Source: Alphaproteobacteria bacterium
GTDB taxonomy: Bacteria > Pseudomonadota > Alphaproteobacteria > UBA2966
Assembly (NCBI GenBank): GCA_030740435.1
Contig: JASLXG010000204.1
Coordinates: 1-38,525, forward strand
Reading direction: 5' to 3'
DNA length: 38,525 nucleotides
In this document: positions 1 to 38,525 of the stretch, one piece after another
Layout of the letters: each line of letters opens with the position of its first letter
Numbering within the stretch: position 1 is the first letter of the stretch
Notes under the pieces: generated by a model
Told to the model about the DNA's origin: nothing
The model's input: the letters and a program-made list of their open reading frames with translations, nothing else
Database searches by the model: none
Program-made: the position numbers and the translations under genes

Positions 1-661
1 TTTTTTGCAGCAGCGCAGTGTAATCCCCTTGCTTGCGGCTGCCGTAGTTCTCGGCGAGCACTATCTCGAGGCCGAGCTCTTTGGCCCACTTTTCCACGCC
101 CTTGCGGGTCATGCGCGGGAAAAGAGAGTCTTCGCCGATGACGGCGATGCGCTTGACGCCGATGTCCTTGGCAAGATGAAGTGCGCCTTTCTGGTAGTTC
201 TCGGCGTAGTCGATGGTGTTGAATACGTACTTTCTGCCTTTTTCCCAAATAACGGACGAGGCGGCAGCAAATGTAATCATGGGCATCTTGTACCGCTCGG
301 AAATATTGGCAACCGCATCGGTGATCCCGCTTGAATAAGGAGAAGAAATGATGTCGACCTTGTCATCGGTAATCAGCTTCTCATAGAGCTTGATGGCGGT
401 CTGCTTGTCCGACTTGTCGTCCAGGTACTTGATCTTGACTGTATGGCCCAGGAGCCCCCCGCGTTTGTTCACATCCTCGACCCACAGCTTGATCGAATTG
501 AGGCTCCGGCCGGCCGGTTCGGAATAACGGCCGGTCTGTGAAATTGCACCACCGATCAAAACCGTGTTGTCGCCGCGGTGATCGGCAAGCGCGCCATGCG
601 CCGCGGTCAGGCCGGCGACCAACAGGGCCCCCGACAAAAGTTTCGGCAGTAAGTGGTTCAT
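1..661 (-). CDS. ABC transporter substrate-binding protein, branched-chain amino-acid type (3' end outside window)
   Basis: Periplasmic solute receptor of the Leu/Ile/Val (Peripla_BP_6) class, which would deliver an amino acid, amide or similar solute to a LivHMGF-type permease. The visible 220 residues begin with a signal peptide (MNHLLPKLLSGALLVAGLTA, likely cleaved after ALA). The family's first lobe follows: VLIGGAISQTGRYSEPAGRS, then a WVEDVNKRGGLLG segment and SSPYSSGITDAVANISERYK. The start is fixed by AGGGGAG upstream of the ATG at 661. The C-terminal half lies beyond position 1. The only other transporter piece nearby is the decayed ATPase at about 870-1184, on the opposite strand. 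The ligand cannot be read from sequence. Confidence 0.9.
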   Translation of the reverse strand, partial: MNHLLPKLLSGALLVAGLTAAHGALADHRGDNTVLIGGAISQTGRYSEPAGRSLNSIKLWVEDVNKRGGLLGHTVKIKYLDDKSDKQTAIKLYEKLITDDKVDIISSPYSSGITDAVANISERYKMPMITFAAASSVIWEKGRKYVFNTIDYAENYQKGALHLAKDIGVKRIAVIGEDSLFPRMTRKGVEKWAKELGLEIVLAENYGSRKQGDYTALLQK

Positions 662-869
662 CGCTTCAGCTCCCCTGTTCGTGGCCGTGCGCATGTCTTC
701 AAGCATCCGCTTAGACCACAGCGTGAATAGGACCGGTACAGAATATCAGGTATCAATCGGCGTATTTCCAGCAAAATAGACTACGTCCTTTGCGGCCGAT
801 TGTACATTACCGCGGTGGCGCCACGTTTCGCGCCGCCGGCGGCGATTTGGCGCTCTTGTCGATGGCCGT
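662..869. other. intergenic stretch upstream of the binding-protein gene
   Basis: This non-coding stretch separates the minus-strand binding-protein gene from a plus-strand ATPase remnant. It should carry the binding-protein promoter. I see no convincing -35/-10 pair, hairpin or repeat in it, and no recognisable coding remnant. Confidence 0.4.
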
Positions 870-1184
870 CAGTTGCGCTTTGGCGGTCGGGGGGAATCGG
901 CGGATTGCCAGCGCCGCGCCCTGGTCATGGCGCCCGAAGTGCTGCCGGTCGACGAGCCCTCGATCGGCCTCGAGCCGCGCTTCATCGACATGGTCTTCGA
1001 GATCCTCGACGATCTGCAGAACACGGAAGGCACGACCATCATCATGATCGAGCAGAACGCCAAGAAGGGTGTCGAATTCGCCGACATCGGCTATGTTTTG
1101 CTCTCGGACCAGGTGGCCATCGCCGGTTCGGGCGACGAGCTTTTGCAAGACCCCCAGGTCGGCCGCCTTTTCCTGGGCGGCTGA
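870..1184 (+). pseudogene. remnant of a LivF-type ABC transporter ATPase (C-terminal part)
   Basis: Only the last 90 or so residues of an ATP-binding subunit of a branched-chain amino-acid ABC transporter remain. What survives: a Walker B region read as ALVMAPEVLPVDEPSIGLEP, the switch region TTIIMIEQNAKKG with its H-loop degraded, and the LivF-type ending GDELLQDPQVGRLFLGG, followed by a stop. The Walker A half is absent. The ABC signature is scrambled: an SGG occurs in another frame at about 888-898, suggesting a frameshift or deletion junction there. LivF is usually about 235 residues. A functional protein is unlikely. It is probably a relic of the transporter that used the neighbouring binding protein. 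Confidence 0.8.
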
Positions 1185-1234
1185 AGGGCGGCATAGGGCG
1201 GCACTCTTACGCTGAGGTGTTGGGCCGGAACGGC

Positions 1235-2569
1235 ATGAATGAAGGCGCCGCAATTCTCGCCATCGGCGATATCCACCTTGGTACGGCCTGTTCGGGCCTG
1301 CCTGACGAGATTGCCGCCCTGGGTCTCGACCCCAGTGAACTGACGCCCGCCGCCGCGCTTGAGCTTTCGGTCGATTTTGCCCTTGCCGAGAAAGTCGACG
1401 CCGTGCTGTTTGCCGGCGACGTCGTGGAAAGCACGAATGCCAGGTTCGAGGCCATGCCGTCGCTCGAGGTGGGCGTCCGGCGGCTGGTGGAGGCCGGCAT
1501 CGCGGTCGTCGCCGTGGCCGGCAACCATGACGTCGAAGCCTTGCCCCGGCTGGCCACCCTGATCGAGGGCTTCAGCCTGCTGGGCGCCGCTGGCCAGTGG
1601 CAGGCGAGGGCGATAACGAAGAACGGCCGCCAGGTTGCCGAGATCGTCGGCTGGTCTTTTGGCGAGCGCTTCGTGCGTGAAAGCCCGGTTGCGCGGCTTC
1701 TGAAGGAGCCGCTCGAAGCGCCATCGGCAGCCATCCCGAGGATCGGTTTGCTGCATGCCGATCTCGACGCGGCCGGCGGGCACTACGCGCCGGTCAGACG
1801 GGCCGAGCTTGAAAATACCGGCTTCGAGGCCTGGTTACTCGGCCACATCCACAAGCCTTCTCTCGACAGTCTGTCGGCGGCGCCGGCGTCCCGGCCCATC
1901 GGCTACCTGGGCTCCCTCATTGCGCTCGATCCCTCGGAGACGGGCCCACACGGTCCATGGCTGGTGACAGTAGCCAAAGACGGCAAGCTTCGGCTGGAGC
2001 AGGTGCCGCTCGCGCCTCTTCGCTGGGAGCACATCGATGTTTCCATCGACGGGCTCGAGCTTGCCGAGGACGTACCCGACAGAATCCTGGACGAGGCAGC
2101 AAACTATGTTCGCCTGCTCGGCGAAACCGATAGCGCCCCCCGCGCCCTTGGGCTGCGCGTGCGGCTGACGGGGGCCAGCAGCCAATACGCGGAAATCCGG
2201 CGACTTATGGCGGGCAGCGATTGGCGCTCGCTGAGGCGTGTCGTTGACGACACCGCGGTCTTCGTCAACAAGATTTTCGATGCCATGGAGTTGCCGCTCG
2301 ACCTGGTGAGAATTGCCGCGGGAGACGATCCGGCAGCCCTGATGGCGCAACGCGTCTTGATACTTCAGCAAAACGGGAATGGCTCGCGGACCCTGCTCGA
2401 AAAGGCGCGGGCCCAATTGCGCAAGGTGGCCCAGGAGGATCTTTGGTCGCCCCTTCAGGATCATCGCCACGCCAGCGACCCGCTTGCGGACAATGCCTTG
2501 CGCGAGATGCTAATCCGGGCCGGCAAGGCGGCCCTGAACGCCATGCTGTCCGGGAGCGATCCGGCGTGA
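1235..2569 (+). CDS. SbcD/Mre11-like metallophosphoesterase (DNA exonuclease family)
   Basis: Calcineurin-like phosphoesterase of 444 residues, related to the SbcD/YhaO/Mre11 nucleases that work with an SMC-type ATPase at DNA ends. The metal-binding motifs appear in order: GDIHLG near residue 11, GDVVES near 62 (GDxxD-like), GNHDVE near 95, LLHADLD near 175, and GHIHKP near 204. I chose the ATG at 1235 because it lies just before the first motif; longer upstream reading is out of keeping with the family. The stop overlaps the GTG start of the next gene (GTGA), so the two are translationally coupled, as for sbcDC-type pairs. Nuclease polarity and substrate are not predictable. The alternative reading is a B. 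subtilis YhaO-type protein of unknown role. Confidence 0.88.
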   Translation: MNEGAAILAIGDIHLGTACSGLPDEIAALGLDPSELTPAAALELSVDFALAEKVDAVLFAGDVVESTNARFEAMPSLEVGVRRLVEAGIAVVAVAGNHDVEALPRLATLIEGFSLLGAAGQWQARAITKNGRQVAEIVGWSFGERFVRESPVARLLKEPLEAPSAAIPRIGLLHADLDAAGGHYAPVRRAELENTGFEAWLLGHIHKPSLDSLSAAPASRPIGYLGSLIALDPSETGPHGPWLVTVAKDGKLRLEQVPLAPLRWEHIDVSIDGLELAEDVPDRILDEAANYVRLLGETDSAPRALGLRVRLTGASSQYAEIRRLMAGSDWRSLRRVVDDTAVFVNKIFDAMELPLDLVRIAAGDDPAALMAQRVLILQQNGNGSRTLLEKARAQLRKVAQEDLWSPLQDHRHASDPLADNALREMLIRAGKAALNAMLSGSDPA

Positions 2570-5500
2570 GACTCAAGCGACTTGCCGTCAACCGGCTGCC
2601 CGGAATCAGCCAGTCCTTCGAGATCGAACTGGCGGAGGCCGGATTCCACGTCGTTTTCGGGCCCAACGGGATCGGCAAATCGAGCATTTGCCGGGCCGTC
2701 GAGAGTTTGTATTGGCAAGACCGCGGGCCGGAGCCGCCAACCTCGGTCAGCGGCGAGTTCGAGTTGGACGGCGAAACCTGGTGGGCCGAGCGCGAGGGCC
2801 CGCGGCTGCGCTGGCAGCGCGGCGGCGAGGACAGCCTGGCGCCGGACCTACCCCCTTCCCACACCCGCCATTGTTTTTTCCTGCGCCTCCTTGACCTGAT
2901 GGATCTCTCGCCGCATGGCACCCAAGACATCGCCTCCGAGATCCGCCGCCAGATGTCGGGCGGTTTCGATCTCGATCAGATCACCACGGACCTCTTTGCC
3001 GGCGCCGGCCCACGCCACGGCCGCAGCGAGTGGAAGGATTTCAACAGGGCATCGCTTGAGATCCAGGATGCCGAGGGAAGGCAGTCGGGCCTTCAGCGCC
3101 GCGCCGACCAACTGCAATCCCTGAACAGGGAACTCGTCGAGGCGGACCAGGGCGCGCATCGCCTGCCGGCTCTGGAACGCGCTCTCGGGCTTGCCGGGCG
3201 TCGCCAAGAACTTGCCGCCATCGAACAAGAGATGGCGATCCTGCCCGGCGCCCTGGCCAAGCTTGGCGGCAATGAGGTCGAGGAAATCGAGCGACTGCAG
3301 GCCCAGGTCGATGAGCTTGGCGAACGATCACGCGAGCTGCAAAAGCAGATGCACGATGCCAGCCAGGCGCAACGGGATATCGCGCTGCCGGGGATTTTGG
3401 AAGCTGGCGAACTTGCGGCCTGGCAGTCCAAGGCGAGCGAACTCGGCCGCTTGGAATTGGCGCTCCAGGCGGCCGCAACCGACAATCGCAGTTGTCTGGC
3501 CGAGCTTGCCGCGGCGCTCTCCGCCATGGGCGGCGGCGAGGTCGATGAGGTTGAGCTGAACCTCGATGACCATGGCCAATTGTTCGAATTCCTGCGCGAC
3601 GCCGAAGCCCACAAGGCCAGGACCGGGGTCGTCGAAGAAAGGCTGCGCCTTTTGTCGCAGCTCGGCGGCCCCGAAGGCAATCAGCACAACCTCGACAAAA
3701 TTCGCGATGCCGCGGATGTCTTGCGTTCCTGGCTGCGGGCGCCAGCGGCCCAATCCCTAGGCGGCCGCATCCGGGCGCGGCCATACTGGCTGGGCTTCGC
3801 TTGTGTCCTGGTTGTTGCGGGCGCCGCGCTGGGCCTCGCTGTCGATCCGCTGTTCGCCGTGCTCATGGCCATCGCTGCCGGCGTGGCCGGGCCGGTGCTG
3901 CTGCCGAGCAATCCGGGAGCCCGCGATGGCGGGCGCAAAACCGCCGAGGAGAGGTTCGCAAACCTCGGTCCCGAGGGGCCCGATATTTGGGACATTCCCT
4001 CCGTCGAGTCCCGCTTGCGCCAACTCGAGGGCGAGGCCGCAACCCTTGACGCGCATTTGCGGCGCGAGCGCGATCGTGACGTGGAACGGCAAACCCTCAA
4101 GAACGAGCTGGAAGGCTTGGCGGCGACGGAAACTGGCCTCGAGGCCAGGAGGCAGAGCCTGCAAGACGGCCTCAAACTTGCCGCCATCCGGCCCGATACG
4201 GAACTCGTCGATTTTGCCCGAGGGCTCGATCAGCTCCGCTCAGCCCGGCGCAAGCAGGTAGGTGCCGCGGCCAAGGTTGCCGACCTTGAAGCCAGGCACA
4301 CGGCGCTGCTCGAGGAAATGGCCCGCATCCTCGAAGACCACGGCGAGGCAGTGCCGACAGATGCCGCAACGGCCGGGGCGCGGCTCGACAACCTGGATAG
4401 GCGTAATACGCGCCTGATCCAGGCCCAGACCGACCAACGACGGGCCGCTGAGCAACTGGAGCAGGTTGCCGGCGATCAGGCCGCGGCCGGCAAATCGCTG
4501 CGGCGCATCTACGGCCGAGCGGAGCTCGAGGACGGTGATTTGCCTGGCCTCAAGGCGCTGTTGAATTCGTTGCCCCACTATGCCGGGCTGAAGCACGCCG
4601 CCCAACGCCTGGCAAGTCAGAATGAGCTTGATCGGGCCGAGCTTGGCAAGGCCGAGGAAGCCGAACTGGCCGAAGGCAACGCCCCGGCGCTCGAGCAGTT
4701 GCATGGCGAACTTTCCCAAAAGGCCGGCAAGGCCGGAGAATTGCGGGGCGAGATAGCCGAGATCAAGGCGCAGGTGGAGGCTGCCAGAAGCACCAGCAAT
4801 GTTCAGGATCTGCTTTCCCTGCGCGAGCAGGCCCGGACGAAATTGCAGGACCGCCGCTTTGAGGCGCTGTTCGAGGGCGCCGGAAGGTTTCTTGTTGGGG
4901 CCGTCGAGGAGGAACACGAGCAAACCCAGATGCCGCGCGTTTTCGAGCGCGCTCGCAACCATTTTTCGGCTTTTACCCATCATGGCTATGAACTTCGTTT
5001 GGCCAAACAGGGCCAGACGCCACGCCTGATCGCAAGCGATCTGGCGAGCGGCGAGGGGCGGGGCCTGGACGAACTTTCAGACGGCACCCGAACCCAGTTG
5101 CTGTTGGCGGCGCGACTGGCTTTCGCCGAGGAAGTCGAGGGCGGCAAAACCCTGCCCTTGTTCCTCGACGAGGCGCTCGACCAAAGCGATCCGGCGCGGT
5201 TTGCCGCCATGGTGCGCAGTCTCGGCCGGGTGGCAAAGGATCAGCAACGCCAGATCTTTTATTTCACCAGCGATCCTCTCGATATCGATCGAATCCAGCA
5301 GGCCCTGGCCGAAGAGAACTGCGAAAAGGCCACTTCCAGCGATTTGGGCCTGATTCGCACAAAGGCGGCAAGCGTCAGCGGGCCGGGGGCGCTTAAGGTC
5401 GGGCCGAGATCTTCGGTCCCGGCCCCCAACGGGGCCTCAAGCGAGGAATATGGAGCCAAACTTGGTGTCCCGGTACTGCGACCAGCCCAGGGTTTTGCCG

Positions 5501-6048
5501 CGCAGCATTTTTTCTATGTGCTTTGGGACGAGTTGGACTTGCTGCATGATTTCCTGGTGCACGGCATCGAGCGGGCGGGCCGATGGAAAACGGTTTCGGG
5601 CACCGCGCTGGCCGACAAGCTGGGCTCGCGCTCGCTATCTTCGCGGCAGATCGCCTTGCGGCTGGACTTGCTCGAGGTCTTTTGCGAGTTGTGGAAGCAA
5701 GGCAGAGGCCGGCCCGTCGATCGCCAGGCTCTCGAAAACAGCGCCGCCGTGACCGAGCGTTACCTCGATGACGTCGTGGCCATCGCCGCTGAATTAGGCG
5801 GCGATCCCGAGCGGCTTCTCGCCGAACTTGCGGAGAAAAAGGATCCCCGCCTGAGAGGCTTCCGAAGCGCCAGTTTCGACCAGCTGGAACGATACCTGCA
5901 CGACCACGGCTACCTCGACGACCAGCCCATCCTGACCGGGGACGAACTGCAGCTGCGCGCCTTGACCAGCCCGGCAGCCAACGAACTGGCCGCCGGCCCG
6001 GCCGGCGAATGTTTGCACCGCTGGTGGAATTGGGCCGCTCAGGCGTAA
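2566..6048 (+). CDS. SMC/SbcC/YhaN-like coiled-coil ATPase with mid-protein membrane segments
   Basis: A 1160-residue ATPase, partner of the phosphoesterase upstream. The N-terminal half-site has Walker A GPNGIGKSS at residues 32-40. Long Glu/Ala/Leu-rich coiled coils follow on both sides of a hydrophobic stretch (about 406-446, two likely membrane helices, from PYWLGFACVLVV). The C-terminal half-site has an ABC-type signature LSDGTRTQLLLAARL near 838 and Walker B LPLFLDEALDQSD near 864. This order and the central membrane hairpin match YhaN rather than classic SbcC with its zinc hook; I see no CxxC hook. About 200 further residues after the ATPase head (about 960-1160) look helical and unfamiliar. 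The GTG at 2566 starts the conserved RLKRLAVNRLPG; the open frame extends upstream only because it overlaps the phosphoesterase. Confidence 0.87.
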   Translation: MRLKRLAVNRLPGISQSFEIELAEAGFHVVFGPNGIGKSSICRAVESLYWQDRGPEPPTSVSGEFELDGETWWAEREGPRLRWQRGGEDSLAPDLPPSHTRHCFFLRLLDLMDLSPHGTQDIASEIRRQMSGGFDLDQITTDLFAGAGPRHGRSEWKDFNRASLEIQDAEGRQSGLQRRADQLQSLNRELVEADQGAHRLPALERALGLAGRRQELAAIEQEMAILPGALAKLGGNEVEEIERLQAQVDELGERSRELQKQMHDASQAQRDIALPGILEAGELAAWQSKASELGRLELALQAAATDNRSCLAELAAALSAMGGGEVDEVELNLDDHGQLFEFLRDAEAHKARTGVVEERLRLLSQLGGPEGNQHNLDKIRDAADVLRSWLRAPAAQSLGGRIRARPYWLGFACVLVVAGAALGLAVDPLFAVLMAIAAGVAGPVLLPSNPGARDGGRKTAEERFANLGPEGPDIWDIPSVESRLRQLEGEAATLDAHLRRERDRDVERQTLKNELEGLAATETGLEARRQSLQDGLKLAAIRPDTELVDFARGLDQLRSARRKQVGAAAKVADLEARHTALLEEMARILEDHGEAVPTDAATAGARLDNLDRRNTRLIQAQTDQRRAAEQLEQVAGDQAAAGKSLRRIYGRAELEDGDLPGLKALLNSLPHYAGLKHAAQRLASQNELDRAELGKAEEAELAEGNAPALEQLHGELSQKAGKAGELRGEIAEIKAQVEAARSTSNVQDLLSLREQARTKLQDRRFEALFEGAGRFLVGAVEEEHEQTQMPRVFERARNHFSAFTHHGYELRLAKQGQTPRLIASDLASGEGRGLDELSDGTRTQLLLAARLAFAEEVEGGKTLPLFLDEALDQSDPARFAAMVRSLGRVAKDQQRQIFYFTSDPLDIDRIQQALAEENCEKATSSDLGLIRTKAASVSGPGALKVGPRSSVPAPNGASSEEYGAKLGVPVLRPAQGFAAQHFFYVLWDELDLLHDFLVHGIERAGRWKTVSGTALADKLGSRSLSSRQIALRLDLLEVFCELWKQGRGRPVDRQALENSAAVTERYLDDVVAIAAELGGDPERLLAELAEKKDPRLRGFRSASFDQLERYLHDHGYLDDQPILTGDELQLRALTSPAANELAAGPAGECLHRWWNWAAQA

Positions 6049-7493
6049 CCGGGCGGCGGCTGGAAGCCGGCGATTTGCTTCGCCGTCAGCTTGCAAAATT
6101 CGATGGCCGTGCGGTCCTCGCCCTCCGCCGCCACGGCCTGCAGGCCCAGCGGCAGGCCCGCGGCCGTGAGGCCGGCCGGGGCCACCGTCGAGGGCAGATA
6201 GACCATACCGGGAAAGCCGGCCCAGAAGAGCTGATCGGTGGTGGCCTGCTCACGCCCGTTGACGGTGATGGTGCGCTCAAAGCGCTCGCCGGCCTGATCG
6301 TGGGGCCAGGCCGCCGAGGAGGCGGCCGGGCAGAGCAGAATATCCCAGTCCTCGAAGAAGGCCGCCCATTTGTAGCGCATGGCCTGGCGTTCGTTGTCCC
6401 AGGCCAGCCATTGCCGGTGGGGCAGTCCGGCGGCCCGCGCCACCCGCGCCAGGTAGGCCGGATCGTCGGCCGCCGTCTCGGCCCGGATCTGCTCGAAGAA
6501 GGCCAGTTTGTCGGGCCTGAGGCCGGGTGAGGTGGCGGCCCATCGCAGCATTGTGAAAACCTCGAAAGCACGCGCCGTGTCGATCTCGGGCCGCGCCGTA
6601 TGGCTGACCGTGGCGCCCGCCTTGGCCAGCTCGTCGGCGACGTTCTGCAGGCAATCCTGATAGGGCTGGTCGACCTCGGCCACGGCGTCGCTGAGCATCA
6701 CGGCAACGCGGAAATCCTTGAGCGCGGTGCGGCGCGGCGGTGCCAGCTCGATCTTCCAGGCGGCGGCTTGCAGGACGTCCGGCCCGGCCATGACCTCTAG
6801 TGCCAGTTCCAGGTCCTCGGCGCCGCGGGCCAGCGGTCCCACGGCGGCGATATCGGGCATGGTCAGCGCGCCGGGTTTGGCCTGGCCGCGCCCGGGCACG
6901 ATGCCGAATGTGGGTTTGTGGCCGAAAACGCCGCAATAGTGCGCCGGGTTGCGGATCGAGGCGCCGATGTCGCTGCCCGCCTCCAGGCCGGTCAGGCCGG
7001 CCGCCAGGGCCGCCGCCGAGCCGCCCGACGAGCCGCCCGGGGTCAACGCCAGGTCCCAGGGATTGTTGGTGGTGCCGTGGATGGCGTTGAAGCTTTGCCA
7101 ATCGGCCAGGTCGAGCGGCACGTTGGTCTTGCCGAAAATCACCGCCCCGGCATCGAGCAGGCGCTGCACGACCACGGCGTTGGTCGTGGGAACGTTGTTC
7201 TGGAGGGCGGGATCGCCCCAGGTGGTGGGACTGCCGGCCAGGTCGTAGGATTCCTTCACGGTCATCGGCAGGCCGTGCAGCGCTCCCCAATCATCTCCCC
7301 GGGCAAGCGCCGCGTCGGCCGCCCGGGCACGTTCGCGGGCGGCGTCTGTGTCCATCCAGATGATGGCGTTGAGCTTGGGATTATGGGCCTCGACGCGGGC
7401 CAGGAAATGCTCGAGCAACTCGGCGGCGCCGATCTCTCCCGCCTTGATGCGCCGCACCAATTCGTGTGCCGGGGCAAAATGCAGCTCCGTCAT
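6039..7493 (-). CDS. amidase-signature family hydrolase
   Basis: Serine amidase of 484 residues that would hydrolyse a carboxamide, such as an aryl or alkyl amide; the substrate is unknown. The Ser-cisSer-Lys triad is in place: Lys80 in LPMTVKESYD, the Ser155/Ser156 pair in PGGSSGGSAAAL, and nucleophile Ser179 in GSDIGASIRNPA (one Gly of the usual GGSIR is Ala). Length is normal. The start at 7493 (MTELHFAPAHEL) matches the usual family N-terminus; the open frame continues upstream without homology. It is convergent with the SMC-like gene, overlapping it by 10 bases. The VOC gene upstream on the same strand lies 32 bases away, so the two are probably co-transcribed. GatA is excluded by the absence of gatB and gatC. 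Confidence 0.9.
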   Translation of the reverse strand: MTELHFAPAHELVRRIKAGEIGAAELLEHFLARVEAHNPKLNAIIWMDTDAARERARAADAALARGDDWGALHGLPMTVKESYDLAGSPTTWGDPALQNNVPTTNAVVVQRLLDAGAVIFGKTNVPLDLADWQSFNAIHGTTNNPWDLALTPGGSSGGSAAALAAGLTGLEAGSDIGASIRNPAHYCGVFGHKPTFGIVPGRGQAKPGALTMPDIAAVGPLARGAEDLELALEVMAGPDVLQAAAWKIELAPPRRTALKDFRVAVMLSDAVAEVDQPYQDCLQNVADELAKAGATVSHTARPEIDTARAFEVFTMLRWAATSPGLRPDKLAFFEQIRAETAADDPAYLARVARAAGLPHRQWLAWDNERQAMRYKWAAFFEDWDILLCPAASSAAWPHDQAGERFERTITVNGREQATTDQLFWAGFPGMVYLPSTVAPAGLTAAGLPLGLQAVAAEGEDRTAIEFCKLTAKQIAGFQPPPGYA

Positions 7494-7525
7494 AAGGTGT
7501 GCTCCCGCTCGGAGGATGGCTGGCT

Positions 7526-8377
7526 TCAGTCGGAGGCAAATTCCAGGATGACGCCGCAGGCTTCTTCCGGAGCGACGCGGACGACGCCGTCGTCGGTGCG
7601 CAGGTAGGGCACGGAGCCGGCCTCGAGGCAGGCCACTGTGGCGTCGGTGTCCGCCACCCGCAGGCTGAGCGCGGCGATCCAGGGCAGCGCCAGGTCTTCG
7701 GCCACCTTGATGCCGGGGTAGAGCAGACCGAGGTCGGTCGGCGTCACGAACATGATGCGGTCGCGGCCGGTGAAGACGGCCAGCGTGTCGTCCGTGGTCG
7801 AGCCGCTGCCGGCGCCGAAGATGGCCTCGTAGGGCTCGATCAGGCCCTCGGGATCGTCGACCACGACGGTCACCGCGGTAATGGCTTGGGCGCCGTTGGC
7901 GTGGACCTGCCATTCCGGGCGCCAGACCAAGGCCGGGTCGAGGTGCTGGGTCAGCATGAGCGTCAGGTTGGGCGTCGCCTCGGGCGGCAGGTGCAGCAGC
8001 CGAAAGCGCGGCTCGGCCGGGCCTTCGGGGAGCTCGAGCGTGCGCGAAAGATCCTCCGGTGCCGGGGCCGCCAGACCGGCAGCCGCCAGCGCCGCCGCCG
8101 CCTCGCCGGCGTCGTCGGTGGCCAGCGCCACGGCCGTCAGGCCCTGGCGGTGGTGCAGGAACTGGCGCAGCACCGGGTTGGCGGCGCTATCGTCGACGAT
8201 GCTCAAAAGCTCGATGTAGTTCTGCGGGAACATCAGGCAGGTGTTGGCCGTGCCCCAGCGCGGATGCCGGCCCATTGCACTCAGGGTGAAGCCCAGACGG
8301 GCAAAGCTCCGCCGCGCCGTTTCGAGATCGTGGACGCCCACGAGGCAGTGATCGATACCGTTGATGCCATTTGCCAT
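7526..8377 (-). CDS. VOC-superfamily (glyoxalase-like) protein
   Basis: A 283-residue member of the vicinal oxygen chelate fold, closest by eye to the Glyoxalase_3-type proteins. The N-terminal module is plain: IDHCLVGVHDLETARRSFAR, then a GFTLSAMGRHPRWGTANT stretch and a metal-ligand-like YIELL. A second module begins near ITAVTVVVDDPEGLIEPYEA. The enzymatic role, if any, is unknown. Members include glyoxalases, dioxygenases and epimerases. I chose the ATG at 8377 (MANGINGIDH); another in-frame ATG at 8398 is possible, and neither has a strong ribosome-binding site. It lies upstream of the amidase on the same strand and diverges from lsrF across about 134 bases. Confidence 0.75.
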   Translation of the reverse strand: MANGINGIDHCLVGVHDLETARRSFARLGFTLSAMGRHPRWGTANTCLMFPQNYIELLSIVDDSAANPVLRQFLHHRQGLTAVALATDDAGEAAAALAAAGLAAPAPEDLSRTLELPEGPAEPRFRLLHLPPEATPNLTLMLTQHLDPALVWRPEWQVHANGAQAITAVTVVVDDPEGLIEPYEAIFGAGSGSTTDDTLAVFTGRDRIMFVTPTDLGLLYPGIKVAEDLALPWIAALSLRVADTDATVACLEAGSVPYLRTDDGVVRVAPEEACGVILEFASD

Positions 8378-8511
8378 GGCCGCATTCTCGGGTGCCATGA
8401 GGGCGCTGTAAAGGGTGACGAGAAGCGCGCCGCCCCGTTCTTGCCCCGCTACCACGGGCGGCCTATTGTCGGCGGGCAAAATCAAGTCCACGCCCAGCCC
8501 GGAGAACGACC

Positions 8512-9417
8512 ATGGCGGACCTCGACGACATCAAGGACGGCAAGGATTTCGGCGTCGGCATCGAGGCCCGCAACGAGGCCTTTTTCCTCAAGGGATCGGG
8601 GGCCCTGGATTGGGGCATGCAGAACCGCCTGGCGCGCATCTTCAATCCCCAGACCGGGCGCACCGTGATGCTGGCCTTCGACCACGGCTATTTCCAGGGG
8701 CCGACCACCGGCATCGAACGCATCGATCTGCAGATCGTGCCGCTGATCCCCCATGCCGACGTCTTGATGTGTACCCGCGGCGCGCTGCGAAGCTCCATCC
8801 CGGCCAGCACGCAAAAGCCCATCGTGCTGCGCTGCTCGGCCGGCCAGAGCATCCTGACCGAACTTTCCAACGAGCTCATCGGCGTCGACATCAACGATGC
8901 GCTGCGTCTCAACGCCGCCGCCATGGCGGCCCAGGTCTACATCGGCGCCGAGCACGAACACAAATCCATCGCCAACGTCATCAAGCTGATCGACAGCGGC
9001 ACCCAGTACGGCATCCCCACCCTCGCCGTCACCGGCGTCGGCGCCGAGATGACCCGCGATGCCCGCTATCTCGGCTTGGCCACGCGCATCGCCGCCGAGA
9101 TCGGAGCGCATTACGTCAAGACCTACTATATCGAGGAGGGCTTCGAACGCGTGGCGGCCGGCTGCCCGGTGCCCATCGTCATCGCCGGCGGCAAGAAGCT
9201 GCCCGAGCTCGAGGCCCTGACCATGGCCTCGCGGGCCATCCAGGGCGGCGCCCGCGGCGTTGACATGGGGCGCAACATTTTCCAGTCCGACTGCGCCCTG
9301 GCCATGATCCAGGCCGTCGCCGCCGTGGTCCACCGCGACGAGGCGCCGGACCAGGCGCTGCAGATGTACCAGGACCTCAAGGCCGACATCGAGGGCGGCC
9401 GCTCGGCCGCGCAATAG
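8512..9417 (+). CDS. lsrF: LsrF-like 3-hydroxy-5-phosphonooxypentane-2,4-dione thiolase
   Basis: A 301-residue class I aldolase-fold protein, strikingly like E. coli LsrF, which transfers the acetyl group of phosphorylated AI-2 breakdown product to CoA. The opening [13 protein letters not shown] and later blocks ([52 protein letters not shown]) agree with my memory of LsrF. The key residues fall at the same numbers: His58 in AFDHGY and Lys203 in VKTYY. GGAGA precedes the ATG. No lsrK, lsrR, lsrG or lsrACDB genes are in the window, so it may act on another phosphorylated diketone or sugar. It is the only rightward gene between the VOC gene and the GNAT relic. The alternative is a related DhnA-type aldolase. 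Confidence 0.9.
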
Positions 9418-9463
9418 CGGCGCTTGGGGCCGCGCTCTGGCCCATTTGCCACCCCCACCCCAA

Positions 9464-9562
9464 CCCTCCCCCACAAGGGGGGAGGGGGCTGTAACCGGCC
9501 GTGACTCTCATTTTTTTTACCCCTCCCCCTTGATGGGGGAGGGCAGGGAGGGGGTGTTTTTT
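9464..9562. repeat. two tandem REP-like GC hairpins, second with a T-tract
   Basis: The same stem, CCCTCCCCC paired with GGGGGAGGG, occurs twice: 9464-9472 with 9478-9486, and 9521-9529 with 9535-9543. Each has a 5-base loop. The spacer holds an eight-T run (9511-9518), and another six-T run follows at 9557-9562 after a G-rich stretch. This is typical of dispersed intergenic repeats and could also end lsrF transcription in the rightward direction. It lies between convergent lsrF and the GNAT relic. Confidence 0.65.
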
Positions 9563-9666
9563 CGTTGCAAGGAGCTCGTCTCAGCGTAAGTCCGAATTCC
9601 TTCACAAACCCTTTCGCGGGGAAGCCGAATAGGCTCAGGCCCGACCGGCGGCAAGCTTGAGCCGCC

Positions 9667-10171
9667 TTAAGCCAAACGCTCGAACATCTGCTCGTCGACC
9701 GCCTTGCCCCATTGCTCGGCGCTGAGCTCGCGACAGAGCGAAAAGCCGAAGTCCTGGTAAAGCCGGCGGGCGGCATCGAGGCCGGCGAAGGTCCAGAGCC
9801 AAACGCGGGCGAAACCGACGTCGTCGCAAAACGCCATGGCCTCGGTCATGAGAAGCCGGCCCAGCCCGCGGTCCTGGCAGTCCTCGGCCATGATGAACCA
9901 GCGCAGATGGGCGGCACTGCCGTCGCCCGTCTCGCCGCCGTCGATGGTTGATGGCGCCGACCATGCGATCCTCCAGATAGGCGCACCAGAAGCCGTCGAG
10001 GGCAGGATCGAAGCGTTCCAGGAATTCCCCCAGCTCACGCGCCACTTTGGCCTCGAAATAGAGCCCGAAGTCCCAGTGCCGGCTGTAGTAGTCGGCGTGC
10101 AACTCGGCCACCCGGCCCAGCGCGCCGGGCCGGTAGCCGCTGATCTCGATCTCGCTCTCGCTCTCGCTCAT
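9667..10171 (-). pseudogene. GNAT-family N-acetyltransferase broken by a one-base frameshift
   Basis: The first part (ATG at 10171, MSESESEIEISGYRPG, then DFGLYFEAKVARELGEFLER and YLEDRMVGAI) is in one frame. The rest (TIDGGETGDGSAAHLRWF, the acetyl-CoA motif A region QDRGLGRLLMTEAM, and YQDFGFSLCREL) is in another and ends at 9667. The break is at 9948-9949: the minus strand reads GCCATCAACCATCGAC, and removing one A gives GCC ATC ACC ATC GAC, restoring AITIDGG. The joined protein would be about 167 residues, normal for a GNAT domain like that fused to MarR regulators. Either a true recent mutation or a single-base sequence error; the rest looks undecayed. Confidence 0.82.
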
Positions 10172-10241
10172 GGCGGACTCCCGAGGAATAGAGGGCGGCG
10201 CTATGATCGTCGTCGGCATAGCCTGCTGTAAAGGAGTAGCC

Positions 10242-10601
10242 ATGGAGGCGGTCAACATCGCAGAGAAGTTCGATCTCTTTTCCGACCACTGGAAACCCCG
10301 GATCGTCGGGCGGTTCAACGACACCCACGTCAAGCTGGCCAAGCTCGAAGGCGAGTTCGTCTGGCACAGCCACGCCGATACGGACGAGTTCTTTCTTGTC
10401 CACCGGGGCGAGTTGACCATCGAGATGCGGCAGCAGTCCGTGACGCTGCGGGCCGGCGAGTTCTTCGTCGTGCCGCGGGGCGTCGAGCACCGCCCGCTGG
10501 CCGCCGCTGAGTGCGAGATCGTGATGATCGAAGCGGCCGGAACGCTGAACACGGGCGAGGCCGGCGGCAGCCGCACCGTGGCCGATCCGGAGTGGCTGTG
10601 A
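10242..10601 (+). CDS. small cupin-domain protein
   Basis: A 119-residue single-domain cupin. Cupin motif 1 is seen in WHSHADTDEFFLVHRGEL (two His, Glu and the closing Gly), and motif 2 in LRAGEFFVVPRGVEHRP with the final His. The metal site is therefore complete. The start at 10242 is well supported by AAGGAG at 10231-10236; a longer reading has no homology. Its stop overlaps the GTG start of the deacetylase-like gene (GTGA), so the two form a coupled pair. The function is unknown; such cupins may be isomerases, dioxygenases or sensors. Confidence 0.85.
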   Translation: MEAVNIAEKFDLFSDHWKPRIVGRFNDTHVKLAKLEGEFVWHSHADTDEFFLVHRGELTIEMRQQSVTLRAGEFFVVPRGVEHRPLAAAECEIVMIEAAGTLNTGEAGGSRTVADPEWL

Positions 10602-11698
10602 AGGCGATCCATTTCGTTTCCAACCCGATCTTCGATAGCGCCAGCTTTCCCCCCGAACACCCGCTGGGCTTTCGCCGCGTCGGCGCCGTGATCGAGCTTT
10701 GCCGCCTGCTGGGCTGGCTCGACGAGGAACGCCTGGTTATGGGCGACGAGGCGCCCCGGGACGTTCTCGAACGCTTCCATACGCCCGACTACCTCGATGC
10801 CCTGCAGGCCGCCGACGAAAACCAAACGGCGTCCCGCGAAGTGCGCCGGCGCTACCGCCTGGGCACGCCCGACAACCCCATCTTCCCCGGCATGTACGCC
10901 CGCCCGGCACGGGCCTGCGGCGGCTCGCTGAAGGCGGCCCAGTTGGTGCAAGCGGGCGGCGTCGCCTTTCACCCCGCCGGCGGCACCCACCACGGCCGGC
11001 CCGACCGGGCGGCCGGGTTCTGTTTTCTCAACGATCCGGTGTTCGCCATCCTGGGGCTTTTGGACGGCGGCGCCGAGCGGGTTCTCTACGTCGATTTCGA
11101 CGCCCACCACGGCGACGGCGTACAGGACGCCTTCGCCGCCGAGGAACGCGTCTTCACCTTCTCCGTCCACGAGGCCGGACGCTGGCCGCGCACGGGCGAT
11201 CTCGACGACCGGGGCTTGGGCCGGGCGCGCAACTTGCCGCTGCCGGCCGGCGGCAACGACAGCGAACTGGCCTGGATTTGCGAAGCGGCGCTCGGGCCCT
11301 GGCTGGCCACCACGGCGCCCGACGCCCTGGTCGTGCAGTGCGGCGCCGACGGCCTCTTCGAGGATCCGCTGTGCCGGTTGGAGTATTCCAACGCTGCCTT
11401 GTGGCAGGCCGTGGCGGATCTGGTGGTCAGCGTGCCGCGGGCCGTGGTGCTGGGCGGCGGCGGCTACCACCCCCAGGCCTTGGTGCGTTGCTGGAGCGGG
11501 CTTTGGGCCACCCTCGACGGCCGCACCGTACCCGCCGAGCTGCCGGCCCAGGCCCGGGCCTTGCTGGCCGGGCTTGGCGGCGGGCGGCAGCGGCACGCCG
11601 TCGAGCCACGGCTTTTGACCACCTTGGCCGATCCCCCTCGGCCGGGAGCCGTGCGCGACGAGGTGCGCCGGGCCGTGGCCACGATGGCGGCCGGATGA
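10598..11698 (+). CDS. histone deacetylase/AcuC-family amidohydrolase
   Basis: Zinc-dependent deacetylase-fold hydrolase of 366 residues. Family motifs appear in order: FHTPDYLDAL, PAGGTHHGRPDRAAGFCFLND (the tandem His charge relay), VLYVDFDAHHGDGVQDAF (Asp and His zinc ligands), VVQCGADGLFEDPL (third ligand Asp), and GGGGYHPQALVRCW. The catalytic centre looks intact. Bacterial members deacetylate acetyl-CoA synthetase, acetylpolyamines or small amides; I cannot tell which here. The GTG at 10598 overlaps the cupin stop and begins the conserved strand KAIHFVSNPIF, so I prefer it over further upstream starts. Confidence 0.92.
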   Translation: MKAIHFVSNPIFDSASFPPEHPLGFRRVGAVIELCRLLGWLDEERLVMGDEAPRDVLERFHTPDYLDALQAADENQTASREVRRRYRLGTPDNPIFPGMYARPARACGGSLKAAQLVQAGGVAFHPAGGTHHGRPDRAAGFCFLNDPVFAILGLLDGGAERVLYVDFDAHHGDGVQDAFAAEERVFTFSVHEAGRWPRTGDLDDRGLGRARNLPLPAGGNDSELAWICEAALGPWLATTAPDALVVQCGADGLFEDPLCRLEYSNAALWQAVADLVVSVPRAVVLGGGGYHPQALVRCWSGLWATLDGRTVPAELPAQARALLAGLGGGRQRHAVEPRLLTTLADPPRPGAVRDEVRRAVATMAAG

Positions 11699-11727
11699 GG
11701 TTGCAGGTGACGGCGGCGGTCGTGAAT

Positions 11728-11760
11728 TTGTTGGTGTCTACAAGGGGTTTGTGTATATAA
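11728..11760 (+). promoter_or_regulatory. candidate promoter of the soxYZB cluster
   Basis: TTGGTG at 11731-11736 and TATATA at 11754-11759 are 17 bases apart, a plausible sigma-70-like pair in an AT-rich patch of otherwise GC-rich sequence. GAATTTG (11724-11730) and CAAATTC (beginning about 11762) form a 7-bp inverted repeat around it. The leader to soxY would be about 150 bases. Confidence 0.35.
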
Positions 11761-11852
11761 GCAAATTCTAATAGGCAGCGCTTTCCGGGTCGGAGTGGAG
11801 ATCTCGGGCAGGGGGGCGAACGAAGCCGGGACAGCGAAGATTTCATAGCTTA

Positions 11853-11869
11853 CCTTCAGCCCCTGAAGG
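11853..11869. promoter_or_regulatory. perfect short inverted repeat in the soxY leader
   Basis: CCTTCAG, three C residues, then CTGAAGG form a perfect 7-bp-arm inverted repeat 46 bases upstream of the soxY start. It could be an operator for a thiosulfate-responsive repressor (for example a SoxR type) or a leader hairpin. No regulator gene is beside it. Confidence 0.35.
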
Positions 11870-11915
11870 CGCGAGATTGGGGACGGTGAACCCGTCGATC
11901 GGGAGGAAATGCGCA

Positions 11916-12383
11916 ATGGACGCAACGGAGAAACATGGGCTCAGCCGGCGCGGCTTCTTTGCCGCGGCCGGCGCCGGGGTCCTGGCGGCCGCGGGGGTAT
12001 CGGGCTCGGCCCGGGCCGACCTGCCGAAGATGAAGGCTGCCATCGCCAAGGAATTCGGGCCCGGCCCCTACAAGAAAAACAGGGTTCATCTCAAGACGCC
12101 GATCATCGCCGAGAACGGCCGTGTGGTGCCCATTCAGGTGACCGTCGAAAGCCCCATGAGCGACAGCGACTACGTCAAGCGGGTGGGCGTCTTCGTGCAG
12201 GAAAACCCCAACCCGGAGGTCGCCGTCTTCCATTTCACCCCGGCCTGCGGCAAGGGCTGGGTCAAGACCAATTGCCGCATGAGCAAGACCTCGCCGGTCA
12301 TTGCCGTGGCCGAAATGAGCGACGGCTCGGTCCACATCACCCAAAGCACCGTCAAGGTGACCATCGGCGGCTGCGGCGGCTGA
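11916..12383 (+). CDS. soxY: SoxY, sulfur-carrier subunit of the Sox thiosulfate-oxidising system
   Basis: Periplasmic protein whose C-terminal Cys carries the sulfur substrate during thiosulfate oxidation. The 155-residue precursor has a Tat signal (LSRRGFFAAAGAGVLAAAGV, twin Arg then a hydrophobic stretch). The SoxY fold follows (VHLKTPIIAENGRVVPIQV) and the diagnostic C-terminal swinging arm GGCGG. I chose the ATG at 11916, with GGGAGGAAA just upstream, rather than an earlier GTG, because it places the Tat motif normally. soxZ begins 25 bases downstream, as expected for the SoxYZ heterodimer. Confidence 0.97.
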   Translation: MDATEKHGLSRRGFFAAAGAGVLAAAGVSGSARADLPKMKAAIAKEFGPGPYKKNRVHLKTPIIAENGRVVPIQVTVESPMSDSDYVKRVGVFVQENPNPEVAVFHFTPACGKGWVKTNCRMSKTSPVIAVAEMSDGSVHITQSTVKVTIGGCGG

Positions 12384-12408
12384 GGAACCTTGGAAGGAGA
12401 TAGAAAAA

Positions 12409-12729
12409 ATGGCATCGGCACGCATGAAGGTTCCGAAGAAGGCCGAGAAGGGTGAAGTCATCACCGTCAAGAGCCTGATCAAGCACGCCATGGAAACCGG
12501 CCAGCGCAAGGGCAAGGACGGCAAGAAGGTGCCGCGCATGATCATCAACAGCGTGGTCTGCACCTATAACGGCCGTGAGGTCTTCAAGGCCGACTGGTGG
12601 CCCGCCATCGCCGCCAACCCGTACCTGTCGTTCAACCTGCGGGCCGAGGATTCGGGCACTGTCGAGCTCTCCTGGACCGACGACGCCGGCAAGACGGTCA
12701 AGCAATCGGCCGAGATGGAAGTTATTTAG
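12409..12729 (+). CDS. soxZ: SoxZ, partner of SoxY
   Basis: A 106-residue Ig-like subunit that binds SoxY to form the periplasmic sulfur carrier. It shows typical SoxZ features: opening with RMKVPKKAEKGEVITVKSLI, a central HAMETGQRKGKDGKKVPR, and an ending with WTDDAGKTVKQSAEMEV. It has no signal peptide, as usual; SoxZ is exported with SoxY. GGAAGGAGA lies before the ATG. It is in the same operon as soxY. Confidence 0.96.
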   Translation: MASARMKVPKKAEKGEVITVKSLIKHAMETGQRKGKDGKKVPRMIINSVVCTYNGREVFKADWWPAIAANPYLSFNLRAEDSGTVELSWTDDAGKTVKQSAEMEVI

Positions 12730-12838
12730 CGCCTGATGACGCCGTCCCTCCGCGGGTGAGGGATCGAAGCATTCGGAAACAGCGGGGGATACTTCGGCGT
12801 CTTCCGTTGCCGCCGGTCAGCAGAACGGAAACGCCGAC

Positions 12839-14527
12839 ATGTTGAGCCGCCGTGACTTCCTGCAGGTGACCGCGGCCGCCGCCGCGCTGTCGGCTGCGCC
12901 GGGCGGCCTGGCCCGGGCCGCCGGCAAGCAGGCCATCGGCCAGGACGAGCTCTTGGCCTTCGAGCCGCTGGGCCAGGTGACGCTCTTGAATTTCACCGAC
13001 TGCCATGCCCAGATCGTCCCCATCCACTTCCGCGAGCCTTCGCTGAACCTGGGTTTCGGGGCCAACCGGGGCTTGCCGCCGCACATCACCGGCAAGCAGA
13101 TGCTGGCGCACTTCGGCCTGCGCCCGGGCAGCCCCGAGGCCTATGCCTTTTCGTCGCACGATTTCGTGGCCCTGGCCCGCGATTACGGCCGCGTCGGCGG
13201 CCTCGACCGCCTGACCACTCTGGTCAAGGCCATCCGTGCCGAACGCCCGGGCAAAACGCTGCTGCTGGACGGCGGCGACACCTGGCAGGGCTCGTTGACG
13301 GCGCTGGAGAGTCGGGGCGGCGACATGGTGCGGCTGGCCAACGCGCTGGGCGTCGAGGCCATGACGGCGCACTGGGAATTCACCTACGGCGCCGAGCGCG
13401 TCATGGAACTCAAGGACAAGCTCGACTTTCCCTTCCTGGCCGGCAACGTCAAAGAGCTCGATTGGGACGACGACGTCTTCGAGCACACCGCGACCTACCA
13501 GCGCGGCGGCCTCGAGATCGCCGTCATCGGCCAGGCTTTTCCCTACACCCCCATCGCCAACCCGCGATATTTGATTCCCGAATGGTCCTTCGGCATCGAG
13601 GAGGAACGCCTGCAGGAACGCGTGACGGCGGCTCGTGAGGGTGGCGCCGACCTGGTGGTGGTGCTGAGCCACAACGGCTTCGACGTCGACCGCAAGCTGG
13701 CCGGCCGGGTCGCCGGCATCGACGTTTTGCTCACCGGCCACACCCACGATGCCATCCCGGCGGCCGTCGAGGTGGGCCGGACGCTGCTGGTGGCGGCCGG
13801 GTCGCACGGCAAGTTCCTGGCGCGTTTGGACCTCGACGTGCAACATAAGAAGGTCCGCGCCTATCGCTTCAAGCTGATCCCGGTGCTGGCCGACGCCATC
13901 TCGCCCGATGCCGAAATGGCGGCCCTGGTGGCCGAGCAGCGCGCCCCCCACAAGGCGCGGCTCGACCGCGTGCTGGGCCGCACCAGTACGACGCTTTACC
14001 GGCGCGGCAACCTGGCCGGCACCTTCGATGACCTGATTTGCCAGGCGCTGATGGCCGAGCGCGACGCCGAAATCGCACTGTCGCCCGGCTTTCGCTGGGG
14101 GGCGACGCTGCTCCCTGGCGACGACATCACCTTCGAGGCCGTGACCAACCAGACCGCCATCACCTACGCCAACGCCTACCGCACCGAGATGACCGGCAGT
14201 TTCCTGAAAGAGGTACTGGAGGACGTGGCCGACAACATCTTCAATGCCGATCCCTACCAGCAGCAGGGCGGCGACATGGTGCGCACCGGCGGCCTGGGCT
14301 TCACCATCGATCTCGGCCGCCGGATCGGCTATCGCATCTCGGGCCTGACGCTGTTGCGCAGCGGCCAGCCCATCGAGGCCGGCAAGACCTACGTGGTCAG
14401 CGGCTGGGCCTCGGTCAACGAGGGCACCGAGGGGCCGGCCATCTACGACGTGGTGAGCAGCTACGTCGAGCACAAAAAGTTGATTCGTATGGACCCCAAG
14501 CCCCATATAAGGGTGGTTGGCCTCTGA
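12839..14527 (+). CDS. soxB: SoxB, sulfate thiohydrolase of the Sox system
   Basis: Di-manganese 5'-nucleotidase-like hydrolase that releases sulfate from SoxY-bound S-sulfonate in the periplasm. The 562-residue precursor begins with a Tat signal (MLSRRDFLQVTAAAAALSAA). Metal-site motifs follow: NFTDCHAQ, LLLDGGDTWQGS, the SoxB-typical HWEFTYG in place of GNHE, VVLSHNGFDVD and LLTGHTHDA. A C-terminal nucleotidase domain ends near IRVVGL. Length is normal. It follows soxZ after 109 bases without an obvious terminator. soxXA and soxCD are not in the window. Confidence 0.97.
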   Translation: MLSRRDFLQVTAAAAALSAAPGGLARAAGKQAIGQDELLAFEPLGQVTLLNFTDCHAQIVPIHFREPSLNLGFGANRGLPPHITGKQMLAHFGLRPGSPEAYAFSSHDFVALARDYGRVGGLDRLTTLVKAIRAERPGKTLLLDGGDTWQGSLTALESRGGDMVRLANALGVEAMTAHWEFTYGAERVMELKDKLDFPFLAGNVKELDWDDDVFEHTATYQRGGLEIAVIGQAFPYTPIANPRYLIPEWSFGIEEERLQERVTAAREGGADLVVVLSHNGFDVDRKLAGRVAGIDVLLTGHTHDAIPAAVEVGRTLLVAAGSHGKFLARLDLDVQHKKVRAYRFKLIPVLADAISPDAEMAALVAEQRAPHKARLDRVLGRTSTTLYRRGNLAGTFDDLICQALMAERDAEIALSPGFRWGATLLPGDDITFEAVTNQTAITYANAYRTEMTGSFLKEVLEDVADNIFNADPYQQQGGDMVRTGGLGFTIDLGRRIGYRISGLTLLRSGQPIEAGKTYVVSGWASVNEGTEGPAIYDVVSSYVEHKKLIRMDPKPHIRVVGL

Positions 14528-14555
14528 ACGATTGCGCCTGGGTCCCGGGTCTTAC

Positions 14556-15302
14556 ATGAACATTTTCGACATCAGTTACCTGGCCGCCGGCAGTGCCGGC
14601 CTGATCAGCTTTCTCTCACCCTGCGTGCTGCCGCTGGTGCCGGCATACCTTTGCTTCGTGGCCGGCACTTCGCTCGACCAGATGATGGAGGGCGAGGACG
14701 GTGTGGACAAGGTGCTGGCCCGGCGCATGGCGCTGTCGGCACTTTTCTTCGTGCTCGGATTCTCCACCGTCTTCATCTCCATGGGAGCGACGGCCTCGGC
14801 GTTGAGCGCGCTGATCTTCGACCACATCGACATCATCGGCAAAGTGGCCGGCGTCGTCATCGTGGTCTTCGGGCTGCACTACATGGGGCTCTTCCGCATC
14901 CGCATCCTGGAGCGCGAGGTGCGCTTCAATCCCCAACGCAGGCCGGCCGGCTGGCTCGGCGCCTACCTGCTGGGCCTGGCTTTCGCCTTCGGCTGGACGC
15001 CCTGCGTCGGCCCCATCCTGGCCACGATCTTGACGTTGGCCGCGTCGAGTGAATCGCTGGGCTACGGCGTTTCGCTGCTCACCGTCTATGCCTTGGGGCT
15101 GGGCATCCCGTTCATGATCGCGGCGCTCGCCATCAATCCCTTCATGAACTTCCTCAGGCGCTTCCGCCGCCACATCCGCAAGGTCGAACTGACGGCCGGC
15201 GGCCTTTTGGTGGCGACCGGCCTGATGATCTTCTTCAACAAGCTGGGCGAGTTCAGCTACTTGATTCTCGAGGCCTTTCCGGCGCTGGGAACTATCGGTT
15301 AG
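14556..15302 (+). CDS. ccdA: CcdA/DsbD-like membrane thiol-reductant transporter (SoxV-like)
   Basis: Polytopic inner-membrane protein of 248 residues, about six helices, that passes electrons from cytoplasmic thioredoxin to periplasmic thioredoxins. The conserved Cys/Pro motifs are present: LSPCVLPLVPAY in the first helix and GWTPCVGPILA in the fourth. Beside soxYZB it probably does the job of SoxV, keeping the SoxY Cys reduced; no soxW is seen here. The ATG at 14556 starts the typical amino end and lies 28 bases past soxB. Its stop TAG (15300-15302) is the first triplet of the palindromic element that separates it from sat. Confidence 0.92.
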   Translation: MNIFDISYLAAGSAGLISFLSPCVLPLVPAYLCFVAGTSLDQMMEGEDGVDKVLARRMALSALFFVLGFSTVFISMGATASALSALIFDHIDIIGKVAGVVIVVFGLHYMGLFRIRILEREVRFNPQRRPAGWLGAYLLGLAFAFGWTPCVGPILATILTLAASSESLGYGVSLLTVYALGLGIPFMIAALAINPFMNFLRRFRRHIRKVELTAGGLLVATGLMIFFNKLGEFSYLILEAFPALGTIG

Positions 15303-15471
15303 AGCATCGCCCGGTTAGATTTTCGCATTCTGACGGAGGCAATTTGGTCCGAGGGCAGGAGGTGGGCGCAGCGTGTAGTGGGACTACTCGCAAGCCCGCC
15401 GACGCCGCCTCGGATCAAAAGGACCCGCCGCAGGGTATCAGAATGGGTAAATCCAACCGGGCGCTGCTCTA
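15300..15471. mobile_element. 172-bp imperfect palindrome, MITE-like, between ccdA and sat
   Basis: The outer arms 15300-15333 and 15438-15471 match as inverted repeats at 30 of 34 positions (both read TAGAGCAnCGCCCGGTT, later CATTCTGA). TCCGAGG recurs inverted further in. The centre closes with GTAGT GGG ACTAC (15375-15387), so nearly the whole segment can fold into one long hairpin. It starts and ends in TA, like TA-target elements of the IS630/Tc1 type, and encodes no protein I recognise. Its first and last triplets are the stop codons of the two converging genes. It may also act as a two-way terminator. Confidence 0.7.
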
Positions 15472-16635
15472 CAGCCCGTCGTAGTAGGCCTGCAGCACCT
15501 GCACGATTTCCGGCCGGCTGAATTCCAGGGGAATCTCCTCGTGGTTGGCGAACATTTCGCGCAACCGCGTGCCCGAGATATTGAGCCGCTCGTCGTCGCC
15601 GTGGGGGCAGGTGCGGCCGGTGGCCAGGCTGCCGCAGGAAAAGCAGAAAAAAGTGATATCGATCTTCAGCGGTTTGGTCTCCAGCGCCCCTGAGGGGATC
15701 TCGTCGAAGATATGCTGGGCATCGAAGGGGCCGTAATAATCGCCGACGCCGGCGTGGTCGCGGCCCACCACCAGGTCCGAACAGCCGAAGTTCTGGCGGA
15801 ATAGAGCATGCAACAAGGCCTCGCGCGGCCCGGCGTAGCGCATCTCGATGGGGTAGCCGGCCTGGACCACGGTGCCGGGCACGAAATAGTTCTCCACCAG
15901 GGCGTCGATGGCGGCCACCCGCACGTCGGCCGGGATGTCGCCGGGCTTGAGCTTGCCCAGCACCTGGTGAATCAGAAGACCGTCGCAAATCTCGACGGCG
16001 ATCTTGGCCAGGTATTCGTGGCTCCGGTGCATGGGGTTGCGGGTCTGGAAGGCGGCGACGCGCGACCAGCCATTGGCGGCGAAGGCCGCGCGGGTCTCGG
16101 CCGGGCGCATGTAAAGATCGGCATGGCGGCCCGGAAGGTCGCCCTCGTCCAGCACCTGCACATGGCCGGCCAGGTTGACCTCGGGCTGGGCCATCACCTT
16201 CTCGACACCGGGGTGGGCCGGATCCTCGGTGCGGAAGACCGAACGGCATTCCAGCGCCTTGTCGATCTGGTATTTTTCCTCGAGCGTCATGAGCGCCATG
16301 ATGGTGCCCGCTTCGCCGTCCACCAACGCCACCTCGTCGCCGAGCTTCAGGCCGGCAGCCAACTCGCTCGAGCAGGAAAGCGTAATCGGGATGGGCCAGA
16401 AGAGGCCGTCCTTGAGCTGCATGTCGGTGCAGACGCCGTGCCAGTCGTCGTGCCCCATGAAGCCCGCGAGCGGCGAATAGGCGCCCATCGAAAGCATCAG
16501 CAGGTCCGAAACCTCGCGGCTCGATAGCGGTATCTGGGCAAGTCCCGCGGCATGCGTTAGGGTCTCGGCGCGTTCCACCGCAGTGGCCAGTAGGGGCTTC
16601 AGCGCCCCACCATGAGGCTTTACCAGTTCCGACAT
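15469..16635 (-). CDS. sat: sulfate adenylyltransferase (ATP sulfurylase), dissimilatory type
   Basis: A 388-residue homo-oligomeric ATP sulfurylase. In sulfur oxidisers it runs in the direction APS plus pyrophosphate to ATP plus sulfate, a substrate-level phosphorylation. The active-site motif [15 protein letters not shown] (QxRNPxHxxH) and [18 protein letters not shown] are intact. A Cys-rich [18 protein letters not shown] precedes the conserved [10 protein letters not shown]. No APS-kinase domain is fused, which fits a dissimilatory rather than assimilatory role. The start at 16635 ([10 protein letters not shown]) has a clear GGGAGGAAT. It diverges from the qmo operon and converges on ccdA. 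Confidence 0.96.
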
Positions 16636-16702
16636 GATTCCTCCCGATCTTCCCGACAATATGTTTGTTGTTGGCGGCTGGAGCCGCGATTTTTTGTAGC
16701 AG

Positions 16703-16726
16703 ATGATAGCGGCCTCGGGCTATCAT
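16703..16726. promoter_or_regulatory. perfect inverted repeat in the sat/qmoA divergent promoter region
   Basis: ATGATAGC, 8 bases, then GCTATCAT form a perfect 8-bp-arm dyad 67 bases from the sat start and 177 from the qmoA start. The surrounding 16636-16903 is AT-rich and gene-free. A dimeric regulator controlling both sides is plausible; no regulator gene is adjacent. Confidence 0.45.
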
Positions 16727-16903
16727 TAAATTCAAAAGATCTAATGAACGAATTGAATGTAAATTGGGTTTGTTTTTCGCCGACAAAAAAAATTGGCTGG
16801 GTGGCTTAGTGGGGGCTATTTTCGGCGTAGGGCAGGGAATCATGAATTTATCCATATGTGACAAAGGGTTATTCGATATGAGCCAAATCCGGCGGAGGCC
16901 GGC

Positions 16904-18178
16904 GTGAGCAGCGATCCCGGCAGCACCATCCTGGTGGTCGGCGGCGGTATCGTCGGCATCAGCGCCGCCGTGGAGGCGGCCGAGGTGGGTTTTGACGTCG
17001 TGCTGGTGGAGCGCGAGGCCAGCCTGGGCGGCCGCGTGGCGCGGCTCAACCGCTACTTCCCCAAGCTCTGCCATCCCGCCTGCGGGCTCGAGATCAACTA
17101 CCAGCGCCTGCGCCAGAACCCGCGGGTGCGAGTCATCACCATGGCCGAGGTGGCCACGATCGAGGGCCGGGTCGGCGATTTTCAGGTAACGCTCAGCACC
17201 CGGCCGCGCTACGTCACCCAGGCCTGCACGGCCTGTGGCGATTGCGCCCGGGCGGCCCAGAGCGAAGTGGCCGATGCCTTCAATTACGGCCTCTCCAAGG
17301 TGCCCGCCGCCTATCTCCCGGAGAGCCAGGCCTATCCGCTGCGCTACGTCATCGCGCCCGAGGTCATCGGCACGCCGGAGGCGGCGGCCCTTAAAGACGC
17401 CTGCCGCTACGGCGCCGTCGACCTCGACGAGCAGCCCGGCAGCATCGAGTTCAAGGTCGGCGCCGTGGTCTGGGCCACCGGCTGGCGGCCCTACGATGCC
17501 GGCCGCCTGGAATCTTATGGCTACGGGCGGCTGGCCAACGTCATCACCAACGTCGAGATGGAGCGCCTGGCCGCCCCCGAGGGCCCCACAGGGGGCCGTA
17601 TTTTGCGACCCTCGGACGGACGCGAAGCGCAACGCCTGGCGCTGATCCAGTGCGCCGGCTCGCGCGATCTCAACCACCTGCCCTATTGCTCGCGGATCTG
17701 CTGCATGGCGTCGTTCAAGCACGCCGCCTATGTGCGCCAGCAATACGCCGAGGCCAGCGTCGACATCTATTACATCGACATCCGCGCCGACAACAAACTG
17801 GAGGCCTTCTACCGCCGCGTCGCCGACGACGACCGCATCCGCCTGATCAAATCCAAACCCGGTGCCATCGAGGAGGACACTGATAAGAACCCCATCGTCA
17901 AGGGCGAGGACACGCTGAGCCGCGAGCTTTACGGCAACACCTACGACCTGGTGGTGCTGGCCGTCGGCATGCAGCCGAATGCGGCGCTCGAGGCGCCGGC
18001 GCTCGAGCTCAGCCAGGACGATTATGGTTTCATCGTGCCCGACCTGGCGGCGGGCCAGATCGTGGCCGGCGTGGCAGCGGGACCGCTGGATGTCTCGATG
18101 TCGGTGCAGTCGGCCACGGCGGCGGCGCTGCGCGCCATCCAGGCGCTCAACGCCAGCAAACGAGTGGCGGCGGAGTAG
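16904..18178 (+). CDS. qmoA: QmoA, HdrA-like flavoprotein of the quinone-interacting oxidoreductase complex
   Basis: FAD-binding, HdrA-related subunit of the Qmo complex, which exchanges electrons between APS reductase and the membrane quinone pool. The 424-residue protein begins with a Rossmann dinucleotide motif (ILVVGGGIVGISAAVEAAE). It carries CTACGDC near residue 109, a second flavin motif VVWATGWRPYDA, and the HdrA/QmoA Cys block CAGSRDLNHLPYCSRICC. It is a stand-alone short HdrA without fused ferredoxin domains, as QmoA should be. GTG at 16904 is preceded by GGCGGAGG. qmoB follows after four bases. The acidic GTG start and the Rossmann fold at once exclude longer readings. Confidence 0.93.
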   Translation: MSSDPGSTILVVGGGIVGISAAVEAAEVGFDVVLVEREASLGGRVARLNRYFPKLCHPACGLEINYQRLRQNPRVRVITMAEVATIEGRVGDFQVTLSTRPRYVTQACTACGDCARAAQSEVADAFNYGLSKVPAAYLPESQAYPLRYVIAPEVIGTPEAAALKDACRYGAVDLDEQPGSIEFKVGAVVWATGWRPYDAGRLESYGYGRLANVITNVEMERLAAPEGPTGGRILRPSDGREAQRLALIQCAGSRDLNHLPYCSRICCMASFKHAAYVRQQYAEASVDIYYIDIRADNKLEAFYRRVADDDRIRLIKSKPGAIEEDTDKNPIVKGEDTLSRELYGNTYDLVVLAVGMQPNAALEAPALELSQDDYGFIVPDLAAGQIVAGVAAGPLDVSMSVQSATAAALRAIQALNASKRVAAE

Positions 18179-18182
18179 CGCC

Positions 18183-20489
18183 ATGGCCAACGAAAACACC
18201 GCCGTCTACGTCTGTTCCGGCTGCGCCATCGGCGAAGCCGTCGATTGCGATGCCCTGGCCGCCCTGGCCGAGGAGGAGTTCAAGGTCGGCCGTTCGGCAA
18301 CCCACGAATTCCTCTGCGGCGAGGCGGGGCTGGAAACCATCCGCGGCGACCTGGCCGGCGAAGGCGGCATCGAAAGCGTCGTCGTCTGCGCCTGTTCGCC
18401 CCGCGTCATGGCCGACCGCTTCCGCTTCGAGGGTGTCCAGGTGGTGCGCGGCAACCTGCGCGAACAGGTGGCCTGGTGCCATGAGCCGGGCGACGAGGAC
18501 ACCCAGATGAAGGCGGCCGACAACCTGCGCATGGCGGTCACCCAGGCTGAAAAATCGAGCCCGCCCGAGCCCCACGAAGCCGTTGCTGCCTCGCGGCGGT
18601 TGCTGGTGGTGGGTGGCGGCTCGACCGGCCTGGCGGCCGGCCGCGAGGCGGCCCGGGCGGGGTACGAGACCGTGATCGTGGAAAGCACGTCCGAGCTCGG
18701 CGGCCGGGCCAAGGGGTTCTCGAAGGTCCTGCCCAGCCGCCCGCCCTACCGCGAGCCCGAGGCCAATCCCATCGCCGACCTGATCGCCGAGGTCGAGGCC
18801 GACCAGCGCATCACCGTCAGGACCGGCACCACGGTGGCCAGCACGGCCGGCGGCCCGGGGGATTTCCGGGTGACCCTGGCCAACGGATCGGCCACAGAGA
18901 CCACAGAGACCACAGAGTCCGAGGAATCCTTCGGCGCCATCGTGGTGGCCACCGGCTGGCGGCCCTACGATGCGGCCAAGCTCGGGCATTTGGGCTACGG
19001 CACGCCCGGCGTGGTGACCAACGTCGAGCTCGAAGACCTGCTGGCGAAAATCGGATCCGGGGGCGAAGCGGCGCCCCAGGCCGTGGCCTTCGTGCAGTGC
19101 GCCGGCTCGCGCGATCCCGAGCACCTGCCTTATTGCTCGCAGGTCTGCTGCGGGGTTTCGCTGAAGCAGGCGCTGCAGCTCAGGGAAGCCGATCCCGAGA
19201 CCATGATCTACGTCATCTTCGACGAGCTGCGCACGCCGGGCACGGCCGAGGAATTCTATCGCGCCGCCCAGGAAGCCGGAATCGTCTTCATGAAAGGCAA
19301 GGTCTCCTCGGTTGGATCCGACTTGACCCTCACCATCGACGATGCCCTGTTGGGCGAAGAGGTGCCGCTGGCGGGCCTCGACATGGTGGTGCTGGCTACC
19401 GGCATGGTGCCCAACGCCACCACCGACGGCGAGCTGCTGCCCGATCCCGACATCGATCCTCTGGCGCCCATCGCGCGGGCCGGCGGCGACGAGGAACCGG
19501 ACGAAGAAGCGGAAGCCAAACCGGAATCCAAACCGGAATCCGACGAAGACGAGGAAGCCGCCGCCCTCGATGGGCCCAGGCCGGAAAACTCGATCCTCAA
19601 TTTGCAATACCGCCAGGGCCCGCACCTGCCCAATCTGGCCGACGGCTTCGCCGACAGCCACTACATCTGCTTCCCCTACGAGACCCGGCGCACCGGCATC
19701 TATGCCTGCGGTCCCTTGCGCCGGCCCATGGATATGACCGAGGCGGCCGAGGACGCGGCCGGGGCCGTGCTCAAGGCCATCCAGGCCATGGAACAGGCGG
19801 TTCGCCAGGCCGCCGTGCACCCCCGGGTGGGCGATCTGAGCTATCCCAAGATCGGCCTCGACATCTGCACCAAGTGCCGGCGCTGCACCGTCGAGTGCCC
19901 CTTCGGCGCCATCGACGAGAACGCCGAGGGCTTTCCCGTGCTGACGCCCACGCGGTGTCGGCGCTGCGGCACCTGCATGGGCGCCTGCCCAGTGCGCACC
20001 ATCCGCTTCGACAACTATTCCGTCGAGATGATCAACTCCATGTCGAAAGCCGTCGAGATCCCCGACGAGTTCGACGAAAAGCCGCGGGTGCTGGTTCTGG
20101 CCTGCGAGAACGACGCCTACCCGGCGCTCGATCGGGCCGGCATCCAGGGCCGCAAGTATTCCTCCATGGCCCGTGTCATTCCGGTGCGGTGCCTGGGTTC
20201 CGTCAGCCTGGTGATGATCTCGGACGCGCTTTCCTCGGGCTACGACGGCGTGCTGCTGCTGGGCTGCAAGTCGGGCGACGACTACCAGTGCCACTTCGTC
20301 AAGGGCAGCGCCATGGCCCAGGAACGGGTCACCAAGATCGGGGAGACGCTGAAGAGCATGATGCTGGAGGGCGAGCGCGTGACGACGCACGAAATCGCCA
20401 TCACGGATGCCGAAGGGGCGACGCAAATCATCGACGACTTCGTCGCCAGCATCGACGAGATCGGCATGAACCCTTTCAAGGGGTTTTAG
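18183..20489 (+). CDS. qmoB: QmoB, HdrA/MvhD-like iron-sulfur flavoprotein of the Qmo complex
   Basis: A 768-residue partner of QmoA. Order of parts: an N-terminal Cys-containing module (VYVCSGCAIGEAVDC, later VCACSPRVMADRF); a Rossmann FAD domain (LLVVGGGSTGLAAGREAA); the same ATGWRPYDA and CAGSRDPEHLPYCSQVCC blocks as QmoA; two 4Fe-4S ferredoxin motifs near residues 560-600 (CTKCRRCTVECP and CRRCGTCMGACP); and a C-terminal MvhD-type domain from about 635 (VLVLACENDAYPA, LLLGCKSGDDYQCHF). It thus combines electron input, flavin and 2Fe-2S-like transfer. Two low-complexity inserts are unusual: TETTETTES at about 238-246, from a triplicated 9-mer, and an acidic Pro/Glu/Ser linker at about 433-463. 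hdrC follows after two bases. Confidence 0.93.
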   Translation: MANENTAVYVCSGCAIGEAVDCDALAALAEEEFKVGRSATHEFLCGEAGLETIRGDLAGEGGIESVVVCACSPRVMADRFRFEGVQVVRGNLREQVAWCHEPGDEDTQMKAADNLRMAVTQAEKSSPPEPHEAVAASRRLLVVGGGSTGLAAGREAARAGYETVIVESTSELGGRAKGFSKVLPSRPPYREPEANPIADLIAEVEADQRITVRTGTTVASTAGGPGDFRVTLANGSATETTETTESEESFGAIVVATGWRPYDAAKLGHLGYGTPGVVTNVELEDLLAKIGSGGEAAPQAVAFVQCAGSRDPEHLPYCSQVCCGVSLKQALQLREADPETMIYVIFDELRTPGTAEEFYRAAQEAGIVFMKGKVSSVGSDLTLTIDDALLGEEVPLAGLDMVVLATGMVPNATTDGELLPDPDIDPLAPIARAGGDEEPDEEAEAKPESKPESDEDEEAAALDGPRPENSILNLQYRQGPHLPNLADGFADSHYICFPYETRRTGIYACGPLRRPMDMTEAAEDAAGAVLKAIQAMEQAVRQAAVHPRVGDLSYPKIGLDICTKCRRCTVECPFGAIDENAEGFPVLTPTRCRRCGTCMGACPVRTIRFDNYSVEMINSMSKAVEIPDEFDEKPRVLVLACENDAYPALDRAGIQGRKYSSMARVIPVRCLGSVSLVMISDALSSGYDGVLLLGCKSGDDYQCHFVKGSAMAQERVTKIGETLKSMMLEGERVTTHEIAITDAEGATQIIDDFVASIDEIGMNPFKGF
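18892..18918 (+). repeat. in-frame 9-bp minisatellite inside qmoB
   Basis: CCACAGAGA occurs twice in a row, followed by CCACAGAGT, giving Thr-Glu-Thr repeats. It sits in the flavin domain just before the ATGWRPYDA motif and keeps the frame, so it looks like a slippage expansion in a tolerated loop. Confidence 0.85.
19518..19541 (+). repeat. tandem 12-bp repeat in the qmoB acidic linker
   Basis: AAACCGGAATCC occurs twice, giving KPES KPES. It lies within an Asp/Glu-rich linker (residues about 433-463) between the flavin part and the ferredoxin part. Confidence 0.85.
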
Positions 20490-20491
20490 TC

Positions 20492-21103
20492 ATGACCGGC
20501 ACTGCCCCTACCGCCAGCCGCGCCTACGACCTGGGTTTCGCCCGCTGGGTCTACCAGAACGTCGAAGGCGGCGAGCGGCTCTCCATGTGCATGCAGTGCG
20601 GCGTCTGTTCGGGCTCGTGCCCCATCGCCGGCGAGATGGATCATGGCCCGCGCAAGCTTTTCATGATGGTGCGGGCCGGCATGAAGGAAGCCGTGCTGCG
20701 CTCCAACACGCTGTGGAACTGCGTCAAGTGCTACCGCTGCGTGGTGCGCTGCCCGCGCGAGGTGCCGGTGACGTACATACTTTCCGGCCTGGGCACGCTG
20801 GCGGTACGCGAGGGCTATGCCGAAAAGCAGGACACGGAAAGCTTCGCCAAGGCCTTCTGGTGGAGCGCCCGCAGCCTGGGCCGCACCGACGAACGTCTGG
20901 TCACGGCGAAATACTATTTCTCGTTCGGCCTGGTCGAGGGCATCAAGAAGGGCCTGGCCAATTTGCCCATCGCGCTGGCCATGATCCGCACCAAGCGCAT
21001 GCACCTGACGGGCTCGCACAAGATCAAGGACAGGAAGGGCCTCAAGGCCATCCTGGCCAAGGCGGCCGAAATAGAGAGCCGGGCCACGGGAGAAGGGTCA
21101 TGA
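20492..21103 (+). CDS. hdrC: HdrC-like iron-sulfur subunit (replacing part of QmoC)
   Basis: A 203-residue soluble ferredoxin-type protein with two complete 4Fe-4S motifs: Cys33, 36, 39 and 43 (CMQCGVCSGSCP) and Cys77, 80, 83 and 87 (CVKCYRCVVRCP). It has the helical C-terminal tail of HdrC. In the classical Qmo complex these motifs are fused to a haem-b membrane domain in QmoC; no membrane helices of that kind are present here. It begins two bases after qmoB, and its stop overlaps the hdrB start (ATGA). It should pass electrons between QmoB and HdrB. The symbol is by family; it could equally be called a QmoC-substituting subunit. Confidence 0.9.
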   Translation: MTGTAPTASRAYDLGFARWVYQNVEGGERLSMCMQCGVCSGSCPIAGEMDHGPRKLFMMVRAGMKEAVLRSNTLWNCVKCYRCVVRCPREVPVTYILSGLGTLAVREGYAEKQDTESFAKAFWWSARSLGRTDERLVTAKYYFSFGLVEGIKKGLANLPIALAMIRTKRMHLTGSHKIKDRKGLKAILAKAAEIESRATGEGS

Positions 21104-22002
21104 ATGACCGCCGCAAGTACACCTACTATCCCGGCTGTTCCTCGGAGGGCTCGGCGGCGCATCTCGACAAGTCCGTGCGGGCCATTGCGCCGGTGCTCGA
21201 TATCGAGCTCGAGGATCTCAACGACTGGAACTGCTGCGGCGCCTCGGTGGGCCACGTCGGCGGCGGCTATCTGCCCAACGTCGCGCTGACGGGGCGCAAC
21301 CTGGCCGGCGCCGAGGCGCAGGGCAGCGAGGATATTCTCACCCCCTGCGCCGCCTGTTACCTCAACACCCATGGCACCAACGAGAAGATCAAGGCCGACG
21401 TGGCCTTGCGCGGCAAGGTCAACGAGGCGCTGGGCGCCGCCGACATGAAGTACGAATCGGACCTCCAGGTCCGCCACGCCTGCGAGGTGCTGGTCAACGA
21501 CGTGGGCCTCGACAAGATCAGGGAAAAGGTCAGCAATCCGCTGGAGGGCATCAAGGTGGCCGGCTACGTCGGCTGCCAGACCGTGCGGCCCTTCGCCGCC
21601 ACCGAGGCGGGCGGCGATTACGACACCTTCGAGGACCCGGATTTCCTGGATGATTTCGTCGCCGCTTGCGGCGCGGATCCCGTGCCCTTCGAGCGCAAGA
21701 CGTCGTGCTGCGGCGGCTCGGTCTCGGTCATGAGCCCGGAAAAGACGCTGCACCTCATTCGCCAGATCCTGGAAGAGGCGAAAGAGAAAGAAGCTGACGT
21801 CATCGCCACGCCGTGCCCGCTGTGCCAGACCAACGTCGAGATGTACCAGGGGCGCATCAACCAGGAATTCGGCACCGACTTCCAGATCCCGGTGGTCTTC
21901 TACAGCCAGCTCATGGCCCTGGCATTCGGCCTGGGCGCCGACGCCGCTGCCATCGACCAGAACATCATCAAATCGGACAAGCTGGCGGCCAAGGCGAAGT
22001 AG
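21100..22002 (+). CDS. hdrB: HdrB-like subunit with two CCG domains
   Basis: A 300-residue protein with duplicated cysteine-rich CCG domains, which in HdrB bind non-cubane 4Fe-4S clusters. The first is exact: Cys13, 31 residues, Cys45-Cys46, 36 residues, Cys83-x2-Cys86. The second has Cys159, Cys203-Cys204, Cys239 and Cys242. Both clusters thus look intact. In methanogens this subunit reduces a disulfide; in Qmo-type operons its acceptor is unproven (a thiol/disulfide or a membrane quinone partner). The ATG overlaps the hdrC stop. It is the last gene of the qmoAB-hdrCB operon; no strong terminator follows. Confidence 0.9.
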   Translation: MNDRRKYTYYPGCSSEGSAAHLDKSVRAIAPVLDIELEDLNDWNCCGASVGHVGGGYLPNVALTGRNLAGAEAQGSEDILTPCAACYLNTHGTNEKIKADVALRGKVNEALGAADMKYESDLQVRHACEVLVNDVGLDKIREKVSNPLEGIKVAGYVGCQTVRPFAATEAGGDYDTFEDPDFLDDFVAACGADPVPFERKTSCCGGSVSVMSPEKTLHLIRQILEEAKEKEADVIATPCPLCQTNVEMYQGRINQEFGTDFQIPVVFYSQLMALAFGLGADAAAIDQNIIKSDKLAAKAK

Positions 22003-22238
22003 GGTTCGCGCCACCCGCCACCCCACTTTGCGGCGATATGCCACATTCCCTTCCGGCCCTGGAGCGCCGTAGGATGGCGAGAGTGGCGGTGGCGCGAACG
22101 GCATCGGTTGCCGCCGCGGTTGCCGGGTGGCCCTGATCCTTTCGTACTCTTGCCGGCGTGGTCCCGTTTCGGGGTTGCCCGCTCGTCGCAGCGCAGGTTG
22201 CAGCGCGCTCGTGCGCACCCAGCGAAAGGAGGCAGGTC
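22003..22238. other. gap between hdrB and the YbaK-type gene
   Basis: I see no gene, strong hairpin or tRNA here. It probably contains the promoter of the following gene and the end of the qmo-hdr transcript. The AAAGGAGG at 22226-22232 serves the next start. Confidence 0.4.
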
Positions 22239-22709
22239 ATGGCCATGGCAATGAAGCTCAAGGAATTCCTGCGCGACAGCCAAATCACCTTCGACCTCGT
22301 CGAACACCCTTTCGCCGTCTCGTCGTCGCGTATTGCGCAACAGTCGCACATCCCCGGCGACGCCCTGGCCAAATGCCTGTTGCTGCGTGACAGCCAGGGC
22401 TATCTGGTGGCCGTCATCCCGAGCACCCACCGGGTCGATCTCGAGCACCTGGACTGGCTCTTCGACGACCACCTGGAATTCGCCGATGAAGAGGAGATCT
22501 CCTCCCACTTCGAGGATTGCGATCCTGGTGCCGTGCCGCCGCTGGGCGGCGCCTACGGCATGCGCATGGCGGTCGACGAAGACCTGGTGCTGCGCCGTGA
22601 CGTCTATTTCGAGGCCGGCGATCACCGCCAGTTGGTGCACGTCAGCGGCGAGGCCTTCGGCCGGCTGACCCAGGGCGCCTTCCTGGGGATTTTCAGCTGC
22701 CACGCCTGA
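22239..22709 (+). CDS. YbaK/EbsC-family aminoacyl-tRNA deacylase-like protein
   Basis: A 156-residue protein with the YbaK/ProX editing fold, which in characterised members clears mischarged tRNA. Family features: FDLVEHPFAVSSSRIAQQ at the N-terminus, ALAKCLLLRDSQGYLVAV (with the family Lys), VIPSTHRVDLEHL, and a Gly/Pro-rich PPLGGAYGMRMAVDEDL. The start at 22239 is firmly set by AAAGGAGG. It is a single gene converging with the GntR gene 19 bases on. Specificity (Cys-tRNA-Pro, Ala or other) cannot be told. Confidence 0.85.
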   Translation: MAMAMKLKEFLRDSQITFDLVEHPFAVSSSRIAQQSHIPGDALAKCLLLRDSQGYLVAVIPSTHRVDLEHLDWLFDDHLEFADEEEISSHFEDCDPGAVPPLGGAYGMRMAVDEDLVLRRDVYFEAGDHRQLVHVSGEAFGRLTQGAFLGIFSCHA

Positions 22710-22728
22710 GCGGGCGCGCGGCGCCGGT

Positions 22729-23541
22729 CTATCCCGACACCCTGCCCTGGCTGCGCGAGAGGTCGAGGTGGAAGTGGTTGGGGGGGATGTGGAACTCCTG
22801 ATAGACGATCGCTTCCTCGTGAAGCGAGAGGTTGACGGTTTGCAGCGTCAGAACGGGAGTATTCGCGGCAACGCCGACGACTTCGGCCACGCCGGCCGGG
22901 GCGGCCCGCAATCTCACGGTTTCATGGGCGCGCAAGGTCGGCACGTTGAAGCGGTCATGCAGGAGATGGCGAAGATGGTTGCGGCCGACCGTTTCCTGCG
23001 GGAAATCCAGCAAGGGTCTGAAGCGCCCGGCATCGAGGTAGGCGATCGCCAGTACGCTGAATTCGCCGGCGATCACCAGGGTGCGCTGCAATTCCAGGAA
23101 TGAAGGCCGCGCCCCCAGGGCCGCCGACCAGGCACCGTCCCCGCGGATTTCCGCAATCGCCGCCTTGACGTTTTCGACCGACGCCAAATCGGTCTCGCCA
23201 TCGGCCCGGAAGCGCATGTACCAAGGCGTGTCTCCCCAGGTGCCAGAGGAAGAGATACGGCTGCCGGCACCCCGCTTGCGCACCACGATGCCGTCCTCGC
23301 TGAGGCGCCGCATGGCGGCCTGGATGGTGCCCTGGCTCAGGGGCAGCACGGCCAGCAGCTCCTTTTCGCTGGGCACCGGATCGTCGGGCCGCCAGAGGCC
23401 GAGCTTGATGGTTTCGATGAAGGCATCGCGAAATCGTTGCGCCTTGGTGCCCGGTCCATCCTGGCGGCCTGCAAAAGTGTCGCGCAGCGCCTCGAGACGC
23501 ACTGCCTTGTGGGATTCGCTGGCGACGGTCGGTTGTTTCAT
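22729..23541 (-). CDS. GntR-family transcriptional regulator with UTRA ligand domain
   Basis: A 270-residue HutC-type regulator. The winged helix-turn-helix is at residues about 36-100 (RDAFIETIKLGLWRPDDPVP, then SEKELLAVLPLSQGTIQAAM and RLSEDGIVVRKRGAGSR). The C-terminal part has the UTRA effector fold (FLELQRTLVIAGEFSVLAIAY, then ETVGRNHLRHLL and VYQEFHIPPNHFHLDL). It sits 45 bases downstream of tctA on the same strand, so it is probably the local regulator of the tct genes. Paired CATTAATG palindromes upstream of tctC are candidate sites. The effector is presumably the transported acid, which is inference. Confidence 0.88.
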   Translation of the reverse strand: MKQPTVASESHKAVRLEALRDTFAGRQDGPGTKAQRFRDAFIETIKLGLWRPDDPVPSEKELLAVLPLSQGTIQAAMRRLSEDGIVVRKRGAGSRISSSGTWGDTPWYMRFRADGETDLASVENVKAAIAEIRGDGAWSAALGARPSFLELQRTLVIAGEFSVLAIAYLDAGRFRPLLDFPQETVGRNHLRHLLHDRFNVPTLRAHETVRLRAAPAGVAEVVGVAANTPVLTLQTVNLSLHEEAIVYQEFHIPPNHFHLDLSRSQGRVSG

Positions 23542-23586
23542 GGTTTCTCGGTAATGGGGGCTGCCAAACCGGCCCGATGGCTGGGC

Positions 23587-25071
23587 CTACCGCTTCTTCT
23601 TGAATCCGAAGCGCCAGAGGAAGAACAGGGTCAGGGCCACGAAGGCCAAGGAAATCGGGCTGGTCAGCAGGATGCTGAGGTCCGAGCGGTACATCAGCAT
23701 GGTCTGACGGAAGGACAATTCGAACAACGGCCCCAGCAGGAAGCCGATGATCAGGCAGACCAGCGAAAAACCCGAGCGCCGCATGGCATACCCCAGCACT
23801 GCGAAGGCCAGCATCAACCCGACATCGAACATCGAGGAACTCTGCACATAAACACCGACGATGCAGAGCACGACGACGATGGGCAGGACGACACTCTGCG
23901 GCACCCGCAGAATCTGGCTCCAGATGCGGATACCGATGCGCCCGATCACCAGGTGGGCGACATTGGCCATCAGCATCGAAGCGAAGATCGAATAGACCAA
24001 CTCGGCATGCTCGACCATCATCAGCGGCCCGGGAACGACGCCGTGGATCATGAAGGCGCCGACCAGCAGGGCCGCCGCGACGTTGCCGGGAATACCCAGC
24101 GAGATGGTGGGAATCAGGTTGGCCCCGACCACGGCGCTGTTGGCGGCTTCGGTGGCCTGAATGCCCTCGATGACGCCGCTGCCGAATTTTTCCGGCGTCT
24201 TGGAAGCCCGCTGCGCCGCACCGTACCCAAGGAAGGCGGCCAGGGAAACGCCCAGGCCCGGCAGCATGCCGACCCCGGTGCCGATCATCGCCGAGCGCAG
24301 CAGGGTGCGCCAGTTGCCCCAGAACTCGCCGGCCGAGAGGCGGTTGTCGGTCTTGAAAGCACTGTCGCGCGGCACCGCATCGACCTCGCCGTGTTTGTTG
24401 AGATCGAAGATCTGGACCAATACCGAGCTCAGCGCCAAGGTGCCGATGGCAATAGCGGCCAGCGATATGCCGTCGAACAGTTCGATGAAACCGAAGGTCA
24501 TGCGGTCGGTGCTGTCGACCGGGTCGAGACCGATGGTCGAGAAGAACACCCCCAAGGCCGCCGACATGATGCCCTTGGTCAGCGAGCGCGCCGCCAGGGC
24601 GGCAATCAGGGTGAAGGAGAAGAGAATGATCGAAGTAAATTCCGCCGGCCCGAAGAGCAGCGCCACCGAGGCAAAGGGCGCCGCCATCAGGATCAGCACG
24701 ATATCGGAAAAGGTATCGCCGCAGACCGAGGAATAGAGCGCCGTCTTCATGGCCTTTTCCGGCTTGCCGGCCCGCGCCAGAGGATAGCCGTCGCGCGCCG
24801 TGGCCGCCGCTTCCGGGGTTCCCGGGGCATTGATCAGCACCGCCGGCACGGCGCCGCCGGAAGTGCCGCCCTTGTTGATGCCCACCAGGAAGGCGATAGC
24901 GGTGAGCGGCGACATGTAGAAGGTGATCGGCACCAAGATGGCAAGTGCGGTGACGCTGCCGATACCCGGCAGCACGCCGAACACGATTCCCAGCAGGACG
25001 CCGGCGCAGATGAAGGTCATGTTGGTCAGCGTCATGGCGGCTTCGAAGCCGGCGAGCATGCTTTCGATCAT
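23587..25071 (-). CDS. tctA: TctA-like large membrane subunit of a tripartite tricarboxylate transporter
   Basis: A 494-residue integral membrane protein with about 11-12 helices, the conducting subunit of a TTT uptake system for carboxylates. Hallmarks: the GVLLGIVFGVLPGIGSVTAL re-entrant motif near the start, its repeat in GVGMLPGLGVSLAAFLGYG, and GVPAVLINAPGTPEAAATA-like sequence after NKGGTSGGA. The start at 25071 (MIESMLAGFE) is typical; the frame runs further upstream without homology. Order tctC, tctB, tctA, gntR on the minus strand with short gaps indicates an operon. The substrate (citrate, tricarballylate, terephthalate or other) is not deducible. Confidence 0.93.
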   Translation of the reverse strand: MIESMLAGFEAAMTLTNMTFICAGVLLGIVFGVLPGIGSVTALAILVPITFYMSPLTAIAFLVGINKGGTSGGAVPAVLINAPGTPEAAATARDGYPLARAGKPEKAMKTALYSSVCGDTFSDIVLILMAAPFASVALLFGPAEFTSIILFSFTLIAALAARSLTKGIMSAALGVFFSTIGLDPVDSTDRMTFGFIELFDGISLAAIAIGTLALSSVLVQIFDLNKHGEVDAVPRDSAFKTDNRLSAGEFWGNWRTLLRSAMIGTGVGMLPGLGVSLAAFLGYGAAQRASKTPEKFGSGVIEGIQATEAANSAVVGANLIPTISLGIPGNVAAALLVGAFMIHGVVPGPLMMVEHAELVYSIFASMLMANVAHLVIGRIGIRIWSQILRVPQSVVLPIVVVLCIVGVYVQSSSMFDVGLMLAFAVLGYAMRRSGFSLVCLIIGFLLGPLFELSFRQTMLMYRSDLSILLTSPISLAFVALTLFFLWRFGFKKKR

Positions 25072-25094
25072 GAGCGGGCAATCATGATCGGGCC

Positions 25095-25568
25095 TTAAGG
25101 AAACTCGACCGTGAAAACGTGCCAGGCCAATTGCGAAAGTCCGATGGGTACGACGAGCGCAACGGCCGCCAGCAGCGCATAGTTGCGCTGGCACAGGAAA
25201 ACCATCATCGCCAGCAGCAGCACGCCCATGGTGATCTCGAAGCCGGCCAGCGGCATGGCGATTATGGTGGCGACGACCAGGGCGATCAGAATGGCCATGC
25301 GAACCAGCTCGGCCGCACCGATGCCGGTTGCGCTGTCGCCGAATTCCTCGTCTTCGGCCTGGACGCCGCCCGGCTTGGCGCGCAACGCCCCCAGGCCCAG
25401 GACGACGGCCGTGATCAGGCAGATCCAGATCGCCATCGAGGGCAGGCGGGCCGGGGGAATGTCGAGCGGGCTTTGGGCCGGAGCGGTGTGGCTTGGGATG
25501 ATCCAGGCGAGCAGGAGGATCGAGCAAAGCGCCACGATGATGCTCGAAACCAGGTTGGTGGTTCTCAC
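25095..25568 (-). CDS. tctB: TctB-like small membrane subunit of the tripartite tricarboxylate transporter
   Basis: A 157-residue protein with four predicted helices: LVSSIIVALCSILLLAWIIP; a second near MAIWICLITAVVLGLG; a third and fourth near MAILIALVVATIIAMPLAG and LLLAMMVFLCQRNYALLAAV. An acidic cytoplasmic loop (AEDEEFGDSA) lies between. This is the usual TctB topology; sequence conservation in the family is low, so position between tctC and tctA carries weight. The GTG start has GGGAGGG just upstream. Confidence 0.88.
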   Translation of the reverse strand: MRTTNLVSSIIVALCSILLLAWIIPSHTAPAQSPLDIPPARLPSMAIWICLITAVVLGLGALRAKPGGVQAEDEEFGDSATGIGAAELVRMAILIALVVATIIAMPLAGFEITMGVLLLAMMVFLCQRNYALLAAVALVVPIGLSQLAWHVFTVEFP

Positions 25569-25626
25569 GCGACCCTCCCGGCGCCCGGGGACGAGGGCAT
25601 CAGGAGCGGCCTGATGCCCTCGCGGG

Positions 25627-26586
25627 TCATTGGATGGCCGCCAGTACTTTCTTCAGGCTGACGGTCATGGCGGCGATGTTTTTCGTCAACTGGGCCGCCG
25701 GCACGAAGGTCTTGGGGAACTTCATGCGCCCCAGGATGGCGCTGAAGTCGGGATCGTCCATCGAGGCCTCGATAGCGGCCTGAACCTTGGCGACGGCCGC
25801 CGCCGGCGTTCCCTTGGGAGCCGCGATCAGAGCCGTGCCGGGCATCGCTATGCCGTAGAGCTCCTGCATCGACGGCGCCTTCGGTGCCGAGGCCAGGCGC
25901 TCCGAAAGGCAGGATGCGAGGACGATGAACTTGTCGCCGTACTTGTTGTGGACACCGCCGGACCAGGCCAAATCCACCTTGTTGCCGAACATGAACGGCA
26001 CCATCTCGCCACCGCCTCGGGTGGGAATGGCGGTCCAGTCGATGTTTTCCTTCTTGCCGATGTAGTTGATGAAGGCGCGTGAGATGCCGCCCTGATCGGC
26101 CACGTTCATGCCGGGATTCTTCTTGGCATAGGCGATCAGTTCGGCAAACGTCGAATAGGGCCGGCCCGGCGTGGTGACGAACGCCATCTGGTAGTCGGTA
26201 ACGCCGGCGACATATGAAAAGCTATCGGCCGTGTAGGCGATGCCTTTTTTCGACAGCGGCTCCCAGGTAATGGTGGCGGCGGCGGCGAACAGCAGCGTGT
26301 AGCCGTCGGGCTTGGCCTTGGCCACCAGGGTCGAGCCGATGGCACCGCCGGCGCCGGGTTTGGTTCTGACGATAACCTTCTGGCCAAGGTTTCTGGAGAT
26401 CGCCTTGGACAGGATCTGGGCCATGGTTTCGGTGCTGCCGCCCGCCTTGTAGGGCACGATCAGCGTTACCGGCTTGGCCGGGTATTCGGCCGCCTGAAGG
26501 CTGGCGGACGCCACGCAGGCAAGCGCCAGGGCAGCCGCGGCAGTCACGGTCCCGGCGATTTTCCTGTCAATTCCTTGGTACAACAT
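25627..26586 (-). CDS. tctC: TctC-like periplasmic binding protein of the tripartite tricarboxylate transporter
   Basis: A 319-residue extracytoplasmic solute receptor (Bug/TctC family). The signal peptide (TAAAALALACVASASLQAAE) is followed by the classic YPAKPVTLIVPYKAGGSTET and LGQKVIVRTKPGAGGAIGST. The ligand loop SYVAGVTDYQMAFVTTPGRP follows, with the C-terminal lobe containing LIAAPKGTPAAAVAKVQAAI. I chose the ATG at 26586 (MLYQGIDRK), with GGGAGGTAA upstream, instead of an earlier in-frame start. First gene of the tctC-tctB-tctA-gntR set, diverging from the DUF3604-type gene. The bound acid is unknown. Confidence 0.93.
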   Translation of the reverse strand: MLYQGIDRKIAGTVTAAAALALACVASASLQAAEYPAKPVTLIVPYKAGGSTETMAQILSKAISRNLGQKVIVRTKPGAGGAIGSTLVAKAKPDGYTLLFAAAATITWEPLSKKGIAYTADSFSYVAGVTDYQMAFVTTPGRPYSTFAELIAYAKKNPGMNVADQGGISRAFINYIGKKENIDWTAIPTRGGGEMVPFMFGNKVDLAWSGGVHNKYGDKFIVLASCLSERLASAPKAPSMQELYGIAMPGTALIAAPKGTPAAAVAKVQAAIEASMDDPDFSAILGRMKFPKTFVPAAQLTKNIAAMTVSLKKVLAAIQ

Positions 26587-26635
26587 TGGCCTTACCTCCC
26601 TCTCCCGTATTGCCATCCCACAACCTAGTCTTTAA

Positions 26636-26731
26636 TACATTAATGTGTCAATTTGATATTATATGGTTTTATTACAGTAGATTAGAGCTGTTTGGTTCCG
26701 AATAATCGATAATTCACTGGTTACATTAATG
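26636..26731. promoter_or_regulatory. paired TACATTAATG sites in the tctC/DUF3604 divergent region
   Basis: TACATTAATG occurs at 26636-26645 and again at 26722-26731; each contains the self-complementary CATTAATG, and the first is part of the palindrome ACATTAATGT. They flank an AT-rich tract between divergent genes. This spacing suits a pair of operators, most simply for the local GntR protein. Confidence 0.45.
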
Positions 26732-26788
26732 CAATCCCTGCTAGGTTGGCGCGGACAATACGGCCGACCACAGGGAGCTGGCGACATC

Positions 26789-29113
26789 ATGGCGAACGAG
26801 GTGGACGGAGCGGTCTCCGAGGCATTGATAGGCGAAGTATGGCCTGCCGCCCTTCCGGGCGAAGACCCGGCGCTTTATGGCCGGGTAACGCTCGAGACCA
26901 GAGATGCGGTGCAAATCCGCAGCCTGCAAACCTTTCGCCTGACCTACACGGTCGGCTCCTTGGGCCTCGATGACACCGGCGCCATTCGCATCGTCTTCCG
27001 CGCCCTGGGGGACTGGGGCGGCCTGCAAACCGCCGATCCCGCGGCGCCCAACTACGTCACCGCGAGAACCAGCTCCGGGGTGCCGCTCGAGGTCGGCTAC
27101 AGGCCTTACGGCATGGCTGCCCGGCCGCGCTGGAAGTCGCTGACGGTTCGCGTGACGGGCGGCTATCTGGGCCAGGGCGACACCATCACGGTGGTGTTCG
27201 GAGACACCTCCGGCGGCTCGCCGGGCATGAAGATGCAGACCTTCGTCGAAGCCGCCTTCGAGTTCAAGACGCTGGCCGATGTCTGTGGGGTGGGCTTGTT
27301 CGTGCCGCTGCCCGACACGCCGAGGGTAGCCGTCGTACCGGCCGAGCCGGTGGTCTGGCGGGCCGTTCTGCCGAGCCTGCGCCGGCCCGGCGAGAGCTTT
27401 CGCTTCGGCCTCAAGGCGGAGGACGCCTGGGGCAACCCCACGGATCTTGCCGAGGCGCGCTTCACTTTCGAGGCGACTTTGCCGGTCTCCGGCTTGCCGC
27501 CGGGATTGGCTTACGAAAAGGGCCGCAAATCAGTCTGTTTCGATGGCCTTTCGGCCGATCAGACGGGTGTTCTGCGTATTGCCGTCAAGGACGAAGCCGG
27601 CGAGATCGTCGCCACCTCCCACCCCATGGTAATTCGCGCCGACGGGGTTTCGGGCTATTGGGGGGACCTGCACGGCCAAAGCGGCGAATCCATCGGCGTC
27701 ACCACGGCGCGCCAGTACTTCGACTTCGCCCGCAACAAGGCCTTCCTCGACGTCAGCAGCCACCAGGCCAACGACTTCCAGCTCAACAACGCCTTCTGGG
27801 CCTATCTCAACGAGCTCACGGCGGAGCACAACGAAGATGGCGCGTTCATCACCTTTCCCGGCTACGAATGGTCCGGCAATACCTCGGTGGGCGGCGACCG
27901 CAACGTCTATTTCCGCCACGAAGGACGGCAGATCCACCGCTCCTCCCATGCGCTGTTGACGGACCGTTCCGACCTCGATAGCGATGCCACCGACGCCCGG
28001 GCCTTGTTTGCCGCGCTGGCCGGCGAGGATTCCGTGGTCTATGCCCACGTCGGCGGGCGCTATGCCGACATCGCCTACGCCCACGACCCGAAAATCGAAA
28101 CGGCGATGGAAATCCATTCCGCCTGGGGCACCTTCGAATGGCTCCTGACCGACGGCTTTGCCCTCGGTCATCGCTCGGGCGTGGTGTGCAACAGCGACGG
28201 CCACAAGGGGCGGCCCGGCGCCAGCTACCCCGGCGCCTCGAACTTCGGTGCCTACGGCGGTTTGACCTGCTTCTTGACCCACGAGCTGAGCCGCGACGCC
28301 ATTTTCGATTGCCTGCGCAGGCGCCATCACTACGGCACCACGGGCACCCGCCTGCACCTCGACGTCGGCGTTCGCATGGCCGGCGGCGGAGCCTTGTACG
28401 ACCGCGACCCCCGGGCCTTTCCCGAGACCTCCTCGAGCCGCGTCGACGAAGTGATGATGGGCGATATCGTCCAGACCGACGATGCAGAGGTGCGGCTGAA
28501 TTTCCAGGTCGTCGCCCAGGCCCCCATCGAGCGGGTCGAGGTGCGCAACGGCAGGGACGTCGTGGCGACGCTGCGGCCCTATGACGCCGAGGCGCTGGGC
28601 AATCGCATCCGGGTGCTGTGGAGCGGCGCCGAGTATCGCGGCAGGAGCCGCGACACCAACTGGCGGGGCCGGGCGGTATTCAAGGGTGCCGAGATAGGCC
28701 GGATGGAAAAGATCAACGCCTGGAATCCAGAGCGCCTGCTTGAGCTGGAGGGCTCGGGCACCGTGGTCTTCGATGCCATAACCACCGGCAACTACGGCGG
28801 CTTCGACGTCTGGCTGAGGGGCGGCGGCAGCTTGGACATCGAAACCAACCTGGGATCGATGGCCCTGGCGCTGGACGACATTGGTCTCGAGGATTGCCTC
28901 ATGGAAGCCGGCGGCCTCGACCGCATGATCAGGGTGTTTCGCCTGCCCGAGGAAATCGCGGAGCGCGAACTGGCGGGGGAAGTGACGATCCCGCTGGCCC
29001 CCAGGGGTGACAACCCGCTGTGGGTCTCGGTCTATACCGAGGACGGTTTCCAGGCCTGGAGCAGTCCGGTTTTTGCCTACCGGCGGGAAGCCGAACGGCC
29101 ACACATCGATTAG
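26789..29113 (+). CDS. DUF3604-type protein with PHP-like metal-site motifs
   Basis: A 774-residue protein of a poorly studied family that I place as DUF3604 from memory. The N-terminal 290 residues are beta-rich (Ig-like, FRLTYTVGSLGLDDTGAIRI). The core then begins YWGDLHGQSGES and shows evenly spaced His/Asp motifs resembling a PHP metallohydrolase: DVSSHQANDFQ, FPGYEWSG, VYAHVGGRYAD, MEIHSAWGTFEW, CNSDGHKGRPG, RRHHYGTTGTR. No signal peptide is evident, so it is probably cytoplasmic. Start 26789 has AGGGAG upstream; an ATG at 26729 is less supported. It is divergent from the tct operon, so it may process the imported acid; this is inference. Confidence 0.7.
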   Translation: MANEVDGAVSEALIGEVWPAALPGEDPALYGRVTLETRDAVQIRSLQTFRLTYTVGSLGLDDTGAIRIVFRALGDWGGLQTADPAAPNYVTARTSSGVPLEVGYRPYGMAARPRWKSLTVRVTGGYLGQGDTITVVFGDTSGGSPGMKMQTFVEAAFEFKTLADVCGVGLFVPLPDTPRVAVVPAEPVVWRAVLPSLRRPGESFRFGLKAEDAWGNPTDLAEARFTFEATLPVSGLPPGLAYEKGRKSVCFDGLSADQTGVLRIAVKDEAGEIVATSHPMVIRADGVSGYWGDLHGQSGESIGVTTARQYFDFARNKAFLDVSSHQANDFQLNNAFWAYLNELTAEHNEDGAFITFPGYEWSGNTSVGGDRNVYFRHEGRQIHRSSHALLTDRSDLDSDATDARALFAALAGEDSVVYAHVGGRYADIAYAHDPKIETAMEIHSAWGTFEWLLTDGFALGHRSGVVCNSDGHKGRPGASYPGASNFGAYGGLTCFLTHELSRDAIFDCLRRRHHYGTTGTRLHLDVGVRMAGGGALYDRDPRAFPETSSSRVDEVMMGDIVQTDDAEVRLNFQVVAQAPIERVEVRNGRDVVATLRPYDAEALGNRIRVLWSGAEYRGRSRDTNWRGRAVFKGAEIGRMEKINAWNPERLLELEGSGTVVFDAITTGNYGGFDVWLRGGGSLDIETNLGSMALALDDIGLEDCLMEAGGLDRMIRVFRLPEEIAERELAGEVTIPLAPRGDNPLWVSVYTEDGFQAWSSPVFAYRREAERPHID

Positions 29114-29118
29114 CTCCG

Positions 29119-29985
29119 TTATCCCGGATTGGATACCGTCACGGCAGCGGGTTTGCGGCAGTAGAACTCGGTCGGGATGATTTGCTGCTCCCTTAGACCA
29201 CGATTGACGTTCCTCATGGCCTCGGGAGCGAGGTCTCCGTGGATCAGCATGACGGCAAGCTGCAAAGGTCTTCCGCCACCTTCGACGGCAGCGCGGGAGC
29301 GGGCGGCAAAATCGAGGTTCTCGGCCAGCGTATTTCGCACCTCCAGCACGTCAAAGCCGCTGAGCTCCAGGGTCCGCTGGGTATCCTCCGGGGTCAGGAG
29401 AAAGCTCGACGCGCCATCCCGGGCCCAGGGCGTGGGGTATTCCAGGCCATGGTTGGGGCCTTTGGCCAGGTCCGACATGATCAGCCAGCCGCCGGGCCGC
29501 AAGACCCTCAGGGCCTCGCCGTAAAGCAGGGTCCGGTCGGCTATGTTCATGGCCACGTTCATGCAGTAGGCGCCCGCGAAACTGCCGGCGGCGAAAGGCA
29601 TGGCCAGGGCATCGCCCTGTTGGCAGGAGACCTTGTCCTCGAGGCCGACCAGGGCGGTCAGCCGTCGCGCCACCTCGCAGAGCTCTGCGGTGAGATCGAT
29701 GCCACTTACCCGGCAGCCAAAGCGATCGGCAAAATATCGCGCCGGACCGCCGATGCCGCTACCGATATCGAGCAAGTGATCCTCGGGCCGGATGACGAAT
29801 TCATCCGCCATTTCCGCCGTCGCTTCCAAGCCGCGGCCATGGAACTGGTCGTAGGACGCCAAGTCCCGGACCGTCGCCCGTTGCGGCTCGATGCCGCCAT
29901 CACGCATTGCCGCGACCAGTCGCTCGAACAGGTCGCCGCCGCCGTTGCCGCTGTAATGGCCAACGATGTTTGCCGTCTCGGTCAT
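29119..29985 (-). CDS. class I SAM-dependent methyltransferase (UbiE/SDMT-like)
   Basis: A 288-residue Rossmann-fold methyltransferase. Motif I is LLDIGSGIGGPARYFADRFG, followed by VSGIDLTAELCEVARRL, then QQGDALAMPFAAGSFAGAYC (motif II/III) and LRVLRPGGWLIMSDLA. The preceding SYDQFHGRGLEAT resembles the entry segment of sarcosine/dimethylglycine and related small-amine or quinone methyltransferases, but the acceptor is unknown. The ATG at 29985 begins MTETANIVGHYSG; the frame is open much further upstream without homology. It converges with the DUF3604 gene with five bases between. Confidence 0.87.
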   Translation of the reverse strand: MTETANIVGHYSGNGGGDLFERLVAAMRDGGIEPQRATVRDLASYDQFHGRGLEATAEMADEFVIRPEDHLLDIGSGIGGPARYFADRFGCRVSGIDLTAELCEVARRLTALVGLEDKVSCQQGDALAMPFAAGSFAGAYCMNVAMNIADRTLLYGEALRVLRPGGWLIMSDLAKGPNHGLEYPTPWARDGASSFLLTPEDTQRTLELSGFDVLEVRNTLAENLDFAARSRAAVEGGGRPLQLAVMLIHGDLAPEAMRNVNRGLREQQIIPTEFYCRKPAAVTVSNPG

Positions 29986-30124
29986 GTAGCACGAGCATAG
30001 TCGGTCAACGCCCTTGCAGCTAACGAAACCAAGCAATTGCCAGGGCGAACAGGGAAAAAGCGCGCCGGCCAGCAGCCCCGATGCGGCAGGTGACGCGGGC
30101 AGGCAAAGGCCCCATATTGTCACC

Positions 30125-30430
30125 ATGCGTGCCAGCGTACCCCAAAACGGCGAGAAACCCGAGGCCGTGGTGGTCTGCATCAACCGGCGCCTGGGAGCCG
30201 ACGCGGTATCGTGCGCCGGGCGCGGCAGCGAGGCTGTCGCGGCTGCCCTCGAAGACGGCATCGCACACCGTGGCCTGGCCGCCGCCCTGGTGCGCCTCAA
30301 ATGCCTGGGCAGTTGCCAGCACGGGCCTAACGTGCGCTTCGCGCCCGGCGGCGCCTGGTTCTCGGGCGTGGCTCTCGATGACGTGGCGGAGATCCTCGAC
30401 CACCTGGAACGCTTGACGGCTGGCGGCTGA
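30125..30430 (+). CDS. small thioredoxin-like [2Fe-2S] ferredoxin-type protein
   Basis: A 101-residue protein with a four-Cys pattern like the thioredoxin-fold 2Fe-2S ferredoxins: VVVCINRRLGADAVSCAGRG in the first half, and LKCLGSCQHGPNVRFAPGG in the second (Cys-x3-Cys). The end (WFSGVALDDVAEILDHLERL) is the family's usual helix. Start 30125 lies just before the first strand; no clear ribosome-binding site. It is followed after 27 bases by the crotonase on the same strand, so they may share a transcript. The electron partner is unknown. Confidence 0.72.
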   Translation: MRASVPQNGEKPEAVVVCINRRLGADAVSCAGRGSEAVAAALEDGIAHRGLAAALVRLKCLGSCQHGPNVRFAPGGAWFSGVALDDVAEILDHLERLTAGG

Positions 30431-30457
30431 GTGCCCTTTCGGGTTAAGAACGCATCC

Positions 30458-31237
30458 ATGGCCTATCAAACCATCGAATTCAGCGGCCAGGGCCGCGTCG
30501 CCACCATCTCGCTGGACCGTCCCGAAAGCCTCAACGCCTTCGTCCCCGAACTGCTGCAGGAGACCGGCCAGGCGCTGGAGACGGTGGCCGCCGACGAGGG
30601 CATCAGCGTGCTGGTGCTGACCGGCAAGGGCCGTGCCTTTTCCGCCGGCGTCGACCTCAAGGCGCTCAAGGCCCGCGGCCTCGATCTCAGCTCGGGCGAC
30701 GTCGGGCCGGGGCTCAACGACAATGCGCGCCGCGTCACCGAGCTCCTGGAGAGCATGCCCCAGGCCACCATCGCCAAGGTCAACGGGCATTGCTTCACCG
30801 GCGGCCTGGAGATCATGCTGGCCTGTGACATCATCCTCGTCGCCGAGGAAGCCAAACTCGGGGACACCCACGCCGTGCTCGGGTTGCGGCCGACCTGGGG
30901 CATGACCCAGCGCCTGCCCCGCCGCGTCGGCCTGATGCGGGCGCGCGAGCTCTCGTTCACCGCCCGCACCATCTCGGGCCGCGAGGCGGCCGAGATGGGC
31001 CTGGCGCTGGAGGCCCTGCCGGCGGCCGAGCTCGACGCCCGGGTCGACGAACTGGCGGCCGCCATCGCCGCCAACAGCCCGGGCTCGATCGCCGCCTACA
31101 AGGACCTCTACCGCCAGGCCGCCAACCTCGGCCTCGAAGCCGGCCTCGACTACGAACGCAAAGCCGACTACGTGGTGGCCGACGTCGAGGAACGATTCGG
31201 GGCCTTCCTGGCCAAATTGGGCGGCAAGGGGAAGTAG
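30458..31237 (+). CDS. enoyl-CoA hydratase/isomerase-family (crotonase) protein
   Basis: A 259-residue crotonase. CoA/oxyanion-hole motifs are present: GRAFSAGVDL at 59-67 and NGHCFTGGLEIMLACD at 109-124. Glu118 matches the first catalytic Glu of enoyl-CoA hydratase. The second catalytic Glu (normally in a GxPE motif) is replaced: the sequence reads LGDTHAVLGL, putting His138 there. The reaction may therefore not be simple hydration; isomerase, hydrolase or lyase activity is possible. ATG 30458 (MAYQTIEFSG) is preferred; a GTG at 30431 in frame would add nine residues. Confidence 0.88.
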   Translation: MAYQTIEFSGQGRVATISLDRPESLNAFVPELLQETGQALETVAADEGISVLVLTGKGRAFSAGVDLKALKARGLDLSSGDVGPGLNDNARRVTELLESMPQATIAKVNGHCFTGGLEIMLACDIILVAEEAKLGDTHAVLGLRPTWGMTQRLPRRVGLMRARELSFTARTISGREAAEMGLALEALPAAELDARVDELAAAIAANSPGSIAAYKDLYRQAANLGLEAGLDYERKADYVVADVEERFGAFLAKLGGKGK

Positions 31238-31253
31238 GCCGCTTGGCGGCGTT

Positions 31254-32657
31254 TTAGACGATCACCGCCTGGCGCACGCGCGGGTTGGCCAGCAGGTCAG
31301 CCACCACCGTCAGTCCCTGGGCCAGACGCTCCCGGGTGCTCTCGTAGCCCAGCGCCAGGCGTAACGATTGCGGCGCCGGTCCTGCTTTGAGCATGAAGAT
31401 CTCGCCCAATGCTACCTTGACGCCGCGCTCCTCGGCCGCCGCCCGGAAGGCTTCCTCGGTCCACTCGTCCGCAAGGTCGACCCAGAGGTGAAAGCGGAGA
31501 CCTTCACGATGGCCCGCGGAGCTTCCCAGAATGTCCTGCGCCAAACGGCAACGGGCCCGCATTTCCCGGCGCTGCCAATCGTTGAGGTCCGCGGCGGTGC
31601 CGTCGTCGATCCAGCGATGCGCGATCTCGGCGGTGATCGGCGAAGGCATCCAGCATGACATCTGGACCGCGTTGCGCAGCGTCTCGCGGTGCGCCTCGGG
31701 GGCGCGCACGATGCCGATGCGCAGGCCCGGCGCCAGGGATTTCGAGACGCTGCTGACAAAGAGCGTACGTTCCGGCGCGAAGGCGGCAAGCGGCGGCGGG
31801 CGGTCAGTGGGAAGAAAGCCGAAGACGTCGTCCTCGATGACCGTCAGGTCGTGGCTGCGGGCGAGTTCCGCTATTTCCCGGCGTCTTCGCTCAGGCATGG
31901 TGGCTCCGGTCGGCGATTGCAGGGTCGGCATGCAATAAAGCACCTTCGCCGCCGACTTGCGGCAAGCCGCCTCGAGGGCCTCGGGCACGATGCCGTCGGC
32001 ATCCAGGTCGAGACCAACCAGCCCCAGGCCGAAGTGATGGGCCATCTGTTTGAGAGGGGGATAGCTGAGCTTTTCCGCCAGCACCGTATCGCCCGGACGG
32101 GTGGTGGCCATCAAGGCCATGAGGATGCCGTGCTGGGCGCCGTTGGTCAGCACGATCTCGTCGCCCTTGGCCTCCAAGCCCAGGCGGCCCAACCAGGACG
32201 CGGCCGATCGCTGATGGGCCTCGATGCGCCCGCTCTCTGTGTGATCGAGCAGAGGGCTCAGGTCGCCCGCAGCGCCGAGGTCGCGGAAAGCCTGGGCCAG
32301 GGCCGGCGCGGCGATCCCGGCCGGCGGCAGGTTCATGACCAGGCTGACGGGGCCGTCGCTGTCGCGGGCCGGGCCCCACAGGGCGGAAAGGCTTTCGGCC
32401 ACCCGCCTGGTGCCGTGGGGACGCACGTAGGTTCCGCGGCCGACCTCGGCGCTTACCATTTCCTGGCGCTCGGCGTCCTTGTAGGCCCGGCCCACGGTGC
32501 CCAAGGAAAGCCCGAGCGCGTAGGCCAGCTCTCGTTGCGGCGGCAGCTTGGCGCCGGCGGCCAGCGAACCGTCGGCAATGGCCTCGCGGATGGCCTCGGT
32601 CAGGGCGCGATGCTTCGGCCCGCTGTGGCCGGCGAGGTTTGGCAGCCATACTGTCAT
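31254..32657 (-). CDS. MocR-type (GntR-aminotransferase) transcriptional regulator
   Basis: A 467-residue regulator with an N-terminal GntR winged helix (residues about 15-80: LTEAIREAIADGSLAAGAKL, QRELAYALGLSLGTVGRAYK) fused to a class I aminotransferase-like PLP domain. PLP-site features: IVLTNGAQHGILMALMATT, VIEDDVFGFL, and the Lys in LFVSSVSKSLAPGLRIG. Members such as GabR, PdxR and TauR use PLP-bound amino compounds as inducers and usually control a divergent gene. Here the divergent neighbour is a class III aminotransferase, a fitting target. Its start at 32657 lies almost on its predicted transcription start, so it may be leaderless. Confidence 0.92.
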   Translation of the reverse strand: MTVWLPNLAGHSGPKHRALTEAIREAIADGSLAAGAKLPPQRELAYALGLSLGTVGRAYKDAERQEMVSAEVGRGTYVRPHGTRRVAESLSALWGPARDSDGPVSLVMNLPPAGIAAPALAQAFRDLGAAGDLSPLLDHTESGRIEAHQRSAASWLGRLGLEAKGDEIVLTNGAQHGILMALMATTRPGDTVLAEKLSYPPLKQMAHHFGLGLVGLDLDADGIVPEALEAACRKSAAKVLYCMPTLQSPTGATMPERRRREIAELARSHDLTVIEDDVFGFLPTDRPPPLAAFAPERTLFVSSVSKSLAPGLRIGIVRAPEAHRETLRNAVQMSCWMPSPITAEIAHRWIDDGTAADLNDWQRREMRARCRLAQDILGSSAGHREGLRFHLWVDLADEWTEEAFRAAAEERGVKVALGEIFMLKAGPAPQSLRLALGYESTRERLAQGLTVVADLLANPRVRQAVIV

Positions 32658-32665
32658 TGTGACAA

Positions 32666-32701
32666 TTAATACTTTGACTCCGGATATGAGTCAATTATAT
32701 C
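32666..32701. promoter_or_regulatory. palindrome carrying both -35 boxes of divergent promoters
   Basis: TTGACTC (32674-32680), 7 bases, then GAGTCAA (32688-32694) form a perfect dyad. Rightward: TTGACT at 32674 with TATATC at 32696, spacer 16. Leftward: TTGACT (32694-32689) with TATTAA (32671-32666), spacer 17. The two promoters thus overlap, and one bound MocR dimer could control both. ATTGT G ACAAT (32656-32666) next to it is a further small dyad. Confidence 0.6.
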
Positions 32702-32710
32702 GATACAATT

Positions 32711-34126
32711 ATGGCAATTGATCGACAGGAGGTTTCCCTGGCAGAGCCCCGACAGCAGACCGTTCCCAGGTCGCCGGGCGGCACGCAGGATATCTACTAT
32801 GCACGTCCTGCCAGCGTGCCGCTGCCGATGATCGAGCGGGCCTCGGGGATCCATATGTGGGACGAAGACGGCAAGGAATATATCGATGCCTCGTCGGGGC
32901 CCATGGTCAGTGCCATCGGGCACGGCAACCCGCGGGTCATCGAGGCCATGGCGGCGCAGGCCGGGAAACTCGACTACGCCTATACTCGCGTCGCCCGAAA
33001 CCGGCCGAACCTGGACTACGCCGCCCGCCTCGCGGCCCTGGCCGGGCCCGGATTCGAGCGCGTCAATTTCGCCTCGGGGGGCAGCGAAGCGGTCGACAAT
33101 GCCCTCAAGTTCCTGCGCCAATATGCCCTGGCCAGCGGCCAGGCATCGCGCCGACGCATGATTTCCCTGATGCCCTCCTACCACGGCGCCACGCTGGCCA
33201 CGCTGGCCATCGGCGGCAACGACGCCCTGGCTCCCTTCATGGCGGGGTTTGCCGTCGCCGCCGACACCGTCCCGGCACCTTTCAGCTATCGCCTGCCCGG
33301 CGGCCACAGCCGGGAAAGCCATGCCGTCGAATGCGCCGGCGCATTGGACACCAAGATCCGCGAACTGGGCCCGGAGAATGTGCTGGCCTTCGTCATCGAA
33401 CCGGTCGGCGGCATTTCGACCGGCGCCCTGGTGCCTCCCGCCCAGTACTTCCGCGACATCCGCGAGATCTGCAGCCGCCACGGCGTCTACCTGGTGTTCG
33501 ACGAAATTCTCTGCGGCACGGGGCGCAGCGGTAAATTCATCACGGCGCATCACTGGCCCGAGGCGCTGCCCGACATCATCGTCCTGGCCAAGGGGCTGGG
33601 CGCCGGCTACAGCCCGCTGGGCGCCATGCTGGCGCCGGCCGCCATGGTCGACGAGTTGGCCCACCTCGCGGGCTGCGAGTTCAGCTATTCCGCCAACGCC
33701 AACCCGGTATCCTGCGCCGCCGGCCTGGCCGTACTCGACGAGTTCGAGCGGCTACGATTGGTAGAACGCGCCCGCACCGTCGGCCTCACCCTGCGCGCCG
33801 GCCTGGAAGCCATCATGGAACGCAGCCCAATCCTCGGTGACGTGCGCGGCCTGGGCCTGCTGCTGGCCGTCGAGATGGTCGCCGACAAGGAAAGCAAGAC
33901 CCCGCTACCCGATGAATTACTGCCCACCGAGCGCATCCGCATCCACGGCCTCGGGAACGGCATCATGCTCTATTCGCGCCCCACCGCCGGCAGCCGCTTC
34001 GGGCACTGGTTCCTGGTGGCGCCGCCGCTGACGATCAGCGACGAGGAATGCAGCGAGGTGCTGCGCCGCACGGAAGCCGCCGTTGGCGATTTCCACGCCG
34101 AGCTGAAAACCAGCGGCGCCGTCTGA
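32711..34126 (+). CDS. class III PLP-dependent aminotransferase
   Basis: A 471-residue omega-type aminotransferase (acetylornithine/GABA/taurine class). It has the PLP-pocket blocks FASGGSEAVDNALKFLRQY and SLMPSYHGATLATLAIGGN, the Asp in VYLVFDEILCGTGRSGKF, and the Schiff-base Lys in IIVLAKGLGAGYSPLGAML. The donor amine is unknown; the divergent MocR points to catabolism of an amine or amino acid. The start is uncertain: ATG 32711 has no ribosome-binding site and lies about 3 bases past the predicted transcription start, while AGGAGG at 32727-32732 faces an in-frame CTG at 32738. It converges with the SDR gene 14 bases on. Confidence 0.92.
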   Translation: MAIDRQEVSLAEPRQQTVPRSPGGTQDIYYARPASVPLPMIERASGIHMWDEDGKEYIDASSGPMVSAIGHGNPRVIEAMAAQAGKLDYAYTRVARNRPNLDYAARLAALAGPGFERVNFASGGSEAVDNALKFLRQYALASGQASRRRMISLMPSYHGATLATLAIGGNDALAPFMAGFAVAADTVPAPFSYRLPGGHSRESHAVECAGALDTKIRELGPENVLAFVIEPVGGISTGALVPPAQYFRDIREICSRHGVYLVFDEILCGTGRSGKFITAHHWPEALPDIIVLAKGLGAGYSPLGAMLAPAAMVDELAHLAGCEFSYSANANPVSCAAGLAVLDEFERLRLVERARTVGLTLRAGLEAIMERSPILGDVRGLGLLLAVEMVADKESKTPLPDELLPTERIRIHGLGNGIMLYSRPTAGSRFGHWFLVAPPLTISDEECSEVLRRTEAAVGDFHAELKTSGAV

Positions 34127-34140
34127 TCGGCGGCGACGCC

Positions 34141-34905
34141 TTACCGGGGCGCCATGCGCAGCGCGCCGTCGAGGCGGATGGTTTCGCCGTTCATCATGGT
34201 GTTCTCGGCCAGGTGCCGCACCATGCGGCCGAACTCGGAGGGCTCGCCGAAGCGCTGGGGGAAGGGGATGCTGGAGGCCAGCGATTGCTTGTACTCCTCG
34301 CTCAGCGTGCCGATGGCCAGCGGCGTCTCGAAAAGCCCGGGCGCGATGGTTAAAACCCGCACGCCGTCGCGCGCCAGGTCGCGGGCGATAGGCAGCGTCA
34401 TGCCGATGACGCCGCCCTTGGAGGCGGCATAGGCCGACTGGCCGACCTGGCCCTCGTAGCCGGCGATCGAGGCCGTATTGACGATGACGCCGCGTTCGTT
34501 GTCCTTGAGCGGCTCGAGCGCACACATGGTGGCGGCGGCCAGGCGGATGCAATTGAAAGTGCCGACCAGATTTATGCGGATGATGCGTTCCCAGTCGGCC
34601 AGGGGATGGGGCTCGCCCCGGTTGACGGTCTTGCTGGCGATGGCGGTGCCGGCGCAGTTAACGAGAATTCGGGCCGGGCCGTGGGCCGCCGCGGCGGCGG
34701 CCAGCGCCGCCTTGACGTCGTCCTCGCTAGCCACGTCGCACTTGTGGAAAGTGCCGCCGACCTCTTCGGCAACCTGGTTGCCCAGATCCTCGTTGATGTC
34801 GATCAGCGCCACCTTGGCGCCGCCCGCCACCAGCTCCCGCGCCGTGCCGGCACCCAAACCCGATGCCCCGCCGGTGATGACGGCGGCTTGCCCCGAAATG
34901 TCCAT
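34141..34905 (-). CDS. short-chain dehydrogenase, 3-hydroxyacyl-CoA dehydrogenase type 2-like
   Basis: NAD-dependent SDR of 254 residues. Cofactor motif TGGASGLGAGTAREL, acid-binding LIDIN (NAD over NADP), NCAGTA, and catalytic Ser/Tyr/Lys in NTASIAGYEGQVGQSAYAAS followed by KGG. The tail FPQRFGEPSEFGRMVRHL and GETIRLDGALRMAPR resembles the HSD10 (3-hydroxyacyl-CoA/steroid) group, which fits the acyl-CoA ligase 33 bases upstream on the same strand. Together they suggest CoA-thioester oxidation; the acid is unknown. Start at 34905 (MDISGQAAVITGG) is standard. Confidence 0.9.
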   Translation of the reverse strand: MDISGQAAVITGGASGLGAGTARELVAGGAKVALIDINEDLGNQVAEEVGGTFHKCDVASEDDVKAALAAAAAAHGPARILVNCAGTAIASKTVNRGEPHPLADWERIIRINLVGTFNCIRLAAATMCALEPLKDNERGVIVNTASIAGYEGQVGQSAYAASKGGVIGMTLPIARDLARDGVRVLTIAPGLFETPLAIGTLSEEYKQSLASSIPFPQRFGEPSEFGRMVRHLAENTMMNGETIRLDGALRMAPR

Positions 34906-34938
34906 ACGCGCGTGCTCCTGATTCCTTGAGTCGTGAAA

Positions 34939-36489
34939 CTAGTCTTCTTCCAGCCAGCGCTCGATTTCGTGGCGCTGGATCTTGCCCGTGGTGCTGCGCG
35001 GCAGCTCGTCCAGCGCCACGAAGCGGATCTCCTTGGGCTGCTTGTAGCCGGCCAGTTCGCGCCGGCAGGCGGCCTTGAGCTCGTCGGCCCCCAGGCCCTC
35101 GTCGTTGCGGGCCACGAAAGCCACCGGCACCTCGCCCCATTTGGCGTCGGCCCGGCGCACCACCACGGCGTCGTCGACGCGGCCGTCGGCCAGCAGCACG
35201 CGTTCGATCTCGGCCGGGTAGATGTTCTCGCCGCCCGACTTGATCAGGTACTTGGCGCGGTCGACGAAATCGAGGCTGCCGTCGGGGTTGCGCACGAACA
35301 TGTCGCTCATGTGGAACCAGCCGCCGCGGAAGTCCTCGGCGTTGGCTTGCGCGTTGTTCCAGTAGCCGCTGAAAAGACACGGGGTGCGCAGCGCCGCCTC
35401 GCCCGGCGTGCCGTCGGGCACGTCGTTGTCGTCGGCGTCGACCAGGCGCAACAAGGTCAGGGAATTTTGCTTCTTCGCCAGGTTTTCCGGCACCTCGCCC
35501 ACGGCCAGCAGCGAGGCCGTGGCTGGCGGCAGTCCGGTTTCGGTGGAGCCGAAGGTGTTGACGTAGGGGGCATCCAGAAGCCGGGTGATCTCGGCGATCT
35601 GGTGGCGCGGCACCAGGTCGGCCATGGCGCCGCAGGTCTTGATGCCGCGGGGCAAGGTGTTGCGGCGCTTTAGCTCGTCGATCAGGGGCTCGATCATGCC
35701 CGGCATCAGAACCAGCCAGCCCAGCTCCTCGGCCGCCACGACATCTGCCAGGGCGGCCGGATCGAAGCCGTCCATAACGATGATCTTGCCGCCGCGGATC
35801 AGCGATCCCAGCCCGGGATCGGTCGACACCATGTGGAAGAAGGGGGCCCAGGCGACGTAGGTGTCGTCGGCTTCCACGCCCATGTCCATGGACATCAGTT
35901 GGGCCCGGGCGATGGCCGCACGGTGGCTGATGACGGCACCCTTGGGCAGCCCCGTGGTGCCGCTGGTATAGAGTATTGTCAGGCCGTCCTCGGGATCGAC
36001 CTCGGCCATGGCCTCGGGCTCGTGATCGGGGGCGCCGTCGAGTAGCGCCTCGTAGGCCGGGCCCAACTCCAGCACCTCGTCGATGCCGTGCTCGATGCGC
36101 GCCGCCACCTCGGCGAAGCGGGGCGAGACGATGAGCAGCCTGGGCGTCGTCAGGCGCAGGCAATGCACCAGCTCGGGGTCGGCCAGCCGCCAGTTCTGGC
36201 AGGCCACGATGGCCCCCAGCTTGGCCGCGGCGCACTCGGTTTCGAGGTATTCGGCGCGATTCTCGGCCAGCAGCGCCAGACGCTCGCCGCGCCCGATGCC
36301 GCGGGCGGCGAGCACATGGGCCAGGCGGTTGACGCGGGCGTTGAAGGCAGCGTAGCTGAGTTCACGCCTGCCCTCGACGATGGCGATGGCGTCGGGCCGA
36401 AGCTTGGCCTGCATCGCCACCAGGGCCCCGACGGTGACGGCGCCGGCGCCCCGGGTCAGGGCGGGGATGTCGGGATCGTTCTGGTTCAT
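34939..36489 (-). CDS. AMP-forming acyl-CoA synthetase
   Basis: A 516-residue member of the ANL superfamily that activates a carboxylic acid to its CoA thioester. Motifs in order: TILYTSGTTGLPKGAVISH (ATP loop), VNTFGSTETGLPPA, the hinge/Asp block SLDFVDRAKYLIKSGGENIY, and the C-terminal catalytic Lys in LPRSTTGKIQRHEIE. The acid specificity is not readable. ATG 36489 (MNQNDPDIPAL) was preferred to an earlier in-frame start at 36615 because the added Pro-rich 42 residues lack homology. It precedes the SDR gene in the same transcript. Confidence 0.92.
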   Translation of the reverse strand: MNQNDPDIPALTRGAGAVTVGALVAMQAKLRPDAIAIVEGRRELSYAAFNARVNRLAHVLAARGIGRGERLALLAENRAEYLETECAAAKLGAIVACQNWRLADPELVHCLRLTTPRLLIVSPRFAEVAARIEHGIDEVLELGPAYEALLDGAPDHEPEAMAEVDPEDGLTILYTSGTTGLPKGAVISHRAAIARAQLMSMDMGVEADDTYVAWAPFFHMVSTDPGLGSLIRGGKIIVMDGFDPAALADVVAAEELGWLVLMPGMIEPLIDELKRRNTLPRGIKTCGAMADLVPRHQIAEITRLLDAPYVNTFGSTETGLPPATASLLAVGEVPENLAKKQNSLTLLRLVDADDNDVPDGTPGEAALRTPCLFSGYWNNAQANAEDFRGGWFHMSDMFVRNPDGSLDFVDRAKYLIKSGGENIYPAEIERVLLADGRVDDAVVVRRADAKWGEVPVAFVARNDEGLGADELKAACRRELAGYKQPKEIRFVALDELPRSTTGKIQRHEIERWLEED

Positions 36490-36629
36490 GGCCGCAATGA
36501 AGCACACTCGGCGGCTGATCGCGAGTCCGGCAGGCGCGCCTGGGGGGTTGGACGGGCGCTTTGGGCGATCTACCTTGGAGGGAGGCGAGGGCGATGGAGC
36601 CTCGTGCGAAAACACAGGGGGGAGAACCC

Positions 36630-37289
36630 ATGCCGATGATCGAATTCAGCCGCCCCAACGGCGGCACCACCAAGGGCTATCAGTCGCTGGCCGGAGAGGG
36701 CCGGCCCGGCGTCATCGTGATCCAGGAATGGTGGGGCCTCAACGACCAGATGTGCGGCATTGCCGACCGCTTCGCCCGGGCCGGCTACAACGCGCTGGCG
36801 CCGGACCTCTACGAGGGCCGGGTGACGCAGGAGCCCGACGAGGCCAACCACATGATGAGCGGCCTCGACTTTCCCGGCGCCACTCACGAGGACATCCGCG
36901 GCGCGGCGCAGCACCTGTTGGGCAGTTCGTCGGCCGTGGCGGCGATGGGCTTTTGCATGGGCGGCGCGCTGACTATCGCCGCCGCCGTGCACCTGCCCGA
37001 GGTGGCGGCGGCGGTTTGCTATTACGGCATCCCGCCGGCCGAGTTCGCGGCGCCCGGCGACGTGCGAGTGCCCATGCAATGCCACTTCGCCAATGAAGAC
37101 GACTGGTGCACGCCGACCGCCGTCGACGAATTGGAGGCCGCCCTGGCCGCCGCCGGCGCCGATTACGAGATCCACCGCTACGACGCCAAGCACGCCTTCT
37201 GCAACGAACAGAGCGTCGATGCCTATGACGCGGCCAGCGCCAATCTTTCCTGGCAGCGCATGATGGATTTCCTCGAGGCCAAGCTTTGA
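36630..37289 (+). CDS. dienelactone hydrolase family protein
   Basis: A 219-residue alpha/beta hydrolase of the carboxymethylenebutenolidase class. The catalytic residues are in place: Glu33 in VIQEWWGLN, the nucleophile Cys109 in MGFCMGGAL, Asp157/158 in ANEDDWCTP and His188 in AKHAFCN. True DLH opens the lactone of chloro- or protocatechuate pathways; many family members act on other esters, so the substrate is open. The start is supported by a G-rich GGGGGGAG upstream. It diverges from the acyl-CoA ligase across about 140 bases and precedes the MATE gene by 25 bases. Confidence 0.92.
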   Translation: MPMIEFSRPNGGTTKGYQSLAGEGRPGVIVIQEWWGLNDQMCGIADRFARAGYNALAPDLYEGRVTQEPDEANHMMSGLDFPGATHEDIRGAAQHLLGSSSAVAAMGFCMGGALTIAAAVHLPEVAAAVCYYGIPPAEFAAPGDVRVPMQCHFANEDDWCTPTAVDELEAALAAAGADYEIHRYDAKHAFCNEQSVDAYDAASANLSWQRMMDFLEAKL

Positions 37290-37314
37290 TCCTGTCCAGC
37301 CCTTCCGCCACCTA

Positions 37315-38525
37315 ATGGCGGTTTCCATGCAGCGCCGGGTCTGGCGGCTGGCGCTGCCGCTGATCGCCACCAATGTTTCGGTGCCGCTGCTGGGTGCCGT
37401 CGACACCGCCGTGGTGGGGCACATGGACGATCCCCGGCACCTCGGTGCGGTGGCCGTCGGCGCCTTCATCTTCACGGCGCTTTACTGGGGGTTCGGCTTT
37501 CTGCGTATGACCACCACCGGCCTGGCGGCCCAGGCCTCAGGCGCGGACGATGGCGATGAGATCCGCGCCGTGCTGCTGCGCGCACTGGCGCTGGCGCTGC
37601 TGCTCGGCGTCGGTTTGATCGCGCTGCAACTACCGCTTTCCTGGCTCACGCTCGAGCTCATGCAGCCCAGTTCCGAAGTGCGCGAGCTGGGTGGCGATTA
37701 TTTCGGCATCCGCATCTGGAGCGCCCCGGCGGTGCTGACCGGCTACGTTTTCGTCGGCTGGTTCCTGGGCGTACAAAAGCCCACGGCCGGGCTGATCGTC
37801 GGCCTGGCCATGAACGGCCTCAACATCGTCTTGGATCTTTGGTTCGTGATGGGCCTGGGCTGGGGCGTGGCCGGCGTGGCCTGGGCCACGCTGATCGCCG
37901 AGGTCGGGGGACTGGTGCTCTGGCTCTGGCTGCTCGGCCGCGAGCTCCCGCGCCTGGGCGGGCGCTGGCGTCTGGCGGCACTCAGGGACAGCGAACTCGG
38001 CCGCATGGTGCGCATCAACGGCAACATCTTCCTGCGCACGCTGTGTCTGGTCGGCGCCTTCTACACCTTCACCTCCATGGGCGCGCGCCAGGGCAACGTG
38101 GTGCTGGCGGCCAACGCCGTGCTGTTCAACTTCCTGGCCTTCGCGGCCCACGCGCTGGATGGTTTCGCCCATGCCACCGAGGCCCTGGCCGGCGAGGCAC
38201 TGGGCGAGCGCAACCGCCCGGCCTTCCGGTCCGTGGTGGTCACGGCCGGTGGCTGGGCCCTGGTTTTCGCGGCCGGATTTTCCCTGGTCTATGGCTTCTT
38301 CGGCAGCCACCTGGTGGCGTTGCTCACCGACATCGCCGAGGTTCGCGCCACGGCGGAGGTCTATCTGCCCTGGGTCGTGGCGGTGCCGCTGATTTCGGTC
38401 TGGAGCTTCCAGCTCGACGGCATTTTCATCGGCGCCACGCGTAGCCGCGTGCTACGCAATTCGATGTTTCTCTCGGTGCTGGTCTACGCTGGCGCCGTGG
38501 CGCTGTTTGTGGCGAATTGGCAAAA
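37315..38525 (+). CDS. MATE-family efflux transporter (DinF-like), 3' end outside window
   Basis: Membrane antiporter of the multidrug and toxin extrusion family, DinF branch. The visible 403 residues, about 12 helices in the whole protein, open with RRVWRLALPLIATNVSVPLL and GAVDTAVVGHMDDPRHLGAV, the family's first helices. GFGFLRMTTTGLAAQASGAD and the second half starting MVRINGNIFLRTLCLVGAFY follow. The open frame runs to the end of the window without a stop. ATG 37315 is used; an ATG four codons later is also possible. Substrate unknown; Na+ or H+ coupling cannot be told. Confidence 0.9.
   Translation, partial: MAVSMQRRVWRLALPLIATNVSVPLLGAVDTAVVGHMDDPRHLGAVAVGAFIFTALYWGFGFLRMTTTGLAAQASGADDGDEIRAVLLRALALALLLGVGLIALQLPLSWLTLELMQPSSEVRELGGDYFGIRIWSAPAVLTGYVFVGWFLGVQKPTAGLIVGLAMNGLNIVLDLWFVMGLGWGVAGVAWATLIAEVGGLVLWLWLLGRELPRLGGRWRLAALRDSELGRMVRINGNIFLRTLCLVGAFYTFTSMGARQGNVVLAANAVLFNFLAFAAHALDGFAHATEALAGEALGERNRPAFRSVVVTAGGWALVFAAGFSLVYGFFGSHLVALLTDIAEVRATAEVYLPWVVAVPLISVWSFQLDGIFIGATRSRVLRNSMFLSVLVYAGAVALFVANWQ

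Follow-up and report, generated by a model that had tools for sequence, protein, structure and literature searches.

A Coupled Mre11-Type Nuclease and Rad50-Like ATPase Gene Pair with a Hydrophobic Hairpin and a Family-Specific C-Terminal Tail

Organization of the Gene Pair and Features of Its Products

The window, that is, the whole stretch of 38,525 nucleotides analysed here, contains a coupled unit of just two genes, which encode an Mre11/YhaO-type nuclease and an SMC/Rad50-like ATPase (Table 1). They form a unit of 4.8 kb, whose base composition shows no contrast with the rest of the window. The GTGA overlap between an SbcD-like nuclease gene and an ATPase gene, reported in a preliminary description of this DNA, was confirmed at 2566-2569. 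An overlap of 4 nt was found in 18 of 20 complete pairs, archaeal ones included, and was counted as 8 nt in the remaining two with the starts used; in all 20, the nuclease gene lies directly upstream of the ATPase gene. The nuclease and the ATPase diverge together: their pairwise identities are correlated with an r of 0.978 (190 comparisons among the 20 pairs), and the trees of the two proteins contain the same main groups. These 20 aligned pairs comprise archaeal and bacterial members. The set excludes G485, the remnant L008 from archaea, and G492, whose nuclease is cut off where its contig stops. Genome G765, with 7% contamination, was excluded from the trees; its copy and the genes downstream nearly match those of G138, and the copy may be a contaminant.

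Table 1. Features of the nuclease-ATPase locus in window coordinates (residue numbers refer to the ATPase).
Feature	Position	Strand	Description
Mre11/YhaO-type nuclease gene	1235..2569	+	444 aa; metallophosphoesterase core about 1253-1858
SMC/Rad50-like ATPase gene	2566..6048	+	1160 aa, GTG start
GTGA overlap, nuclease stop/ATPase start	2566..2569	+	Suggests translational coupling
Walker A GPNGIGKS	2659..2682	+	Residues 32-39; G.N..GK[ST] in 20/20
First coiled coil	3046..3750	+	About residues 161-395; helical in the predicted model, low overall confidence
Hydrophobic hairpin, predicted to anchor the coil apex in the membrane	3784..3903	+	Residues 407-446
Second coiled coil	3928..4905	+	About residues 455-780; from the predicted model
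ABC signature LSDGT	5074..5088	+	Residues 837-841; LS[SDT][GA]T in all family rows of an 18-member alignment
Walker B PLFLDEAL	5155..5178	+	Residues 864-871; D868 and E869 kept
H-loop region FYFTSD	5257..5274	+	Residues 898-903; without histidine
Family-specific C-terminal tail domain	5359..6045	+	Residues 932-1160 (229 residues); predicted all-helical
Tail motif GRGRPVDR	5701..5724	+	Residues 1046-1053; GRG..V in 20/20

The nuclease matches the Pfam family Metallophos (E 3.9e-13), and a family profile compared with solved structures matched those of Mre11/SbcD (best E 3.3e-15). Residues D12, H14, D62, N97, H98, D99, H174, H204, and H206 are invariant in all 20 nucleases. We take these nine positions to be the metal-ligand and catalytic residues of Mre11, and the Mre11-type active site, as judged from them, is intact.

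Rad50 structures match the ATPase at both head lobes (family profile; best E 4.9e-11), and its Pfam matches, to AAA_27 and SMC_N, are confined to residues 1-50. The two Walker B acids are invariant in 17 of 17 ATPases; when the entire motif was searched as a regular expression, 19 of 20 rows matched, the exception being L075. The H-loop pattern FY[FL][TS]H was found in none of the 20 ATPases, whereas both YhaN-type proteins compared, those of genomes G395 and G396, have THH at this position; the missing histidine may make ATP hydrolysis slow, or abolish it, unlike in Rad50. The model predicted for the full-length ATPase was poor, with a mean pLDDT of 53.0.

Between the coils, the best hydrophobic 40-mer occupies the same position in all 20 aligned relatives, and in the window it lies where a membrane hairpin had been placed earlier (residues about 406-446). 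Its mean Kyte-Doolittle hydropathy over the 40 residues is 2.04, a value reached by none of 2000 shuffles. The single 19-residue hydropathy peak of the ATPase, reached by 37 of 2000 shuffles, is alone not decisive, and the usual threshold of 1.6 was passed by 496 of 1000 shuffles. In bacteria, the flanks of the hairpin carry a net positive charge or none, with the exception of one C-flank. The N-flank is net negative in seven of eight archaeal members, proteins that are acidic along their whole length. The preliminary description had also seen no zinc hook; indeed, CxxC is absent from the 17 full-length ATPases tested, as well as from the L008 remnant. We infer that the hairpin would insert in the membrane, and it could instead serve as a soluble hydrophobic dimer contact. 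The two YhaN-type proteins lack a hydrophobic hairpin (maximum 19-residue hydropathy of 0.99 and 1.11); Bacillus YhaN carries a hairpin.

Beyond the ATPase head, the same description had noted about 200 residues that it did not recognise. This tail is real and conserved as far as the archaea, but it is slightly longer than stated (Table 1), and no known SbcC/YhaN domain matched it. It is present in each of the 20 complete pairs and aligns across 18 sequences, archaeal included, with an invariant GRG. In the tail core (1040-1130), the identity of the window protein averages 0.36 with archaeal members and 0.42 with the gammaproteobacterial group, compared with lower values of 0.27 and 0.33, respectively, in the ATPase N-lobe. 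The window tail had no match in Pfam, NCBIfam, or PADLOC. Ish1, a domain of the helix-extension-helix type, was the sole recurrent Pfam match over 18 tails, and its assignment was rejected as too weak to claim (5/18, best E 0.029); a search of the tail profile against PDB sequences gave a best E of only 0.093. The structure prediction proposed earlier for the tail returned an all-helical model, but a weak one (mean pLDDT 55.5, from three sequences) with which the fold search was uninformative: Foldseek gave a best E of 1.7, and VIA-align on Foldseek's own matches gave a best Z of 3.9 over 56 residues at 2.8 A rmsd. Across 754 genomes (385 of the window's class and 369 Gammaproteobacteria), a tail-only profile found the tail fused to this ATPase alone. 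A single further match, of borderline significance (E 8.7e-4), lay close to a Fic-like protein with a C-terminal winged-helix-like region (by eye) and was taken as chance.

Distribution and Genomic Neighbourhoods

The pair is patchy and apparently horizontally spread, and it is not core in the window's own family or class. The window's genome holds one copy, and the six other genomes searched of its family hold none. At class level, where two or at most seven candidates were scored in each genome and the counts are lower bounds, the tail-bearing pair occurs in at least 3 of the 385 genomes searched in the window's class and at least 8 of 369 genomes of Gammaproteobacteria, the class of G395; a partial match in G250, without the tail, was not counted. 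A tail of a known SbcC/YhaN type together with a core housekeeping role in all relatives would have counted against the preliminary description; neither was found. In one genus the pair is present in 4 of 11 species, one of them (G765) perhaps through contamination, and the G200 site is free of the pair in its sister species G370 and also in G768, whose copy sits elsewhere. In one gammaproteobacterial family, the pair was found in three of three genomes. In the ATPase tree, the copy from the gammaproteobacterial order Arenicellales (L002, in G395) falls in one group with those of the window, G138, and Albidovulum (98/98). As Albidovulum belongs to the Alphaproteobacteria, this group spans more than one class. 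Among 72,556 plasmid records, nine carry the pair, all of them large haloarchaeal replicons, one with a remnant (L008). Four scans of viral contigs found no relative, the sole matches being two short ones to the Walker region in one scan, and the phage records searched with the tail had none either.

Several of the haloarchaeal plasmids carry replication genes within 10 kb of the pair, and their neighbourhoods are varied. For instance, the ATPase gene of L007 shares its 3' end with an overlapping pAgo/PIWI-like gene (15533-17731); L009 has a Tiamat-like TmtA gene upstream of the pair and L079 an HNH gene downstream of it, with PD-(D/E)XK and UvrD genes also near the pair in L007 and L079. Toxin-antitoxin-like and primase genes are near the pair in L005. 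The neighbours in L078 (910-9843) include a PLD-like protein and two DEAD/DEAH helicases, one of them MrfA-like with an MZB domain, in addition to an RNase_H_2 protein with a helix-hairpin-helix beside the pair; these genes are possibly a repair or defence cluster. Upstream of the pair in L004 (4906-10541), two large proteins are encoded, the first without a Pfam match and the second with an NrS-1 polymerase-type domain. Similarly sized and placed genes are seen upstream of the pair in L009 and L077, and the two large proteins seem recurrent. Plasmid NZ_CP119813.1 of Halorussus caseinilyticus (L007 and L080) contains a 22-kb duplication with 99.8% identity that carries a second copy of the pair. 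A natural nuclease-ATPase fusion was considered for this copy and rejected; it is frameshifted, with the genes joined in one frame and a shortened ATPase, within the duplication. The frameshift could reflect decay or a sequencing error.

The 14 bacterial loci, with 117 neighbouring ORFs (called mechanically, some of them not genes), showed no coherent defence context. The PADLOC matches of these neighbours were mostly to models hit by one member (25 of 55 families listed), which we take, judging by name, to be kinase models. Around the bacterial copies examined, the genes look ordinary and metabolic by eye. The G200 site was considered as a defence hotspot and rejected, as metabolic-looking genes (by eye) occupy the slot in G370 and G768 between the same flanks. 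In the window itself, a 103-codon fragment upstream of the pair (873-1184, forward strand) resembles by eye the 3' end of a LivF-type ABC transporter ATPase, with no match in Pfam, and a reversed substrate-binding gene of the Peripla_BP_6 family lies further upstream (2-661). Together, the fragment and the reversed gene suggest that the pair perhaps landed next to a transporter operon or disrupted one.

Proposed Mechanism and Alternative Functions

With slightly more belief than doubt, we regard the pair as a mobile, membrane-tethered DNA-end processor of the Mre11-Rad50 type with a family-specific tail. Membrane-tethered DNA-end processing, one of the functions raised in the preliminary description, fits the anatomy, namely an active site kept in 20/20 nucleases, a Rad50-like head, a conserved hairpin, and constant pairing. 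The sequences themselves show the two genes and their conservation, the active-site residues, the hydrophobic hairpin, the tail, the patchy distribution, and the joint divergence; complex formation, the DNA-end substrate, the role of the tail, and the purpose of the system are inferred. A metal-dependent nuclease dimer would sit on a dimer of ATPase heads in one Mre11-Rad50-like complex, from which the coiled coils would extend to the hydrophobic hairpin, standing in for a zinc hook, with the apex anchored in the cytoplasmic membrane. Upon ATP binding, the heads would clamp a DNA end or hairpin and open it to the nuclease, which would then trim or nick it. The helical tail by each head may be a DNA- or partner-binding module controlling access or activation, a role that is a guess since the tail model is weak. 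The substrate would be DNA ends near the envelope, belonging to entering, replicating, or broken mobile DNA, and the unit would be an accessory module that moves horizontally and is retained by plasmids and scattered hosts.

The principal alternative is an anti-invader system, also raised earlier, in which a membrane-anchored complex recognises the free ends or replication structures of entering phage or plasmid DNA and degrades it. The Lamassu LmuB model PDLC03859, the closest PADLOC model, matches 17 of 17 ATPases (best E 3.3e-19) and neither of the two YhaN-type controls at 1e-4, and the patchy, apparently horizontal spread points in the same direction. The survey for defence genes around the pair, as then proposed, gave a divided answer: the haloarchaeal plasmids have pAgo-like, Tiamat-like, and HNH neighbours, but the bacterial loci have no coherent defence cluster, and several of the archaeal neighbours belong to replication or repair, among them an NrS-1-type polymerase domain, a primase, and an MrfA-like helicase. 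In addition, the likeness to LmuB is confined to the shared coil and head regions, and no LmuA or LmuC partner accompanies it. On this balance, an anti-invader role is rather unlikely. A more specific and unlikely version, offered as speculation, is that a machine of the Mre11-Rad50 type stationed at the envelope destroys or processes entering DNA with free ends, with the tail acting as a sensor or licence that separates foreign ends from the cell's own.

The archaeal neighbours also bear on a role in repair, in which the pair would be a chromosome or plasmid repair nuclease replacing SbcCD/YhaON where these are lacking, the hairpin merely organising the coils. In L078, the MrfA-like helicase and RNase_H_2 genes beside the pair would suit such a role; a further sbcD-like match is absent from the window's genome, and the sbcD model exceeds its cut-off in none of 41 genomes (the window's own and relatives). 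The presence of the pair throughout one gammaproteobacterial family suits resident repair as well as a mobile role. However, the pair coexists in two genomes with a YhaN and its YhaO-like nuclease, and relatives do without such a system altogether, which makes a repair substitute distinctly improbable. It is more doubtful still that the pair maintains plasmids or acts against competitors, by processing the replication ends of its own replicon or destroying rival plasmids. In archaea, where the search covered plasmid records, all nine matches are large haloarchaeal replicons, and the replication genes near several of them would be consistent with plasmid maintenance, but the bacterial copies sit among ordinary, metabolic-looking genes.

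SMC/Rad50 relatives have repeatedly turned into immune machines, such as Wadjet and Lamassu. A distinct branch combining an Mre11-type nuclease whose active site is intact, a hydrophobic hairpin instead of the hook, and a domain seen in no other setting across the genomes searched would link repair complexes with immune systems and would make it testable whether DNA ends are policed at the membrane.

Comparison with Known Systems

A literature search of CC-licensed papers returned no description of this pair; the ABC ATPase classification of Krishnan and colleagues from 2020 may include this family. The pair resembles Wadjet (JetABCD) in its long coiled-coil ATPase, with weak JetC matches in some members, but it differs in a nuclease of another fold and in the Mre11-type nature of the adjacent partner; kleisin, KITE, and JetD partners were not noticed. 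As for Lamassu, the PDLC03859 match is restricted to coils and head in those members that were inspected, and the window ATPase is matched over residues 1-46 (E 0.00015). Neither LmuA nor LmuC is found in the two-gene unit of the window, and the partner is an Mre11-type nuclease in all 20 pairs. According to PMC10586767, LmuB generally has a Walker B glutamine and about 650 residues, whereas the ATPase described here keeps the Walker B glutamate.

The likeness to SbcCD/Mre11-Rad50 extends to the nuclease fold, the catalytic residues, the Rad50-like head, and the coupling of the genes. In contrast with that system, the zinc hook is replaced by a hydrophobic hairpin, a tail is added, and the nuclease scores 42.9 bits with the TIGR00619 sbcD model, under the cut-off of 77.65, which was exceeded in none of 10 genomes or records.

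YhaO-YhaN, also known as SbcEF, shares with the pair a nuclease gene beside a coiled-coil ATPase gene, an LS.GT-type signature, and a weak match to AAA_27, and over 317 residues the nuclease shares 29% identity with the YhaO-like protein encoded in G395 (E 6e-24). The earlier likening of the hairpin to YhaN holds in part: hairpin and tail are both absent from the two YhaN-type proteins. These end at the head, and the ATPase of the pair differs from them in its 229-residue tail, its hairpin, and the loss of the H-loop histidine. They score 240.9 (G395) and 178.5 bits (G396) with AAA_27, compared with 25.4 bits (cut-off 22) over just 51 of 206 positions for the window ATPase. Both genomes carry this pair plus the separate YhaN-type protein beside a YhaO-like nuclease, and since the pair coexists there with a YhaN lacking both tail and hairpin, it is, on the evidence of the protein sequences, a sister branch distinct from the housekeeping YhaON.
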